Source: Burkholderiales bacterium (GTDB lineage: Bacteria; Pseudomonadota; Gammaproteobacteria; Burkholderiales; SG8-39). From it: a DNA stretch of 64,000 bases. Within the stretch, counting starts at the first letter, position 1. Each line of letters starts with the position of its first letter. The stretch covers positions 1 through 64,000 of the forward strand of contig JADGRQ010000017.1 of assembly GCA_017880775.1 (NCBI GenBank). The letters run 5' to 3'. The notes under the pieces were generated by a model. It did not search any database. It saw only the letters and a program-made list of their open reading frames with translations, and was not told where the DNA came from. The translations under genes and the position numbers were made by a program. Below, one piece after another: positions 1 to 64,000 of the stretch.

Positions 1-609
1 GTCAGGAACAAGCGCCGGCAAGCGCGCGGCGTGGGCAGACAAGCCGTAGACGATAAGCAACGCATGAAGAACGAGGAATCCCGCGAAAACGGGCAGCAAG
101 ATCAGGGTCGATTCCTTCATGCCGCGGAAGTTCAGAAACATCATCGCCAGGATCAGCGCGACTTCGGTAATCAGCTTGTAGGCTTGCGCGCCGACGGGCA
201 GCAGGCTGAAAAAAGCATCCGCCCCGCTCGCGAGCGATGTCGCGATGGTGAGCACGTAGTCGATCAGCAGCGCGGCCCCTGAGACCAGCCCGGCGCGCGG
301 ACCGATGAGCGATGTCGCAACCTTGTAGCCACCCCCGCCCGATGGAAATAATTCGATGACCTGGTTGTAGCCGATGGAAACGATGAACACGGTGAGCGCC
401 GTGGCGAGGGCGAGGTACAGACCGAGGTGAGTATTGGGCCCGAGGGCGAGGAACGCCTGTTCCGGGCCATAGCAGGAAGACGACAGGCTGTCTGCACCCA
501 AACCGACCCATGCGAGCAAAGGGATGACGGTTATCGCGCGGCGAGTCCTCTGATCGAGGGGGTCGAGCGGCGCTCCTTTCACGAGCTTGCGTATTGCTGT
601 CGGCTTCAA
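1..609 (-). CDS. APC-family amino acid permease, 3' part beyond the window
   Basis: The minus-strand frame from a TTG at 609 reads as the N-terminal third of an APC-superfamily permease. A short cytoplasmic start is followed by a first membrane helix, a YGPEQAF-type loop, a second helix with VSIGYNQVIE and a glycine-rich GGGGYKVA motif, then a helix with DYVLTIATS typical of this family. No ATG fits this frame. The TTG is preceded by CTGGAG about 8 bases upstream, so I choose it. The gene runs off the left edge, so about two thirds is missing. Substrate cannot be told; amino acids or polyamines are usual for the family. It leads the minus-strand ion/solute transport block. Confidence 0.8.
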   Translation of the reverse strand, partial: MKPTAIRKLVKGAPLDPLDQRTRRAITVIPLLAWVGLGADSLSSSCYGPEQAFLALGPNTHLGLYLALATALTVFIVSIGYNQVIELFPSGGGGYKVATSLIGPRAGLVSGAALLIDYVLTIATSLASGADAFFSLLPVGAQAYKLITEVALILAMMFLNFRGMKESTLILLPVFAGFLVLHALLIVYGLSAHAARLPALVPD

Positions 610-715
610 CAGCTGATCTCCAGTTGCATGGCGGTCATTCGGGGTGCTACCCGAAGCGGCGGGCGAAATCAGCGGGCGTCACTGATTTGCGCAGCACAGA
701 TTTGCGCGCAGCGGT

Positions 716-3700
716 TCAGGCCTGAAACGCGAACCTTGCCTCGCCGAACAGTTTGAGGCAGGCATCCACGACCGCCGGATCATAGGCGCTGTCGCGACCG
801 CGCGTGATCTCCTCGAGAGCGAGCTTGATGCCGAGGGATGCACGATACGGCCGGTGCGAAGCCATCGTTTCCACCACGTCCGCCACCGCCATGATGCGCG
901 ATTCGAGCAGGATCTGCCCGCCCTTAAGCCCCTGCGGGTAGCCCGAGCCATCGAGCCTCTCATGATGCTGGCGGACGATGTCGGCGATGGGCCAGGGAAA
1001 ATCCACGTCTTTCAGGATTTCGTACCCGGCCTGCGGATGCGTCTTGATGAGCATGAACTCGATGTCGCTGAGCTTGCCGGGCTTGGTGAGGATTTCGGCG
1101 GGAACGTGGATCTTGCCCAGATCGTGTACGGCGGCAGCAAGATGGATGCCGTGGATCTTCTCCTCCGACAGGCCCAACTCCCGCGCGATGGCCACGGCCA
1201 ACTGGCCGACGCGTCGCTGATGGCCTGCCGTGTAAGGGTCGCGCGCGTCGACGGTATCCGCCACTGCGCCGATGGTTTGCTCCAGGCTTTTCTGCAATAT
1301 CTCCGCGTGATGCTCATGCTCGTAAGCATTACGGTCGCGCTCGGCCCTGGTGCGCAAGGTCCCGATTCCAAATGCCAGGTCGTTTGCGAGCTCGGTCAGC
1401 AGCTTGACCTCCTCGCTGCCGAAGGCGCCCGGTTCCGCGGCATAGATCATGATCGCGCCGAAGACCCGTGAGTCGACGATCAGAGGAATCGCGGCGCTGG
1501 AACCGTAGCCGCGCTTAAGAGCCTCTGCGCGCCAGGGGATCATCCTCGGGTCCGTGGCGATGTGTTTCGTCACCACTGTCTCGCGCGTGCGGATGCAGGT
1601 ACCCGTAGGTCCCCGGCCCCGCTCGGTGTCCGCCCAGTTGACATTCAGGGTCGCCAGATACCCCGCTTCGAAGCCTGCCTGAGCGATCGCGGTGACCGAC
1701 TTTGCCGGGTCGTCTTCGGCGCGGCCCACCCAACACAGCCGATAGCCGGCTTCTTCCACGATGAGGTCGCATATCTGCTGCAGCAAAACCGCTTCCTCGG
1801 TCGCCCGGACCAGGGCCGCGTTGCACTTGCTGAGGACCCGCTGGGCTTGATTGACGCGCCACAGCTGCGCCTCGGCCCGATGACGGTCGATGACCGAGCC
1901 GAGAACATTGGCGGCCGCCTGGAGAAAGTTGACCTCGTCCGCGGCAAAGCTTCGGCGGTGGCGAGCATAAACTGCGAGCACGCCGAAAGGACCCTCGCTG
2001 GTCGATACGACGACGCTCGCGCCACTCACCGCTCCATGCTCGTGGAGCAGCGCTGTTCCCGCGAAGCGTTTCTCGGTTTGCAAATCCTCGACGACCACGG
2101 GCTGGTCGGAGATCAGCGTGTAGCCGGCCTGGGACTCCGTACCGAGGCCGACCGTGGCATGGCCGACGTATCCGGGCTTCCAGCCCGCGCCGGATCTCAT
2201 CAGCAGCGCGTCGCGATTCGGCAGCAACTCCAGGATCTTGCAGTAATCGACGCCGAGCGCCTGAGCCACCTGGTTCGCCGCATCGTCCAGCATCTGGGAC
2301 AATGGCGCGCCCCGCAGCGCGCGTTCCCCGAGGTCGGCCACGACCGACTGGAGGTGGGCAAGCATCCGTACCTCATTCTCCGCGTGTTTGCGGGCGGTGA
2401 TGTCATAGATCGTCGACCGGCTCATCAGGTAATTGCCGGCGGTGTCGGTGACGGCTGTGGCGCTGAGAAGCACCGGCAGGATCGTGCCATCTTTGCGAAC
2501 CATGTCGAACTCGAGGTCCCGAATCGCTCCCTCGGCTTTGAGTTTGGGAAAAAAATCTTGGACGGTCTTCACACCCTCGGGCGTAATAACATCGGAAAAT
2601 TTCAATTTTCCGATCATCTCTTCGCGCCCATATCCCAGCCACGAAAGTTCGGTGTCGTTAATGCGCACGTAGACGCCGTCCTTGTCCACGGAATGATAGC
2701 CGCAGGGAGCGTGATCATAGAGATCGCGTATCTCGTCCGCGGATCTCTGCAAGCCTTCCTCGGCCCGCTTGCGCCCGGTGATGTCTTGAACCGTGCCGAG
2801 TCCCTCGATCGCATTGCCGTCTTTGCCGAATTCGACCTTTGCCCTTTCTCGAACCCATTTCACTTCGCCGCCGACAATGATCCGGTGCTCGATGTCATAA
2901 CCTGCCCCATGTAAGGCGGCAGTCCAGGCTTTGCTGACCGCTTCTCTGTCGTCGGGATGGATCGCCTCGAGGAAGGATTCATACGTCAGACTTGTACCTT
3001 TGGACACTCCAAAGATGCGGAACACTTCATCCGACCAAGTCAGGCGGTCGTGAACCGCATCCAGATGCCAGCTCCCGATGTGCGCGATCCTCTGCGCCCG
3101 GTTCAGGTTCGCCTCGCTCTGGCGTAACGCTTCTTCAGCGCGTTTGCGCTCGGTAATGTCGCGGATGTACCCGGTGAACTGCGCAGTACCGGGCGAGGCG
3201 ATGCGCGCGATCGCGATCTCGACGGGAAATTCCTCGCCGCTCGCTCGAATCGCCGTCAGTTCGACGCGGCGACCGAGGACCGCGGCCACGCCCGTGGCGA
3301 GGTATCGCGCCAGTCCCTGCCGGTGGCGGTCGCGCAGCGAAGGCGGAATGATGACATCCGCGATCTCATGCCCAAGGACATCCTCCCGACGATGGCCGAA
3401 CATCTGCTCCGCGGCCGGGTTGAACTCCGTGACGCCACCTTGCGCGTCAATGGCGATGACGGCATCGAGCGAAGCCTGCACAGTAGCCGCGTGGCGTGCT
3501 TCGCTGCTTCGGACCTCGGCTTCGGCCTGCTTGAGCTCAGTGACGTCCTGGACGGTGCCGCGCACGAGCGTGACCTGGCCATCGGCATCGCGCTCCACTT
3601 CGCCTCGGCTGGTGACGGGCCTGATGGCCCCGTCGGCACGAACCATCTCCAGGTCGAGTTCGTAAGGTGCTCCCGTCTGGATGGCGCCTTGTATGGCTGC

Positions 3701-5530
3701 ATCGAGTCGCGCAGAGCTCTGCAACGTGTAGAACCCGAGGTGCTCTTTGTATGCGGGCGGGGGCAGCATGGGATCACGCCACGTAATTTGGGAAAGTCCG
3801 GCAGACCAGGTGATGTTGTCGGTCTTCGGATTCCACCACCAACTGCCCATGCGAGCCAGGCGCTCTGCCTCTCTCAACTCCACTTCCCGTCGGTGCAGAG
3901 CGCCTTCGGCTCGTAGATGTTCCACGTCACCGCGATTGACGATGTATCCGTTCCAGATTGCGAAACCGGCCAGCAGAGTCATCGTCGCGATGATCATCAG
4001 GCTGACCACACTCCACCCGGAGTAGAGGCCATCGGAAAATGCTCGCCACCCCAGCGCGCCGATCACGAGCGGAATGATGACGGCAGCAGGCAACAGCCGC
4101 CATGTGAGTACGCCCCCGGCCGTCGAACTCGCGAGCAATGCTGCCAGCCCTCGCTCGGTGCGGGCACAAAGCAGGCCGAGGGAAAGCACAAGCAGGGTAA
4201 CGGCAGTCTGCAGAGCGATGTGAGTGTAAGAAGTGCGAGACTCGAGAACGAAATCAAGCAGCCCGGCGATGGAAAGGATTGCCGTCAAAGCGGCGAAGTA
4301 CTGGGCTGGCCAATAGCGCTGCGATCTCCACGATATCGCCCGGTCAAGCAGGAGCACCGCCAGCCCCAACAAGAGAAAATCCAACGCCGTGATCGGAGCG
4401 ATCAGGCCGCGACGAACACTGCCGAACGCTTCCCAGGGGTTTTCATCAAGAAACAGCAACTGATCGATACCCAAGTCCCAGCCGGTCAGGTGTTCCGCCA
4501 AGCTCAGCAGGCCCACCAGTGCGGTGATGATTGCCATGATCTGAGCGCAGAGCCTTTTGCCTCTGGAGTAGGGCTCGATGTCTTTCTTTCGCAGCAACCA
4601 TAGAGACAGACCGATCAACACAAGACATGCAGCCGCATTCGGTTTGATCACTACCTGTCCCGGTATGACGCTCTTCAGGATCGCGATGTTGAACGTCCAC
4701 CCAAGGAGCCCGAGCACTCCGACGGCAACGGAAAACAGACTGGCAAAACGGACGAAGAGATTCAGGTGCCTGACGATTCCGGGGTCCGGCCGCGCGCCCA
4801 CGGGCTGTCCAGCATAAGTGCTGATGGGGCGGGCGGAGGCGACCACCCCGATCACGTTTCCGCTGGCATCCCGATAAAGCGACCCATCGTAGAGAACGGA
4901 CGTGCTGTGCCCGTCACGGTGGCGAAGCTCCAGAGCGCAGCCCCGCACGAGGCCACCGTGAAACACCTGCTCATAAGCCGCTCGCGCCTTCTCGGGCTCC
5001 CCGAAATACTCCGAGAAGTCCGTGCCGATGAGTTCTGCGCGGGAACGACCGGTGACAGTCTCGGCCGCGGCATTCACGTCATTGATCTTGCCGTCATGGC
5101 CGATGGTCACGAGCGGATCGAGACTGGCCTCGAGCAGGCTTCGATTGTAGGTACTCGCCAGCCTCGCCTGACTCCTGCTGGCCTCCGCCTCGGCCGCGCG
5201 TTGTCTTACCCAGTCCGAAAGCTGCCCGGCGGTCAAGGCAGTGACGAAGAAAGCCGCGAGCGCTGTCCAATTTCTGGGATCCGCGATCGTGAAGGTGTAG
5301 ATCGGCGGCAGGAAGAAGTAGTTGAGGCACAGCATGCCCGACACCGAGGCAACCAGGCCCGGCCAGCGTCCCCAGGCCGCTGCAATGAAGAGCACCATTA
5401 GCAGCATCGCCAGAGCCACGGTCATTTCATTGATGTGGCTGCGAAGCAGCGCGCAGATTGCCGTGACTGCGGCAATGCCCAGTATGGCGGCTAGGTAACC
5501 GAAAGCGCGGTTTTGCAGCATTCTCAGCAT
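716..5530 (-). CDS. Large membrane sensor with five PAS, two GAF and an HD-GYP domain (putative c-di-GMP phosphodiesterase)
   Basis: This 1604-residue protein starts with four membrane helices of the DUF4118 type found in KdpD (about 10-110). It continues with a PAS domain (120-235) and a second block of about seven helices (255-535). Four more PAS domains follow (555-670, 680-795, 805-920, 925-1045), then two GAF domains (1060-1215, 1230-1395) and a C-terminal HD-GYP domain (1405-1600). The HD-GYP part keeps the HDLGK metal-binding motif near 1469 and HHERLDGSGYP near 1522. HD-GYP proteins hydrolyse cyclic di-GMP, so a role as multi-input c-di-GMP phosphodiesterase is likely; the signal is unknown. 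It lies 19 bases downstream of the CorA-like gene and is probably co-transcribed with it. Confidence 0.9.
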   Translation of the reverse strand: MLRMLQNRAFGYLAAILGIAAVTAICALLRSHINEMTVALAMLLMVLFIAAAWGRWPGLVASVSGMLCLNYFFLPPIYTFTIADPRNWTALAAFFVTALTAGQLSDWVRQRAAEAEASRSQARLASTYNRSLLEASLDPLVTIGHDGKINDVNAAAETVTGRSRAELIGTDFSEYFGEPEKARAAYEQVFHGGLVRGCALELRHRDGHSTSVLYDGSLYRDASGNVIGVVASARPISTYAGQPVGARPDPGIVRHLNLFVRFASLFSVAVGVLGLLGWTFNIAILKSVIPGQVVIKPNAAACLVLIGLSLWLLRKKDIEPYSRGKRLCAQIMAIITALVGLLSLAEHLTGWDLGIDQLLFLDENPWEAFGSVRRGLIAPITALDFLLLGLAVLLLDRAISWRSQRYWPAQYFAALTAILSIAGLLDFVLESRTSYTHIALQTAVTLLVLSLGLLCARTERGLAALLASSTAGGVLTWRLLPAAVIIPLVIGALGWRAFSDGLYSGWSVVSLMIIATMTLLAGFAIWNGYIVNRGDVEHLRAEGALHRREVELREAERLARMGSWWWNPKTDNITWSAGLSQITWRDPMLPPPAYKEHLGFYTLQSSARLDAAIQGAIQTGAPYELDLEMVRADGAIRPVTSRGEVERDADGQVTLVRGTVQDVTELKQAEAEVRSSEARHAATVQASLDAVIAIDAQGGVTEFNPAAEQMFGHRREDVLGHEIADVIIPPSLRDRHRQGLARYLATGVAAVLGRRVELTAIRASGEEFPVEIAIARIASPGTAQFTGYIRDITERKRAEEALRQSEANLNRAQRIAHIGSWHLDAVHDRLTWSDEVFRIFGVSKGTSLTYESFLEAIHPDDREAVSKAWTAALHGAGYDIEHRIIVGGEVKWVRERAKVEFGKDGNAIEGLGTVQDITGRKRAEEGLQRSADEIRDLYDHAPCGYHSVDKDGVYVRINDTELSWLGYGREEMIGKLKFSDVITPEGVKTVQDFFPKLKAEGAIRDLEFDMVRKDGTILPVLLSATAVTDTAGNYLMSRSTIYDITARKHAENEVRMLAHLQSVVADLGERALRGAPLSQMLDDAANQVAQALGVDYCKILELLPNRDALLMRSGAGWKPGYVGHATVGLGTESQAGYTLISDQPVVVEDLQTEKRFAGTALLHEHGAVSGASVVVSTSEGPFGVLAVYARHRRSFAADEVNFLQAAANVLGSVIDRHRAEAQLWRVNQAQRVLSKCNAALVRATEEAVLLQQICDLIVEEAGYRLCWVGRAEDDPAKSVTAIAQAGFEAGYLATLNVNWADTERGRGPTGTCIRTRETVVTKHIATDPRMIPWRAEALKRGYGSSAAIPLIVDSRVFGAIMIYAAEPGAFGSEEVKLLTELANDLAFGIGTLRTRAERDRNAYEHEHHAEILQKSLEQTIGAVADTVDARDPYTAGHQRRVGQLAVAIARELGLSEEKIHGIHLAAAVHDLGKIHVPAEILTKPGKLSDIEFMLIKTHPQAGYEILKDVDFPWPIADIVRQHHERLDGSGYPQGLKGGQILLESRIMAVADVVETMASHRPYRASLGIKLALEEITRGRDSAYDPAVVDACLKLFGEARFAFQA

Positions 5531-5549
5531 CTCGTCGCTGGCGGCGCCG

Positions 5550-7004
5550 CTAGCGCAGCCACCCCTTCGCCATGAAGACGTAGAGTACGCCGAGCATCAA
5601 TACCAGCGTGCCGAAGGCGACCTGGCCGAGCGTGACGGCCCACGGGCTGTCGCCGAGATTCATGCCGAGCAGGCCGCCGACGATCGCCGGGATCACGGCG
5701 AGCGTGCTGACGATCGCCAGCAGCCGCATGAAGCGGGTCGTATCGTGCGCGGCGATGTCGATGTGCAGCTCGATCAGCGAAAGCACCGACTCGCGGATGC
5801 CATAGACTGCCTCATAGAGATAGTCCGCTTCCTCGGCGAGCTGGGTTGCGGATGGACGCTGATCCGGACCGAGCCCGGGCAGCTCGCGGCGGCCGTCGGC
5901 AAGCATCTGGAGCAGCCCGCGCAGCCGCCAGAGGTCGCCCTTGGCCCTCGACAGGACGCGCTTCAGGCGGAACGCCTGCTCGAAGAAGCTCGCCGGGCTC
6001 TCGCTCGCCGGAAGCTCTTCGAGCTGGCGAACCGTGCGCTCCAGCCGGTCGGCGAGTTCCTCGTCGCGGGCGAGCACCACGCGGATGATGTGAAGCGAGC
6101 AGCGCGGACCCCAGGGCAGGTCGCCTGATTCTGCAGGCGGCTGCTGCAGATCAAGCGGATGCGGGGCGAGGGACAACACGTCGTTCGCGGAGACCAGCAG
6201 CAGCACCGGGTCGCGATGCATGGCATCGCCCGCCGAGGGGAGCGAAACCGTGAGCGCGGTCCAGCGCGCACCGGTCTCGATGCGCGGATAGCTCGACTCG
6301 TGCAGCGCCGCCTCGATCATCACGTGCGGGACGCCGAACGCCGATGCGATTTCCACGAGGCGGTCCGGTGCAAGATTCGAGGCATGCAGCCAATCGCTGC
6401 TCGGTGCGGCGGCCCATTGCAGCAGATCGTCCCAGCCGCCCTTGCGCGGCGCCGGATCGCCGGGCCGCAACAGCGAGACTTGCGGCTGGCCGCGCGGGGC
6501 GGGGCGTTGTGCGGGCGCGGCGGGCGGCTGCAGGCCGTGGCCGATGCGCGGGCCGAACAGCAGGATGCGGAATAGCCGGAGGATGCGCAGCGCCGGTGTC
6601 GAACGCACCGCTTCCGACACTGCTGGAAGCAGCGACAGCAACGGCGCGACGATGATGACCGCGTCGAGCAGGCGCCAGGGATGGAGCGCGAACTTGCGCC
6701 GGTCCTTCGCCAGCGCGAAGTTGGCCGCGTATTCAAGCGCGAACAGTCCGACGATCGCCCACTCGGCGGCATCGAAACCCTGCTCGATACCGGGTGGCAA
6801 CTCGAACAGGAAGGGGGCCAGCCCGAGGCTCAGCGCGGCAAGCGCGAGGAAGCCCATCACGGCTTCGTTGAGAACGCCCGCGAGTCGACTCAGCATGTCC
6901 GCATGGTACTGATGGACAGGGCACTGGTTTGAGGTATTCGCGGTACCGAATCCCGGCTCGCAAGCGTCCGTTTTCGGCCCATGACGGTCATCCCAGCCGG
7001 TCAT
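5550..7004 (-). CDS. Voltage-sensor-like domain fused to a CorA-type divalent cation channel
   Basis: The C-terminal half is CorA-like: a soluble domain (about 195-300), a long helical stretch (305-420), TM1 (427-447), the family's GMN motif at 447-449 and TM2 (456-480). The N-terminal half is not normal for CorA. It has four predicted helices (about 48-68, 80-99, 112-128, 136-152) with E91 in the second, D114 in an HPWRLLD motif in the third, and arginines 140, 143 and 146 at every third position in the fourth, as in S1-S4 voltage sensors. No S5-S6 pore follows; a proline-rich linker (154-190) leads into CorA. Mg2+ or another divalent ion is the expected substrate. The ATG at 6896 (residue 37) is an alternative start; neither has a good ribosome-binding site. 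Confidence 0.85.
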   Translation of the reverse strand: MTGWDDRHGPKTDACEPGFGTANTSNQCPVHQYHADMLSRLAGVLNEAVMGFLALAALSLGLAPFLFELPPGIEQGFDAAEWAIVGLFALEYAANFALAKDRRKFALHPWRLLDAVIIVAPLLSLLPAVSEAVRSTPALRILRLFRILLFGPRIGHGLQPPAAPAQRPAPRGQPQVSLLRPGDPAPRKGGWDDLLQWAAAPSSDWLHASNLAPDRLVEIASAFGVPHVMIEAALHESSYPRIETGARWTALTVSLPSAGDAMHRDPVLLLVSANDVLSLAPHPLDLQQPPAESGDLPWGPRCSLHIIRVVLARDEELADRLERTVRQLEELPASESPASFFEQAFRLKRVLSRAKGDLWRLRGLLQMLADGRRELPGLGPDQRPSATQLAEEADYLYEAVYGIRESVLSLIELHIDIAAHDTTRFMRLLAIVSTLAVIPAIVGGLLGMNLGDSPWAVTLGQVAFGTLVLMLGVLYVFMAKGWLR

Positions 7005-7132
7005 TGACCGGGGTATTGGTCCGAGCGCCTGTCCGCGTTAGTGGCGTAATCCTCTTGATTTCGATGCCATATTCTGCAGCGAGCCCACGTCAGCGTGCCG
7101 AAACTCAACGTCTCGCTGGATGCGGCCAAATA

Positions 7133-7183
7133 ACTCTTTACGCCGTTCTTACCGCGGCGAATTGACTCTTTACGCCGTTCTTA
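7133..7183. promoter_or_regulatory. Two 19-bp direct repeats, 32-bp period, candidate response-regulator site
   Basis: The sequence ACTCTTTACGCCGTTCTTA occurs perfectly at 7133-7151 and again at 7165-7183. The 32-base period is close to three helical turns, which would put both copies on one DNA face. They lie between the minus-strand CorA-like gene and the plus-strand genes leading to kdpDE. OmpR-family regulators, including KdpE, bind direct repeats containing TTTAC-like cores in E. coli, so KdpE is a reasonable but unproven candidate. The flanks up to 7233 hold no gene that I can support. Confidence 0.5.
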
Positions 7184-7233
7184 TGGCGCGGCCCCTATAT
7201 TGGAGTTGGATGGTAAGTGGGAAGGAGTTGCAC

Positions 7234-7383
7234 ATGCGTATCGCCGAGAAGTTCGCCGCTGTGTTCCAGCGCCTTTGGGGGCCGGCGTTGATTTTCGTGA
7301 TTGTGGTGACGTGCGGTTATTTCACCCGGGCGGTCGATCTCCCGCCGGAGGTGCAGGAGGCCCTCTACGTCCACAGACCGTAG
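7234..7383 (+). CDS. Small single-helix membrane protein, hypothetical
   Basis: A 49-codon frame begins at an ATG preceded by GGAAGGAG at a good distance, which is the main reason to believe it. The peptide has a basic amphipathic start, one hydrophobic helix (about residues 13-30, WGPALIFVIVVTCGYF) and a short acidic tail. I do not recognise a family. It lies directly downstream of the 19-bp repeats and 11 bases upstream of the next frame. Since small membrane peptides often accompany Kdp or transporter genes, an accessory role is possible, but it does not resemble KdpF clearly. Confidence 0.5.
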   Translation: MRIAEKFAAVFQRLWGPALIFVIVVTCGYFTRAVDLPPEVQEALYVHRP

Positions 7384-7394
7384 AGCTGACGGCC

Positions 7395-7760
7395 ATGAGA
7401 ACTGTGTCTGAGCCGCGTCCCGAGCGCTACTACGGCGTGGACATCGCCGAGGACGGCACCCTCGCGGTCGCGGAGCGGCCGGGCGGCCATCGCGCGCCGG
7501 CGGCGCGGTACCCCGCCGGAAGCGCGGGCGCGCTTGCCCTCCGGAATCGCATTGCCGGGGAAACGGTCCACTCTCATGTATGCATCCGCAGCGTGGGCAG
7601 CGCCGCCCTGGCGCTCGCATCGGCACTGATCCCTCTGCCGGGATCGGAGGTGACGATCGTCGCCTCGCATGCGATCGCATCGCGCCGGGTCGAATCAATT
7701 CCACCGAATGCCGAGGAGCGTGCCCGGCGCCTCGCAGAACTTGCCGAGCGCCTTTTCTAA
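7395..7760 (+). CDS. Hypothetical protein, faint resemblance to an IS110 RNase-H-like N-terminus
   Basis: This 121-residue frame follows the small membrane protein after 11 bases. It begins with a GVDIAEDGTLAVA stretch, has a hydrophobic middle around residues 66-85 (SAALALASALIPLPG), a VTIVASHAIASRRVE segment and a charged C-terminus. The start region recalls the GVDIAKDxL motif of IS110-family transposases, and the later segments could match the same fold, but the protein is about a third of a transposase in length. No inverted repeats were found around it. It may be a decayed insertion-sequence fragment or an unrelated small protein. Confidence 0.4.
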   Translation: MRTVSEPRPERYYGVDIAEDGTLAVAERPGGHRAPAARYPAGSAGALALRNRIAGETVHSHVCIRSVGSAALALASALIPLPGSEVTIVASHAIASRRVESIPPNAEERARRLAELAERLF

Positions 7761-7907
7761 GAGATCGAATAACCATACTTCAAACGGCACAAGTACCGGA
7801 CAAGCTCCGCGCGCACCCGCCTTCGGGTACCGCTAGCACCGCTAACAGTTTCGCGGCAGGCACCCTGCGACCGAAGGCTTTGGAACCCACTTCGATCGGA
7901 GCCATTC

Positions 7908-8093
7908 GTGAACATCCTTCATTCGAACATCCTCAAGCGAATTGTTCCGCCAGCGGTTCTGCGGACTGCGCGGGATGACCCGGACAAGCGCGAAACTCTG
8001 GCGTCCTTCTAATTCCTGGGCGGAGTGCTGCTGCTCACCATCGTTGTATTGCCTCTCGTGTGGCGCGCTCTGGAGTCCATCACGTCTCCCTGA
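7908..8093 (+). pseudogene. Small membrane-protein frame interrupted by TAA
   Basis: A frame starting at GTG 7908 runs 34 codons to a TAA at 8010-8012 and continues in the same frame for 26 more codons to TGA 8091-8093. The second part encodes a clear hydrophobic helix (FLGGVLLLTIVVLPLVW) and ends 38 bases before kdpD. The simplest reading is a small membrane-protein gene broken by a nonsense mutation. Alternatively the second half is an independent peptide using a CTG or GTG start. The upstream stretch 7761-7907 holds nothing I can identify. Confidence 0.35.
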
Positions 8094-8131
8094 GCTGACC
8101 TCCCGCGCACGGGATGCGGTAGAGTTCGCGC

Positions 8132-10858
8132 ATGAGCGCTCCGCGCCCTGACCCCGACGCATTGCTCGCGCGCGTCAAGCGCGAGGAATCCCTGGAGGGG
8201 CGCGGCAGGCTCAGGATCTTCTTCGGCGCCTGTGCCGGCGTCGGAAAAACCTACGCGATGCTCACTGCCGCGCGCGCAGAAGCGGCGCGCGGCACCGAGG
8301 TACTAGTCGGCGTGGTCGAGACCCACGGGCGCGACGACACCGCGGCGCTTGCCGAAGGCCTGGAGCGCCTGCCGCTACGGCAAATCGAGCGCCAGGGCGC
8401 GATGCTCACCGAATTCGACCTCGACGCCGCGCTCGCGCGCAAGCCGGGGCTGATCCTGGTCGACGAACTGGCGCACACCAACGCGCCGGACTCGCGCCAC
8501 CCGAAGCGCTGGCAGGACGTGCAAGAACTGCTTGCCGGCGGCATCAATGTCTATACCACCCTCAACGTCCAGCACCTCGAAAGCCTGAACGACGTGGTCG
8601 GGCAGGTCACCGGCGTGCGCGTCTGGGAGACGCTGCCCGACAAGGTGTTCGACCAGGCCGACGATGTCGAGCTGGTGGACCTTCCGCCCGAAGACCTGCT
8701 CGAGCGGCTCGGCGAGGGCAAGGTCTACCTTGCCGAGCAGGCGATACGCGCCGCCGACAATTTTTTCCGCAAGGGCAACCTGATCGCGCTGCGCGAGCTT
8801 GCGCTGCGGCGCACCGCGGATCGCGTCGACGCGCAGATGCGCGACTACCGCGAAGAAAAAGGCATCAGCGCGGCATGGCCCGTCGCCGAACGGCTGCTCG
8901 TCGCCGTCGGCCCCGGCGAAGAGGGCGAGCATCTGGTGCGCGCCACGCGGCGCATGGCGGCCAGCATGGGCACGGTTTGGACCGCGCTCTACGTCGAGAC
9001 CCCCGCCCTGCTGCGCCTGCCCGAAGCCGAGCGCGACCGGATCCTGCGCACGCTGCGGCTGGCCGAAGAGCTGGGCGGCAAGAGCGTGGTGGTGGGCGGC
9101 GGCGACGTGGCCGGCGAGGTGCTCGGCTTCGCGCACGCGCAGAACGTCTCGCGCATCGTGATCGGTCGTCCGAAACGGCGCGGCTGGCGCGGATGGATGG
9201 TCGGTTCGACCGCCGACCGCATCACCTCCGGCGCCGACGACATCGATGTCGCTCTGGTCAGCACCGGGGGAAAACACGCCATCCTTGCCGCGGGAATGAT
9301 CGTGCGCTCGCGCGACGCGCTCGGCATCGAGAGCCCGGGAAAGCGCCGCTGGCCGCGCTATCTCGCCGGCGCAGCGATGCCGGCTGCCATCACCATCGTC
9401 GGCGCGGCGATGCACGGGCGGTTCGAACTGTCCAATATCGTCATGCTGTACCTGCTCGGAGTCGTCATCGTGGCGATCCGGCTCGGCCGGGGACCGTCGA
9501 TCCTCGCTGTGATGCTTTCGGTGGCCGCGTTCGATTTCTTTTTCGTTCCCCCTTACCTCACCTTCGCGGTGTCCGACACCGAGTACCTGATCACGTTTGC
9601 GGTGATGCTCGTCGTCGGACTGGTCATCAGCACGCTCGCCGGGCAAGTGCGGCTGCAGGCGAGAATTGCCGGCTACCGCGAGCAACGCGCCTCCGCGCTC
9701 TACGACATGAGCAGGGAAATGGCGGCGACGGAGAAGCTGGTGGAAATCGTCCGCATCGCCGTGCGGCACGTGTCAGAGGTGTTTGCGAGCCAGGCCGCGG
9801 TGCTGCTGCCGGATGGGAACGGCCGCGTGCGGCACCCGCGCGGTGAAAGCGTCGCGGGCTCGCTGCACGGCGCCGACCTCGGGATTGCGCAATGGGTGTA
9901 CGACCACACGCAGCCCGCAGGACTGGGCACCGACACGCTGGCCGGGTCGGACACGCATTTCGTGCCGCTCGCGACGCCGACCGGGCCGATCGGCGTGCTT
10001 GCGCTGCTGCCCGCGAATTCGCGCCGCATTTTCGTTCCCGAGCAACGCCGGCTGCTTGACACCTTCGCCGCGCTCATCGCGCTCGCGATCGCGCGCGCGC
10101 AGCTCGCCGACGAGGCGCGCGCCGCGCAACTCGCCGCGGAAACCGAGAGCCTGCGCAACGCACTGCTCGCCGCCATCTCGCATGAACTGCGCACTCCGCT
10201 CGCCACCATTGTCGGCGCCTCCTCGAGCCTCGCGGAGCAGTCCGAGGCGATGGGGGCAGCCGCCCGACGCGAGCTCGCGCAGAGCATCGCGGAGGAAGCG
10301 CGGCGCATGGGCGAGGTGGTCGCGAAGGTTCTCGACCTCGCGCGCCTGCAGGCCGGGGCCACCCGCGTCAATGCCGACTGGCATCCCGTGGAGGAAGTGG
10401 TCGGCAGCGCGCTGCAGCGGCTTGCCGGCCGGCTCTCGAAACACAAGGTGACCACGCGCCTGCCAAAGGAAGCGGTGCTGGTGCGCTTCGACGCGGTGCT
10501 GATCGAGCAGGTGCTCGTCAACCTGCTCGAGAACGCGGCGAAGTACACGCCGCCGGGCAGCGGCATCGACATTGCGGTCGAAGCACGGCGCGACGAGATC
10601 GAGTTCACCGTGGTCGACGACGGCCCCGGCCTGAAGCCCGGGCAGGAAAAAAAGGTGTTCGACAAGTTCCACCGCGGCGTGCCGGAATCCTCGCCCGGGG
10701 GCGCGGGGCTGGGACTGGCGATCTGCAAGGCGATCGTCGAGGCGCACGGCGGGCGGATCTGGGCCGAAAACATCCCCGCCGGCGGCGTGGTGTTCCGTTT
10801 CACCGTTCCGCAGGGTGACGAACCGCCGCCCGCGCTGGACGCCGAGGAGCGGGTATGA
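8132..10858 (+). CDS. kdpD: KdpD-type osmosensitive K+ sensor histidine kinase
   Basis: The 908-residue protein has the full KdpD architecture. The N-terminal KdpD domain carries a Walker A motif GACAGVGKT at 32-40 and a LILVDELAHTNAP Walker B region. A Usp-like domain covers about 245-370, four DUF4118 helices about 400-500, a GAF domain about 530-650, HisKA with phospho-acceptor His684 in AISHELRTPL, and an HATPase domain (NLLENAAKYTP, DDGPGL, GLGLAICKAIVEAHGG). KdpD normally phosphorylates KdpE when K+ is scarce, to induce kdpFABC. No kdpFABC is present within the window. Its stop overlaps the kdpE start (ATGA). Confidence 0.95.
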   Translation: MSAPRPDPDALLARVKREESLEGRGRLRIFFGACAGVGKTYAMLTAARAEAARGTEVLVGVVETHGRDDTAALAEGLERLPLRQIERQGAMLTEFDLDAALARKPGLILVDELAHTNAPDSRHPKRWQDVQELLAGGINVYTTLNVQHLESLNDVVGQVTGVRVWETLPDKVFDQADDVELVDLPPEDLLERLGEGKVYLAEQAIRAADNFFRKGNLIALRELALRRTADRVDAQMRDYREEKGISAAWPVAERLLVAVGPGEEGEHLVRATRRMAASMGTVWTALYVETPALLRLPEAERDRILRTLRLAEELGGKSVVVGGGDVAGEVLGFAHAQNVSRIVIGRPKRRGWRGWMVGSTADRITSGADDIDVALVSTGGKHAILAAGMIVRSRDALGIESPGKRRWPRYLAGAAMPAAITIVGAAMHGRFELSNIVMLYLLGVVIVAIRLGRGPSILAVMLSVAAFDFFFVPPYLTFAVSDTEYLITFAVMLVVGLVISTLAGQVRLQARIAGYREQRASALYDMSREMAATEKLVEIVRIAVRHVSEVFASQAAVLLPDGNGRVRHPRGESVAGSLHGADLGIAQWVYDHTQPAGLGTDTLAGSDTHFVPLATPTGPIGVLALLPANSRRIFVPEQRRLLDTFAALIALAIARAQLADEARAAQLAAETESLRNALLAAISHELRTPLATIVGASSSLAEQSEAMGAAARRELAQSIAEEARRMGEVVAKVLDLARLQAGATRVNADWHPVEEVVGSALQRLAGRLSKHKVTTRLPKEAVLVRFDAVLIEQVLVNLLENAAKYTPPGSGIDIAVEARRDEIEFTVVDDGPGLKPGQEKKVFDKFHRGVPESSPGGAGLGLAICKAIVEAHGGRIWAENIPAGGVVFRFTVPQGDEPPPALDAEERV

Positions 10859-11553
10859 CCAGTGAACGTCCGGTGGTGCTGGTGATCGAGGACGAGCCGC
10901 AGATCCGCAAATTCCTTCGCGCGTCGCTCGACGCGCAGGGCTTCTCTGTCGAGCAGGCCGAATCCGGCGAACAGGGACTGGTCATGGCGGCAAACCGCCG
11001 GCCGGAAGCGATCGTTCTCGACCTCGGCCTGCCGGACCTGGATGGCGTCGAAGTCATCCGGCGCCTGCGCGAATGGAGCCGCGTGCCGATCATCGTTCTG
11101 TCGGCGCGTGCCCAGGAGGACGACAAGATCCGCGCGCTCGATGCGGGGGCCGACGACTACGTGGTCAAGCCCTTCGCGGTCGGCGAACTGCTCGCCCGTC
11201 TGCGCGTTGCGCTGCGCCATGCCGCGACTGCGGACGGGACCGGCGCGCCCGCGTCGATCGAGGCCGGCGAGCTGAAGATCGATCTCGGAGCGCGCCGCAT
11301 CAGCGTCTCGGGAAAGGAAGTTCACCTGACGCCGACCGAGTATCGCCTGCTCGCGGAGCTGGCCAAGCACGCAGGCAAGGTGCTGACGCAGCGCTACCTG
11401 CTGAAGGAGGTGTGGGGCCCCGGCTACGTCGAGCGACCCCACTACCTGCGCATCTACATGGCCAACCTCCGTCGAAAGCTCGAAGCCGACCCGGCGCAGC
11501 CGCGGCGGCTGTTGACGGAAACCGGCGTAGGCTACAGGTTCAACCTCGAGTAG
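10855..11553 (+). CDS. kdpE: KdpE-type OmpR-family response regulator
   Basis: The 232-residue protein has a receiver domain with the phospho-acceptor Asp56 in IVLDLGLPDLDG, the conserved Thr/Ser position in IIVLSARAQEDD and the lysine in DDYVVKPF. A winged-helix DNA-binding domain follows (about 130-230, with LTPTEYRLLAELAKHAGKV and GVGYRF at the end). It overlaps kdpD by four bases, so translation is coupled. The next gene, a sodium:solute symporter, starts 12 bases downstream and may belong to the same transcript. Targets may include the symporter operon or the repeats at 7133-7183; this is inference from position only. Confidence 0.95.
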   Translation: MTSERPVVLVIEDEPQIRKFLRASLDAQGFSVEQAESGEQGLVMAANRRPEAIVLDLGLPDLDGVEVIRRLREWSRVPIIVLSARAQEDDKIRALDAGADDYVVKPFAVGELLARLRVALRHAATADGTGAPASIEAGELKIDLGARRISVSGKEVHLTPTEYRLLAELAKHAGKVLTQRYLLKEVWGPGYVERPHYLRIYMANLRRKLEADPAQPRRLLTETGVGYRFNLE

Positions 11554-11565
11554 GCTGCGAAGGCG

Positions 11566-13032
11566 ATGCTGCTGGCACTGGTCATCTTCTATCTGCTGGT
11601 CACCATCGCCATCGGCCTGTGGGCCGCCAAGCGCGTCAAGAACACCGCCGACTTCGCGATTGCCGGGCGGCACCTGCCGCTCGTCATGATCGTCACGACG
11701 ACCTTCGCTACCTGGTTCGGGTCCGAGACCGTGTTGGGCATTCCGGCGAAGTTCGTCAGCGGCGGCCTGAACAGCGTCGTGGAAGACCCGTTCGGCGCCG
11801 GCACCTGCCTGATCATTGTGGGCCTGTTCTTCGCCGGCAAACTCTACAAGATGACGCTGCTGACGATCAGCGATTACTACCGGGAACGCTACGGCCGCAG
11901 CGTGGAAGTGGTGTGTTCGCTGATCATCATCTTGAGCTACCTCGGCTGGGTGTCCGCACAGATCACTGCACTGGGCCTGGTGTTCAACGTGCTGTCGACC
12001 GGCGCGATCAGCGTGCCGATGGGCATGATCATCGGCACGGTCTCGATCCTCGCGTACACGCTGTTCGGCGGCATGTGGTCGGTGGCCGTCACCGACTTCA
12101 TCCAGATGATCGTCCTGGTGAGCGGCCTGTTCATCCTGGCGGTGTTCGCGGGCCACCAGGCCGGCGGTGCCGACAAGGTCATCGCCCTCGCCACCAGCAG
12201 GGAAATGTTCACGTTTCTGCCCGAGCCGAAGTTTCACGACATCGTGTTCTTCTTCGCGGCGGCCATCACGATGATGCTGGGCTCGATTCCGCAGCAGGAT
12301 GTGTTCCAGCGCGTCATGTCGGCCAGGGACATCAACGCCGCCACCCGGGGCCCGGTGATCGGCGGCATCTGCTACATCCTGTTCGCGTTCGTGCCGATGT
12401 TTCTGGTGACGAGCGCGCTGATCATCATGCCCGAGCAGACCGCCGCGCTGCTCAGGGACGACCCGCAGAAGGTGCTGCCCACGCTGGTGCTCGAAAGGAT
12501 GCCGTTCATCATGCAGGTGCTGTTCTTCGGCGCGCTGCTCTCGGCCATCAAGTCCACCGCGTCGGCAACGCTGCTGGCCCCATCGGTGACCTTCGTAGAG
12601 AACATCTGGCGCCAGTTCCGCCCGCACCAGGGCGACCGGAAGGAACTGCTGACCATGCGCATCACCGTGCTGGTGTTCAGCGCGTGTGTGTGCGCCTACG
12701 CCATTGCCTCGCAAGGCACGCCGATCTACGAGATGGTGTCGGGGTCCTATCAGGTGACAGTGGTCGGCGCGTTCGTGCCGCTTGCTGCGGGCCTGTACTG
12801 GAAGCGCGCGACCACGCAGGGGGCGATTTTCGCGATCGTGCTCGGCATCCTGTCGTGGTTGCTGTTCCAGGCCACGCCGGCCGGCAAATCATTTCCGCCG
12901 CAACTGGCCGGGGTGCTGATGGCACTCGCGGGCATGTGCGTCGGCTCGCTCGGCCCGCAGGCAGTGAAAAACCGCCACGGTTCGCACCACCATGTGGTGG
13001 GTACGCCGGCGGATCGGGCCGTGCCCGGCTGA
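11566..13032 (+). CDS. Sodium:solute symporter (SSF/PutP family)
   Basis: The 488-residue protein is a multi-helix membrane carrier of the sodium:solute symporter family. Signs include the N-terminal GRHLPLVMIVTTTFATWFGSETVLG region matching the TM2 sodium-site region, the YRERYGRSVE loop, TLFGGMWSVAVTDFIQM and the MLGSIPQQDVFQR motif. It has the expected length and about 13 helices, and a histidine-rich C-terminal end (GSHHHVVG). Substrate is not predictable; proline, acetate, pantothenate and choline carriers share this fold. Placement 12 bases after kdpE suggests osmotic or ionic control, for example of a compatible solute, but that is inference. Confidence 0.9.
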   Translation: MLLALVIFYLLVTIAIGLWAAKRVKNTADFAIAGRHLPLVMIVTTTFATWFGSETVLGIPAKFVSGGLNSVVEDPFGAGTCLIIVGLFFAGKLYKMTLLTISDYYRERYGRSVEVVCSLIIILSYLGWVSAQITALGLVFNVLSTGAISVPMGMIIGTVSILAYTLFGGMWSVAVTDFIQMIVLVSGLFILAVFAGHQAGGADKVIALATSREMFTFLPEPKFHDIVFFFAAAITMMLGSIPQQDVFQRVMSARDINAATRGPVIGGICYILFAFVPMFLVTSALIIMPEQTAALLRDDPQKVLPTLVLERMPFIMQVLFFGALLSAIKSTASATLLAPSVTFVENIWRQFRPHQGDRKELLTMRITVLVFSACVCAYAIASQGTPIYEMVSGSYQVTVVGAFVPLAAGLYWKRATTQGAIFAIVLGILSWLLFQATPAGKSFPPQLAGVLMALAGMCVGSLGPQAVKNRHGSHHHVVGTPADRAVPG

Positions 13033-13076
13033 CGATGCCGAGCGCGTCGTTTCTGCCGTGTAACTAGCTGATTATT

Positions 13077-13100
13077 AAAGGTGGGCAATTGCCCATCTTT
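13077..13100. terminator. Near-perfect 24-bp palindrome, likely bidirectional terminator or operator
   Basis: The arms AAAGGTGGGC and GCCCATCTTT flank an AATT loop, giving a 10-bp stem with one mismatch, of which TGGGCAATTGCCCA is perfectly symmetric. It lies 44 bases after the symporter stop and is followed by only a short T run. It could therefore end the symporter transcript. Because it also lies 69 bases upstream of the next start, an operator role is an equal possibility. Confidence 0.5.
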
Positions 13101-13168
13101 AGCATTCTGAATCTTGTGGTTGCCTTCCCACGCTTTCGACCGTACCGTTTGCGGCGCAAGGAGACGGC

Positions 13169-14578
13169 ATGGTAACCATCGCCCAATCTGACGGTACGCT
13201 GCTCGACAGCATCTCCGAGTTCTGCCGCGACAGCCGCATGGCGGAGTCGACCTTCGGCCGGCACGCTGTCAACGACGGTAAATTCGTCGCGCGGCTGCGC
13301 GACGGCGCGCGCATCACCCCCGAGACGCTCGAGCGCGTCAATACTTTCCTGACGCAGCACGGCGCGAAACCGCACACCGCCCCGCCCGAACTGCGGCCGT
13401 TGATACGGGTGGCGGGCCGCGCAACGCCGAAGCCACCGGCCCCCGGCGAAGGCGCGCCGTCGCGCAATTTTCGCTTCTTCGACAACCGCCAGAAATACCT
13501 GCTGTTCGTCAACACCTGCAGCGAGAAGGAGGTGATTGCGCGGCGCGTGGGCATGGAACTGGCGCACATCCACCCGCGCCCGCCTGCGATCCGCATCTTC
13601 GACGCAGGCATGGGCGACGGCTCCGTGCTCACGCGCGTGATGCGCGAGATGCACCGGCGCTTTCCGACCCGGCCGTTCTACATCGTCGGCAAGGAGATCA
13701 GCCTCGAGGACGTGCGGCTGTCGCTCGACAAGATGGCCGACCGCCTGTTCGAGCATCCGGCGACGATGCTGGTGGTCACCAACATGTACTACAGCGAAGC
13801 CCCGTGGCTTGCACCGAAGGCGCTCACCGCGGCCACGTCGCTGCAGTGGCACGAGGTCGCGTTGAGCGGGACGACCGCGCACGAATTCAGCGAGCAGATT
13901 GCGGCGCTGGAGCCCTTTCTGGCGAAGAACTGGCAGGCGCGCCACAGCCCCAACACCGGCAACCCGATCTACGAGCGCCCGGTGGCGCTGGTGCTGTACC
14001 GCGAGGATTTCCGCTTCCTGCTGGACGACGTGATTCCGCACCAGGGCAAGGCGCGCGCCGATTACGACCTGGTGATCGCCTCGCAGCCCTACCGCGCGCG
14101 CGTGCCCGCCGAGTTCAAGGCGGCCAAGGTGATCGGGCCGCTGGCGCGCGCGCTCGGTCCGGGCGGACGCCTGCTCGGCATCCACTCCTGCGGCCGCGAT
14201 CCCGGCCTGGAGATCGTGCGCAAGGTCTGGCCCGAGGAGAACCCGTTCGTCACCGGCCGGCACGACCTGCTGCGGGCGGTGAGATCGGAACTGGGCAGGG
14301 ACGCGCGCCACTTCAATTTCAATGCCTACGCCGATTCGCGCGCGGTGTTCCGCTACGAGATGCATACGCTGCCGACGGAGATCGCGGATTCGATCGGCAC
14401 CTCGACGCTGTTCGCGGCGTGGAACGCAGCGGTGTACGTCGCGCAGATCGACGACGAACGTCTGGCGCAGGTGCTAGGCGAGCGCCGCTACCTGGATGCC
14501 ACGCGCGAAGTGCTGCAGGCGCACGGCGGCCTGTGGTTCCTCGACGAGTCGTATGTGGTTTCGCGCAAGCGAGGTTGA
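13169..14578 (+). CDS. Methyltransferase-like protein with an N-terminal HTH-like segment, function unknown
   Basis: The 469-residue protein has two parts. Residues about 10-65 (FCRDSRMAESTFGRHAVNDG and on) look like a small helix-turn-helix-type domain with a variable linker to residue 100. The main part contains FDAGMGDGSVL at 144-154, which fits the glycine-rich SAM-binding loop of class I methyltransferases, and later LARALGPGGRLLGIHSCGRDPG. A good AAGGAG site precedes the ATG. It ends 4 bases before a MetF-like gene, so the two are co-transcribed and probably functionally linked. The substrate is unknown; it could modify a protein or a small molecule in a C1 pathway, or regulate it. Confidence 0.7.
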   Translation: MVTIAQSDGTLLDSISEFCRDSRMAESTFGRHAVNDGKFVARLRDGARITPETLERVNTFLTQHGAKPHTAPPELRPLIRVAGRATPKPPAPGEGAPSRNFRFFDNRQKYLLFVNTCSEKEVIARRVGMELAHIHPRPPAIRIFDAGMGDGSVLTRVMREMHRRFPTRPFYIVGKEISLEDVRLSLDKMADRLFEHPATMLVVTNMYYSEAPWLAPKALTAATSLQWHEVALSGTTAHEFSEQIAALEPFLAKNWQARHSPNTGNPIYERPVALVLYREDFRFLLDDVIPHQGKARADYDLVIASQPYRARVPAEFKAAKVIGPLARALGPGGRLLGIHSCGRDPGLEIVRKVWPEENPFVTGRHDLLRAVRSELGRDARHFNFNAYADSRAVFRYEMHTLPTEIADSIGTSTLFAAWNAAVYVAQIDDERLAQVLGERRYLDATREVLQAHGGLWFLDESYVVSRKRG

Positions 14579-14582
14579 TACG

Positions 14583-15473
14583 ATGACCACCGCAGCCCTC
14601 TCCTCAATCGACGCCGTCGCCGGATGCGCGGCCGACCTGATCTCCTGCGGCTCGATCGAAATGAGCGCGCACCTCGCCGCGGATGCCCGGACGCTTGGCA
14701 GCCTGCTTCCGGCGGGCACCAAGGTGTACGTCAACCATCTGCCGCGCCACACGCTCGCCGACACCTTCGCCGCGCTGCAGGCGGTGCACGGCGCGGGGCT
14801 CGAGCCGGTGCCTCACGTCGCAGCGCGGCGCGTCGCGTCGCGTAACGAATTGGAGGACTTCCTGCTTCGCGCGGTGCGCCATGCCGGCGTGCGCAAGGTA
14901 CTGCTGATCGGCGGCGACGATCCGCGGCCGCTCGGCGCGTTCGAGGACAGCACCGCATTGCTGAAAACCGGCGCGCTCGCCGCCTGCGGCGTGCGCGAGG
15001 TCGGTATCGCGGGATACCCGGAAGGCCACTCGCGTATCCCGCATGCCGCGCTCGAGCACGCGATGAGCGAGAAGCTTGCCATCGCAACCGCACAGGGCCT
15101 CGGCGCTTATGTCGTCACCCAGTTCTCGTTCGCACCGGCACGGATCATCGAATACTGCACTGCGCTTGCGCGCAACGCACCCGGCGTGCCGGTCTACGTC
15201 GGCCTCGCGGGGCCGGCCGACCCGGCAACATTGCTCAGGTTCGCGCAGCGCTGCGGCGTGAGCGCGTCGCTGCGCGCGCTGCGGGCGCAGGGCATGGGGC
15301 TGGTGCGCCTGGTCACCCACACCGACCCGGGCGAGCAGCTGACGGCGGTCGCGCACTACTGCGCCGCCCACGACGATTGCAACGTCGTGGGCGTGCACCT
15401 GTTCAGTTTTGGCGGCGCGGCGAAGACCGCCGAGTGGATGAACCGCCAGATCGCGAAGCAGCGCGCCGCCTAG
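14583..15473 (+). CDS. Methylenetetrahydrofolate reductase-like (MetF-like) protein
   Basis: A 296-residue TIM-barrel protein related to MetF. Visible signs are the ordered beta strands with KVYVNHLPRHTLADTF, the central VRKVLLIGGDDPRP strand-loop, VGIAGYPEGHSR (matching the family's AGYPE(G/V)H motif), AYVVTQFSFAP and a C-terminal VVGVHLFSFGG strand. Classical MetF starts with an EFFPP motif; here SIEMSAH is in its place, so this is a divergent branch. It would reduce methylene-THF or oxidise methyl-THF. The start ATG at 14583 has GAGG just upstream and lies 4 bases after the methyltransferase-like gene. It converges on a MetE-like gene and overlaps its end by four bases. Confidence 0.8.
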   Translation: MTTAALSSIDAVAGCAADLISCGSIEMSAHLAADARTLGSLLPAGTKVYVNHLPRHTLADTFAALQAVHGAGLEPVPHVAARRVASRNELEDFLLRAVRHAGVRKVLLIGGDDPRPLGAFEDSTALLKTGALAACGVREVGIAGYPEGHSRIPHAALEHAMSEKLAIATAQGLGAYVVTQFSFAPARIIEYCTALARNAPGVPVYVGLAGPADPATLLRFAQRCGVSASLRALRAQGMGLVRLVTHTDPGEQLTAVAHYCAAHDDCNVVGVHLFSFGGAAKTAEWMNRQIAKQRAA

Positions 15474-16579
15474 CCCCAGATCGCACGCGCGGCGTCGACG
15501 CAGAGCTTCAGCTTCGCGCGCTCGTCGGCCTCGGTCACCGGGTTGCCGCCCATGGTGCTGGCGAAGCCGCATTGCGGGCTCAGCGCGAGCCGCGACGCAT
15601 CCACGTACTTCGCCGCGTCGTCCGCGCGCCGCCTCAGCGCATCCACCGATTCGAGCTGCGGCCGCTTTGAGCTCACCATGCCGAGCACCACGCCCTTGGT
15701 CTTCGGCATCAGCCGCAACGGCGCGAAATCGCCTGCGCGCGGCGTGTCGAATTCGAGCAGGAAATGGTTCACCTCGGCGCGCCCGAACAGCTTCTCGGCG
15801 ATCGAGTCGTAGCCGCCCTCTGACAGATACTTGCCCTTGTAATTGCCGCGGCACATGTGGATGCCGATCACCATGTCCGCCGGGCGGCCCTTCACCGCCT
15901 CGTTGATCGCGTCCACGTACAGATCAACCAGCGCCTCCGGATCCTGGCCGGTGGCGCGCACCCTGTCGCGCGCCGCCGGGTCGCACAGCACCGCGAGCGC
16001 AACCTCGTCGAGCTGTACGTAGCGGCAGCCGGCCTGCGCCAGTTCCGCGATCTCCTGCTGGTACACCTTGCCCAGGTCCTGGAAAAAAGCGCGTGGATCG
16101 GCGTACACCGCCGGATCGCCGTAGTCGTTGCAGCGGTAGAAATGCATGGTGGACGGCGCAGGCATGGTGATCTTGGGCGTGCCCTTGGCCACCCCGGCGA
16201 CAAACTGATATTCGTCGAGCGTGATCGGCGCCGTGCGACTGACCTTGCCCTCGACATAGGGCGCAGTGAAATCGGTCTCGTGGCCATGGTCGTCGACAAA
16301 CTTGAACATCGCCTGCCTGACGCCCAAGCCTTGCGTCAACAGCACGAAGCGCGCCCAGTAGGAGGTGCGCCGGAATTCCCCGTCGGTCAACACCTCGAGG
16401 CCGGCGTCCTCCTGCAACCGCACCACGCCGCGCACGGATTCGTCCTGCACGCGCCGGAACTCGGCATCGGAGATCGCCCTCGCGGAGTGCTGCCTGAACG
16501 CATCGCGCAACCGCTTCGGCCGCAGCAGGCTGCCGATGTGATCGGCGCGGAAAGGGGGGCGGCCGTTGGGCTGGGACAT
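15470..16579 (-). CDS. MetE C-terminal-domain-like zinc methyl/alkyl transferase
   Basis: The 369-residue protein corresponds to the catalytic half of cobalamin-independent methionine synthase. The four zinc ligands of MetE are all recognisable: His241 and Cys243 (IHMCRGN), Glu276 (LLEFDT) and Cys337 (SPQCGF), with Asp191 in QLDEVALA. It lacks the N-terminal folate-binding half of MetE, as do archaeal core-MetE proteins and epoxyalkane:coenzyme M transferases. It could therefore move a methyl or alkyl group between an unknown donor and a thiol. It converges on the MetF-like gene, which supports a folate-linked C1 role. A second family member lies at 18787. Confidence 0.85.
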   Translation of the reverse strand: MSQPNGRPPFRADHIGSLLRPKRLRDAFRQHSARAISDAEFRRVQDESVRGVVRLQEDAGLEVLTDGEFRRTSYWARFVLLTQGLGVRQAMFKFVDDHGHETDFTAPYVEGKVSRTAPITLDEYQFVAGVAKGTPKITMPAPSTMHFYRCNDYGDPAVYADPRAFFQDLGKVYQQEIAELAQAGCRYVQLDEVALAVLCDPAARDRVRATGQDPEALVDLYVDAINEAVKGRPADMVIGIHMCRGNYKGKYLSEGGYDSIAEKLFGRAEVNHFLLEFDTPRAGDFAPLRLMPKTKGVVLGMVSSKRPQLESVDALRRRADDAAKYVDASRLALSPQCGFASTMGGNPVTEADERAKLKLCVDAARAIWG

Positions 16580-16609
16580 GCAGGTCTCCGCTTGGGATGA
16601 ATTTCTATG

Positions 16610-16626
16610 GAAGTATCGAATACTTC
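16610..16626. promoter_or_regulatory. 17-bp palindrome upstream of the MetE-like gene, candidate operator
   Basis: GAAGTAT and ATACTTC form a perfect 7-bp inverted repeat around CGA, 30 bases upstream of the ATG of the minus-strand MetE-like gene. The position suits a repressor or activator site. The rest of the 278-base gap 16580-16857 shows no coding frame that I can support and no riboswitch fold that I recognise. Confidence 0.45.
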
Positions 16627-16857
16627 ACGAAAGGCTGCTTCTGCGCAACGTCCAAGGAGGAGGAAGCTTGCAGCCGAGTATTCACCGCACCGCCCCTCGC
16701 ACAGAAACGACTCGTTGCGCTGGCGGAGAAGTGCTAATCGAACGCGTCCGGCGATGTCATCTTTCCCGATTAACCTGAAGCGTCCGGCACTCCAGCTCGT
16801 CGGATCAATTCGTCCAGAGCGTTTTCAGCAAACGGTCGAGGTCGACCTTGGAGGACG

Positions 16858-18072
16858 CTATTGTGGCCGATTGAAACGGCGTACGTACTCCGGCGCGGTG
16901 AAGATCCAATCGAGTGCGTCGTAATGGCGCTCGGGCGGGCGGCCCTGATACATGTCGTTGCGCACCAGGCGGCTGACGCCGTCGGGCGCGTGGAAGATCA
17001 TGCCGAGCAATCCCGCTGAGATCTGCACGCGGGACGCGCGCACGAGCCGCATGTCTTGGTAGCGGCGGAAGGCGGCGGCGAAGTCGCCGTCGGCGTCGTC
17101 GGCGCAAGTGGCGAGGCAGATCGCGTCCTCGAGCGCCATCGCCGCCCCCTGCGCGAGGTACTGCAGCATGAGGTGCGCGGCGTCGCCAAGGAGCGTCACC
17201 GGTCCCATGCTCCAGTTGTCCACCGGTTCGCGAAAGCGCAGCATCCAGCGGCGGAACACCTTCGGTACGCGAAGAATGCTCATCGGCTTGTCGCAGTTGC
17301 GCGCGAAAAGCGGCAGCACCTCCTCGGGGGGCGCTTCCTCGTTGTGGCCGCCGCCAGGCCTTCCCACCACGGTCGCGACCAAGTTGAAAAGCTTCCAGCC
17401 ACGCAGCGGGTAATGCACGATGTGCGTGTTGTGCGCCGCCCACAGCGTCGCTGCCGCCCAGCGCAAGTCCCTCGGCATCTCGTCGACGTTGAGCACTGCC
17501 CGGTAGCACATGTGCCCGGAGACCGGCGGTTCGCCGTCGCCGACGATGCGTTCTCGCACCGCCGAGCGCCAGCCATCGGCGCCAACCAGCGCCGCCGCCG
17601 CAATACGCTCCCCAGCGGCCGTGGTTGCGCACACTCCCCGGCCATCGAGCTCGAATTCCACGACCCGGCAACTCGGCCGAAGCTCTATGTCCGGCTGCGC
17701 GCGGCAGCCGTCGAGGAGCGCGCCGTGGATGTCGGCGCGATGCGTCACGGCATACGGGTTCCCGAAGCGCCTCGCGAAACGTTCGTCGAGAGGAATGTCG
17801 ATGACCGTCTCCCCGCTCACCCCGTCCATCATCAGCAGACGCTCGATGAACACCGCCTGCCTTTTGACCAGCTCGCCGACGCCGAGAGCATCGATCGCGT
17901 GCCACGCATTTGGGGCCAGCTGAATACCGGCTCCGATCTCACCGAACTCCTGCGCCTGCTCGAGCACAACTATCCTGAAGCGCTTCCGGGCGAGCGCGAG
18001 CGCCGCTGCAAGCCCTCCTATGCCGCCTCCAGCAACGACGACCGGCAGCCGGTTCCGTACCGCTTTAGCCAT
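16858..18072 (-). CDS. Class A flavin monooxygenase, salicylate/3-hydroxybenzoate hydroxylase-like
   Basis: The 404-residue protein has the FAD-binding GGGIGGLAAALAL loop at residues 15-27, the DG motif GADGWRSAVRER near 164-175 that contacts NAD(P)H and FAD, and the GD motif GDAAHLMLQYLAQGAAMALEDA starting at 297. Its length and motifs fit aromatic ring hydroxylases of the salicylate 1-hydroxylase / 3-hydroxybenzoate 6-hydroxylase type. Such enzymes can make gentisate, and a gentisate dioxygenase is encoded at 46690, so a shared pathway is possible though the genes are 28 kb apart. It is divergent from a TetR gene with operator-like repeats in between. Confidence 0.85.
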   Translation of the reverse strand: MAKAVRNRLPVVVAGGGIGGLAAALALARKRFRIVVLEQAQEFGEIGAGIQLAPNAWHAIDALGVGELVKRQAVFIERLLMMDGVSGETVIDIPLDERFARRFGNPYAVTHRADIHGALLDGCRAQPDIELRPSCRVVEFELDGRGVCATTAAGERIAAAALVGADGWRSAVRERIVGDGEPPVSGHMCYRAVLNVDEMPRDLRWAAATLWAAHNTHIVHYPLRGWKLFNLVATVVGRPGGGHNEEAPPEEVLPLFARNCDKPMSILRVPKVFRRWMLRFREPVDNWSMGPVTLLGDAAHLMLQYLAQGAAMALEDAICLATCADDADGDFAAAFRRYQDMRLVRASRVQISAGLLGMIFHAPDGVSRLVRNDMYQGRPPERHYDALDWIFTAPEYVRRFNRPQ

Positions 18073-18095
18073 CTGTGCTAATTTTCCCTATTGCA

Positions 18096-18123
18096 TTATA
18101 GAATAGACTATTAGGTTATAGAA
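18096..18123. promoter_or_regulatory. Palindrome and direct repeats in the monooxygenase/TetR divergent promoter
   Basis: AATAGACTATT at 18102-18112 is a perfect 5-bp inverted repeat with a one-base centre. It is flanked by TTATAGAA at 18096 and again at 18116, a 20-base direct repeat. The 80-base AT-rich gap separates the divergent starts at 18072 and 18153. TetR regulators typically bind such a site to control both directions, so this is the likely operator of the adjacent regulator. Confidence 0.55.
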
Positions 18124-18152
18124 GAATTGGCAAGCACGGTACGGAGGAGGCA

Positions 18153-18767
18153 ATGAGAATGCACGCCGCCGCGCGGCGGTCCGTCGTCAACGGTCGCCGC
18201 CGCTTGGCTGAAGCCGTCGACGCAGCAGCGAAGGTGTTCGCACGCCGCGGGTACCACGGCGCTTCCACACAAGATATCGCCGACGTGCTGGGCATGCGGC
18301 AGGCCAGCCTCTACTATTATTTCGAGTCGAAGGAAGCCGCTCTTGAGGCGGTCATTCGCGTCGCAGTGGAGGACTACGCCTCACGGGCCCTGCGGATCGC
18401 CCGGAAGGAGACGAGCGCTTCCGAAAAGGTTGCGGCACTCATCCGCACGCACCTCGCTCCAATGGTAGAGCGGGTCGAGTACTCTCGCGTCTTCCTCGGT
18501 GAGCGGCGCTTCCTGCAGGATCCGGCGCGCAAGCGCATCCGCGCCATGGAGCTGCGCTACGAGCGGATCATCCAGCGCGTCATGGCGGAAGGCGTAGCGT
18601 CGCGCGAGTTCCGCGCCGATCTCGATACCAGGCTCGCGATGCTCGCTCTGCTGGGTCTGGGCAACTCCGCTGCCGCCTGGTTCGGGCGCGAGCCCGGCAT
18701 GGATTTCGAGCGCATTACGGCCGGCTACGCCGACTTCCTGGTCCGCTCGTTCCGGACAACCCATTGA
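18153..18767 (+). CDS. TetR-family transcriptional regulator
   Basis: The 204-residue protein has a TetR HTH at about residues 20-65 (AKVFARRGYHGASTQDIADV then RQASLYYYFESKEA) and a helical ligand-binding part. A strong GGAGGAGG site precedes the ATG. It is divergent from the flavin monooxygenase and 19 bases upstream of the second MetE-like gene, so it probably controls both the monooxygenase and the MetE/CoA-ligase/Liv cluster. The ligand may be an aromatic acid or its CoA ester; that is inferred from neighbours only. Confidence 0.9.
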   Translation: MRMHAAARRSVVNGRRRLAEAVDAAAKVFARRGYHGASTQDIADVLGMRQASLYYYFESKEAALEAVIRVAVEDYASRALRIARKETSASEKVAALIRTHLAPMVERVEYSRVFLGERRFLQDPARKRIRAMELRYERIIQRVMAEGVASREFRADLDTRLAMLALLGLGNSAAAWFGREPGMDFERITAGYADFLVRSFRTTH

Positions 18768-18786
18768 AAAAGGAGACACTGCAACC

Positions 18787-19893
18787 ATGACCCCCCCCTT
18801 CCATACCGAGCACATCGGCAGCTTCGTGCGCCCCGCGCGCCTCGTCGAGGCCGCGCGGTCGCACAAGGCCGGAAACCTGGACGACGCGGGCTACCGCGCG
18901 GTGCAGGACGACTGTATCCGCGAGGTCGTGGCCTTCCAGGAATCCATCGGGCTGCCGAGCATCACCGACGGCGAGTTCCGGCGCCGCAGCTGGTCGGCGG
19001 GATTCATCGATGCCGTGGACGGTTTCGGCCTGCGCGACGGCACGCTGGGATTTCGAAACGAGAGCGGCGTGCAGGGCATCGCCGCCTCGCCTTACGCAAA
19101 AACCCGCCTGCAGCGCAGGCGCCGCATCGTCGCCGACGACTTCAGGTTCCTCAAAGCGGTGGTGCGGCGCGGCCTTCCAAAGGTGACGATTGCCGCGCCC
19201 GACGTGATGCACTACTTCCTCGGCCCAAGCTCGTTCGACAAGAACGTCTATCCGGACCGCGAAGGCTACTTCTCCGATCTCGTCTCGATCTACCGGCAGG
19301 AAATTGCCGAGCTCGGCAAGGAAGGCTGCACTTTCCTACAACTTGACGACACTGCCCTTCCCTGCAACTGCGATGCGCACGCGCGCAAGGACGTCGCGAG
19401 TCGCGGCGAGGATCCGGATGAGCTCACCTCCCGGTACGCGCAGCTTTTCAACGACTGCGTTGCGGGAAAGCCAGCCAACATGACGATCGCCATTCATCTT
19501 TGCCGCGGCAACCTGAAAGGCGCGTGGATGGCCGAGGGCGGCTATGACCCGATCGCCGATACGCTGTTCAACAAACTCAATGCAGACGTCTACTGCATGG
19601 AGTACGACACCGCGCGCGCGGGGGATTTTTCCCCGCTGCGCTTCGTGCCCAAGAGCAAGACGGTCATCCTTGGCCTCGTGTCCACGAAGACGCCGGTTCT
19701 CGAAAGCAAGGATGCGTTAAAGAAAAGGATCGACGAGGCCGCCAAATACGTTTCGCTCGAGCGACTCGGGCTGTCGCCTCAATGCGGGTTCTCGAGCGGC
19801 GGCGGCGCCGGTCAGACCGTGAATCAGGAGGACACCCGCCGCAAGCTGGAGCTTGTCATGGAAGTGGCGCGTGACATATGGGGCAGCGTCTGA
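18787..19893 (+). CDS. Second MetE C-terminal-domain-like zinc transferase
   Basis: The 368-residue protein is a paralogue of the one at 15470. The four zinc ligands are again visible: His237 and Cys239 (IHLCRGN), Glu272 (CMEYDT) and Cys333 (SPQCGF). The N-terminal GSFVRPARL and ITDGEFRR motifs also match. It has an AAAGGAGA ribosome-binding site and overlaps the following acyl-CoA synthetase gene by 16 bases, so it belongs to the catabolic operon. Methionine synthesis is therefore unlikely to be its job; alkyl or methyl transfer during breakdown of the operon's substrate is more plausible. The acceptor is unknown. Confidence 0.85.
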   Translation: MTPPFHTEHIGSFVRPARLVEAARSHKAGNLDDAGYRAVQDDCIREVVAFQESIGLPSITDGEFRRRSWSAGFIDAVDGFGLRDGTLGFRNESGVQGIAASPYAKTRLQRRRRIVADDFRFLKAVVRRGLPKVTIAAPDVMHYFLGPSSFDKNVYPDREGYFSDLVSIYRQEIAELGKEGCTFLQLDDTALPCNCDAHARKDVASRGEDPDELTSRYAQLFNDCVAGKPANMTIAIHLCRGNLKGAWMAEGGYDPIADTLFNKLNADVYCMEYDTARAGDFSPLRFVPKSKTVILGLVSTKTPVLESKDALKKRIDEAAKYVSLERLGLSPQCGFSSGGGAGQTVNQEDTRRKLELVMEVARDIWGSV

Positions 19894-21761
19894 CCTCGCG
19901 ATTCGACGAGCTCCGCGCGAAGACGGCGCCGCAGCTCCTCGCCGAGCATGCGCGGGCGACGCCCCACCGCGTCGCGTACCGCGCTAAGCACCTCGGGCTG
20001 TACCGCGAACGCAGTTGGGCCGCGTATGCGAGCCTCGTCGGGCGCTGCGCCCTTGGCCTCCGGAACCTCGGGCTCGAACGCGGCGAGCGCGTCGCGATCA
20101 TGGGCGATGCATGCGAAGAGTGGATGATTTGCGACCTCGCGGCGCAGGCCGCGGGCGCGATTACTTACGGCATCTACCCGACGGCTTCGGTGTCGGAGCT
20201 GGAGTACCAGATGCACGACGGCGGCGCGACGATCTTCATCGCCGAGGATCAGGAATACGTCGACAAGCTGTTGCCGATCGCCGATCGCCTGCCACAGCTG
20301 AAGGCGATCGTGGTGATCGATGACTCGGCGATGTTCGCGTACGAGCATCCAAAGCTCAGAAGCTTCGCCGATGTGCTTGGCGATGATGCGGACGGACTTG
20401 GGGCACTGGAGACGATGGCGCACGAACTGAATCCCGGCGACCCTGCTTTTATTGTCTACACGTCGGGGACGACGGGTCACCCGAAGGGCGCGCTCATCTC
20501 GCACGGCAGGCACATGGCCGGCGCTTACACCGTAGTGAATCACTATCCGATGCTTGCCGCGAAAGAGCATCGCTCGGTCGTTTATCTGCCGCTCTGCCAT
20601 ATTTTCGGGAGAGATCTTGCAATCACCGTGCCGCTCCTGTCGCGCCTGGTGCCGCATTTCGGAGAAAGCATCGAGGACCTGCCTCAGACCCTCTTCGAAG
20701 TGGCCCCCACGGTGCTCTTTACTGTGCCGCGCTACCTCCAGAAATTCGCCTCGATGGTGCTGGTGGGCCTGGGAAGCACCTCGCCCACCAAACGTGCCGC
20801 CTATGACGCGGCGATGCGCGTTGGGCGCAAGTGCGCCGCTGCGCGCTGGAACGGCACCGCGGGGCCGGCGAGCGCGTTCCTGCAGCACGCCGCCGCGTCG
20901 CTCGCGTTCCGGCCGATCCTGAACAAGCTGGGGCTCGACCATGTCGAACTGTTTCTTTCCGGCGGCGCGCCACTGCCGCCAGAGACTGCGGCACTGTGGC
21001 AGGTCTGGGGAGTGAACGTGGTGGAAGCCTATGGGCAGACCGAGACCGGGGGCGCATTTATCAGCGGCCAAAGGGGGCCCTTCCCCCGTCCCGGCAACGT
21101 CGGCACGGTCGTCAGCGGCTGGAAAGTGCGGCTCTCGGGCGAAGGCGAGATCCTGGTGCGAGGCCCAGACTTCTTCGAAGGCTACTGGGGCAAACCCGAA
21201 GCGACGCACGAAGCGATCGACGCGGAGGGATGGCTGCATACCGGCGACGTCGGGCAATGGCACGACGGCAATCTCAGAATCATCGACCGCGCGCGCGACT
21301 TCATCGTGACGGCGGGAGGCAAGACGATCTCACCCGCGCATATCGAGAACATCCTGCGGGCCAGTCCTTATCTCGCGGAAGTGGTGGTCATCGGCCATGC
21401 GCGCAAGTACCTCACGGCGCTCGTTGAGATCGACTTCGACGCGGTGGCTGATTGGGCGCGCAGTCACGACGTCTCTTACACCGGCTTCACCAGCCTCGCG
21501 CAGCATGCCGAGGTCGAACGCCTGGTTAGCGGAGAGATCGAGCGCCTGAACGCGCAACTCGCGCGCGTGGAGCAGATAAAGCGCTTCCGCGTACTGCCGA
21601 AAGCGCTCGACCCCGAGGAAGAGGGCGAGCCGGTGACGCCGACGCGAAAAGTGAAGCGCACGCTCATGTATCAACGCTTCGAGGCACTCGTGGAGTCGAT
21701 GTACGATGACCGGGAGGAGAAACTGGTCGCCGCCGAAATCAACGGCATGCTGTCCACCTGA
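19878..21761 (+). CDS. AMP-forming acyl-CoA synthetase (long-chain FadD-like)
   Basis: The 627-residue adenylate-forming enzyme has the P-loop-like motif VYTSGTTGHPKGA near 192-204, the motif YGQTETGG near 387-394, the GEILVRGPDFFEGYW region, HTGDVG near 454 and a C-terminal lysine region with PTRKVKRT. The domain order and length match long-chain fatty acyl-CoA synthetases such as the FadD15 type. It activates a carboxylic acid with ATP and CoA and is presumably the entry step of this operon. It starts within the end of the MetE-like gene, and the transporter genes follow 14 bases later, so uptake and activation are co-expressed. Confidence 0.92.
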   Translation: MGQRLTSRFDELRAKTAPQLLAEHARATPHRVAYRAKHLGLYRERSWAAYASLVGRCALGLRNLGLERGERVAIMGDACEEWMICDLAAQAAGAITYGIYPTASVSELEYQMHDGGATIFIAEDQEYVDKLLPIADRLPQLKAIVVIDDSAMFAYEHPKLRSFADVLGDDADGLGALETMAHELNPGDPAFIVYTSGTTGHPKGALISHGRHMAGAYTVVNHYPMLAAKEHRSVVYLPLCHIFGRDLAITVPLLSRLVPHFGESIEDLPQTLFEVAPTVLFTVPRYLQKFASMVLVGLGSTSPTKRAAYDAAMRVGRKCAAARWNGTAGPASAFLQHAAASLAFRPILNKLGLDHVELFLSGGAPLPPETAALWQVWGVNVVEAYGQTETGGAFISGQRGPFPRPGNVGTVVSGWKVRLSGEGEILVRGPDFFEGYWGKPEATHEAIDAEGWLHTGDVGQWHDGNLRIIDRARDFIVTAGGKTISPAHIENILRASPYLAEVVVIGHARKYLTALVEIDFDAVADWARSHDVSYTGFTSLAQHAEVERLVSGEIERLNAQLARVEQIKRFRVLPKALDPEEEGEPVTPTRKVKRTLMYQRFEALVESMYDDREEKLVAAEINGMLST

Positions 21762-21775
21762 CTGGAGGAGGAAAA

Positions 21776-22930
21776 ATGAAACGCACGTTATTGCTGGGAT
21801 TGTTGACAACCTGGGTGTCTTGCGCGAACGCTCAGGATGCGTATGTCATCGGCCTCTCGGGCGCGCTCACCGGGCCGAACGCCGGCGTCTATGCGCCGGT
21901 GGTCGAGGGGATCAAGCTCTACGTCGACCACCTGAATGGGAAAGGCGGCGTCAATGGCCGCCAGATCCGCCTGCTCATCCAGGACAACAGCGGCGAGCCT
22001 TCCAAAGCAGCAGCGGACGCCAAGCGCTTCCTGTCGCAGGACAACGTCATCATGGTCGTCAATACCAGCCTCTCGTCGACATACGCGCCGATGGTGTCCG
22101 AATCCAAGCGCGCGGGCGTGCCGCTGCTCTTCGCTGGCGCCGTTTGCCCAAAGGAGGTCTATCCGCCGGCTGACGAACTGCAATTCTGCACCACTGCCTT
22201 TACGCCGGGCTACGACACTCGCATGGCCTTCACGGTGATCAAGGAGATGGCCAAGGAACCGGTCCGGATCGGCTTTGCAGCGATGGCGATTCCGATCTCG
22301 CGAGCGGAGATGGACTATGCCGCAAGCGTAGCGAAGCAGATGAACATGACACCGGTCGAGACACAGATCTCTCCGCCGCCTGCCCCGGATTACACGCCCT
22401 TCGCCACCAAGCTGAAGGATGCGAATCCCAACTGGATTTATTCCTGGTCGCCGTGGATCTCGGAGGTGAGGACGTTCGAAGCGCTGCGGCGCATCGGCTG
22501 GCAAGGCCCCTATGTCACCATCGCGCATATCCCGGCCGAGGAAGAGTTGGTGCGGCTGAAGGACCCGAACTTCATCGTGTTCGGCGCCAACGCGCTGTTC
22601 CAGGACAACCAGCCGGGACACCGCGACATCCGCGAGGCGGCGAAGAACGCAAAGCTCAGCTATTCGGTCGAGCAGATGGCCGAAGGCTGGATTGCGGGCA
22701 TGGCCATCGAGCAGGCGCTGAAAAACTCGGGTTGGCCGCCGGCACCGGAGAAGCTCGTCAAATCCATGAATGATCTCAAGGTAGACCTGAAGGGCCTGCG
22801 CGACGGCGGGATCGAGTGGACCAAGGACAACCACTTCAGGGCAAAGCAGTCCTACCGGGTCTATCGCTGGGATCCGGCCAAACAGGCCATTGTGCGCGTC
22901 AAGGACTGGACCGAGATCGGGGCGAAGTAG
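21776..22930 (+). CDS. Liv-type ABC transporter substrate-binding protein
   Basis: The 384-residue protein begins with a signal peptide (MKRTLLLGLLTTWVSCANA) and continues with YVIGLSGALTGPNAGVYAPVVEGIKLY, the usual opening of LivK-like periplasmic proteins (Peripla_BP_6). The ribosome-binding site GGAGGAGG is strong. In operons of this kind such proteins bind aromatic or aliphatic carboxylates, amides or branched amino acids. Given the adjoining acyl-CoA synthetase, a carboxylic acid is the best guess. Confidence 0.92.
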   Translation: MKRTLLLGLLTTWVSCANAQDAYVIGLSGALTGPNAGVYAPVVEGIKLYVDHLNGKGGVNGRQIRLLIQDNSGEPSKAAADAKRFLSQDNVIMVVNTSLSSTYAPMVSESKRAGVPLLFAGAVCPKEVYPPADELQFCTTAFTPGYDTRMAFTVIKEMAKEPVRIGFAAMAIPISRAEMDYAASVAKQMNMTPVETQISPPPAPDYTPFATKLKDANPNWIYSWSPWISEVRTFEALRRIGWQGPYVTIAHIPAEEELVRLKDPNFIVFGANALFQDNQPGHRDIREAAKNAKLSYSVEQMAEGWIAGMAIEQALKNSGWPPAPEKLVKSMNDLKVDLKGLRDGGIEWTKDNHFRAKQSYRVYRWDPAKQAIVRVKDWTEIGAK

Positions 22931-22934
22931 CGCC

Positions 22935-23804
22935 TTGCAACTTGCGGTCAATATTGCGGTACTGGCGGCGATCTACGCACTGGTCAGCTGCGGCTACGTC
23001 CTGATCTACCGGACGAGCCGCGTGCTGAACCTCGCGCACGGCGAGTTGATGATGCTCGGGGCGTACGGGCTGTTCACGACCGCGTCGCTGTTCGCCGGGT
23101 ATCCGCTCCTGGCGATCGCAACCTCGGCACTCCTCGCGCTCATCGTGGGCGTGCTCGTGTACGTGTTGTTGATGCGCCACATGGCGGGGGAGGCAGTGCT
23201 TGCGGCGGTGCTGACGACGATCGCGCTCGGCATTCTGCTGCGAGGCACGATCATCCTCTTCTGGACCGCGCAGGCGCAGCATCCGATCCGGGCGCTTGGC
23301 TTGACCAACCAGTCCATCGCTATCGGCGACGCAAAGATCTCGGCGGTCGGCTTGACGCTGATCGTCGTGACCGCCTGCGTCTACGCCGGCCTCTACGCCT
23401 TCTTGCGGTACACGGCCTGGGGCATCCGCATGCGTGCCGCCGGGCAGAACCCACTGCTCGCCGCGCAGCGCGGCATCGGTCTGCACCGGATCTACGCGCT
23501 GGCTTGGGGACTAGCCACGTTCACCGCCGGACTCGCCGGCATGCTGGTTGCCTGTGACTCGGCGCTCGATCAGACAATGGCAACCATCGGGCTGAAGGCT
23601 TTCCCGGCTGCTTTGGTCGGGGGTCTCGACAGCCTGCTCGGCGCGCTGTTGGGCTCCCTGATCGTCTCGGCCTCCGAGGTGCTCATCATCTATTACGTGG
23701 ATCCGCTGCTCTCAGAGGTGGTGCCATTCATCGTGTTGCTCGCAATGCTCGTGGTGCGCCCCTGGGGACTGCTCGGTACGCGCGAGGAGCTTGACCGGGT
23801 ATGA
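22935..23804 (+). CDS. livH: Liv-type ABC transporter permease, LivH-like
   Basis: A membrane permease of the LivH family with about eight helices and the characteristic LNLAHGELMMLGAY segment near the start, plus a late GLDSLLGALLGSLIV segment. I place the start at a TTG four bases after the stop of the binding-protein gene because the first helix begins right there. An in-frame ATG at 22890 would overlap the upstream gene by 41 bases and add a non-helical, arginine-rich leader. The gene ends close to the next permease. It forms the membrane channel with the LivM-like subunit. Confidence 0.88.
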   Translation: MQLAVNIAVLAAIYALVSCGYVLIYRTSRVLNLAHGELMMLGAYGLFTTASLFAGYPLLAIATSALLALIVGVLVYVLLMRHMAGEAVLAAVLTTIALGILLRGTIILFWTAQAQHPIRALGLTNQSIAIGDAKISAVGLTLIVVTACVYAGLYAFLRYTAWGIRMRAAGQNPLLAAQRGIGLHRIYALAWGLATFTAGLAGMLVACDSALDQTMATIGLKAFPAALVGGLDSLLGALLGSLIVSASEVLIIYYVDPLLSEVVPFIVLLAMLVVRPWGLLGTREELDRV

Positions 23805-23820
23805 ACGATCCCGTGCCGGT

Positions 23821-24888
23821 ATGAGCCAGCCGCGCTCGAGCGGGTACCTTCGCACCCGCTACGCCCAGGACTGGATGCTTCTCGAGACGCGCACTCAGCG
23901 GGTCGGCTTCGCGCTGTTCGCCGCGTGCGCTCTGGCGCTGCCCTTTTTCGCCGGGGCATTCCACCTCGATATCGCCAACCAAGTGCTGCTCGCCTCCATC
24001 GGCGCAGTGGCCCTGATGCTGCTGACGGGCTATGCCGGCCAGATCTCTCTGGGCCACGCCGGACTGCTCGCCGCCGGCGCGTTCACCACGGGAATCCTGT
24101 TCAAGGAGTTCGCGGCGCCCTTCTGGGTCACGCTGCCCGCGGCGGCGGCAGTCGGCGCCGCGCTCGGCGTGATCTTCGGCCTGCCGAGTCTGAGGCTGCG
24201 AGGCCTCTACCTCGCCGTTTCGACGCTCGCGCTGCATTTCATCGTCATCTACTTGGGCAGCGAATACGAATCAAAACGCGGCTTCTCCACCGGCGTGGTC
24301 ATCGATCCGCCGCGCCTGGGCAGTTGGACCCTTACCGACGCACGGGCCTGGTACTTCGTCCTGCTCGCTGCGGCCACCGCAACCGTGCTCTTCAGCCTGA
24401 ACCTGATGCGCTCCCGCACCGGCCGCGCCTGGCGAGCGATTCACGGCCGCGAGACGGTCGCGGGCGCCCTCGGCATCAGCGTGCAGCGCGCGAAGCTCTC
24501 CGCCTTTGTGGTGTCGTCGACCCTTACGGCAGTAGCAGGATGCCTGTTCGCGTATTACCGCGGCTTCGTCTCGGCGGAGGCGTTTTCGCTGTTCCTCACC
24601 ATCCAATACGTGGCGATGGTGATCATCGGCGGGTTGGGTTCGATTCTCGGCGCGCTGCTCGGGGCAGTGTTCGTGGTGCTCTTTCCCTACGGCATCGAAG
24701 CGGCGATGAAGGCGACGGCGCTCGCCGATCGCCTCTCCTCGCTCATATTCGCTGTGAACTACGCCGCGTTCGGCCTGGTCATGATCCTTTTTCTGGTGTT
24801 CGAACCCAAGGGTCTCGTCGGCATCTGGCAGCGCGTGCAGGCGTGGTTCCTGTTGTGGCCATTCAAGCAGAAGCCCGTTGGCAAATGA
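23821..24888 (+). CDS. livM: Liv-type ABC transporter permease, LivM-like
   Basis: A LivM-family permease of about 355 residues with roughly ten helices. It shows LTGYAGQISLGHAGLLAAGAF, the family hallmark, and the late IGGLGSILGALLGAVFVV segment. ATG 23821 gives the expected N-terminus; a TTG at 23791 in the same frame, with GAGGAG too close to it, is an alternative. The stop overlaps the start of the first ATPase gene as ATGA. It pairs with the LivH-like permease. Confidence 0.9.
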   Translation: MSQPRSSGYLRTRYAQDWMLLETRTQRVGFALFAACALALPFFAGAFHLDIANQVLLASIGAVALMLLTGYAGQISLGHAGLLAAGAFTTGILFKEFAAPFWVTLPAAAAVGAALGVIFGLPSLRLRGLYLAVSTLALHFIVIYLGSEYESKRGFSTGVVIDPPRLGSWTLTDARAWYFVLLAAATATVLFSLNLMRSRTGRAWRAIHGRETVAGALGISVQRAKLSAFVVSSTLTAVAGCLFAYYRGFVSAEAFSLFLTIQYVAMVIIGGLGSILGALLGAVFVVLFPYGIEAAMKATALADRLSSLIFAVNYAAFGLVMILFLVFEPKGLVGIWQRVQAWFLLWPFKQKPVGK

Positions 24889-25688
24889 CGCCGCCGCTGC
24901 TCAGGGTGGAGAAACTTGAAGTGGTCTATCACCACGTCATCACCGCGGTGCAGGGTATCTCGCTCGAGGTGCCCGAAGGCTCGATCGTCGCGCTGCTCGG
25001 CACCAACGGCGCGGGCAAGACCACCACGCTGCGCGCGATTTCGGGATTCCTCGGCGTGGACGACGCGCGCGTGACTGAAGGATCGATCGAGTACCGCGGC
25101 CATCGCATCGAAAATCTGCCGCCGCATCGGATCACCTCACGCGGTATCACGCTGGTACCGGAACGGAGCAAGGTGTTCGAGAACCTGACGGTCGTCGAGA
25201 ACATCGAGGCCGTGGTTCCTCGGCCGGGAGCGGACGCGCGCAAGCTCGCTGAAGCGGTCTGGGAGTACTTTCCCGTGCTCGCGCGTCTGCGCGATCGCGA
25301 AGCTGGATACCTCTCGGGCGGCGAGCGCCAGATGCTGGCGATAGGTTCGGCGCTCGCCTGCGCTCCGGAACTGCTACTGGTCGACGAGCTTTCGCAGGGC
25401 CTCGCGCCGCTCATCGTCGAAGAGCTGCTGCACCGCTTGCAGGCGATCCGCAAGGATCTCGGCATGACCCTGCTGCTGGTCGAGCAGAACGCAGCCGTGG
25501 CGCTCGACGTCGCCGACTACGCCTACGTGATGGAGAACGGCCGCATCGTGCTCGACGGCACGCCCGAGAAGCTGCGCAGCCACCAGGACATCCGTGAGTT
25601 CTATCTGGGCACGGGGGCGGGCAGCGGAGCGCGCCGCAGCTACCGCGACGTAAAGCAGTACCGCCGGAGCCGGCGCTGGTATGGCTGA
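24885..25688 (+). CDS. livF: Liv-type ABC transporter ATPase, LivF-like
   Basis: The 267-residue ATPase has Walker A GTNGAGKTT, signature LSGGERQM, Walker B LLLVDELSQGLAP and the H-loop-region LLLVEQN. It is closest in layout to LivF. The C-terminus carries an extra arginine- and tyrosine-rich tail of about 20 residues that standard LivF lacks. The start overlaps the LivM stop by four bases and its end overlaps the start of the second ATPase by eight, a tightly coupled arrangement. Confidence 0.92.
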   Translation: MTPPLLRVEKLEVVYHHVITAVQGISLEVPEGSIVALLGTNGAGKTTTLRAISGFLGVDDARVTEGSIEYRGHRIENLPPHRITSRGITLVPERSKVFENLTVVENIEAVVPRPGADARKLAEAVWEYFPVLARLRDREAGYLSGGERQMLAIGSALACAPELLLVDELSQGLAPLIVEELLHRLQAIRKDLGMTLLLVEQNAAVALDVADYAYVMENGRIVLDGTPEKLRSHQDIREFYLGTGAGSGARRSYRDVKQYRRSRRWYG

Positions 25689-26457
25689 CAACCTGAAACT
25701 CGAGGGCGTGTCGCTCGCCTTCGGCGGCCTGCAGGTGCTGCAGGACGTGTCATTCGAGACGCGCAAAGGCGAACTGCTTTGCCTCATCGGGCCGAACGGC
25801 GCAGGCAAGACTTCGATCCTCAACTGCATCTGCGGCCTCTACCGGCCGGGCAGTGGCCGCATCACGTTCGGCGCGAACGACCTGACGCGAATGGCGCCGC
25901 ACCGCATCTCGCGCCTTGGCCTTGCGCGCACCTTCCAGCATGGCGAACTGTTCGCGCACCTCACGGTGGTCGAGAACCTGCTGGTTGCGCGTCACGCCAG
26001 GATCGGCACCAACATCGTTGCGGAGGGATTCTTCACTCGCAGCGTGCGCGAGGAGGAAGCGGTGCACAGGAAGGCGGTCGAGGAAGTGCTCGACTTCACG
26101 GACCTTGAGCGTTACCGCCACGAACATGTCGGCGCGCTCCCCTTCGGCATCCAGAAAATCGTCGGCTTCGCGCGCGCGCTCGCGATGCAGCCCAAAGTAA
26201 TGCTGCTAGATGAACCCTCCGCGGGCCTGAACCGGGACGAGCGCGAAGACCTCGCGCGCCACATCCTGCGCATCAAACATGAGCTGGGCATTCCGATGAT
26301 CTGGGTCGAGCACGACATGCAGATGGTCGCGGACCTCGCCGACCGGCTGTACGTGCTGGATCACGGCGAGCCGATTGCGCAAGGGAGGCCGGAGGAGGTG
26401 CTAAAGGATCATCGGGTGGTGGAGGCGTATCTGGGTACCCGAACAACGATGGCGTGA
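25681..26457 (+). CDS. livG: Liv-type ABC transporter ATPase, LivG-like
   Basis: The 258-residue ATPase has Walker A GPNGAGKTS, Walker B VMLLDEPSAGLN and the LivG-type degenerate signature LPFGIQKIVGFARAL instead of LSGGQ. The switch histidine is in MIWVEHDMQMV. Together with the LivF-like protein it powers the two permeases. It ends the transporter part; the next gene follows after 79 bases, so the transcript may continue. Confidence 0.92.
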   Translation: MADNLKLEGVSLAFGGLQVLQDVSFETRKGELLCLIGPNGAGKTSILNCICGLYRPGSGRITFGANDLTRMAPHRISRLGLARTFQHGELFAHLTVVENLLVARHARIGTNIVAEGFFTRSVREEEAVHRKAVEEVLDFTDLERYRHEHVGALPFGIQKIVGFARALAMQPKVMLLDEPSAGLNRDEREDLARHILRIKHELGIPMIWVEHDMQMVADLADRLYVLDHGEPIAQGRPEEVLKDHRVVEAYLGTRTTMA

Positions 26458-26536
26458 TGCAAGCCCGGCCGGGTCGCGAAGACTTTGAGACAATCGCCGC
26501 GCGACCCGACAATTCAGCCCTCAAAGGGAGAACCCG

Positions 26537-26827
26537 ATGATTCACAGCATCGTTGCGACGATCAAGGTCAAGGCGGGGCAGGAAGCCCAGTTCGAAGCAG
26601 TTGCGCGCAAGCTCGTGGCCGCGGTGAACGCGAACGAGTCCGGCTGCCTGCTCTATACAATCAATCGCGGCGACGATCCGCAGACCTACGTCTTCATGGA
26701 GCGCTACCGGGACGAGGATGCGGTAAAGGCGCATCGCGCGACGGAGCACTTCCGCACCTGCGGAAATGCAATGGGTGCGCACATGGACGGTGCGCCGGTC
26801 GTACTGCGCATGAAGGAACTGGCATGA
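26537..26827 (+). CDS. ABM-domain (YgiN-like) small monooxygenase or putative quinol-handling protein
   Basis: A 96-residue protein of the antibiotic-biosynthesis-monooxygenase fold. It has the VATIKVKAGQEAQFEAVARKL opening, the ESGCLLYTINR strand and FMERYRDEDAVKAHRATEHF, which is the typical YgiN pattern. An AGGGAGA site precedes the ATG. It overlaps the next hydratase gene by four bases. Such proteins oxidise quinones or aromatic intermediates or scavenge reactive ones; the exact substrate is not predictable. Confidence 0.85.
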   Translation: MIHSIVATIKVKAGQEAQFEAVARKLVAAVNANESGCLLYTINRGDDPQTYVFMERYRDEDAVKAHRATEHFRTCGNAMGAHMDGAPVVLRMKELA

Positions 26828-27618
26828 GCACGACCGTTCTGTACCAGGCCGACGGGCCGGTCGCGACCGTGACGCTCAACCGTCCGGAGCGGCTGAACGC
26901 CATCAACCGGGAACTGATCCGCGTAGTGACCGATATGCTCGAGCGCGCGGCGAGCGACCCCGCGATTCGCGTGCTGATACTCACCGGCGCGGGCAAGGGG
27001 TTCTGCGCGGGCGGCGACCTGGCGGGCTTCGCGGACGGGGAATTCAAGCAGCCGCAGCCGCTTGAGCAGCGCGTTGCCGAATTACGCCGCAGCATGCGCA
27101 CGTCGCAGATCCTGCGCGAATCCGGCATGGTGACGATCGCGGCGATCAACGGTGCGTGCGCGGGCGCGGGACTTTCCTGGGCGCTCGCCTGCGACCTGCG
27201 TTTCGCGGCGGCGTCAGCGAAGTTCAGCACGGCGTTCCTCAACGCCGGCCTCTCGGGAGACTTCGGCGGCACCTACAGCCTGACGCACATCGTCGGCACC
27301 GCGAAGGCCCGCGAGCTCTATCTCCTCGCGGAGCGCTTCGATGCCGCGGAAGCGCATCGCATCGGGCTCATCTCGCTGGTGCTGCCCGACGCGGGACTCA
27401 TGGACCACGTGCGCGGCGTCGCGCGCAGGCTCGCAGATTCAGCGCCGATTCCGTTGCGCGAGATCAAGCGCAACCTCAACGACGCGCTGCGGCTTTCGTT
27501 CTCCGAGGCGCTCGACCGTGAGGCGGAACGCCACGCGTACTGCGGCACGACCGAGGACAACACCGAGGCGGCGAAGGCCTTCCTCGAAAAGCGCAAACCC
27601 GTCTTCAGGGGCCGCTGA
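26824..27618 (+). CDS. Enoyl-CoA hydratase/isomerase family protein
   Basis: The 264-residue crotonase-family protein has LNRPERLNAIN, the first oxyanion-hole segment GKGFCAGGDL and the second NGACAGAGLSWALACDLR. Glu at the usual first catalytic position is not clear, while SGDFGGTYSL occupies the region of the second acid, so the reaction may be hydration or isomerisation of an acyl-CoA. The usual C-terminal AFLEKRKPVFRGR is present. It is translationally coupled to the ABM gene and precedes a VOC protein by two bases. Confidence 0.9.
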   Translation: MSTTVLYQADGPVATVTLNRPERLNAINRELIRVVTDMLERAASDPAIRVLILTGAGKGFCAGGDLAGFADGEFKQPQPLEQRVAELRRSMRTSQILRESGMVTIAAINGACAGAGLSWALACDLRFAAASAKFSTAFLNAGLSGDFGGTYSLTHIVGTAKARELYLLAERFDAAEAHRIGLISLVLPDAGLMDHVRGVARRLADSAPIPLREIKRNLNDALRLSFSEALDREAERHAYCGTTEDNTEAAKAFLEKRKPVFRGR

Positions 27619-27620
27619 CG

Positions 27621-28487
27621 ATGCCGCTGATCGAACGCGTCGATCGCATGCAGCTCGCGGTGCGGGACCGCGCGGCGGCCGAACAGACGTTTGCCTGGCT
27701 GTTCGGGGCCTCGCGCGCGCGGCAGGATGAGAGCGCGTACCTCAATGCCACACGCACGATCCTGTCGATCGGTGAGAGCCAGCTGGAGCTGTGCGAAGCG
27801 CGCGGCCCCGGGCCGGTGCGCGATTTCATCACGCGCTGGGGCGAGGGACTGCTTTGCGCGGGCTATGCGACGACGCGGCTCGACGCCCTCGCGGCCCATC
27901 TCGAGGCGATCGGCGCGGAGTTCGTTCGCGATGGCGGGCAGCTGTATCTGCCCGGGACCACGACCGCCGGATTTCCGATGGTGATCTCCGAGCTTGCGGA
28001 GCGACCGCGTATCGGGCCGGTGAGCTTTTTCTATGAAGCGACGAACACCCTCGAATCGGACTGGCGTTCCGTCGCCGGGCGCTACACGCGCCTGTTTCAG
28101 CTCGACCCGACCCGATTTTCGCCGATCCACAGCGCGCGTTTCGGGTACGAGGGCACGCTCACGCTGTTCGATCCGCCGGCGCGGCTCGACCGGATCGAGC
28201 TCTCGCAGACCTTCGCGGACAGGCCGGGCGCCATGCGTCGCTTCGTCGAGCGGCGAGGCGGCGATTCGCTCTACATGTGCTACATCGAAACGCACGATTT
28301 CGACGGATTGAAGAAGCGCCTGCTTGAGGGCGATGCAACGCTGATCCCGCGCGGTGGCAACATCGCCGAGGAGCGCGACGGCTGCTGGGTGCATCCGAAG
28401 GACCTGCATGGGATGCTGCTGGGCATCTCGCGCACCAGCCTCGCCTGGGAGTGGTCCGGGCGACCCGGATTGGTGCGGGCGCGGTAG
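27621..28487 (+). CDS. VOC (glyoxalase/bleomycin-resistance/dioxygenase) superfamily protein
   Basis: The 288-residue protein appears to contain two beta-alpha-beta-beta-beta units, one starting at IERVDRMQLAVRDRAAAEQTF and one near residue 135. This is the layout of VOC proteins such as ring-cleavage dioxygenases, epimerases or lyases. Typical iron ligands of extradiol dioxygenases are not obvious, so I do not assign a reaction. It closes the operon, two bases behind the hydratase, and converges on the next minus-strand cluster. Confidence 0.7.
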   Translation: MPLIERVDRMQLAVRDRAAAEQTFAWLFGASRARQDESAYLNATRTILSIGESQLELCEARGPGPVRDFITRWGEGLLCAGYATTRLDALAAHLEAIGAEFVRDGGQLYLPGTTTAGFPMVISELAERPRIGPVSFFYEATNTLESDWRSVAGRYTRLFQLDPTRFSPIHSARFGYEGTLTLFDPPARLDRIELSQTFADRPGAMRRFVERRGGDSLYMCYIETHDFDGLKKRLLEGDATLIPRGGNIAEERDGCWVHPKDLHGMLLGISRTSLAWEWSGRPGLVRAR

Positions 28488-28495
28488 GGATTGCG

Positions 28496-29287
28496 TCAGC
28501 GCCCCTTCCAGGCGGGCTTGCGTTTCTCCGCGAACGCGAGCGGACCCTCGATCGTGTCATCGCTGCGCGTCATGTCGACATAGGCCGGATACCCGAGGTT
28601 GTGCATCGCTGTTTCGAGCGCCGGCACGTCCAGCGAGCGCATCACGACCTGCTTCGTCGCCCGGATGCTCATCGGCGAGCATTCGAGGATCTCGTTCGCC
28701 CAGCGGCGCGCTTCGGCCATAAGCTGGTCGTGCGGCACCACGGCAGTGACAAACCCGAGGCGGCAACCCTCCTCGGCGCTCACGCGGCGCCCGGTCAGCA
28801 TCATGCCCATCGCGTGCTTGAGCGGGATCATGCGCGGCAGTCGCTGCAAGCCGCCGGCCCCCGCGGCCAGCCCCACGCGCGGCTCGGGCAGCGCGAAGAC
28901 GGCGCGATCCGACGCGACGATGATGTCGCAGGCAAGCGCGATCTCGAAGCCGCCGCCCATCGCGATGCCGTTCACCGCCGCGATGACCGGCTTCACCAGG
29001 TCGAAGCGGTTGGTAAGACCGCCGAAACCCTTCGGCGGATGCTGCGGGCGCTCGCCCGTCTTCGCGCGCAACTCGGCGTGGTACTTGAGGTCGTTTCCGG
29101 TGCAGAAGGCCTTGTCGCCTGCCCCCGTGACAATCGCAACCCACAGCTCCGGGTCGGCAGCGAACGCATCGAAGGCGTCCGACAGCTCCTGGTTGGCCAT
29201 CGGGTGCAGTGCGTTGTATACCTCCGGCCGTTTGATGGTCACTGTCATCAGGCGGCCCTCGCGTTCGACGCCGCAGTACTGGCCCAT
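28496..29287 (-). CDS. Enoyl-CoA hydratase/isomerase family protein
   Basis: The 263-residue crotonase-family protein shows IKRPEVYNALHP, the oxyanion-hole segments GDKAFCTGNDLKYH and NGIAMGGGFEIALACDI, PEPRVGLAAGAGGLQRLPR and the C-terminal FAEKRKPAWKGR. The ATG at 29287 has AAGGAG at the right distance; the frame continues upstream but without family similarity. It is the last gene of a minus-strand catabolic cluster, separated by 131 bases from the MmgE/PrpD gene. That gap shows no feature I can name. Confidence 0.9.
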   Translation of the reverse strand: MGQYCGVEREGRLMTVTIKRPEVYNALHPMANQELSDAFDAFAADPELWVAIVTGAGDKAFCTGNDLKYHAELRAKTGERPQHPPKGFGGLTNRFDLVKPVIAAVNGIAMGGGFEIALACDIIVASDRAVFALPEPRVGLAAGAGGLQRLPRMIPLKHAMGMMLTGRRVSAEEGCRLGFVTAVVPHDQLMAEARRWANEILECSPMSIRATKQVVMRSLDVPALETAMHNLGYPAYVDMTRSDDTIEGPLAFAEKRKPAWKGR

Positions 29288-29418
29288 AGGTGCTCCTTCT
29301 TCGATCCGGTTGGTTGAACTGTCCGCGTATCCTATCCGCCCGACAAGCAGGAGAAGGCGACGCAGACAGTGTTGGAGCAGGCGGAAGTGCTGAGCGCCGA
29401 GTGGGCCGTGGCGTAGGA

Positions 29419-30768
29419 TCAATTGCCGTACAGCGCCGCTGTTCCAGACAAGGATTCGAGCCGAAGAAGCCTTTGGAAAAGCGCAAAACGCGCGGTGGGC
29501 GCAAGCGCACTTGCAACGCAGTCGTCAAACTTCACGCGCAGTTCATCGAGCCCGATCGGATTGCGCGCGTGCCCTTTCGCATATCGAACCGGTTCGCTTT
29601 CGAGTACGCTGCCGTCGGTAAGCGTGATACTCACGGTATCATGAGGAGCGAACAGCGGCTCATCCGGATTCTTCTCGTCAGTCGCCGTCACCTGCACCTT
29701 GAGCATCAGCGACTGGATCGGCGCGGAGCGAACCAGCATGTCGTTCAACTCCGCCATGCCGACGCGCCGCGCCATGATCACCGAGGCCATGGCGAATTCG
29801 GCGCTGAATTTCGCATCCAATCCGTTCTGCGGTCGGCTGTGGCGCAGCATGCCGGCCTGCAGCCGGCCGATGCGCACCTCGACCGCAGCCACCGCGTCGG
29901 GCCTCACATCATGGCTTACCACCAACCCGAGCGCCGCGTCGATCGCGCGATGCAACGCGTAGCAGACTGGATAGCGCTTGATGTTGGTGCCATGGCGCAG
30001 GATGTGCCAATCCCGCCCCGCGGCGATTTCTCCGTCCACACGCACCCGGCCTTGCGGCGAGACTGCGTGCAGGAAACCGCTGCGGTGCTCGAGCGCATCG
30101 GGCGACGCAGTCATTCCGGCCGCAGCCAGCCGCGCGGCGACGATTCCATTCTGGACGGCGCGTGCCACCTGGTACGGCTTGGTCATCGAGCCAAAATTAG
30201 CGACCAGGCCCGAGGCCATGGATGCCGCGATTCCCAGCGCGGACGCCGTACGCGCGGGATCGAGCCGGGCGAGCCGGGCCGCGGCGGCAGCAGCGGCAAC
30301 CGTGCCGAACACCGCAGTCGGATGCCAGCCCTTGGCGTGATGCTTGTCCGCGTCGCGCCCAACCAGTTCCGCCCAGGTTTCGTAGCCCGCGACGTAGGCC
30401 GTGATCATCTCGGCGCCGCTCACGCCAAGACGCTCGCCTTCGGCCAGCACCGTGGGAACGAACACGACGCTCGGATGGCCGTCGATGCCGGTGTCGTCGT
30501 AGTCGAGCGCATGGGCGGCGGCGGCATTGACGAGCGCGGCATCCGGCGAGCTTGCCTTTTGGGAAGTAAACAGCACGCGCGCTTCATCGCCTCGCCCCGC
30601 GCCGATTTCCTTCTGCAGGATCCTGACGACCGGCTCGCCGCGCCCGGCGAACAGCACGCCGACGCAGTCGATCGCGCCGCGCTTGACGGTCTCGACGGCC
30701 TGCGCCGGCAATCGGGTGAACTCGAGCGAAGCGACGAACTCCCCGAGTTGTTGTGTGAGGCCGGCCAC
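29419..30768 (-). CDS. MmgE/PrpD family protein (2-methylcitrate dehydratase-like)
   Basis: A 449-residue MmgE/PrpD protein with AAAAHALDYDDTGIDGHPS near residue 80, which carries the family's conserved acidic and histidine residues, then GWHPTAVFGTVAAAAAAARL and KRYPVCYALHRAIDAAL. I place the start at GTG 30768, because the frame has no ATG near the expected N-terminus. Family members dehydrate 2-methylcitrate or related tricarboxylates. The gene starts nine bases after the acyl-CoA dehydrogenase stop and belongs to the same operon. Confidence 0.85.
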   Translation of the reverse strand: MAGLTQQLGEFVASLEFTRLPAQAVETVKRGAIDCVGVLFAGRGEPVVRILQKEIGAGRGDEARVLFTSQKASSPDAALVNAAAAHALDYDDTGIDGHPSVVFVPTVLAEGERLGVSGAEMITAYVAGYETWAELVGRDADKHHAKGWHPTAVFGTVAAAAAAARLARLDPARTASALGIAASMASGLVANFGSMTKPYQVARAVQNGIVAARLAAAGMTASPDALEHRSGFLHAVSPQGRVRVDGEIAAGRDWHILRHGTNIKRYPVCYALHRAIDAALGLVVSHDVRPDAVAAVEVRIGRLQAGMLRHSRPQNGLDAKFSAEFAMASVIMARRVGMAELNDMLVRSAPIQSLMLKVQVTATDEKNPDEPLFAPHDTVSITLTDGSVLESEPVRYAKGHARNPIGLDELRVKFDDCVASALAPTARFALFQRLLRLESLSGTAALYGN

Positions 30769-30776
30769 GGGCGTTC

Positions 30777-31955
30777 TCAGTACGAGCGCGGCATGCCGAG
30801 CACGTGCTCGCCGATGTAGGCGAGGACCAGGTTGGTCGAGATCGGCGCGATCTGCGCGATGCGCGCCTCGCGCCACCGGCGCTCGACGTGGTACTCCCGC
30901 GCGTAGCCGTATCCCCCGTGCGTCTGCATGCACGCCTCGGCCGCCTGCCACGCGGCTTCCGACGCCAACAGCTTGGCGACGTTGGCGTCCTCGCCGCAAG
31001 GCAGCCCCGCATGGAACAGCGCGGCAGCCTTGCGCAGCATCATGTCGGCGCCTTGCATCGCGGCATACGCGCGCGCGATCGGAAACTGGATGCCCTGATT
31101 CTGCCCGATCGGGCGGTCGAACACGATCCGTTCGTTCGCGTACCTGGACGCGGTCCGGATGAACCAGCGCGCATCGCCGATCGACTCGTGCGAGACCAGG
31201 ATCCGCTCCGCGTTCATGCCGTCAAGGATACAGCGGAAGCCCTTGCCCTCGCCGCCGACCAGGTTTTCCGCCGGCACCCGCAGGCCGTCGAAGAACACTT
31301 CTGTGGTGTGGTGGTTGATCATCGCCTTGAGCGGGCGGATCTCGAGCCCCTTGCCGAGGCTCGTTCGGATGTCGACCAGGAAGACCGACAGGCCATCGGT
31401 TTTCTTCACCACCTGATCGAGCGGTGTAGTGCGCGCCAGCAGCAGCATCAGGTCCGAGTGCAGCGCACGCGAGGTCCAGACTTTCTGGCCGGTCACCACG
31501 TAGTGGTCGCCGTCACGCACGGCCTTGGTCTTCAGTTTGGTGGTGTCCGTCCCGGTGGTGGGTTCGGTCACGCCGAACGCCTGCAAGCGCAACTCACCGC
31601 TTGCGATCCGCGGCAGGTACTTCGCCTTCTGCCCGGCGCTGCCATGACGCAGCACCGAGCCCATGGTGTACATCTGCGCGTGCGCCGCCGCGGCGTAGCA
31701 GCCCGCGTTGTGGCATTCCTCCAGGATCACGCCCGCCGCGCGCAACGGCAGCCCTGCCCCGCCGTACTCCTCGGGAATCAAGGCCGCGAGAAAGCCCGCC
31801 GCGGTCATCGCCTTGACCCATTCGGTCGGATAAGCCTCGCGCTCGTCGAGGTCCTTCCAGTATGCATCGGGGAAGTCGGCGCAGATGCGCCGCACGCCCT
31901 CGCGAATCTCCGGATAGTCCTCGCCGAGCGGCACGGCGACATCGGTGGTCTTCAT
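30777..31955 (-). CDS. Acyl-CoA dehydrogenase
   Basis: The 392-residue flavoprotein has the acyl-CoA dehydrogenase pattern: ALIPEEYGGAGLPL, the FAD-contact segment FGVTEPTTGTDTT, HYVVTGQKVWTSRA, then AWQAAEACMQTHGGYGYAREYHVER and RWREARIAQIAPIST near the end. The ATG at 31955 overlaps the stop of the HMG-CoA-lyase-like gene by four bases. The protein should oxidise a CoA ester produced by the CaiB-type transferase of the same operon. The electron acceptor ETF is not encoded in the window. Confidence 0.93.
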   Translation of the reverse strand: MKTTDVAVPLGEDYPEIREGVRRICADFPDAYWKDLDEREAYPTEWVKAMTAAGFLAALIPEEYGGAGLPLRAAGVILEECHNAGCYAAAAHAQMYTMGSVLRHGSAGQKAKYLPRIASGELRLQAFGVTEPTTGTDTTKLKTKAVRDGDHYVVTGQKVWTSRALHSDLMLLLARTTPLDQVVKKTDGLSVFLVDIRTSLGKGLEIRPLKAMINHHTTEVFFDGLRVPAENLVGGEGKGFRCILDGMNAERILVSHESIGDARWFIRTASRYANERIVFDRPIGQNQGIQFPIARAYAAMQGADMMLRKAAALFHAGLPCGEDANVAKLLASEAAWQAAEACMQTHGGYGYAREYHVERRWREARIAQIAPISTNLVLAYIGEHVLGMPRSY

Positions 31956-32899
31956 GAATGCATGCGCTCCGCCGCGCTGCGGTAGTTCCTGGGCAGGCCG
32001 GCGCGGGCAAACGCGCCGTGCAGCTCGGCGCCCGCGAGGTTGCGCTCGAGGACCGCGCGCACGGCGACCAGCTTCCCGAGGTCCACACCGGTACTCAAGC
32101 CCATCGAGTCGAGCATGAAGCACAGGTCGTCCATCACGATGTTGCCGGTCGCGCCCGGCGCGAACGGGCAGCCGCCCAGCCCCGCGAGCGAAGCGTCGAA
32201 CCGGCGCACGCCGCAATCGAGCGCCGCCGCCACGTTGGCGAGGCCGGTGCCGCGCGTGTCGTGGAAGTGTGCGGCCACGGGGATCGGACCGATTTCCGCC
32301 ATCACCGCCTTGAACACCGCGCGCACCTGCGCCGGATCGCCGTAGCCGACGGTGTCGGCGACGACGATTTCGCCGACACCGCTCGCGGCGAGCTCGGCCG
32401 CCCAGCGCCGCACCTCATCGACGCTCTGCCGGCCCTCGAAGGAGCAGCCGAGCGCGGTGGACAGTCCTGCGGCGACGAGCGGCCGCGCGCCTTCGGGGAG
32501 CGCGTTGCGCAGCTCGACGATGCGCCGCAGGTCCGCCACCGACTCCTCACGTTCGCGCCGCACGTTTTTCAGGTTGTGCGTGCGGCTCACCGACATGACG
32601 AAATTGAGCTTGTGCACGCCAAGCGAAAAGCCGCGCTCTGCGCCCTTCAGGTTCGGGATCAGCGCGACCACCGTCAACCCCTGAATGCCGAGCGCGCCGC
32701 GGGTCACTTCCGCGGCGTCGACAAACTGCGGGATCAGCTTCGGTGGCACATACGAAGTGACCTCGATCTCCGGCACGCCGGCTGCGGCCTCGGCGCGGAT
32801 CCAGGCGAGCTTCTCCGCAGTCGGAAAAAACCCGGCAATGAGCTGCAGGCCGTCTCTCAGCCCGACTTCCCGCACCCTCACGTCGATGTTCGCACTCAT
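31952..32899 (-). CDS. Hydroxymethylglutaryl-CoA lyase-like enzyme
   Basis: The 315-residue TIM-barrel lyase has VREVGLRDGLQ at the start, HFHDTRGTGLAN near 209 and the active-site loop GLGGCPFAPGATGN near 250, all hallmarks of HMG-CoA lyases. It cleaves a 3-hydroxy-3-methyl-acyl-CoA, normally HMG-CoA to acetyl-CoA and acetoacetate; related enzymes cleave citramalyl-CoA or other tertiary hydroxyacyl-CoAs. In this operon it sits between a hydratase and a dehydrogenase, so carbon-chain cleavage is probably the last step. Confidence 0.92.
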   Translation of the reverse strand: MSANIDVRVREVGLRDGLQLIAGFFPTAEKLAWIRAEAAAGVPEIEVTSYVPPKLIPQFVDAAEVTRGALGIQGLTVVALIPNLKGAERGFSLGVHKLNFVMSVSRTHNLKNVRREREESVADLRRIVELRNALPEGARPLVAAGLSTALGCSFEGRQSVDEVRRWAAELAASGVGEIVVADTVGYGDPAQVRAVFKAVMAEIGPIPVAAHFHDTRGTGLANVAAALDCGVRRFDASLAGLGGCPFAPGATGNIVMDDLCFMLDSMGLSTGVDLGKLVAVRAVLERNLAGAELHGAFARAGLPRNYRSAAERMHS

Positions 32900-32920
32900 G
32901 TGTTCCCGGTCATGCGTACC

Positions 32921-33718
32921 TCAATGTCCGCGAAAACGCGGCTTGCGCTTCTCGTTGAACGCCCGCACGCCCTCGCGCCGGTCCTCGGTGTCGACGAGCC
33001 TGTTGTAGGCCTCGATCTCGAAGCGGTAGCCGGTGAGCAGGTCCGCCTGCAATCCGTAATGGATAGCCTTCTTCGCCTGCCGCAACGAAAGCGGCGCGTT
33101 CTCCGCGATAGCATGCGAAGTGGCGAGCGCTTCTTCGACCAGCTTTGACGGCTCGCAGACGCGATTGACGAGGCCCCATGCCAAGCCGTCCTCCGCAGTG
33201 AACGCCCGCGCGGAGAGGATCAGCTCCTTTGCGCGCCGCTCGCCGACCGCGCGCGGCAGGTTCTGCGTTCCCATGCCCCCGGGCATGATGCCGAGCCGCA
33301 CTTCGGACAGCGCGAAGCGTGCGCCAGGCGTTGCGTAGATGAAATCGCAGCACAGCGCCATCTCCAGCCCGCCGCCGACCGCGGGGCCATTCACCGCCGC
33401 AATCACCGGCACCGTGCACTCGACGAGCGCCATGAAAGCGCGCTCGAAGACGTCGTGCTGCGCGCGCCAGGCCGCGTCGGTCATGCCGTCGCGCTCCTTC
33501 AGGTCGCCGCCCGCACAGAACGCGCGCTCGCCGGCGCCGGTCAGCACGACGCAGCGCAGCTCGCCCGGTTCCGACGAAATCCGCGTCCACAGGTCGAGCT
33601 GGTCGCGACCCATCTGCGTGTTGATCGCATTCAGCACTTCCGGCCGGTTGAGCGTCACCAGCAGCACGTGATCACCGCGCGGCGCAAGGGAAAGCGTTTC
33701 GTAGGTCGGAAGATTCAT
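32921..33718 (-). CDS. Enoyl-CoA hydratase/isomerase family protein
   Basis: The 265-residue crotonase-family protein shows LNRPEVLNAINTQM, GERAFCAGGDLKERDG, NGPAVGGGLEMALCCDF, LSEVRLGIMPGGMGTQNLPR and the terminal FNEKRKPRFRGH. The final ATGA overlaps the end of the CaiB-type gene, so translation is coupled. Its product probably hydrates the unsaturated CoA ester made by the acyl-CoA dehydrogenase. Confidence 0.92.
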   Translation of the reverse strand: MNLPTYETLSLAPRGDHVLLVTLNRPEVLNAINTQMGRDQLDLWTRISSEPGELRCVVLTGAGERAFCAGGDLKERDGMTDAAWRAQHDVFERAFMALVECTVPVIAAVNGPAVGGGLEMALCCDFIYATPGARFALSEVRLGIMPGGMGTQNLPRAVGERRAKELILSARAFTAEDGLAWGLVNRVCEPSKLVEEALATSHAIAENAPLSLRQAKKAIHYGLQADLLTGYRFEIEAYNRLVDTEDRREGVRAFNEKRKPRFRGH

Positions 33719-34848
33719 GCTCCCAGGACCTCGGCCGTGTGTGCCCCAAGCGCAGGCGATGCGGAGCGCGGCACGGGCCGCTTGCCGTCGAATGAGATCG
33801 GCAGGCCGATCAGCGGCACGCTGGACCCCGGCACAGTCTGCAGCAGGCCCAATGCGCGCAGCTGCTCGTGCCCGAGCATCTGCGCGACGTTCTGCACCGG
33901 AGCACAGGGCACGCCCGCCGCGTCGAGGACGGAGACCCACGCGTTGCTCGTGCGTTTCGCGATCTCGGCCTCGATCAGGCCGTAGAGCGCATCGGCGTTG
34001 CGCACCCGGTCTGGATTGGTCGCAAAGCACGCGTCCTGCGCCCACTCCGGATGGCCCAGCGCGCCGCAGAGTTTCGCAAACAGGGAATCGTTCCCCGCGG
34101 CCACGACCAGGTCGCCATCCTGCGTGCGGTAAGCGCGGTACGGCACGATGCCGGCTTGGCCGGAGCCGTTCTTCCTCGGCAGTTCGCCCGAGGCGAGATG
34201 TTGCGCCGCGAACATCGTCATCCACGCGGCGGCGGTCTCGAACAGCGACACGTCCACCGCGCCGCCCCGCCCCGTTTCGCGCCGCCGATAAAGTGCCGAT
34301 ACGATCCCGATCACCGCCCACATCGCCGTCCCCATGTCGATCATCGAGGGGCCGACGCGCACCGGCGGCCGCCCTTCTTCGCCGACCACGCTCATGATGC
34401 CGCCGAAGGCCTGCATCAGCGGGTCGTACCCCGGCCGGCCGGCAAGTGGCCCCCGGGCGCCGAAGGCGCCCAGGTTGCAGTAGACGAGCGAAGGTTTCCG
34501 CGCGAGCAGCGCGGCCGCGCCGAGGCCGAGCGTGTCCACCTGCCCGGGGCGCAAGTTCTGCAGCACGACGTCCGCGTGCGCGATGATGTATTCGACGAGG
34601 CGTTCCCGACGACCGTCGTCGCGCAGTTCGCACACCACCGAACGCTTGTTGCGGTTGAGCGACTGGAAAGTAGCGGCAGCACCATCAAGGAACGGAGGCC
34701 CCCATTTGCGCGCGTCGTCGCCCGCGGGCTTTTCGACCTTGATCACCTCCGCGCCGAGGTCGCCGAGGATCTGGCCGGCGCACGGCGCGGCGACGCTGTG
34801 GCCCAGTTCCACCACGACGATGCCTGCGAGCGGCGCCGCGTCGTTCAT
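33715..34848 (-). CDS. CaiB/BaiF (family III) CoA-transferase
   Basis: The 377-residue protein has the family III CoA-transferase pattern: IVVVELGHSVAAPCAGQILGDLGAEVIKVEKP at the N-terminus (split here only in description), SLNRNKRSVVCEL, LVYCNLGAFGARGPLAGRPGYD and MIDMGTAMWAVIGIVSAL, where the catalytic Asp is expected. It ends in the usual small domain with RALGLLQTV. It moves CoA between a donor and the transported acid, the expected first step after uptake by the TctC-type system. It overlaps its neighbours by four bases on both sides. Confidence 0.93.
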   Translation of the reverse strand: MNDAAPLAGIVVVELGHSVAAPCAGQILGDLGAEVIKVEKPAGDDARKWGPPFLDGAAATFQSLNRNKRSVVCELRDDGRRERLVEYIIAHADVVLQNLRPGQVDTLGLGAAALLARKPSLVYCNLGAFGARGPLAGRPGYDPLMQAFGGIMSVVGEEGRPPVRVGPSMIDMGTAMWAVIGIVSALYRRRETGRGGAVDVSLFETAAAWMTMFAAQHLASGELPRKNGSGQAGIVPYRAYRTQDGDLVVAAGNDSLFAKLCGALGHPEWAQDACFATNPDRVRNADALYGLIEAEIAKRTSNAWVSVLDAAGVPCAPVQNVAQMLGHEQLRALGLLQTVPGSSVPLIGLPISFDGKRPVPRSASPALGAHTAEVLGA

Positions 34849-35816
34849 TCGGGCTTGATGCCGGATGCCTGCACGATCCTGCGGAAGGTCTCGATGTCGT
34901 CTTTGACCATGCGAGCAAACTCCTCGGGGCTGGTGCCGGTCACCGGCATACCGGCCGCCTCCAGCTTCGCGCGCACGTCAGGCGCGTGGATCGCCTTCAG
35001 GATCTCGTCATTGAGCCGTCTGACGATAGGCTCCGGCAGCCCCGCGGGGCCGAAGAAGCCGAGCCAGGAACTCGGCATCACGTAGCCGGGAATCGACTCT
35101 CCGATCGTCGGCACCTCCGGCACACTATCCTGGCGCTTGCGCTCGACGACGCCGATGACCCGGATCTTGCCGCCGCGCATCTGCGGAATCGCAGTGGAGA
35201 GCGTCGTAAACACGATCGGGATCTGGCCGCCGACCAGGTCCTGCATGGCCGGGCCCGCGCCCTTGTAGGGCACGTGCACCATGTCGATTCCGGTCAGCTG
35301 CTTGAGCAGTTCGCCGGCGAGGTGGTGCGGCGAGCCGGTGCCCGAGCTGCCGAACGAGAGTTTGCCGGGATTCTTCTTCGCGTATTCGACGAGTTCCTTC
35401 GCGGAGTTCGCGGGGATGGCCGCATTGATCGCAAGCGCGATCGGCACCTCGACGGCGGCACAGATCGGCGTGAAGTCCTTCACCGGATCGTAGGGCACGG
35501 TCTTGGACAGGAACAGCGTAATGCCGTGCGACGCTCCGGTGCCGAGCAGGAAGGTATAGCCGTCCGGCGCCGCGCGCGCCACCACGTCCGAGCCGAGCAT
35601 GCCTCCCGCGCCGCCGCGATTTTCGACGATCACGTTCTGGCCCATGTTTTCGGACATCTTCACCGCCACTGTGCGCCCGAGCAAATCGGTCGAACCGCCG
35701 GGTGGATACGGCACAACCAGTTTGATCAGCTTGCTTGGATACGTCTGCGCAAGGACCGCGAACGGCGCCGCAAGCAAGACGAGGAACGCGAAGAGCGCGA
35801 GTCGGAATCTGAGCAT
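34845..35816 (-). CDS. TctC/Bug-family solute-binding protein
   Basis: The 323-residue protein has a clear signal peptide (hydrophobic stretch LALFAFLVLLAAPFAVLA, then AQTYPSK) and the Bug pattern LVVPYPPGGSTDLLGR, NRGGAGGMLGSDVVARAAPDGY, LSFGSSGTGSPHHLAGELL and HVPYKGAGPAMQDLVGGQ. Bug proteins bind carboxylates, often aromatic or dicarboxylic, and are abundant in betaproteobacteria; many stand without TctA/TctB. None is encoded here, so this one must use a distant transporter or act as a sensor. It is the first gene of the minus-strand operon. Confidence 0.95.
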   Translation of the reverse strand: MLRFRLALFAFLVLLAAPFAVLAQTYPSKLIKLVVPYPPGGSTDLLGRTVAVKMSENMGQNVIVENRGGAGGMLGSDVVARAAPDGYTFLLGTGASHGITLFLSKTVPYDPVKDFTPICAAVEVPIALAINAAIPANSAKELVEYAKKNPGKLSFGSSGTGSPHHLAGELLKQLTGIDMVHVPYKGAGPAMQDLVGGQIPIVFTTLSTAIPQMRGGKIRVIGVVERKRQDSVPEVPTIGESIPGYVMPSSWLGFFGPAGLPEPIVRRLNDEILKAIHAPDVRAKLEAAGMPVTGTSPEEFARMVKDDIETFRRIVQASGIKPE

Positions 35817-35832
35817 GTTTGCCTAAGTTCCC

Positions 35833-35848
35833 AAATGTCCGTACATTT
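35833..35848. promoter_or_regulatory. AAATGT-CCGT-ACATTT palindrome, candidate GntR operator
   Basis: A perfect 6-bp inverted repeat with a 4-base centre lies in the 88-base divergent gap between the TctC-type gene and the SDR-GntR pair. GntR/HutC regulators bind short palindromes with GT and AC half-sites, which fits. It is 17 bases upstream of the minus-strand ATG and 57 bases upstream of the SDR start. It could let one regulator control both directions. Confidence 0.55.
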
Positions 35849-35904
35849 AAGCGCAGCGGTAACGCCACTGTCAACGCCCCGGAGAACCCGCCAGGATCTT
35901 CCCG

Positions 35905-36672
35905 ATGCCGAACTCCGCTGATGCATTCGCCGGCCGGACCGCGATCGTCACCGGCGCCGGGCGCAACATCGGGCGCGCGATCGCGCTCGCGCTTGCCGAG
36001 GGTGGCGCAAACGTGGTCGTCAACGGCCACTGCGATCGAGATGCGGTGGACGCCGTGGTGCGCGAGATCGAGCAGAAAGGCGGGCGCGCCTGCGCACTGA
36101 TGGCCGACGTATCTTCCCACGAGCAGGTCGCGGAAATGGTCGGCAAGGGCGTGGAACGCTTCGGCTGCATCGACATCGCGATTTCAAACGTGGGCATACG
36201 CCGCATGCAGCCGTTTCTCGACATCAGCCTCGAAGACTGGGACGCCGTGCTCGCGACTAACCTGACGCCGGCGTTCTACCTCGCGCGCAACGTCATTCCT
36301 CACATGCAGGAGCGCAAGTGGGGACGCATCGTGCTGATCTCCGGTTTCGACGGCTTCTGGGGGCAGGTGACGCAACGCGCGCACAACATTACGTGCAAGG
36401 CGGGTTTGCACGGCCTGGCGAAGGCGCTGGCGCGCGAGTTCGGGCCCGACGGCATCACTGCGAACACGGTCGCACCCGGGGCGATCGACACGGAGCGTGA
36501 CTGGTCGCAATACAGACACCAGCCCAGGGAGCAGATCGAGAAGGAGATCCCGCTTGGCCGGTTCGGCAAGGTCTCGGAAGTCGCCGCGGCCTGCGCGTTC
36601 CTCTGTTCGGAGGGTGGAGGATTCGTGTCGGGCCAGGTGGTGCATGTGAACGGCGGGCATTACATGTACTGA
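35905..36672 (+). CDS. Short-chain dehydrogenase/reductase (SDR)
   Basis: The 255-residue protein is a classical SDR: TGAGRNIGRAIALAL as the TGxxxGxG cofactor loop at about residues 17-25, ISNVGIRRM in place of NNAG, and a C-terminal LCSEGGGFVSGQVVHVNGGHYMY. The usual YxxxK catalytic pair is not clear; AHNITCKAGLHGLAKALA has Asn or His where Tyr is expected, so activity may differ. It overlaps the GntR gene by one base. Role: oxidation or reduction of an alcohol or keto intermediate of the divergent operon. Confidence 0.88.
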   Translation: MPNSADAFAGRTAIVTGAGRNIGRAIALALAEGGANVVVNGHCDRDAVDAVVREIEQKGGRACALMADVSSHEQVAEMVGKGVERFGCIDIAISNVGIRRMQPFLDISLEDWDAVLATNLTPAFYLARNVIPHMQERKWGRIVLISGFDGFWGQVTQRAHNITCKAGLHGLAKALAREFGPDGITANTVAPGAIDTERDWSQYRHQPREQIEKEIPLGRFGKVSEVAAACAFLCSEGGGFVSGQVVHVNGGHYMY

Positions 36673-37424
36673 TGAGCGCGCCGCGCTACCGCCAGCTCGC
36701 CGACAGCCTGATCCGCGACATCGAGTCCGGACGGTATCGGGTCGGCACGCTGCTGCCCCCGGAGCTGCAGATCTGCGAACAGTACGGCGTTTCGCGCCAC
36801 ACCGCACGCGAGGCGATCCGCCGGCTCGTCGACATGGGCCTGATTTCGCGCCGGTCGGGAATCGGCACGCGCGTGAGGACGAGGAACGCGCGCTCGCGGT
36901 TCATCGCCTCGCTGACGAGCATCTCGGACCTGTTCCAATACACGCAGCGCACGCGCCTGAAGCTTCTCGCCGAGCGTTCGCTCACCGCCGATGCCGCGCT
37001 CGCCGCGCTGTTGCGCTGCAAACCCGGCCAGCCCTGGGTGCGGTTCGAAACCTGCCGCTATTCGATCGGCTCCGCGACGCCGATCTCGCATACGCAGATC
37101 TATGTCCTGCCGGAGCACGCGGGCATTCGCGACCGGCTGCAAGGCGCAGGCGTCTGGGTGTACGGCCTGATCGAGAAGTGCTCCGGCGAGCGAATCGTCG
37201 AACTGCAGCAGGAGGTGGGCGCGGTGTCGACGCCGGCGCGGATCGCCAAGCTGCTGCACTCGAAGCCGCACGCACCCGCTCTGCACGTGCTGCGCTACTA
37301 CTTTGGCGCGCGCGAGCGCCTGCTTTCGGTATCGGTGAACCTGTACCCGGAAAACCGCTTCAGGTTTTCGACGCGCTGGCGCCTCGAATGGGGAATCGAC
37401 AAGCCGGGAATTGACAAACCATAG
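36672..37424 (+). CDS. GntR/HutC-family transcriptional regulator
   Basis: The 250-residue protein has an N-terminal winged helix (YRQLADSLIRDIESGRYRVG, LPPELQICEQYGVSRHTARE) and a C-terminal UTRA ligand-binding domain (about 85-245). This is the HutC subfamily. It is co-transcribed with the SDR gene and faces the TctC/CaiB operon, so it most likely controls both through the palindrome at 35833. Its 3' end (LLSVSVNLYPENRFRF and on) is nearly repeated at 37986-38087, see that entry. Confidence 0.93.
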   Translation: MSAPRYRQLADSLIRDIESGRYRVGTLLPPELQICEQYGVSRHTAREAIRRLVDMGLISRRSGIGTRVRTRNARSRFIASLTSISDLFQYTQRTRLKLLAERSLTADAALAALLRCKPGQPWVRFETCRYSIGSATPISHTQIYVLPEHAGIRDRLQGAGVWVYGLIEKCSGERIVELQQEVGAVSTPARIAKLLHSKPHAPALHVLRYYFGARERLLSVSVNLYPENRFRFSTRWRLEWGIDKPGIDKP

Positions 37425-37473
37425 GGCGGCCCCTATTGCTCGATGAGGAGCTGGTTGATCCCGCTAGCCCGGG

Positions 37474-37707
37474 TCAATCCGAGGCATGCTCGATGCGCGA
37501 GAACTCGGCGTTGACCCTGAGGCTTTCCCCGCGCACACGCAGCGACGCGCTTCGTATGCGTGCCTTGCGGCGGTCTTCGTCCACCGCCCGGTTCATCGCC
37601 CGCACGGCCGCCCGGATGTACTCGGTACGGGTCAGCTTGAGCTGCGCCGCGCGCCGGTCCAACTCGCGCAGCACGTCGTCGGGAAGGCGTATCGAGATGG
37701 CGTTCAT
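37474..37707 (-). CDS. CopG/RHH-type DNA-binding protein, orphan antitoxin-like
   Basis: The 77-residue frame begins with MNAISIRLPDDVLRELDRRA, the start of a ribbon-helix-helix domain, followed by TRTEYIRAAVRAMN and a basic, helical tail. The C-terminal pattern RVNAEFSRIEHASD is like antitoxins paired with MazF-type toxins. No toxin frame is found next to it: the downstream side runs into the end of the GntR gene. I start it at ATG 37707; the frame continues upstream without similarity. It sits inside a rearranged stretch and may be a leftover. Confidence 0.65.
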   Translation of the reverse strand: MNAISIRLPDDVLRELDRRAAQLKLTRTEYIRAAVRAMNRAVDEDRRKARIRSASLRVRGESLRVNAEFSRIEHASD

Positions 37708-37881
37708 CCTTGTATTCCGATTCGTATGACGGTTCGAAACACTACCAACGAATCCAAGGCGTTCTTCAGCGACAGCTCGCGCTGGATACTGCGACTGGTA
37801 CTCGAGCCGCAGCCGCGGGGCGCGGGCGGTGAAGGTCGCAGCTTCGGGGACGATCTCCAGCGGCATCGCCGAAGTCTTGAG

Positions 37882-37986
37882 CGGGTTCGCGCGAGCCGCG
37901 CCAAGGCCGCCTGGGCGCGGCTGATCCGCAAAGTGTACGAATCCGATCCTCTCGAATGTCCCAAGTGCAAAGGCCCGATGACCGCC
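37882..37986 (+). pseudogene. Transposase C-terminal fragment (IS91-like)
   Basis: About 35 codons encode AAWARLIRKVYESDPLECPKCKGPM, a pattern with a CPKC zinc motif that is common at the end of IS91-like transposases. It has no N-terminal part and stops abruptly where the second GntR tail begins. I see no terminal repeats. This is a remnant of a mobile element, and it marks the rearrangement that produced the neighbouring partial duplication. Confidence 0.6.
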
Positions 37987-38087
37987 TGCTCTCAGTGTCG
38001 GTGAACCTGTACCCCGAAAACCGCTTCAGGTTTCCGACCCGCTGGCGCCTCGAATGGGGCGTTGACAAACCATATGGCGGACCCTAG
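37986..38087 (+). pseudogene. Second, partial copy of a GntR gene 3' end
   Basis: This 34-codon stretch, including its TAG stop, matches the last part of the GntR gene at 37320-37424. Both read LLSVSVNLYPENRFRF then TRWRLEWG and DKP, with several silent and a few coding differences and a shorter ending here. The divergence suggests the 3' end of a former paralogue rather than a very recent duplicate. The rest of that copy has been replaced by the transposase fragment and the RHH gene region. Confidence 0.75.
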
Positions 38088-38092
38088 GCTGA

Positions 38093-39078
<986 letters not shown>

Positions 39079-39079
<1 letters not shown>

Positions 39080-39606
39080 TGGAGCGTATCGCGGCGGCTT
39101 ACGGGAGGCTGCTCAGCGGGCTCGCGCTCGCCGCATGCGCGGTGCTGTTCCTGATGACGCTGATGATCTGCGCGGATGTGCTGCTGCGCAACGTGCGCAT
39201 CATCCCCGGCGTGTTTGGCCTAGCCTGGAGCAATGAGGTCTCCGAGGCCATGCTGTACCTGATCACCATGCTCGCGGCCCCGTGGCTGCTAAGGCAAGGT
39301 CAGCACATCCGCGTCGACGTCGTGCTGCGCGCGGTACCGGCGCGGCTCGGCTGGTACTTCGAATGGATCGCCGACACCCTCGGGCTCGCCTGCTGCCTGT
39401 TAATCGCGCATTACGGCGCCCGCGCGGCGCTCGCGAGTTTCCGTGCCGGGTCGATTTCGATCAAGACGCTGGTCACGCCCGAGTGGTGGCTGCTCACGCC
39501 GCTGCCGATCGCCTTCCTGCTGCTCGCGATCGAGATGGGGTTTCGCATGCGCCGACTTCACCTCGGCCCGCATGCACCGCGCGACGACGCGGTTTCGGCC
39601 GGCTAG
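39079..39606 (+). CDS. dctQ: TRAP transporter small membrane subunit (DctQ)
   Basis: A 175-residue membrane protein with four helices, the DctQ layout: an N-terminal helix with LFLMTLMICADVLLRN, then WSNEVSEAMLYLITMLAAPWLLRQGQHIRVD, a typical DctQ segment, and two further helices. The ATG overlaps the TGA of the dctP gene, so translation is coupled. It links the binding protein to DctM. Confidence 0.93.
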
Positions 39607-40920
39607 ATGTCCTGGCAGATCGCCGCGTGGCTGATGCTGGGCGGTTCGATGGTGCTGCTGTTCCTCGGCCTGCCGGTGGCATTCACGTTCATGGTCGTGA
39701 ACATCATGGGCGCCGCGCTCTGGATGGGCGGCGAGCCCGGGCTCGTGCAACTGGCGAGAAACTCCGTGTCGTCGGTCGCCAGTTTTTCGCTGACTCCGAT
39801 CCCCCTGTTCGTGCTGATGGGCGAGGTGCTGTTCCACACCGGGCTGGCGGTCAAGGTCATCGACGGCATCGAGCGGCTGATTCGCGAAGTGCCTGGACGC
39901 CTTGCCATCGTCGCGGTGGTTGCGGGGACCGTGTTCTCCGCGATTTCAGGATCGACCATCGCCACTACTGCGATGCTCGGCAGCCTGATGGTGCCGGTGA
40001 TGCTCGCACGCGGCTACCATCCGACCATGGCCACCGGGCCGATCATGGCGATCGGCGCGGTCGACATGCTGATCCCGCCCTCGGCACTCACCGTGCTTCT
40101 GGGCAGCCTGTCCGGAATCTCGATCTCGAAGCTTCTGATCGGCGGGGTGACGCCGGGCCTGATCCTCTCGGCAATCTTCGTCGTCTACATCGCGGTACGC
40201 GTAAAGCTTTCTCCACACCTCGCACCCGCGGCGCCGCCCGCTGACTACCGGGGGTGGGAGAAGTGGCGGCTGTTTGTCCAGTACGTCACGCCGCTGGTGT
40301 CGATTTTCGGCCTGGTCGTTGCCTCGATGTCCGCGGGCTGGGCGACCCCGACCGAATCCGCAGCAATCGGCGCGCTCGCGACTCTCGCCCTTGCCGCCGC
40401 CTACCGGGCGCTGTCGAGGCAAAACCTCTTGCTGTCGCTGCGCGGCACGATGGGAATCTCGGGCATGATCCTGTTCATCATTGTCGGCGCGACCACGTTT
40501 TCGCAGATCCTCAGTTTCTCCGGTGCATCGAACGGGCTCGTTTCGGCGATTACGGACCGGGGGCTTTCGCCGATGGCGGTCGTGGCGGCGATGATGCTGG
40601 TGCTGATCCTGCTCGGAGTATTCGTCGATCAGGTGAGCATGATGCTCATCACGCTGCCGATATTCATGCCCGTGGTGCAAAGGCTGGCGATCGACCAAAT
40701 CTGGTTCGGCGTGATGTTCCTGATCTGCATGCAACTCGGGCTGCTGCTTCCGCCGCACGGCCTGCTGCTGATGACCATGAAGGGCGTATCGCCGCCCGTA
40801 GTGACCATGGCGCACATCTACCGCGCGGTGATTCCCTACGTGGCGATCAGCATCGTGGTGCTCGCGCTGATTTTTCTCGTGCCGGGCATCGCCACCTGGT
40901 TGCCGGCTAGGCTAGGATAG
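39607..40920 (+). CDS. dctM: TRAP transporter large membrane subunit (DctM)
   Basis: The 437-residue carrier subunit has about twelve helices with the DctM segments LFLGLPVAFTFMVVN, PLFVLMGEVLFHTGLA, VAGTVFSAISGSTIATTAML, IPPSALTVLLGSLSGISI and QLGLLLPPHGLLL. It starts directly after the dctQ stop. Substrate moves through this subunit together with Na+. The iorA-like gene begins six bases later, making the uptake and oxidation genes one probable transcript. Confidence 0.95.
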   Translation: MSWQIAAWLMLGGSMVLLFLGLPVAFTFMVVNIMGAALWMGGEPGLVQLARNSVSSVASFSLTPIPLFVLMGEVLFHTGLAVKVIDGIERLIREVPGRLAIVAVVAGTVFSAISGSTIATTAMLGSLMVPVMLARGYHPTMATGPIMAIGAVDMLIPPSALTVLLGSLSGISISKLLIGGVTPGLILSAIFVVYIAVRVKLSPHLAPAAPPADYRGWEKWRLFVQYVTPLVSIFGLVVASMSAGWATPTESAAIGALATLALAAAYRALSRQNLLLSLRGTMGISGMILFIIVGATTFSQILSFSGASNGLVSAITDRGLSPMAVVAAMMLVLILLGVFVDQVSMMLITLPIFMPVVQRLAIDQIWFGVMFLICMQLGLLLPPHGLLLMTMKGVSPPVVTMAHIYRAVIPYVAISIVVLALIFLVPGIATWLPARLG

Positions 40921-40925
40921 CGGCC

Positions 40926-43037
40926 ATGGAACGATCGTTCGCCGAAGAAGTCGGGAAGCTGAAACTCGGCGACGGCGAGACCTTCCGCGGCGAAGGCATC
41001 CTCGCCGTGACCAAGGCGCTGCTGCAGTCGGGCGTATCCTACGTCGGCGGCTACCAGGGCGCGCCCGTGTCGCACATGATGGACGTGCTGAACGATGCGC
41101 GCGACATCATGGATGAGCTGGGCATCCACATCGAGACCAACGCATCGGAAGCGGGCGCCGCCGCGATGCTCGGCGCCTCGATCAACTACCCCTTGCGCGG
41201 CGCAGTCACCTTCAAGTCCACCGTCGGCACCAATGTGGCATCCGATGCGCTTTCCAACCTCGCCTCTGCGGGCGTGAAGGGCGGCGCGCTGATCGTGCTC
41301 GGTGAAGATTACGGCGAGGGCGCTTCCATCATCCAGGAACGCAGCCACGCGTTCGCGATGAAATCGCAGATGTGGCTGCTCGATCCGCGCCCCAACCTGC
41401 CCAAGATCGTCGACATGGTGGAAAAGGGCTTCGAGCTGTCCGAAGCGTCCAACACGCCGGTCATGCTGGAGTTGAGGATCCGCGCCTGTCACGTGCACGG
41501 GACATTCGCTGCAAAGACCAATCGCGCGCCGCAGTTCTCGCGCAGGCACGCGCTGGAGAACCCGGAATTCGACTTCGGCCGCATCTCGCTGCCGCCGTCC
41601 ACCTATGCGCAGGAGAAGCACAAGATCGACGTGCGCTGGCCGGCGGCGGTGAAATACATCCGCGAACGGAAACTGAACGAGACGTTCCCGGGAGACCTGG
41701 AAGACATCGGCATTCTCTGCCAGGGCGGCATGTACAACGTCACCATGCGCGCGCTGCAACAGCTGGGGCTCGCCGATGCGTTCGGCGCGTCGCGCGTTCC
41801 AATCTATTGCATGAACGTCACCTACCCGATGGTGCCTGAGGAAATCGTCGGGTTCTGCGCCGGCAGGCGCGCGGTGCTGGTCGTCGAGGAAGGTCAGCCC
41901 GCCTACATCGAAGACGCCGTGCAGGCGGCGCTGCGCCGCAACGACGTGAACGGCGTGAAGGTTCACGGGAAGGGAATGCTGCCGCTGGCAGGGGAATACA
42001 CCGGCGAGACCGTGCTCGGCGGAGTCGCCAAATTCCTCGAGCACGCAGCGCCGCGGGAAATGGATGTCGGCCACTTTCGTGCTGCATTCGAGAAGCTCAC
42101 CGCGCCGAAGAGGCGTGCCGCCGAACTGCTCGGCGGCGGGGTGCCTGCGCGCCCGCCCGGCTTCTGCGTCGGGTGCCCGGAACGTCCGGTGTTCTCGGCG
42201 ATGAAGCTGGTCGAGCGCGAACTCGGGGCGTATCACGTCTCTGCCGACATCGGCTGCCATACCTTCGCGACACTGCCGCCATTCAATATCGGCCACACGG
42301 TGCTCGGCTACGGCCTGGGCCTGGCTTCAAACTCGGCAGTGAACACAATGTTCAGCAAACGCACGGTCACCATCATGGGAGACGGCGGGTTCTGGCACAA
42401 CGGCCTCACCTCGGGCGTCGCGAATGCGGTGTTCAACCAGGACGATGGCATCCTGGTCATCATGAAAAACGGTTACAGCTCCGCGACCGGCACGCAGGAA
42501 CTGCCCTCTTCGCCGCAGCACAGCCCGCACAAGGCGCAGGACATGGGCATGGAGCGAGCGATGCAGGGCCTCGGCGTAGGCTGGATGAAGACGGTGGACA
42601 ATTACAACGTCGGATCGGTCGCGAAGATGCTCAAGGAGGCCATGACCTCCGACTACCAGGGCCTGAAAGTCATCATTGCGGATGGCGAATGCCAGCTCGA
42701 GCGCCAGCGCAAGCTTCGGCCCGAGACGGCCAGGCAGCTGGCGGCGGGCGAGCGCGTGGTGCGCACCAAGTATGGCGTGGACGAGGACACCTGCACGGGC
42801 GACCATTCCTGTATTCGGCTGTCGGGCTGCCCGACGCTCACGATCAAGGACAACCCCGATCCGCTGAGGACAGACCCGGTCGCGACCGTGATCGACGGCT
42901 GCGTGGGCTGCGGGTTGTGCGGCGAGAACGCGCACGCTGCCACGCTCTGCCCGTCGTTCTATCGCGCCGAAGTGGTCCAGAATCCGAACGCCTGGGACAG
43001 ACTGGTCGCAGGCCTGCGCACGTTGATTACGCACTGA
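40926..43037 (+). CDS. iorA: Indolepyruvate:ferredoxin oxidoreductase alpha-type subunit, copy 1
   Basis: The 703-residue protein has the IorA layout: pyrimidine domain at the N-terminus (GEGILAVTKALLQSGVSYVGGYQGAP), a middle domain, a GFCVGCPERPVF cysteine motif near 413, a thiamine-diphosphate motif GDGGFWHNG near 480 with NGYSSATGTQE, and a C-terminal ferredoxin part. There the second cluster is CVGCGLC...CPSF, but the first reads CTGDHSCIRLSGCP, so an Asp replaces the usual second Cys. The enzyme would decarboxylate a 2-oxo acid to an acyl-CoA. Its stop overlaps the next copy's ATG. Confidence 0.92.
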   Translation: MERSFAEEVGKLKLGDGETFRGEGILAVTKALLQSGVSYVGGYQGAPVSHMMDVLNDARDIMDELGIHIETNASEAGAAAMLGASINYPLRGAVTFKSTVGTNVASDALSNLASAGVKGGALIVLGEDYGEGASIIQERSHAFAMKSQMWLLDPRPNLPKIVDMVEKGFELSEASNTPVMLELRIRACHVHGTFAAKTNRAPQFSRRHALENPEFDFGRISLPPSTYAQEKHKIDVRWPAAVKYIRERKLNETFPGDLEDIGILCQGGMYNVTMRALQQLGLADAFGASRVPIYCMNVTYPMVPEEIVGFCAGRRAVLVVEEGQPAYIEDAVQAALRRNDVNGVKVHGKGMLPLAGEYTGETVLGGVAKFLEHAAPREMDVGHFRAAFEKLTAPKRRAAELLGGGVPARPPGFCVGCPERPVFSAMKLVERELGAYHVSADIGCHTFATLPPFNIGHTVLGYGLGLASNSAVNTMFSKRTVTIMGDGGFWHNGLTSGVANAVFNQDDGILVIMKNGYSSATGTQELPSSPQHSPHKAQDMGMERAMQGLGVGWMKTVDNYNVGSVAKMLKEAMTSDYQGLKVIIADGECQLERQRKLRPETARQLAAGERVVRTKYGVDEDTCTGDHSCIRLSGCPTLTIKDNPDPLRTDPVATVIDGCVGCGLCGENAHAATLCPSFYRAEVVQNPNAWDRLVAGLRTLITH

Positions 43038-45172
43038 TGGAAAGACAGTTCACCGAAGAAATCCGGTCGCTGCGTCTCGGCGAGGGCGAGACCTTTCACG
43101 GCGAAGGCATCCTTGCCGTGACCAAGGCCCTGCTGCAGTCGGGTGTTTCCTATGTCGGAGGCTACCAGGGCGCTCCGGTGTCGCATCTGCTCGACGTCAT
43201 GGTGCAGGCACGCGAATACATGGACGAGCTGGGCGTGCACGTCGAGGCCTGCACCAACGAGGCTTCCGCCGCGGCGATGCTCGGCGCCTCGATCAACTAC
43301 CCGGTGCGCGGCGCGGTGACATGGAAGTCGATCGTCGGTACCAACGTCGCTTCGGATGCGCTGTCGTATCTTTCCACCGCGGGGGTGATGGGCGGCGCGA
43401 TGATCATCGCCGGCGAGGACTACGGCGAAGGCGCGAGCGTGGCGCTGGAGCGCACCCACGCGGTCGCGATGAAATCCTCGCTCTGGATGTTCGATCCCCG
43501 CCCCAACCTTCCGTCGATCGTGCGTGCGGTGGAAAAGGGCTTCGAATTGTCCGAAGCCTCGAACTCTCCGGTGATCGTGGATCTGCGCATCCGCGCCTGC
43601 CACGTGCACGGACATTTCCGCGCAACATCGAATCGTCCGGCAGCAATGTCCAAGCGGCATCCGGCCCAGGGCCCCGCGCCGTTCAACTATGACCGGCTCT
43701 CGCACCCGCCCGCCACTTTCCGGCAGGAAAAGCTCAAGGCCGAGGTGCGGCTGCCCGCCGCGCGACGGTTCGTCGCCGAACACAAGCTGAACGAGGTCTT
43801 CCCCGGCGACCTCGACGACATCGGCATCATCGTACAGGGCGGCCTGTACAACAACCTGCTGCGATCGTTGAGCATGCTCGGGGCCGCAGAGCTGTTCGGC
43901 GCCAGCCGAGTGCCGATCCTCGCCCTCAACGTGGTCTACCCGCTGGTGCCGGAGGAGATCGTCGGGTTCTGCGCCGCAAAGCGCGCGGTCATCGTGCTCG
44001 AGGAAGGCCAGCCGGAGTTCATCGAGCAGGAAATCGCGACAATCCTGCGAAGACAGGATGTTCAGACGAGGCTGCACGGCAAGGACCTGATGCTGATGGC
44101 GGGCGAATACTCCGCCGAGGTTCTCGTCGGCGGGCTGGCGAAGTTTCTTGCGCAACACGCCCCGCAGTTCGATACGTCCGGCGGGGCGAAGTGGCTTGCG
44201 AAGGTGGCGGACACGCGCAAGCGCGCCACGGAACTGCTCGGCGGACTGCCGCCTCGGCCACCCGGCTTCTGCATCGGGTGCCCCGAGCGACCCGTGTTCG
44301 CCGCGCTGAAACTCGCCGAGCGCGACACCGGCCGTCCGCACATTTCCGGCGACATCGGTTGCCACGCCTTCGCGACCTTCGAGCCGTTCTCGATGGGGAA
44401 CTCGATCCTCGGTTACGGCATGAGCCTGGCCTCGAGTGCCGGCGTCGGACCGATGATGGCGGGCCGTCCGCTGGCGATCATGGGCGACGGCGGTTTCTGG
44501 CACAACGGGCTGCTCTCGGGCGTCGCGTCGAACATGCTGAACAAGGGCGATGCCGTGCTGGTGGTGATGAAAAACGGCTATGCCTCGGCGACCGGCACGC
44601 AGGAGCTGATTTCCTCTCCGCCGAAGGAGGCGCGCGACAGCACGGGTGCAAGCGCTTCGCATGCCGACCGCACGATCGAAAACGCGTTATCCGGACTCGG
44701 CGTCGGATGGGTGAAGACGGTGCACACCTACCACGTTGCCGAGATGCAGCGCACGCTCACCGAGGCGCTGACCACGGATTACAAGGGGCTGAAGGTCATC
44801 GTGGCCGACGGCGAATGCCAGCTCGAGCGCCAGCGTCGCGTCAAGCCTGAGAACGCGAGGAAACTCTCCGCGGGCGAACGGCTGGTGAAGGTGAAGTACG
44901 GCGTGGACGAAGACACCTGCACCGGGGACCATTCATGTATCCGGCTCTCGGGCTGCCCCACGCTGACGGTCAAAGACAACCCCGACCCGCTCAGGACGGA
45001 CCCGGTCGCGACGGTGATCGACGGCTGCGTGGGCTGCGGGCTGTGCGGCGAGAACGCGCACGCCGCCACGCTCTGCCCGTCGTTCTACCGCGCCGAGGTG
45101 ATCCAGAACCCGAACGCCTGGGACCGGCTGGCTTCAGGCGTGCGCGACAGTTTCAAGGGGCTCTTCGCATGA
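43037..45172 (+). CDS. iorA: Indolepyruvate:ferredoxin oxidoreductase alpha-type subunit, copy 2
   Basis: A 711-residue close paralogue of the upstream gene, matching it along the whole length, including GEGILAVTKALLQSGVSYVG at the start, GFCIGCPERPVF, MGDGGFWHNGL, NGYASATGTQE and the two C-terminal cluster motifs, again with CTGDHSC. It carries a small insertion around residue 530-545 (PKEARDSTGASASHADRT) absent from copy 1. The true start is ATG 43037, overlapping the copy 1 stop. Two alpha genes with one beta-like gene could give a mixed complex or two enzymes with different substrates. Confidence 0.92.
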   Translation: MERQFTEEIRSLRLGEGETFHGEGILAVTKALLQSGVSYVGGYQGAPVSHLLDVMVQAREYMDELGVHVEACTNEASAAAMLGASINYPVRGAVTWKSIVGTNVASDALSYLSTAGVMGGAMIIAGEDYGEGASVALERTHAVAMKSSLWMFDPRPNLPSIVRAVEKGFELSEASNSPVIVDLRIRACHVHGHFRATSNRPAAMSKRHPAQGPAPFNYDRLSHPPATFRQEKLKAEVRLPAARRFVAEHKLNEVFPGDLDDIGIIVQGGLYNNLLRSLSMLGAAELFGASRVPILALNVVYPLVPEEIVGFCAAKRAVIVLEEGQPEFIEQEIATILRRQDVQTRLHGKDLMLMAGEYSAEVLVGGLAKFLAQHAPQFDTSGGAKWLAKVADTRKRATELLGGLPPRPPGFCIGCPERPVFAALKLAERDTGRPHISGDIGCHAFATFEPFSMGNSILGYGMSLASSAGVGPMMAGRPLAIMGDGGFWHNGLLSGVASNMLNKGDAVLVVMKNGYASATGTQELISSPPKEARDSTGASASHADRTIENALSGLGVGWVKTVHTYHVAEMQRTLTEALTTDYKGLKVIVADGECQLERQRRVKPENARKLSAGERLVKVKYGVDEDTCTGDHSCIRLSGCPTLTVKDNPDPLRTDPVATVIDGCVGCGLCGENAHAATLCPSFYRAEVIQNPNAWDRLASGVRDSFKGLFA

Positions 45173-46638
45173 GCCTTCCGGACCGGACGATCACGATTCT
45201 CGTCGCGGCGCTCGGCGGCGAAGGCGGCGGCGTGATGGCCGACTGGCTGATCGAGGCGGCCGCGCAATCCGGGTTTCCCGCGCAGAGCACCTCGATCCCG
45301 GGCGTCGCGCAGCGCACCGGCGCCACGACCTATTACCTCGAGATCTACGCGGCAAAGCGCGACCAGCTGGGCGGCCGTGAACCGGTGATGTCGCTCACGC
45401 CCAGCCCCGGCAACGTCGACGTGATGGTCGCCTCCGAACTGGTCGAGGCGGCGCGCGCGATGCAGAATGGCTACGTAAGCCCGGACCGCACCACGCTCAT
45501 CGCCTCCACCCACCGAATCTATGCCACGATGGAAAAGATGCAGATGGGCGACGGCCGTTTCGACAGCGACCGCGCGACCAATGCGGCGAAGCAGCTCGCG
45601 AAGCATGCGGCGCTCTTCGACATGCGCGAACTTGCGCAGGCCAACGGCACGGTGATCAATGCAGTCCTGTTCGGTGCAATGGCCGGTTCTGGCGCGTTGC
45701 CGCTCGCCCGCGAGGCCTGCGAAGCGGCGATCCGCAAGGGCGGCCGCGGCGCGGAAGCGAGCCTGCGCGGCTTCGCGGCGGGATTCGAAATTGCGGCAGG
45801 CACCCATGCCACGCCGGAGCCGGCAGCGAAGAGGCTCCCGCCTGTGATGCAGGAGATCCTCGATCTCGGCGTCGCGCGCCTGAAGGACTATCAGGGCGAG
45901 GCCTACGCAAACCTGTTCATGCAGCGGGTACGTTCGCTCGGCACGAACGATGCGAAGCTGGTCGGCGAGACGGCGCGCCACCTGGCGGTGTGGATGAGCT
46001 ACGAGGACATCATCCGCGTTGCCGACCTGAAGACCCGCGCCTCGCGCTTCGAGCGGGTGCGGCAGGAAGCCGGCGCGAAGCCAGGCGAACCGGTGGTGGT
46101 GATCGATTACCTCAAGCCCGGCGTCGAGGAATTGGCGTCGCTGTTGCCGCCCTCGATGGGGCGATCGCTCGTTTCGTGGGCGGAGAAGAACGGCAAGCTG
46201 GATGCCTACAACATCGGCATGCACGTGAAGACTTCCGGCATGTTCGGTTTCCTGATGACGCGATCGCTTGCCTGGCTCAAACCCTGGCGTCCGCACAGCT
46301 ACCGCTACGCCGAGGAGCAGCAGCTGATCGAGCGCTGGCTCGGCCACGTGCGCGACGCGGCCAAGAGGAGCGTGCCGCTCGCGCTCGAAATTGCCGAATG
46401 CGCACGCATCATGAAGGGCTACGGCGATACGCACCGCCGCGGCAAAGCGAATTTTCTCGCCATCATGGATGCGCTGATGGAGAACCCGGCCACCGCCGAC
46501 CCCGACGAACAGGCGAAGTCGATCAGGAAAGCCCGCGAAGCCGCGCTCGCCGACCCGGAGGGCAAGGCCCTTTCCGCCGATCTCGGCCGCCCCGCGGACG
46601 CCTCCAAGCCGGTGATTTGGCTGTCGAAATCCACCTGA
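45169..46638 (+). CDS. iorB: Indolepyruvate oxidoreductase beta-type subunit with C-terminal DUF6537-like domain
   Basis: The 489-residue protein starts with a pyruvate:ferredoxin oxidoreductase gamma-type domain (about 8-200: LVAALGGEGGGVMADWLIEAA, IPGVAQRTGATTYYLEI). It continues with a helical region of roughly 250 residues like the C-terminal part of the large fused 2-oxo-acid oxidoreductases of proteobacteria. Simple IorB proteins are only about 200 residues. The start overlaps the copy 2 stop by four bases. It forms the second subunit of the 2-oxo-acid oxidoreductase. Confidence 0.88.
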   Translation: MSLPDRTITILVAALGGEGGGVMADWLIEAAAQSGFPAQSTSIPGVAQRTGATTYYLEIYAAKRDQLGGREPVMSLTPSPGNVDVMVASELVEAARAMQNGYVSPDRTTLIASTHRIYATMEKMQMGDGRFDSDRATNAAKQLAKHAALFDMRELAQANGTVINAVLFGAMAGSGALPLAREACEAAIRKGGRGAEASLRGFAAGFEIAAGTHATPEPAAKRLPPVMQEILDLGVARLKDYQGEAYANLFMQRVRSLGTNDAKLVGETARHLAVWMSYEDIIRVADLKTRASRFERVRQEAGAKPGEPVVVIDYLKPGVEELASLLPPSMGRSLVSWAEKNGKLDAYNIGMHVKTSGMFGFLMTRSLAWLKPWRPHSYRYAEEQQLIERWLGHVRDAAKRSVPLALEIAECARIMKGYGDTHRRGKANFLAIMDALMENPATADPDEQAKSIRKAREAALADPEGKALSADLGRPADASKPVIWLSKST

Positions 46639-46689
46639 TGGCGGAACGGCCAGTTTGCTAGAATGGTTGTGTTAAGGAGGATTTCCGCA

Positions 46690-47736
46690 ATGTCGGCCGT
46701 GCCTCAGGCCTCGCAAAAAAGCGGGCGCGTCGATCTCTACCGGCGCATGGACAAGCACCACCTCGCGCCGCTGTGGGAAGTGCTGCACGCGCTGGTGCCG
46801 ACCAAGCCGCAGACGCCCTGCGTTCCGGCCCTTTGGAAATACCGGGACGTGCGGCCTTACGTCATGGAATCGGGCGCACTGATCACCGCAAGGGAAGCGG
46901 TCCGTCGCGTGCTGATCCTCGAGAACCCGGGCATGCGCGGCAAATCCTGCATCACCAATAGCCTGTATTGCGGCCTGCAGCTGATCCTGCCCGGTGAAAT
47001 CGCGCCCAGCCACCGCCACACGCAGTCGGCGCTGCGTTTCATCGTCGAGGGTTCGGGCTCGTACACCGCGGTCGACGGCGAGCGCACCACCATGCACCCG
47101 GGCGACTTTATCATCACGCCCTCCTGGACTTGGCACGACCACGGCAATCCCGGCAATGAGCCGGTGGTTTGGATGGATGGCCTCGACATCCAGATCCTGC
47201 AGTTGTTCGGCGCGCAATTCTCGGAAAATTACGCCGAGGAAGTGCAGCCCGTGTCGAAGCCGGAGGGCGACTCGTACAACCGCTACGGCCACAACCTCGC
47301 GCCGCTCGACTACACGCCGAGCGGCAAGACCTCGCCGATCTTCAGCTACCCCTATGCGAAGAGCCGCGAGACGCTGGCGACTCTTTCGCGTAGCGAGGAC
47401 CCCGATCCCTGCCACGGCTGGAAGATGCAGTTCATCAATCCGCTCACCGGCGGCTACGCGATGCCGACCATCGCCAGCTTCATCCAACTGCTGCCGAAGG
47501 ACTTCCGCTCGAGCGCATACCGCTCGACCGACGGCACGATCTGGTCCGTGGTCGAGGGCCGCGGCACGGTGAAGATCGGTGCCGAAACCCATGCATTCGA
47601 GCCGCGCGACACCTTCGTCGCGCCGCCCTGGAACCCGGTGCGCTTCGAGACCGCCGGCGAGGAAGCCGTTCTGTTTTCGTTCTCCGACCGCCCGGCACAG
47701 GTGGCGCTCGGCCTGTGGAGGGAGCAGCGTGGCTGA
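46690..47736 (+). CDS. gtdA: Gentisate 1,2-dioxygenase
   Basis: The 348-residue double-cupin protein matches gentisate 1,2-dioxygenase. The first cupin has HRHTQSALRFIVEG with His108 and His110 and then WTWHDHG with His149, the three expected Fe(II) ligands; a second cupin follows (about 245-345). A strong AAGGAGG site 9 bases upstream of ATG 46690 decides the start. It opens the gentisate ring to maleylpyruvate. The isomerase and hydrolase of the gentisate pathway are not recognised next to it, so they must be elsewhere, or a neighbour takes over. Confidence 0.92.
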   Translation: MSAVPQASQKSGRVDLYRRMDKHHLAPLWEVLHALVPTKPQTPCVPALWKYRDVRPYVMESGALITAREAVRRVLILENPGMRGKSCITNSLYCGLQLILPGEIAPSHRHTQSALRFIVEGSGSYTAVDGERTTMHPGDFIITPSWTWHDHGNPGNEPVVWMDGLDIQILQLFGAQFSENYAEEVQPVSKPEGDSYNRYGHNLAPLDYTPSGKTSPIFSYPYAKSRETLATLSRSEDPDPCHGWKMQFINPLTGGYAMPTIASFIQLLPKDFRSSAYRSTDGTIWSVVEGRGTVKIGAETHAFEPRDTFVAPPWNPVRFETAGEEAVLFSFSDRPAQVALGLWREQRG

Positions 47737-48586
47737 AATGCACGATCCGGAGTTCTACAACCGTGAATATAACGCCCGCGCGATGGTGCCCGACCACGCG
47801 CGGTTTTTCCAGAGCTGGTTGGAGCGCTCGGCGCGCGCGCGCGCCACGATGAGCTGCTACCTCGACCGCGAATACGGCCCCGCGCCGGGCGAAAAGCTCG
47901 ATTTCTTTCCGGCGCGCAAGGGCGATGGCACGGTGCTGATGTTCATTCACGGCGGCTATTGGCGCTCGCTCGACAAGGAGTCCTTTTCCTACCTCGCGCC
48001 GGTGTTCGTCGATGCCGGCGTTTCCCTCGCGGTGGTCAACTACGGCCTGTGCCCGAAGGTCACGGTCGAAGAGATCGTGCGGCAGATGCTGCGCGCCTCC
48101 GCGTGGCTGTACCTGCACGCAGAGGAATACGGGGCCGATTGCGACCGGCTGCACGTCGCGGGGCATTCCGCGGGCGGTCATCTCACCGCGATGATGATGT
48201 GCGCGCTCTGGCCAGTGCTCGATGCACGGCTGCCGCGCGACCTGTTCAAGGGCGGCCTCGCGATCAGCGGGCTGTACGACCTGCGGCCATTGGCGCTGGC
48301 CGACTTTCTCAATCTCGACCTGCGGCTCGACGAGACATCCGCGCTCAAAGTCTCCCCCGCCTTCATGCCGCCGGCGACCCGCGCGCCGGTGTTTACCTGC
48401 GTGGGAGGTTCGGAGAGCTCGGAGTTCAAGCGGCAGAATGCGCTGCTCGCCGAGCGCTGGCGCTCCGCCGTCGCTGGCGATGTGGCGATGCCCGGCCACA
48501 ACCACTTCAGTGTGGTCGACGAGCTGGCGAACCCGGCGAGCGCGCTGTTCGAGGGCGCGAAGCGCATGATGAAGCTCGACCGGTGA
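47729..48586 (+). CDS. Alpha/beta hydrolase of the kynurenine formamidase type
   Basis: The 285-residue hydrolase has the HGGYW motif (residues 74-78) that supplies the oxyanion hole, and a nucleophile elbow GHSAGGH with Ser147; the catalytic His is in GHNHFSVV near the end. This fits the arylformamidase/BNA7 group. I start at GTG 47729 because GGAGGGAGC lies just upstream; ATG 47738 is an alternative. It overlaps the dioxygenase gene by eight bases. It may cleave N-formylkynurenine or another amide or ester of the pathway. Confidence 0.85.
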   Translation: MAEMHDPEFYNREYNARAMVPDHARFFQSWLERSARARATMSCYLDREYGPAPGEKLDFFPARKGDGTVLMFIHGGYWRSLDKESFSYLAPVFVDAGVSLAVVNYGLCPKVTVEEIVRQMLRASAWLYLHAEEYGADCDRLHVAGHSAGGHLTAMMMCALWPVLDARLPRDLFKGGLAISGLYDLRPLALADFLNLDLRLDETSALKVSPAFMPPATRAPVFTCVGGSESSEFKRQNALLAERWRSAVAGDVAMPGHNHFSVVDELANPASALFEGAKRMMKLDR

Positions 48587-49227
48587 GCCGCGAGTATCTC
48601 CAGCCGGGAACCTTCATCGACAGCGGTCATCCTCTGGTCGCGAAGTTCGCGGCCGAGCATGCGCATGGGGCGGATGAGCGCGAGCGCGCGGTGTCGCTGT
48701 ATTACGCGGTGCGCGACGCCGTGCGCTACAACCCGTTCCAGAATTTCCTGCTCGATGCGAGCTACCGCGGCTCGGTGTGCCTCGAACGCGGCGAAGGCTG
48801 GTGCGTCCCGAAGGCCGCACTGCTCGCTGCGTGCGCGCGCGCTGCCGGCATTCCCGCGCGCGTCGGGTTTGCCGACGTGAAAAACCACCTTACCTCGCCG
48901 CGCCTCACCGAGCGCATGGGCACGGACCTGTTCGTCTTCCACGGCTACACCGAGCTCCTGCTCGGCGGGAAGTGGCTGAAAGCGACACCGGCTTTCAATC
49001 TCGAACTGTGCTGGAAATTCCGCGTCAAGCCGCTGGAGTTTGACGGGCGCAACGACTCGATCTTCCATCCGTTCGACCAGGACCAGCGCCGCCACATGGA
49101 ATACGTGCGCGACCGCGGCACGTATGCCGACGTGCCGACCGAAGAGATCAAGCGGGTTTTCGGCGAGGTCTACCCGAAGTTCTACAACCTGGGGCCCGAC
49201 GCCGCGAAAGAAACGTTCGCAGCGTGA
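48583..49227 (+). CDS. Transglutaminase-like cysteine-protease-fold protein
   Basis: The 214-residue protein has the transglutaminase core: GEGWCVPKAALLAACARAAGIPARVGF with Cys74, then VFHGYTELLL with His120. The usual third residue, an Asp in a DAT motif, is replaced: the sequence here is LKATPAFN. So the catalytic set may differ. The start GTG 48583 overlaps the hydrolase stop (GTGA). Members of this group act as peptidases or amidases; in a catabolic operon an amide or thioester cleavage is conceivable. Confidence 0.8.
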   Translation: MSREYLQPGTFIDSGHPLVAKFAAEHAHGADERERAVSLYYAVRDAVRYNPFQNFLLDASYRGSVCLERGEGWCVPKAALLAACARAAGIPARVGFADVKNHLTSPRLTERMGTDLFVFHGYTELLLGGKWLKATPAFNLELCWKFRVKPLEFDGRNDSIFHPFDQDQRRHMEYVRDRGTYADVPTEEIKRVFGEVYPKFYNLGPDAAKETFAA

Positions 49228-50462
49228 ATTCGCGCGAACTGCTCCTTGCGTCCTACCGCGCCGCAGTTGCCGCGGCCGATCCGCAGCACATCGTTCCGCC
49301 CCACCTGCCCGCGCCGCCACGCGGGCGCACACTGGTGGTCGGCGCGGGCAAGGCCGCCGCTTCGATGGCGCTCGCGCTCGAGCGCCACTGGCCGGCGGAC
49401 GCACCGCTCGACGGAATCGTCATCACGCGCTATGCGCACGGCCTGCCGACACGGCGTCTCCGCGTTGTCGAGGCCGGGCACCCGGTGCCGGATGCTTCAG
49501 GCGAGGCCGCCGCCCGGGAAATCCTCGTGCGCACGCGCGAGCTTGGCCCCGATGACCTGCTGATTGCGCTGATTTCGGGCGGCGGCTCCAGCCTGCTCGC
49601 GCTGCCGGCAAACGGCGTGACGATGGCGGGTCTCAGGCAGGTGACGCAGGAACTGCTGCGCTGCGGCGCGCCGATCCAGGAGATCAACACGGTGCGAAAG
49701 CACCTCTCGGCGATCCAGGGCGGACGGCTCGCCGCCGCGAGCCGCGCACAGGTGCTCGCCCTCATCGTTTCGGATGTGACCGGAGACGACCCCACGCACA
49801 TCGCGTCCGGACCCTGCACGCCGGATCCCACCACCAGTGCCGAGGCCGCCGCGGTGCTGCAGAAATACGGCATCGCCGCGCCAGGCCCGTTCTCGGAAAC
49901 GCCAAAGCCCGGCGACGCCGCGTTTGAGCGCGTGGAGAATCGCGTCATCGCCACCGCCCACCGCTCGCTCGAAGCGGCTGCGGAAGTTTTCCGCACTGCC
50001 GGCGTGACGCCTGCGATCCTCGGCGACTCGATCACCGGCGAAGCATCCGAGGTCGCGAAGGTGATGGCCGCGCTCGCGCGCGAGGTGCGCGCGCATGGCC
50101 AGCCATTCAAGCCGCCGGTTGCGTTGATCTCGGGCGGTGAGTGCACGGTGACCGTGCGCGCGAAGAACGGCCGAGGCGGACGCTGCAGCGAGTTTCTGCT
50201 CTCGCTCGGCATCGAGCTGGATGGATTGGAGAAGGTGCACGCCATCGCCGCCGATACCGACGGCATCGACGGCTCCGAGGACAATGCCGGTGCGCTGCTC
50301 GCGCCGGATTCGCTTTCGCGCGCGCGGGAAACGGGAAGCGACGCGAAGAAGCTGCTCGCGGTGAATGACAGCTACGGGTTTTTCACTGCGCTCGGCGACC
50401 TGGTGATCACCGGGCCGACGCGCACCAACGTCAATGACTACCGCGCAATTTTGATCCTCTGA
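49224..50462 (+). CDS. Glycerate 2-kinase / hydroxypyruvate reductase-type (MOFRL family) protein
   Basis: The 412-residue protein matches the GckA/TtuD family: LVVGAGKAAASMALAL and VVEAGHPVPDASGEAAAREI in the N-terminal domain, ALISGGGSSLLALPANGV with the conserved glycines, EINTVRKHLSAIQGGRLA, VSDVTGDDPTHIASGPC, and the MOFRL domain with LISGGECTVTVR and ADTDGIDGSEDNAGAL. The GTG start overlaps the transglutaminase gene. It phosphorylates glycerate to 2-phosphoglycerate. It is the last gene of the cluster that begins with the TRAP transporter. Confidence 0.92.
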   Translation: MNSRELLLASYRAAVAAADPQHIVPPHLPAPPRGRTLVVGAGKAAASMALALERHWPADAPLDGIVITRYAHGLPTRRLRVVEAGHPVPDASGEAAAREILVRTRELGPDDLLIALISGGGSSLLALPANGVTMAGLRQVTQELLRCGAPIQEINTVRKHLSAIQGGRLAAASRAQVLALIVSDVTGDDPTHIASGPCTPDPTTSAEAAAVLQKYGIAAPGPFSETPKPGDAAFERVENRVIATAHRSLEAAAEVFRTAGVTPAILGDSITGEASEVAKVMAALAREVRAHGQPFKPPVALISGGECTVTVRAKNGRGGRCSEFLLSLGIELDGLEKVHAIAADTDGIDGSEDNAGALLAPDSLSRARETGSDAKKLLAVNDSYGFFTALGDLVITGPTRTNVNDYRAILIL

Positions 50463-50571
50463 GTGCGCGTCAGGATCTCGTAACTGGCTAAAATGACAAA
50501 AAATAACCAAAATCTCGGGAACAGCGGATTCCCAAGTAGTGTCGATACTTCTTATACTCGGAACCAGCCCT

Positions 50572-50584
50572 GTTTCCCGGAAAC
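50572..50584. promoter_or_regulatory. GTTTCC-C-GGAAAC palindrome upstream of the sigma-54 promoter
   Basis: A perfect 6-bp inverted repeat with a one-base centre, 35 bases upstream of the -24 element. A second, looser pair (GGGAA ... TTCCC, near 50518-50534) lies further upstream. Activators of sigma-54 polymerase bind such inverted repeats, usually around 100 bases upstream, so one or both may be activator sites. Confidence 0.4.
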
Positions 50585-50618
50585 GGAAACCAACTGTATT
50601 GATATGCAAATAGCTATT

Positions 50619-50633
50619 TGGCCCGAAGCTTGC
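50619..50633 (+). promoter_or_regulatory. Sigma-54 (-24/-12) promoter for the PEP-CTERM gene
   Basis: TGGC at 50619-50622 and TTGC at 50630-50633 are separated by exactly seven bases, which matches the sigma-54 consensus TGGCAC-N5-TTGC at nearly every conserved base. Transcription would begin near 50645 and leave a leader of about 90 bases before the ATG at 50735. The whole 272-base gap 50463-50734 is AT-richer than its surroundings and holds no gene I can support. Confidence 0.7.
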
Positions 50634-50734
50634 TTGAAATTGGGGATCGGTGAGAATCCGATCGACCGTACCATTTTCGAAGGTTCGTATCCGAAAATAT
50701 CGCAATGGAAACAGATTCTCCCGGAAGTTCTGCC

Positions 50735-51373
50735 ATGAAACGTTTGGCCAGCGTATACGTTTTCCTGATGTTGATCATGCCTGTGGCCCACACAGCCAGG
50801 GCCGAAGTCATCTTCTTCGACGACAGCCGGTACCAGGCCATTGTCCCTCCGGCTTCTGCACGCTGGATCCCCGGTTACAGTGGTGGAATGTGCACCTCAT
50901 CGACCGCGCTGCCCGGTGATCTTTGCGGGCCGGGCACGTTCACCGATGAATCCGTCTGGGGATATCTGAGCCCACCTTCGCCCGGAGCGACTATCGATAC
51001 CGAGGTCGCGCACTACGGATCCCTGACTCGCATTCCGTTCAACGATTTTCTCTGGGTGACGGAACCAGAGCTTGGACTCAGCGGTATCTTCGGGGACTAT
51101 CTCTACAGCGAGGTCGCCTACCCGGACCTGCTGTACATGCAATTCAACTCCGCCACGCCGGAAGGGTTTCACTGCGTGATAGGCACGTGCCAGCACACCA
51201 TCGCAGAGAACGGCCTCAACACGGCGGGCTATGTGATGTGGAGTGACGGAAGCTTCGACCAGATCACGTTCCTGTCGGGGGAACACATGCCCGAGCCACC
51301 CGTACTGCTGCTGCTCGCGACCGGACTCGTTTCGATCCTCTGGAAATCGCGCCCCATCCGCCGTCGAACCTAG
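50735..51373 (+). CDS. PEP-CTERM-sorted exported protein
   Basis: The 212-residue protein has a signal peptide (MKRLASVYVFLMLIMPVAHTARA) and a C-terminal PEP-CTERM signal: MPEPPVLLLLATGLVSILWK then RPIRRR, that is a Pro-Glu-Pro motif, one hydrophobic helix and a basic end. Such proteins are handled by exosortase (EpsH) in bacteria that make exopolysaccharide. The middle part shows no known domain. GGAAG precedes ATG 50735. No exosortase is in the window. Expression appears to depend on sigma-54, as known for PEP-CTERM genes in flocculating betaproteobacteria. Confidence 0.88.
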   Translation: MKRLASVYVFLMLIMPVAHTARAEVIFFDDSRYQAIVPPASARWIPGYSGGMCTSSTALPGDLCGPGTFTDESVWGYLSPPSPGATIDTEVAHYGSLTRIPFNDFLWVTEPELGLSGIFGDYLYSEVAYPDLLYMQFNSATPEGFHCVIGTCQHTIAENGLNTAGYVMWSDGSFDQITFLSGEHMPEPPVLLLLATGLVSILWKSRPIRRRT

Positions 51374-51393
51374 GGGCCGCGCGCGGCTAGAGT

Positions 51394-51455
51394 GGGGCCG
51401 GGCTCAATTAATTTCACTCATGCGGCGGTAACTGCGGAGTAATTGAGCCCGCCCC
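51394..51455. repeat. REP-like hairpin element with GGGGC-GGGCTCAATTA arms
   Basis: GGGGCCGGGCTCAATTA at 51394-51410 and TAATTGAGCCCGCCCC at 51440-51455 are inverted copies that pair over 16 bases with a single bulge, around a 29-base loop. The shape and the sequence resemble palindromic elements moved by REP-associated (Y1) transposases. It lies 20 bases after the PEP-CTERM stop and could double as a terminator. No transposase gene is near. Confidence 0.6.
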
Positions 51456-51478
51456 GAATGCCACTTCGCCGCCGAGCG

Positions 51479-51616
51479 AAGTACGCCGCTCGATGCACGG
51501 TCAAGGGTCCGGACTTGGCGGAGCGTGACATCTTCATCGACACTGGCGCCGCGAGCGGCACTGCGGACGCGCCGACCACCGTACCCGGCTCCGGCATCTA
51601 CGTTGCGCCAGTGTGA
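51479..51616 (+). other. Open 46-codon tail without a start, possible gene remnant
   Basis: Between the REP-like hairpin and the next gene a frame without ATG reads to TGA 51614-51616. It has a protein-like ending (DLAERDIFIDTGAASGTADA and a Pro/Gly-rich finish). I do not recognise it. It may be the 3' remnant of a gene cut off by the REP-like element, or chance. Nothing else is visible between 51374 and 51672. Confidence 0.25.
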
Positions 51617-51672
51617 TTTCGCACGGTTCTGTCTAGACGCCGGTTAGGTCTGGTCATCAGAATGGAGGCTTA

Positions 51673-52641
51673 GTGGCAAACGCCCTGTTTATTGTCACGA
51701 TCGCGACCGCGATCGGCCTTCAGCCCTGCCAACGTCCCCTCGATCTGGCGGGATACCTCCAGGCTGACGGCGCGATCACCGTGCGGGCCTACGGCAATGT
51801 CGTGGATCCCTACTTCCCGACAAAGGCGTTGCTCGTCGCGCATGGGGCCGGCATGGACGTACGTTCGTCGGCGCTTGCCTGGATCGCCTGGCTTAGCCCG
51901 CGTCAGCTTGCCGATGGGCGATTCGAGCGCTACTGCGGTACGGCGGACCGCTGGGAAGCATGTGGTGAGGAGGATGCGGACGACGCGATGCTCGCGCTGT
52001 GGATGCAGCTCCTGTACGCGATGGCTCCCCCGGATCGCTTTCCCGGCGAATGGATCTCGACGGTGATCGCGGCCGAGTCGTACCTGGACACCGTTCGGGA
52101 TCCAACCACTGGCGTCTACTACATATCCCGATCGAAGCCGACCGGGTTGTTCATGGACAACATCGAGGTATATGCCGCCCTGCGCGAGTCCGCCGAGGCT
52201 CGACGGAGGTATGGCGACATCGCGCACGCCGCGCGCTACACGCAGGCGGCGGAGACTCTGGCGCGGGCGATCGACCGAGTGTTCTATCGTCCGGATCGCG
52301 GCGAGTATGCGGCCTCGACACACACGCGCCCAGACAGGTCGTTCTACCCGGACGCCGTCGCCCAGACATATCCGTGGCTCATCGGCTTCCCGCTCGACCG
52401 TTCGAGCGACAGCGACGCGTTCAGGAACTGGCTACGGATGTATCGTGCCGCGTGGGAATCCCCCGAGCTGGATTATCCGTGGGGGCTGGTGGCGATGACG
52501 GCGGCACGTGTTGGCGACGAGCGCACAGCAAAGAACTGGGTCCGGAAAGCCGCATCGGCGCGCGGGACGAAGCGATGGAATGTTCTGGAGGAAGCCGTCT
52601 ACCAGGCGCTGGCTGGCGACTGCGGGACGGCCCGCAAGTAA
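51673..52641 (+). CDS. Hypothetical helical-barrel protein, possibly glycoside-hydrolase-like
   Basis: The 322-residue protein starts at a GTG with GGAGG 6-11 bases upstream. It opens with a short hydrophobic stretch that could be a weak signal sequence. The body consists of helices rich in Trp, Tyr and Ala, with EEDADDAMLALWMQLLYAMAP, LFMDNIEVYAALRESAEARR and YPWGLVAMTAAR, a style typical of (alpha/alpha)6-barrel sugar enzymes. No catalytic motif can be named. It lies in the envelope-polysaccharide region, so a role in sugar polymer handling is plausible but not shown. Confidence 0.65.
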   Translation: MANALFIVTIATAIGLQPCQRPLDLAGYLQADGAITVRAYGNVVDPYFPTKALLVAHGAGMDVRSSALAWIAWLSPRQLADGRFERYCGTADRWEACGEEDADDAMLALWMQLLYAMAPPDRFPGEWISTVIAAESYLDTVRDPTTGVYYISRSKPTGLFMDNIEVYAALRESAEARRRYGDIAHAARYTQAAETLARAIDRVFYRPDRGEYAASTHTRPDRSFYPDAVAQTYPWLIGFPLDRSSDSDAFRNWLRMYRAAWESPELDYPWGLVAMTAARVGDERTAKNWVRKAASARGTKRWNVLEEAVYQALAGDCGTARK

Positions 52642-52679
52642 GATCCGGCTTCACGTGGGTCCGGCTTCCGCCGCACCTC

Positions 52680-52932
52680 TCATCCCGCTTTGCATTTCCT
52701 CGCCAAAGGCGCGACGGCCTTGGCCTTCGCTGCCGGCTTCTTCAGATCGGCTTTCCCCGGCTTTTTCTTGTCCGCGCTGAACGCGTTCAGGCCGCGGCGC
52801 AGCGCCTCAATGAGATCGACCACCTTCGCCGGCTCCTGCACTTCCGGCGCGACGATCTTCTCGACGGCGATCTTGGCGTCGATTATCTTGTGCAGCCCTT
52901 CCCTGTATTCGTCCTTGGGGTCCTTTAGATTC
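52680..52932 (-). pseudogene. Ku DNA-end-binding protein, C-terminal remnant
   Basis: The minus strand reads PKDEYREGLHKIIDAKIAVE, then PEVQEPAKVVDLIEALRRGL, and a lysine/alanine-rich tail to a TGA. This matches the end of bacterial Ku proteins, where DEY...L...I..K and a VVDLMEAL segment are followed by a basic tail. The N-terminal three quarters are absent; upstream the frame meets a stop. No ligD is nearby. It is a decayed piece of an NHEJ gene. Confidence 0.7.
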
Positions 52933-53028
52933 CGCGTCGAAGGTGGCTACGGTCCCCCTTGAAACAGCCAGGGTGCGGGAAAGAGCTTGCCGCGCTCCGG
53001 CGGTTGCGCTAGATTGCTAAGGTAATTT

Positions 53029-53081
53029 ACTGATAATCGCGCCCAAGACCCTGTCAGATAACGATTTTCTCCTTTAGAGGA
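53029..53081 (+). repeat. 53-bp duplicated element, copy A
   Basis: This stretch aligns without gaps to 60071-60123, with 42 of 53 positions identical. Shared blocks are ACTGATA, CAAGACCC and TTTTCTCCT-NN-AGAGGA, the last forming a short hairpin (TCCT/AGGA) in both. Here it lies upstream of the YaiO-like gene. Both copies are on the plus strand in gaps around envelope genes. Function unknown; a shared promoter or leader element is the simplest idea. The remaining gap 52933-53224 also has GG-N10-GC at 52977-52990, a weak sigma-54 candidate. Confidence 0.5.
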
Positions 53082-53224
53082 GGAAGCCAGCGTGAACATA
53101 AGGCCCGTTATGCGCAATCCGGAATGTCATGTATACCCGGTCCAGGCGCCTCGGCTCGGCACACCGGGATCGCGGCTGGATTGAATTTCCTATCGTTCGG
53201 GAGACTGCAGACAGGATCGGATCG

Positions 53225-54028
53225 ATGATGCATTTCAAGCGCGGCGCGGGGGTGTTCGGCGTGATGCTGGTTGGCCTCACGCACGTGGTGTTGGCTCAGC
53301 AGGATCCTCAGGCGCCGCCTAGAACGAATGGCTTCGTTGAAGCCGGGGTAACCCACCATTCCCTGTCCAGTGGGCTTGGCGACTGGAACGGACAGTTCGT
53401 CCGGGGCGTCGCGGTCTCCGGCAGCAACACTTGGCATGGCGACCTTTGGCACTGGTCACAGTTCGGGGACGAAGGGACATACGCCGCGTTGGGCAACACC
53501 CATGTATGGAACCCGGACTGGTACAGCCATATCACCCTGGGCACATCGAGCGGCGGGTTTTACCTTCCCCGCGCTCGGGTGGACGCTTTCCTGAGCCGCA
53601 AGCTGCTCGATGATCGCAGCCTAGTCCTGACCGTCGGCGCGGGCATGTACGAAGCCAAGGACGTTCACCGCGATCAAAGCCTGTTCCTGGGCGCCACCTA
53701 TTATGCGGCGTCGGACTGGATACTCGATGGCGGCGTGCGCCGAAATAACAGCGATCCCGGTAATGTCGGGTCCTCCTATCAGCACTTTGCAGTGACCCAT
53801 GGCCGGAACAAGGACCAGCTGCTCACCGCCCGCTATGCGTTCGGACGGGAGGCCTATCAGTTGATCGGGCCCAGTACGGTAATCTCGGATTTCCCGAGCC
53901 GCAGCGGTTCGGTGGTCTGGCGCAAGTGGCTGAATCCGACCTGGGGCCTGAACCTGCGCGGCGAACACTACATGAATCCCACCTATTCGCGCTCGGGCGT
54001 GGACGTATCGCTGTTTTTCGAATACTGA
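53225..54028 (+). CDS. YaiO-like outer-membrane beta-barrel protein
   Basis: From ATG 53225 (or 53228) the 267-residue protein has a signal peptide (FKRGAGVFGVMLVGLTHVVLAQ), then alternating beta strands with aromatic girdles: FVEAGVTHHSLSSGLGDWNG, SHITLGTSSGGFYLPRARVD, YEAKDVHRDQSLFLGATYY, and a C-terminal Phe-Glu-Tyr end (SLFFEY). This is the pattern of YaiO-type outer-membrane barrels, which accompany exopolysaccharide or glycosyl-transfer genes. The frame is open up to 53129 but that part lacks export features. Confidence 0.82.
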   Translation: MMHFKRGAGVFGVMLVGLTHVVLAQQDPQAPPRTNGFVEAGVTHHSLSSGLGDWNGQFVRGVAVSGSNTWHGDLWHWSQFGDEGTYAALGNTHVWNPDWYSHITLGTSSGGFYLPRARVDAFLSRKLLDDRSLVLTVGAGMYEAKDVHRDQSLFLGATYYAASDWILDGGVRRNNSDPGNVGSSYQHFAVTHGRNKDQLLTARYAFGREAYQLIGPSTVISDFPSRSGSVVWRKWLNPTWGLNLRGEHYMNPTYSRSGVDVSLFFEY

Positions 54029-54092
54029 GAATCCCGATCCGGACCCCCGCGATCTTTGGCCGCGGCACCCGGCAGGACTCCGGGGTCGGCGC

Positions 54093-54899
54093 CTAGTTGT
54101 GCGCCGGCCGCCAGCTCATGCCCCAGGCGTACAGTGCGATCAGGATGAAAACGTCGAGCGCCACCCCGAACACCAGGAACAGGATCGGCATGAACAGAAG
54201 CGAAAACCGGTCCAGAACGTAGGCATGCACCAGAATTTTCACCGGCGCGTAGCAGGCGAGAAACAGGAGGGTGTACGCGGTCAGTGCGATCTTGCGCAGT
54301 ATCCCGAAATCGAAGATGTAGTACGTGAAGGCATGAATCCAGGGCACCAGCCCCATGAAAGCCGCGCTGAGCGCGAAGATGTCGCGCAGGTGCTGCGGCG
54401 AGTCATAGGGAAACGATGCTGGCCAGAGAAAGAAAACGAGCAGCGCTACGGCCTGCACCAAGCACCCCGCCCTCAGGATATAGGCGATCGGCAAAGCCCA
54501 CTCGGGCAGGTAACAGCTGGCAAGCACCACCGCGATCACCATCGCGAACGTCGTCCACAGGACGAGCGCATCCGGATACCAGGAGTGGATCTGGACGATG
54601 AGAACCGGCAGCGACCATCCCAGCATGGGGACCGGAACCCGTTCGACGGAACCGACAACTCCCAGCCGGTCCAAGCCAATACGCAGGACCCATTCCCAGG
54701 CGGTCAGCAGGCCATCGTATCCGACGGCCATCGCAGCCGTCACGAAGACGGGAAGCAGCAGGGCTGTGAACAACACCGTCCCTCGAAAGTGCAGCGTGTC
54801 GAGCGAGCGATGAACGCGAATCTGCGTGCCGTGATGTCCAAGGCGGCTCAAGCGGCGCAGGCTCGCTCGGTTTTCACCGTCGCGATCGCTCTGGATCAT
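54093..54899 (-). CDS. Multi-helix membrane protein, unknown function
   Basis: A 268-residue protein with about six hydrophobic helices (near 40-60, 90-135, 145-165, 175-195, 205-225, 235-260). I recognise no family; the general shape recalls Yip1-like or small polysaccharide-associated membrane proteins. It is divergent from the methyltransferase gene with 78 bases between the starts. A plus-strand open frame over the same DNA is composed of low-complexity, charged residues and is not credible. Confidence 0.75.
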   Translation of the reverse strand: MIQSDRDGENRASLRRLSRLGHHGTQIRVHRSLDTLHFRGTVLFTALLLPVFVTAAMAVGYDGLLTAWEWVLRIGLDRLGVVGSVERVPVPMLGWSLPVLIVQIHSWYPDALVLWTTFAMVIAVVLASCYLPEWALPIAYILRAGCLVQAVALLVFFLWPASFPYDSPQHLRDIFALSAAFMGLVPWIHAFTYYIFDFGILRKIALTAYTLLFLACYAPVKILVHAYVLDRFSLLFMPILFLVFGVALDVFILIALYAWGMSWRPAHN

Positions 54900-54977
54900 C
54901 GTTCCCGGGAAATCTTACTTAGGCCAGGGGAGCGCGAACGGCATCCCGGCGGCCGCGCAGGTGCGACGCGCTCACTC

Positions 54978-55766
54978 ATGCGATTAAAGCCCTCCATGAG
55001 ATACGTCATTCTTCTCGCTTGCGCGATTCTCGCCCCGTCCCTCGCGGCGAGCCCCGCGTCCGGGCAGTCCGGTGACGGTGCCACGCCCGGCCCGAGGAGC
55101 GAAGTCAGCATGAGCGACATCCAGCGGGCGCGGGCCGTCGTCGACGGCCCGCAGGGCTACTACACGCGGGAGTACAGCAAGGCTGAGAGCGGTTACTGGG
55201 AAAAACTGCCCATCTGGATGAAAGAGGACCGGTCGAAACGGAAGGTGAGGCGCGTGCTGGACATCGGCTGCGGGTATGGAACGCTGCTCGCCTACGCGTC
55301 GGCGCTTTACGGTGCGGCCGGTCATTGCATGGATGTGACGGAGTATCTCGTGCCGCAGTTTCGCAACCCCAGGAACCTGCGCTTCGCCAAGGGAAACGTG
55401 GAACTCGACCCGATTCCCTGGAGAGAGCCATTCGACCTGATCATCATGACCGAAGTGCTGGAACACCTCAATTTCCAGCCCGTGCCGACTCTCCGGAAGA
55501 TCCGCGATGCACTCGCGCCCGGGGGCCTGTTCCTGCTTTCCACGCCGAACCAGGAGAAGTGGGGTAAGACCACGAAGTACTACCAGCGGCTTTCAGACCT
55601 GCCTCCGCCAGACCGCTCCCGGAAGTTCGTGGACGACCACATCTGGCAATATGACGAGCGGGAGTTGCGTGAGACGCTGGCGGAAGCCGGTTTTGAGATC
55701 CTGAAGTTCGATTTTTCCACTTCCGAGAACCGGCGCCACTTCAACATTATGGCGACTCGAAAGTAG
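54978..55766 (+). CDS. Class I SAM methyltransferase with a possible signal peptide
   Basis: The methyltransferase core has VRRVLDIGCGYGTLLAYASA (SAM loop), FDLIIMTEVLEHL and LRKIRDALAPGGLFLLSTPN, all standard for class I enzymes. The frame from ATG 54978 or 54996 starts with RYVILLACAILAPSLAASPA, which looks like an export signal. That is odd, because SAM is a cytoplasmic cofactor. An internal in-frame ATG at 55110 with GAGGAG 10 bases upstream would give a plain 218-residue cytoplasmic enzyme. The 3' end overlaps the convergent epimerase gene by 20 bases. Sugar or lipid modification for the exopolysaccharide is a plausible role. Confidence 0.8.
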   Translation: MRLKPSMRYVILLACAILAPSLAASPASGQSGDGATPGPRSEVSMSDIQRARAVVDGPQGYYTREYSKAESGYWEKLPIWMKEDRSKRKVRRVLDIGCGYGTLLAYASALYGAAGHCMDVTEYLVPQFRNPRNLRFAKGNVELDPIPWREPFDLIIMTEVLEHLNFQPVPTLRKIRDALAPGGLFLLSTPNQEKWGKTTKYYQRLSDLPPPDRSRKFVDDHIWQYDERELRETLAEAGFEILKFDFSTSENRRHFNIMATRK

Positions 55767-57123
55767 GGCCACGGCGCGCTGCCCGGATGACGCTTGGTCG
55801 TTTCGACCGGGAGGTTCTTCCGGTCCCGTCTTCTCGCCGGGTCTGGGCCGGACGGGTGGCGCTGCGACGCTTCGCGGGAATTTCCGCCGGCGCCACCGAT
55901 GCCACCGACAGGTCTTCGGCCAGGATCTGCGCGATGCGCTCCGACGCCTGGCCGTCCCCGAACGGGTTGCGACGCAGGCACATGGCGGTGTAACGCTCCG
56001 GCGAAGCGAGGATGTCCAAGACAATCTTCCGCACGCGTTTTCGCGATGCGCCGGCCAGCACGCCGCCCTTTGACGTTATGACCTCGGGGCGCTCGGTGCT
56101 GTCGCGAAGGACGATCACGGGCCGTCCCAGCGTCGCAGCCTCCTCCTGGACTCCGCCCGAATCCGTGAGCACCATGGCGCTGCGGCGGAGCACCCACAGC
56201 ATCGGCGCGTATTCGAGCGGCTCGGAAGCATGGATGCGCTCGCGGATTCGGCTGGACGCTCGATCGAGCACCGTGAGAACCATTTCGCGGATCTGTGGGT
56301 TGGGATGCAGCGGCCACACGACCGCGCAGTCGGGGACCGCCGTTGCAATGTCCAGGACGGCGCCCGCAATGTTCCTGATCGGTTCGCCCCAGTTCTCGCG
56401 CCGGTGCGCGGTGACCACGAGAAGCCGGCGCTGGCGCTGACGATCCACAAATCGGGTCAGGTCTCGCGGCAATAGCGCGGCCCGCGTGCTCCGGGCGTCC
56501 AACATGCGAACGGTCTGGTGCACGGCGTCGACCACCGTGTTGCCCACGAGGTGGATGCCGCTTTGCACGCCCTCGCGGAGCAGGTTGCGAGTGGCTTGGC
56601 GCGTCGGTGTGAAATGCCAGCGCGCAATGCGGGCTATCAGTCGCCGGTTCATTTCCTCGGGGAACGGATCGGGCCCGCCGGTGCGCAGTCCGGCTTCCAC
56701 GTGCCCGACCGGCACACGAGCGTAAAAGGCGGCCAGCGCGCACATCAGGGCCGAGATGGTGTCGCCCTGCACCAGCACGGCGTCGGGCCGGCTGACGTGG
56801 ATTACGGGATCCACTCTCCGCAGTATCTGCGCGGCGAGTCTCGACAGGCTCGATTCGCTGATGTGCTCCGGGAAACGCTGTCTGGGCTTGACATCGAATT
56901 CTGTTTCCAGCCAGCTGGCGTCGAACTCGGCATGCGCGAGCCGGAACTTCCAGTGGGGCGAGATCCCGAAATAATGAAACAGGGGATTGACCACCGGGCC
57001 GTGCTGCCCGGTGTGGAGCACCTGTGCATCGATGCCGCATGCGGCGAGCGCGTGATACACGGGCGCCAGCTTGATCACTTCGGGGCGCGTTCCAGTGCAT
57101 ACAAGGACGGTCCTTCGCTTCAA
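55747..57123 (-). CDS. wecB: UDP-N-acetylglucosamine 2-epimerase (WecB-type)
   Basis: The 458-residue protein has the family motifs GTRPEVIKLAPVYHAL, GDTISALMCALAAFYARVP, GHVEAGLRTGGPDPFPEE, VTAHRRENWGEP and LTDSGGVQEEAATLGRPV. It interconverts UDP-GlcNAc and UDP-ManNAc for polysaccharide. It is longer than the usual 370-380 residues: the last 60 form an Arg/Ser/Thr-rich, probably disordered tail. It lies 102 bases downstream of the bactofilin-like gene on the same strand and converges with the methyltransferase. Confidence 0.92.
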   Translation of the reverse strand: MKRRTVLVCTGTRPEVIKLAPVYHALAACGIDAQVLHTGQHGPVVNPLFHYFGISPHWKFRLAHAEFDASWLETEFDVKPRQRFPEHISESSLSRLAAQILRRVDPVIHVSRPDAVLVQGDTISALMCALAAFYARVPVGHVEAGLRTGGPDPFPEEMNRRLIARIARWHFTPTRQATRNLLREGVQSGIHLVGNTVVDAVHQTVRMLDARSTRAALLPRDLTRFVDRQRQRRLLVVTAHRRENWGEPIRNIAGAVLDIATAVPDCAVVWPLHPNPQIREMVLTVLDRASSRIRERIHASEPLEYAPMLWVLRRSAMVLTDSGGVQEEAATLGRPVIVLRDSTERPEVITSKGGVLAGASRKRVRKIVLDILASPERYTAMCLRRNPFGDGQASERIAQILAEDLSVASVAPAEIPAKRRSATRPAQTRREDGTGRTSRSKRPSVIRAARRGPTFESP

Positions 57124-57225
57124 GAGTTCAGCCTCTTTTCAATTTTCTACGAGCCGGGTCGAGCAGGCTCGCGCCGGGTCGGGCCACGGCAAGCGCTGCG
57201 GCGAGATGATGATACAGAAGTATGC

Positions 57226-58317
57226 TCAGCCGTCTCCCACGCGCCCCGTGACGCGTGCCCACACGGTGCCGTAAGCCGTCACGTCCAGCGCGATCAGGAT
57301 CGCCTCGGCCGACACCGTGGTCGGCTTGTCGGGGGAGCCGAGGCGGCAGTTCCGGCCGACCGATACATGGCGCTCGGCGACGATTGGGCCGTTGATCCAC
57401 GAGGAGCCTTCGATGTGCGCGGCTCCGCCGCTGATCAGGGCGCCGTCGACCCAGGCGCCGGCTTCGACGTACACGCCCTTGCCGCCCTTGACGTTGCCCG
57501 AGACCCAGGCTTCGCGTCCGATGCGCACCCGGCCGGTCGCCACGAGAGCCCCCTCGATCCGGGTGCGCGGCGGGATCTCGATGTCGCCTTTCACCAAGGC
57601 TCGCCCGCCGCGGGTATCGAACGCGCCGGAAAGGCTGTGCGGCGCTAGCCGCGACAGGCCGAAGGCCCTGGTTGGCCGTTCCGCTCCGCCGCCGAACCAA
57701 ATGACGGGCGCGTGCAATCGCGTGAAGCAGGTCCGCGCTCGAAGCGTGATGGATCGCTCCGCCGAGACGCGCCCGAACAGCACGCTCGCCGGGGCGCTGA
57801 CGAACGTTCCCTCGGCATGCGACCAGCGCAATACCGCGGAGGCTTCACCGAGAGCGATATGGCTTTTCGACAACAGCGCGCGGTAGATGCCGCGCCGTCC
57901 TCCGCGTATCGATCCGTCCGAGTAGATTTCCCGCTCGAACATCAACTCGTCAGGCAGTAGCAAAGGGCCGCAACCGAGTACCATGCGCTGCACACGCCGT
58001 GCACGGTGCTCATCCTGCCGTATGACCGGCCTGCCGCTGGCGGGCGCGACGTGGAAGGCCTGGCCATCGGACAGAATGCCGTCGCGCGCGAGTCCATCCT
58101 GTCTGCATTGCACGAGAACGTCGCCGAATTGGCGATCCACGAAGGTGGCGAAGCTCCGAGCGAAGAATCGCACGTTGCCGTCGTACTCTCGCACGACCTT
58201 GAGAGGCTGCGCGTCGCGCCGCGCGCGCCACTCCCCGATGGCGGGGAGCAGCGCGATGCCGTTCAGCAGTGCGAACGCCGCGAAAAGAAGAGCTGCCCAG
58301 AGCGTCTCGGATTCCAT
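57226..58317 (-). CDS. Membrane-anchored bactofilin-like (polymer-forming) protein
   Basis: The 363-residue protein has one N-terminal membrane helix (about 7-27), a middle region without known motif, and a C-terminal right-handed beta-helix-like stretch (about 235-345) with turns such as ALVKGDIEIPPRTRIEGALV, RIGREAWVSGNVKGGKGVYV and AHIEGSSWINGPIVAERHVS. This repeat style is shared by bactofilins and acyltransferase hexapeptides. The gene follows the GT2 gene by six bases, so it belongs to the polysaccharide operon. It may be a scaffold for the synthase; this is inference. Confidence 0.75.
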   Translation of the reverse strand: MESETLWAALLFAAFALLNGIALLPAIGEWRARRDAQPLKVVREYDGNVRFFARSFATFVDRQFGDVLVQCRQDGLARDGILSDGQAFHVAPASGRPVIRQDEHRARRVQRMVLGCGPLLLPDELMFEREIYSDGSIRGGRRGIYRALLSKSHIALGEASAVLRWSHAEGTFVSAPASVLFGRVSAERSITLRARTCFTRLHAPVIWFGGGAERPTRAFGLSRLAPHSLSGAFDTRGGRALVKGDIEIPPRTRIEGALVATGRVRIGREAWVSGNVKGGKGVYVEAGAWVDGALISGGAAHIEGSSWINGPIVAERHVSVGRNCRLGSPDKPTTVSAEAILIALDVTAYGTVWARVTGRVGDG

Positions 58318-58323
58318 TCCGGC

Positions 58324-59964
58324 TCAGTTCCCGTTACCGGTGCGATACCGCTGCGTCTTGTGCCAGATCAGCTCGCGCCGCAGCGCCCAGTCCATGAACA
58401 GGCTGCCAGTTGCCCGGGTGATGCCGATCATGCTGACCAGGAAACCGAAGATGTTGAGCGGCAGCAGTCGTATGCGCCCGTACGTCCCGTCGAGGCGGCA
58501 AGCCGCGGCGATCTCGAAAAACGCCGCGAAGTTCCCGAGGCAGCCGTAGGACGCCATCACGATCAGGGCAATCGACGCACCGAGCAGTTCACTGCCGCCC
58601 AGGAAGTACAGCGTGATGGCAAGCAGCCACGCCAAGATCAATATGGGTGACATCAGAAACACGCCGAGCAGCAGCGCCCCGTCGATCTTCTGGCGGGCTG
58701 AGAGCAGCGGACAAGCCAGCAGCGCGCGTGCGTGCACGATGCACGCCTGGTCGTGTCCCTTCGCCCAGCGCATGATTTGGCGCAGCCGCACCTGCCAGTC
58801 TTCGGGGACCTCTTCGTAGCACTCCGAGCGGTTCTGGTAGACGGTCTTCCAGCCGCCGATCAACAGGCGGTAGGTGATGTCCGTGTCCTCCGTGAGCGAA
58901 TCGTCGCGCCATCCGCCCACGGCAAGCAGGGCCGAGCGCCGCACGCCGCCGACGGTGCCGCCGTACTGCGGCACGAGGTCGAGGTTCATGCGCGCCTGCT
59001 GATCGACCTGGTAGCCGCCGGAGCGCTCCAGGTCGAGCAGGCGGGTCAGCAGATTGGTGCCCGTGTTGAACGGCACCACGCGGCCCATCACGGCTCCGAC
59101 TTCCGGATCGAAGAACGGCGCCGTCAATTGTTTGACCAGACCGCGGCCGGGAATGTAATCGGCGTCGAAGACGAGCACCACCTCGGAGGTCACGCCCGCC
59201 GAAGCATCCTTCAGCGCCGCGGCCTTGCCGGGTTTGCCGCTTTCGCGGTGAAACGGCGCGACGCGGCGCGGGTGACGCGCGGCGATTTCCTCGATGATCG
59301 CGTGCGTGCGGTCGGTGGAGCGGTCATTCACCGGCACGATGAGCAGGCGCTCGGTCGGATAGTCCACCTCCAGCAGTGCGCCGATGCAGTCGGCGATCAC
59401 CCGTTCCTCGTTGTGTGCCGCGATGAAGACGGTCACCGTCGGCCAGTCGGCCACGTCTATGTCGATAAAAGGCTGCCTCTGCCGGCCGAACAGTCGGTTC
59501 AGCGCGAAGGCATAGTGACGGACCGTGTAAATCACGATCAGCAGCACAATCGCGTACAGGAGCCAGGCCATGGCGCGCACCCAGATGGAACTCGCGGCGG
59601 GCCCGGGCGGTTCCTGTGTGACGTGCGCGAGCAGCGCGGGCGGCTCGTCCGGATTCGGGCTCGCCGAAACCGCGTTTGGTCGGTCAGACGTGCTCAGTTG
59701 TGAAGCCGTGGCGTCCGCCGCGCTCTCCGCGTATTGCGCTGGAGGCGCCGCTGGTTCCGACCCGCCCGCCCCGAGCGACCGGGGCATGCGCAACTGCAGT
59801 TTGTCTGCGGCTGCTATGTCCGGGGAGGCGCCGAAGCTGGCCTGCGCGATCAGGCAACCACACAATAGCGCGGTCAGGGCGGCGAGAGCGCCCGTCGAGC
59901 ACCTCGCCAACGCACCGCCCTCAGGTCGTGCCCGCCCCGTGGCGTCGTAGCTCGTTCTTGTCAT
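58324..59964 (-). CDS. Processive family 2 glycosyltransferase (PgaC/cellulose-synthase-like)
   Basis: From ATG 59964 the 546-residue protein has a hydrophobic N-terminal helix, an Ala/Pro-rich spacer, a second membrane helix (about 130-150), and a GT-A catalytic domain: VTVFIAAHNEERVIADCIGA, VNDRSTDRTH, LVFDADYIPG (DxD near 267), LTEDTDITYRLL and RQIMRWAKGHDQ (QxxRW-like), followed by four more helices. This is the layout of synthases for beta-linked polymers. An upstream ATG at 60033 is possible but adds no recognisable feature. It heads the minus-strand envelope operon. Confidence 0.9.
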   Translation of the reverse strand: MTRTSYDATGRARPEGGALARCSTGALAALTALLCGCLIAQASFGASPDIAAADKLQLRMPRSLGAGGSEPAAPPAQYAESAADATASQLSTSDRPNAVSASPNPDEPPALLAHVTQEPPGPAASSIWVRAMAWLLYAIVLLIVIYTVRHYAFALNRLFGRQRQPFIDIDVADWPTVTVFIAAHNEERVIADCIGALLEVDYPTERLLIVPVNDRSTDRTHAIIEEIAARHPRRVAPFHRESGKPGKAAALKDASAGVTSEVVLVFDADYIPGRGLVKQLTAPFFDPEVGAVMGRVVPFNTGTNLLTRLLDLERSGGYQVDQQARMNLDLVPQYGGTVGGVRRSALLAVGGWRDDSLTEDTDITYRLLIGGWKTVYQNRSECYEEVPEDWQVRLRQIMRWAKGHDQACIVHARALLACPLLSARQKIDGALLLGVFLMSPILILAWLLAITLYFLGGSELLGASIALIVMASYGCLGNFAAFFEIAAACRLDGTYGRIRLLPLNIFGFLVSMIGITRATGSLFMDWALRRELIWHKTQRYRTGNGN

Positions 59965-60070
59965 GTCATCGCGGTTCACTTGATGCCATTTTGCGGCAAT
60001 GGCGGCCCAGCGTCTCTCGCCTGCAACTTGCATGCGTCGCAGGACCGCCTGCGTTGCCCCGCGCCCGTTG

Positions 60071-60123
60071 ACTGATACTCACGCTCAAGACCCGCTCGGA
60101 TCGCGGTTTTCTCCTGGAGAGGA
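60071..60123 (+). repeat. 53-bp duplicated element, copy B
   Basis: Second copy of the element at 53029-53081, with 79 percent identity and no gaps. It lies 107 bases upstream of the GT2 start, on the other side of the envelope region, in the same plus orientation as copy A. Here no gene follows on the plus strand except the remnant at 60268. The TTTTCTCC core and hairpin are conserved. Confidence 0.5.
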
Positions 60124-60267
60124 CCACGGAAGCAGGAGTTCTAGCCGAACTTAGCGAATTCGCGGGCCGCGAGGTGGCTAAGTTATGGATTGATCATAGC
60201 GGGACCCCCAAAGATCTGCACTACACAGTTGCGGCGCGCCACGAACCGAAGGGCGTTCCTTACGATT

Positions 60268-60444
60268 TCGACGCCGCAATACGCGGTGGACCACCGGCAG
60301 CGCTTGCCGGTGATCGGTTCTCCGAATTACGCCGATGTCGGTGCGCTGATCGCCTTCGGGCCGAGCTTTCCGCCGATGTTTCGCCGTGCTGCCGATTATG
60401 CCGACCGCATCCTTAACGGGTCGAGGCTGGGCTCGATCACCCTC
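60268..60444 (+). pseudogene. ABC transporter substrate-binding protein (TrpX/ABC_sub_bind-like) fragment
   Basis: A plus-strand frame reads RLPVIGSPNYADVGALIAFG then SFPPMFRRAADYADRILNGS, the well-known C-terminal pattern of the ABC_sub_bind family (GGLMSYGPNFPDMYRRAAxYVDKILKG). It lacks the start and the final part that should follow (PVEQPTKFE). It is a decayed fragment between the envelope region and the ribosomal cluster. No permease or ATPase is next to it. Confidence 0.7.
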
Positions 60445-60510
60445 ACAATTGGTGGACCGATCGCCGCGGTGCGAGGCAAGCGGGCGGCCGGATCTCGACC
60501 GCTGCAAATC

Positions 60511-60536
60511 AAAAGAGCCGGTCGAACCGGCCCTTT
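60511..60536 (-). terminator. Rho-independent terminator of the ribosomal cluster
   Basis: On the minus strand, GAGCCGGT/ACCGGC-type arms (GGGCCGGT and ACCGGCTC) enclose TCGA and are followed by TTTTGATTT. It lies 24 bases after the rplQ stop, where the ribosomal transcript is expected to end. Confidence 0.85.
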
Positions 60537-60559
60537 CGGATTCTTACCTACGCGTAACG

Positions 60560-60967
60560 CTACATGGCCTTCTTGTCTTCCTTCTTCTTCGCTTCTGCCT
60601 CGACCGGCTCCACGCGATCCATCAGCGTCACCAGGGCCAGTGGGGCGTTGTCGCCTTTGCGCATCCCGGCCTTGAGGATCTGCAGGTAGCCGCCCGGTCG
60701 CTTGGCGTAGCGCGGGCCGAGTTCGTTGAAGAGCTTGGTGACTGTCGCCCGGTCGCGCAGGCGGTCGAATGCGAGGCGACGGTTGGAGAGCGAGGGCTTC
60801 TTGCCCAGCGTGATCATCGGCTCGACGACGCGGCGCAGCTCCTTCGCCTTGGGCAGCGTGGTCATGATGCGCTCGTGGGTGAGCAGCGACACCGCCATGT
60901 TGCGCAGCATCGCGCTGCGGTGGCTCGAGGTGCGGTTGAGCTTTCTGAGTCCGTGGCCGTGACGCAT
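60560..60967 (-). CDS. rplQ: Ribosomal protein bL17
   Basis: The 135-residue protein begins [17 protein letters not shown] and contains [19 protein letters not shown], the bL17 signature. The ATG at 60967 has AAGGGG upstream; a longer open frame upstream is not conserved. It ends with a Lys/Glu-rich tail. It is a large-subunit protein and the last gene of the cluster, 20 bases after rpoA and just before the terminator. Confidence 0.98.
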
Positions 60968-60987
60968 GGAATGCCCCTTTTTTGCGC

Positions 60988-61971
60988 CTAGGTGCGAGCG
61001 TGCTCGAGCCCGACCGGAGGCCAGTTCTCCAGCTTCATGCCGAGCGTGAGACCGCGAGAGGCAAGCACTTCCTTGATCTCGTTGAGCGACTTGCGCCCGA
61101 GGTTCGGCGTCTTGAGCAGTTCGGTCTCGGTGCGCTGGATCAGGTCGCCGATGTAGTAGATGTTTTCCGCCTTGAGGCAATTCGCCGAGCGCACGGTGAG
61201 CTCAAGGTCGTCGACCGGGCGCAGCAGAATCGGGTCCACGGTAACCGTTTTCGGGGTTTCGGTCGGAAGCGCCGTGCCCTCGAGCTGCGCAAACACCGAA
61301 AGCTGGTCGACCAGGATGCGCGCCGCATAGCGGATCGCCTCCTCCGGCTCGATCGCGCCGTTGGTCTCGATATCGATGATCAGCTTGTCGAGGTCGGTGC
61401 GCTGTTCGACGCGCGCGCTCTCGACCTGGTAGGACACGCGCCGCACCGGCGAGAAAGAGGCGTCGAGGATGACCCGGCCGATGCCCTTGGTCTCTTCGGG
61501 CAGATACCGCATGTTGCCCGGAACGTAGCCGCGGCCCATCTCGACCTTGATCTGCATCTCGATCTTCCCGCCCGCCGTGAGCTGCGCGATCACGTGCTCG
61601 GGGTTGACGATCTCGACATCGTGAGATGTCTCGATGTCCGCCGCGGTCACCGCGCCCTCGCCCTTTTTCTTGAGCGTGAGGATCGCCTCCTGCCGGTTAT
61701 GCAGGCGCAGCACCACGCCCTTGAGGTTGAGAAGGATATCGACGATGTCCTCGCGCACGCCGTCGAGCGTCGAGTATTCGTGCACCACGCCGGCGATCTG
61801 CACCTCGGTGGCGGCGTAGCCCGGCATCGATGAAAGCAGCACGCGCCGCAGCGCGTTGCCGAGGGTGTGGCCGTAGCCACGCTCGAACGGCTCCATCGTC
61901 ACCTTCGCGTGGGAAGGCGAGAGGTCCTGGACGTCGACGATACGCGGCTTCAAGAATCCGGTCTGGGGCAT
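60988..61971 (-). CDS. rpoA: RNA polymerase alpha subunit
   Basis: The 327-residue protein has the alpha N-terminal domain ([39 protein letters not shown]) for dimerisation and the C-terminal domain with [19 protein letters not shown] and [18 protein letters not shown], which contacts UP elements and activators. Length is standard for betaproteobacteria. It lies in the usual position between rpsD and rplQ. Confidence 0.99.
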
Positions 61972-62015
61972 AGTTTGTCCTGCGTTGATGCGTGTTGCGG
62001 AAGTAGTTCGCTCGT

Positions 62016-62645
62016 TTACTTGGAATACAGTTCGACCACCAGGCTCTCGTTGATCGTGGACGGCAGATCAGTGCGCGCCGGCAGCGACTTGAAAGTGCCC
62101 TTGAGGGCCGTCGCGTCGACTTCGAGCCATTCCGGGATGCTGCGCGCCGCAGCGGCTTCGGCCGCGGCCTTGATGCGCAGCTGGTCCTTGGCCCGCGACG
62201 CGACCTCGATTACATCGCCGGGGCGGCACTGGAAGGATGGAATGTTGACGCGCCTGCCGTTCACCAGGATCGCATTGTGGCGCACCACCTGGCGAGCCTC
62301 CGACCTGGAAATGCCGAAGCCCATTCGATAGGCAAGACTGTCGAGCCGCGATTCGAGAATCGCAAGCAGGTTCTCGCCCGTGATCCCCTTGCGCCGATCG
62401 GCCTGAGCGTAGGTCTTGCGGAACTGTCGCTCGAGCACGCCGTAGATGCGGCGCAACTTCTGTTTTTCGCGCAACTGCTTGCCGAAATCGGACAGGCGCA
62501 TGCCGCTCTTCTGGCCGTGCTGGCCGGGAGCGTAGTTGCGCCGCTCGATGGCACATCGGTCGGTGAAGCATTTCTCGCCCTTCAGGAACAGCTTTTCGCC
62601 CTCCCGACGGCACTGGCGGCACTTGGCATCGAGGTTTCTGGCCAT
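62016..62645 (-). CDS. rpsD: Ribosomal protein uS4
   Basis: The 209-residue protein has the S4 N-terminal zinc-ribbon-like remains [15 protein letters not shown] and [12 protein letters not shown], followed by an S4 RNA-binding domain ([40 protein letters not shown]). It nucleates assembly of the small subunit and, in many bacteria, represses its own alpha operon. Spacing to rpoA is 44 bases. Confidence 0.98.
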
Positions 62646-62666
62646 GGTTTTATCCTCGCTCGCGGC

Positions 62667-63095
62667 TTACACGCGGCGCCGCTTGGGCGCGCGGCAACCG
62701 TTGTGCGGAACCGGAGTGACGTCGGCAATGCTCGTGACTTTGAGGCCGACCCCGTTCAACGCGCGCACTGCGGACTCGCGGCCCGGGCCCGGCCCCTTGA
62801 TGCGCACTTCGAGATTCTTCACCCCGCATTCCTGCGCCGCGCGCCCGGCACGTTCGGCGGCAACCTGTGCGGCGAACGGCGTCGACTTGCGCGAGCCCTT
62901 GAAGCCGGCGTTGCCGGATGTCGCCCAGGACAGCGTGTTGCCCTGCCGGTCGGTGATGGTGATGATGGTGTTGTTGAACGAGGCGTGGACATGAGCGATG
63001 CCCTCGGCCACGTTCTTCTTTACCTTCTTGCGCGTGCGCGTACCCGTCTGCTGCTGTTGCAACTGCTGCGCGGTCGGGGCGTTCTTGGTTGCCAT
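62667..63095 (-). CDS. rpsK: Ribosomal protein uS11
   Basis: The 142-residue protein contains [40 protein letters not shown] and [17 protein letters not shown]. It is longer than E. coli uS11 (129) because of an N-terminal glutamine-rich extension (QQLQQQQ at about 10-16). It is part of the small-subunit platform. It lies 21 bases upstream of rpsD. Confidence 0.98.
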
Positions 63096-63143
63096 GTCGG
63101 TCCTTGAGTCGAGATTGGTGCTGAGCAGTTGCGAGCGAAACGA

Positions 63144-63524
63144 TCAGCCCTTGGCCGGTGCCGCTTTGCTCGCGATCGCCGCCTTGCGCGGCCCCTTGCG
63201 CGTGCGCGCGTTGGTGCGGGTGCGCTGCCCGCGCACCGGCAGCCCTTTGCGGTGCCGAACACCGCGATAGCAACCGAGGTCCATCAGCCGCTTGATCGAC
63301 ATCGACACTTCGCGTCGCAGATCGCCCTCGACGCTGAGGCGCGTGACGTGCTCGCGCAGGCGGTCGAGTTCGCTGTCGGTCAGGTCCTTGATCTTGCGCG
63401 TCAGCGCAATGCCCGCCGCGGTGCAGATCGCCTGCGCGCGCGCGCGGCCGATGCCATAGATCGCGGTGAGAGCAATCTCCGCGTGCTGGTGGTTCGGAAT
63501 GTTGATGCCTGCAATACGAGCCAT
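63144..63524 (-). CDS. rpsM: Ribosomal protein uS13
   Basis: The 126-residue protein starts [20 protein letters not shown] and has [37 protein letters not shown] and [10 protein letters not shown], the uS13 signature. It sits in the head of the small subunit and contacts the P-site tRNA. It precedes rpsK by 48 bases; 101 bases to rpmJ carry nothing I recognise. Confidence 0.98.
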
Positions 63525-63625
63525 TTGCCGGTTCCGTTCAGTGGGCCGTGGTCGGACGCAAAAACGACGGGCCCGAAAATGGAAAACCTGAAATTATATC
63601 GGAAAACGTCCGCAATCTCAACACA

Positions 63626-63739
63626 TTATCCCTGCCGCTGCTTGTGTCGCGGGTCCGAACAGATCACCCGCACCACACGCTTGCGCCGGACGATCTTGCA
63701 CTTGCGGCACATTTTTTTCACCGATGCCATCACTTTCAT
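63626..63739 (-). CDS. rpmJ: Ribosomal protein bL36 (37 residues)
   Basis: A short frame from ATG 63739, with GAGGAGG just upstream, encodes [20 protein letters not shown] and ends in [11 protein letters not shown]. The zinc ligands CxxC, Cys and His are all present. This is the zinc-type bL36. It lies 10 bases after the secY stop; the gene for initiation factor 1 (infA), often found between secY and rpmJ, is absent here. Confidence 0.97.
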
Positions 63740-63749
63740 GCTGCCTCCT

Positions 63750-64000
63750 CTAGCGGACTGACAGTCCGCCCTTGAAATTCGCCTTGCGCAGCAGGCTTTC
63801 GTACTGGTGCGTCATCACATAGGCCTGCACCTGCGCGATGAAATCCATGGTCACCACCACGATGATCAGCAGGCTGGTGCCGCCGAAGTAGAAGGGCACG
63901 TTCCACCTGAGGATCAGGAACTCGGGCAGCAGGCACACCAGCGTCACGTACGCCGCGCCGGCGAGCGTGAGCCGCGTCAGGATCTTCTCCAGGTACCTTC
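63750..64000 (-). CDS. secY: Preprotein translocase subunit SecY, C-terminal part
   Basis: The frame from the right edge reads the end of Sec[27 protein letters not shown], then [38 protein letters not shown] and the stop at 63750. These are the last helices and the C-terminal tail of the translocon. The start lies beyond the window. It is the most upstream gene of the cluster visible here. Confidence 0.97.

Follow-up and report, generated by a model that had tools for sequence, protein, structure and literature searches.

Does this bacterial genome encode a CorA channel whose opening follows the membrane potential? The question is raised by one gene on the reverse strand of the window, i.e. 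the whole stretch of 64,000 nucleotides of Burkholderiales DNA analysed here. The main control on CorA channels is generally ascribed to Mg2+ inside the cell. To our knowledge voltage sensors occur on VGIC pores and on very few other effectors. The first-pass annotation read the gene as a voltage sensor followed by CorA, with no S5-S6 pore, and this architecture is now backed by profile searches, by conservation in six genomes and by selection on both parts. The features are collected in Table 1. Residues are numbered in the 448-aa frame, whose likely start at 6896 is residue 37 of the open reading frame.

Table 1. Features of the VSD-CorA gene (VSD, voltage-sensor-like domain); positions are those of the window.
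Feature	Positions	Strand	Basis or remark
VSD-CorA fusion gene	5550..6896	-	encodes 448 aa if read from 6896, the likely start; frame open to 7004
36 in-frame codons 5' of the likely start	6897..7004	-	probably untranslated
VSD, residues 1-117	6546..6896	-	Pfam Ion_trans, PDB sensor matches, conserved charges
VSD helices S1 (~13-33) and S2 (~43-63; F52, E55)			limits estimated
VSD helices S3 (~75-93; D78) and S4 (~99-117; R104, R107, R110, R117)			limits estimated
Linker, residues 118-138, proline-rich, poorly conserved	6483..6545	-	identity and dN/dS
CorA module (residues 139-448), an alpha/beta domain and a stalk of long helices, then TM1, GMN and TM2	5553..6482	-	Pfam, TmCorA profile and fold
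GMN selectivity motif, residues 411-413	5658..5666	-	LGDSPW follows; usual loop PEL missing

In the window sequence the ORF (5550..7004, reverse strand) covers 484 aa. Its first 36 residues are probably untranslated, because a methionine is aligned at the likely start in all six intact copies, because the open frames of L003 and L030 hold 451 codons against 448 aligned residues, which places a stop just upstream of the start, and because the upstream residues of the window, L001 and L028 are dissimilar when compared by eye. The residues singled out earlier are all present in the 484-aa ORF: E91, D114 (in HPWRLLD), R140, R143 and R146 correspond to E55, D78, R104, R107 and R110 from the likely start. 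The earlier caution that the N-terminal part might be mistranslated upstream DNA probably holds for these 36 residues and is contradicted by the homologues for the sensor.

The sensor part is recognized in profile searches. Pfam Ion_trans matches residues 36-112 (E 1.5e-7, above the curated cut-off). The match ends at profile position 103 of 241, i.e. in S4, and the chain then continues with CorA instead of an S5-S6 pore. Ion_trans matches the VSDs of all six fusions, and in the four full-length proteins scanned both Ion_trans and CorA lie above the Pfam cut-offs. In NCBIfam the only matches, CorA and a voltage-gated K+ channel of a methanogen, stay below the cut-offs. The genome of the window has no other Ion_trans protein. 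With a profile of the six VSDs, 113 distinct PDB sequences are matched at E <= 1e-3; each of the best 60 of the 113 is either a voltage-gated channel for Ca, Na or K or a channel from bacteria that bears the name "ion transport protein". The top matches are the four-sensor Ca and Na channels (T-type, E 1.4e-15), whose E-values add up four repeats; a repeat taken singly scores 10-26 bits in the alignments listed, with a best independent E of 6.8e-5. Chains with a single sensor give 6.3e-6 for a Nav1.7-NavAb chimera, 6.8e-6 for an ion transport protein of bacteria and 8.8e-6 for Kv4.2. FALE in S2 and the aspartate in S3 are aligned in the T-type matches.

The charges expected of a sensor are kept. 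E55 in S2, D78 in S3, R104 and R107 in S4, together with F52 and R117, are invariant in the six fusions, and R110 in S4 and the outer S2 acid E45 are found in five of them. F52 sits three residues before E55. E45, F52, E55 and D78 fit the charge-transfer centre of Shaker, formed by E283, F290, E293 and D316. The S4 arginines stand at i, i+3 and i+6; as there are three of them, and only two in L002, the gating charge may be small. Read from the sequence, the S2-S3 loop is basic (KDRRKFALHPWR) and the S1-S2 loop acidic. These loop charges fit the usual sensor topology, in which both joined ends would lie in the cytoplasm. In L028, the most distant copy, the VSD is 52% identical to that of the window versus 35% for the CorA part.

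Structure models, for which the window copy and three relatives were used, place the helices where they are expected, at low confidence. The full-chain AF2 model has a mean pLDDT of 61.4 and a pTM of 0.54; blocks within 141-380 reach 64-88, and S1, most of S4 and the CorA TM helices stay below 50. It contains the elements of the cytoplasmic alpha/beta domain and the long CorA stalk helix at 139-383 and helices at 389-413 and 423-443, mostly of low confidence. The best 50 Foldseek rows for this model are all CorA (best E 1.9e-11), with TM-scores of 0.42-0.49 by query length and a whole-chain rmsd of 19-23 A. The VSD modelled alone (pLDDT 67.2) has helices at 2-23, 35-62, 73-88 and 91-114, the last with a break. 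Foldseek finds 11 matches for it, 10 of them voltage-gated channels, none significant (best E 1.4). VIA-align reaches at most Z 6.5 (KCNQ1, 3.1 A over 90 residues), and most of its top matches are voltage-gated channels; a subunit of complex I, which is unrelated, also scores Z 5.2, and the tool warns that this range may reflect a common helical arrangement. The models support the VSD reading weakly, and it is the sequence evidence that carries it.

The C-terminal part is a full CorA. Pfam CorA covers residues 168-441 (E 1.3e-22; 80.9 bits against a cut-off of 27), and GMN is invariant in the six fusions, between the two C-terminal TM helices. With a profile of the six CorA parts the E-value is 3e-17 for TmCorA, 3e-16 for MjCorA, 4e-5 for CmaX and 0.006 for the soluble domain of ZntB. 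The loop that follows GMN is altered: it reads SPW or APW in the fusions, and PEL is found in none of the six versus 21 of 22 unfused CorAs.

In TmCorA the metal of the M1 site is bound through D89 and D253. At the D89 column five fusions carry A and the sixth K; at the D253 column, in the same order of copies, stand Q, R, P, R, R and L. None of the six has an aspartate at either column. Both aspartates are present in 21 of 22 unfused CorAs of related genomes and in 18 of 19 in a smaller alignment. The smaller set consists of L005 and 18 of 20 search loci, L007 (the window itself) and L019 (sensor only) having been dropped. The unfused L051 has G and N at the two columns, and L023, which aligns poorly, has N at column 89 in the 19-CorA alignment and D in the 22-CorA alignment. 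The host's own ordinary CorA (L005) keeps both aspartates, and the fusion is not the only CorA of its host. PMC3629940 reads the M1 site of TmCorA as mainly stabilising, and M1 mutants still crystallise closed, as cited in PMC8865849. Hence, the loss of the pair alone does not prove that Mg2+ control is lost.

In maximum-likelihood trees, whether with 19 or with 22 unfused CorAs, the six fusions form one clade (support 100/100) that a long branch separates from the rest. Among unfused proteins, L049 (E 4.5e-22) and L050 (E 1.3e-18) reach the best scores with the CorA profile of the fusions. The tree leaves both unjoined to the fusions, a placement that is unsure according to the program's long-branch warning. 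We infer, with the tree neutral on this point, that the fusion clade derives from a CorA like these two and that the M1 aspartates were lost afterwards. L049 and L050 themselves keep both aspartates and have an extended loop after GMN (SPWNMPEL and DSPWAMPEL).

On this basis we suggest, as a reading with an even chance of being right, that the gene encodes a CorA-type divalent-cation channel in which the site for Mg2+ feedback has been lost and a voltage sensor acquired, so that its gating would follow voltage. The protein would have six membrane helices: the S1-S4 sensor, a short flexible linker (about 118-138) and the CorA-type channel. We tentatively picture five voltage sensors around a single pentameric divalent pore, in which feedback by Mg2+ would be exchanged for a sensor of potential; we put this somewhat below an even chance. 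We infer the pentamer with its five sensors, the coupling and the ion. A change of membrane potential would move S4, and this motion would pass through the linker to the cytoplasmic funnel or gate and favour the open or the closed pore. Entry of Mg2+, or of another divalent ion, would then track membrane potential instead of, or more than, internal Mg2+, and the cytoplasmic Mg2+ feedback would be weakened or gone. The kept gating charges and counter-charges and the replaced regulatory aspartates fit the opening or assembly dependent on potential that the first-pass annotation had predicted.

The linker is the weak point of this proposal. The segment 118-150 is 36-64% identical among the copies, and in nine of ten pairs no other separate segment has a dN/dS as high; the tenth pair is undefined. 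Between the window and L001, dN/dS is 0.170 for the VSD, 0.328 for the linker, 0.186 for the soluble CorA part and 0.187 for the CorA TM part. In the seven pairs with both values defined the VSD gives 0.10-0.36 and the soluble CorA part 0.07-0.35, and the overall range of the VSD and CorA parts, among pairs of five copies where defined, is 0.05-0.36. In eight of nine pairs with both defined, the VSD exceeds the CorA TM part. These values exclude L028, and dS is saturated in some segments of three of the four L002 pairs. The VSD is under purifying selection comparable to that on the soluble CorA part and weaker than that on the pore helices; the linker is looser. The loose linker and the higher dN/dS of the VSD relative to the CorA TM part argue against tight coupling of the kind provided by an S4-S5 linker.

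In another explanation the VSD fold is an anchor, an assembly or targeting module, or a surface for lipids or proteins, and the CorA part is gated by ions or ligands with no direct role for voltage. Its main support is the loose, proline-rich linker together with the S4 of L002, which keeps two of three arginines, and the low confidence of the structure models agrees with it as well. However, an anchor does not need the exact intramembrane residues E55, D78, R104 and R107, yet they are invariant down to 39% identity, and the usual regulatory Asp pair for Mg2+ is replaced in the fusions. We find this explanation possible but unlikely.

The same domain order was sought in other genomes, and six intact full-length loci are now known including the window copy, the other five being 39-81% identical to it. 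They are from an uncultured Sterolibacterium (L001, 81%), an uncultured Nitrosomonadales (L002, 71%) and a Betaproteobacteria MAG (L003, 65%), and, from profile searches of sampled genomes, L030 (65%) and L028 (39%), the last from a different family within the same class. A scan with short peptide patterns over one genome per species of 84,980 species gave at least three full-length relatives (L001, L002 and L003), and L004 was matched in its sensor part only among the matches listed. Of 399 genomes of the order, 2 matched at E <= 1e-15: the host of the window copy and G338, with a protein that reads like L003. Of 369 genomes of the class, 2 matched at E <= 1e-10, again the host and, besides it, L028. 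The phylum sample of 398 genomes gave 2 as well, the host and G974, in which a sensor-pore channel was matched. At most four candidates per genome were scored for these three counts. Among families, the match rate is 1 of 2 genomes for that of L028 (L028 itself), 3 of 28 for that of G338 (two intact copies and one internally deleted) and 2 of 150 for that of L002 (L002 itself and one copy disrupted by a frame change and stops). These genome samples share members and cannot be treated as independent. Searching 274 genomes of the class with the VSD alone gave five matches. Two are the window copy and L028; the other three are frames of 283-309 aa, which are too short to be fusions.

Other candidates were rejected: L008 and L013, at first taken for further fusions, read as ordinary CorAs, and in L004, L029 and L040 the protein that holds the sensor has a pore region of its own and lacks CorA. 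In L019, L041 and L042 the match is to the sensor only. One scan of viral contigs with two short peptide patterns found no relative, and among plasmids one record matched, a distant ordinary CorA at 21%, with no fusion.

The VSD-CorA gene is thus rare and patchy. Two further copies are broken, L031 and L035/L036. In L031 (1498-1968, reverse strand) the S2-S3 part of the sensor runs straight into the C-terminal CorA stalk, so that either S4 was lost through an internal deletion that kept the frame or the assembly is at fault. In L035/L036 (G1229) the sensor part is still open, and the CorA part is interrupted by two stops and a change of frame. Rarity and the two broken copies count against the voltage-gated reading, and they would be expected if the fusion were a dispensable, decaying gene, non-functional or marginal, with a pore that is closed or conducts poorly. 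Six copies are nevertheless intact, both parts have the low dN/dS given above and GMN never varies, which makes decay improbable.

Could the sensor itself carry protons? A VSD without S5-S6 is the arrangement of Hv1, and the invariant E11 (6/6), just before S1 as placed, at its inner edge, could suit a proton path coupling H+ flow to divalent transport. But Hv1 requires an aspartate within S1, and the only acids within S1 of the fusion (13-33, limits estimated) are at 32-33, at its outer end and unconserved. A precedent for such coupling is ZntB, a CorA relative that transports Zn2+ with stimulation by a proton gradient, according to PMC5670123; the same paper gives GMN for the CorA filter, as found in the fusions, and Val in place of Met for that of ZntB. 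We consider proton conduction very improbable. Membership among ZntB-like proteins was rejected, as the profile is closer to TmCorA and MjCorA and the filter is GMN.

An artefact, with two genes joined by a sequencing or assembly error or with upstream DNA mistranslated, would account for the 36 codons that are probably untranslated but is refuted by the homologues and hardly credible, since one frame with the same domain order and no stops inside recurs in six intact loci of different genomes, among them three named public MAGs.

Judged by eye, the neighbourhood gives the gene no constant partner. In the window a co-oriented PAS/GAF/HD-GYP gene with a KdpD-like DUF4118 N-terminus (719-5530, reverse strand) starts 19 bases past the fusion stop. 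In L001 a GAF-HD-GYP gene (406-2646, reverse strand), 67% identical to it over 408 aa, also lies beside the fusion but is divergent. Common surroundings are seen by eye for L003, L030 and L031, the last being the deleted copy; the three belong to a single genus. By the same inspection no neighbours common with L002 or L028 were seen, and a conserved operon was rejected as the neighbours differ between loci, save for the HD-GYP gene of the window and L001 and the surroundings of the L003, L030 and L031 copies. On the other strand of the window, kdpD and a kdpE-like response regulator (8132-11553, forward) adjoin the fusion, with kdpFABC not directly adjacent, and an SSF symporter follows this pair at 11566-13032. 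Upstream of the fusion gene a 19-base direct repeat was seen by eye (7133-7151 and 7165-7183, starts 32 bases apart). A scan of 5400-7300 found no promoter or terminator. PADLOC gave no match, and an anti-phage system was rejected.

Among the open-access papers searched we found no description of a VSD-CorA protein. Both domains are known and their order is apparently undescribed, with a function that is predicted from sequence. If the voltage-gated reading is true, a voltage sensor can be grafted onto a pentameric pore unrelated to its own, and the bacterial membrane potential is linked directly to divalent-ion uptake. The fusion would then be a compact natural system for the study of S4 coupling without an S4-S5 linker.

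In its channel part the fusion resembles T. maritima CorA, a 2-TM-GxN MIT channel for Mg2+/Co2+, in the full CorA Pfam domain, GMN and the two C-terminal TM helices. It differs from TmCorA in the N-terminal four-helix sensor and in the replacement of D89/D253 and the loss of the loop PEL, both in six of six copies. ZntB and CmaX belong to the same CorA superfamily and are matched weakly by the fusion profile (E 0.006 for the ZntB soluble domain, 4e-5 for CmaX), unlike the closer TmCorA (3e-17) and MjCorA (3e-16). With Cav, Nav and Kv channels the fusion shares S1-S4 with F and E in S2, D in S3 and an arginine at every third residue of S4. Unlike them it has no S5-S6, and its effector is a CorA module, which should be pentameric and not tetrameric. 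Parallels in design are VSP, the voltage-sensing phosphatase (PMC6298786), and the voltage-gated Na+/H+ exchanger SLC9C1, described in PMC10620092 as the only known transporter regulated by voltage-sensing domains; both, like the fusion, join a VSD to an effector that is not a VGIC pore. However, the effector of VSP is a phosphatase and that of SLC9C1 an animal sperm exchanger, and in the fusion it is a bacterial CorA, for which voltage control is predicted.
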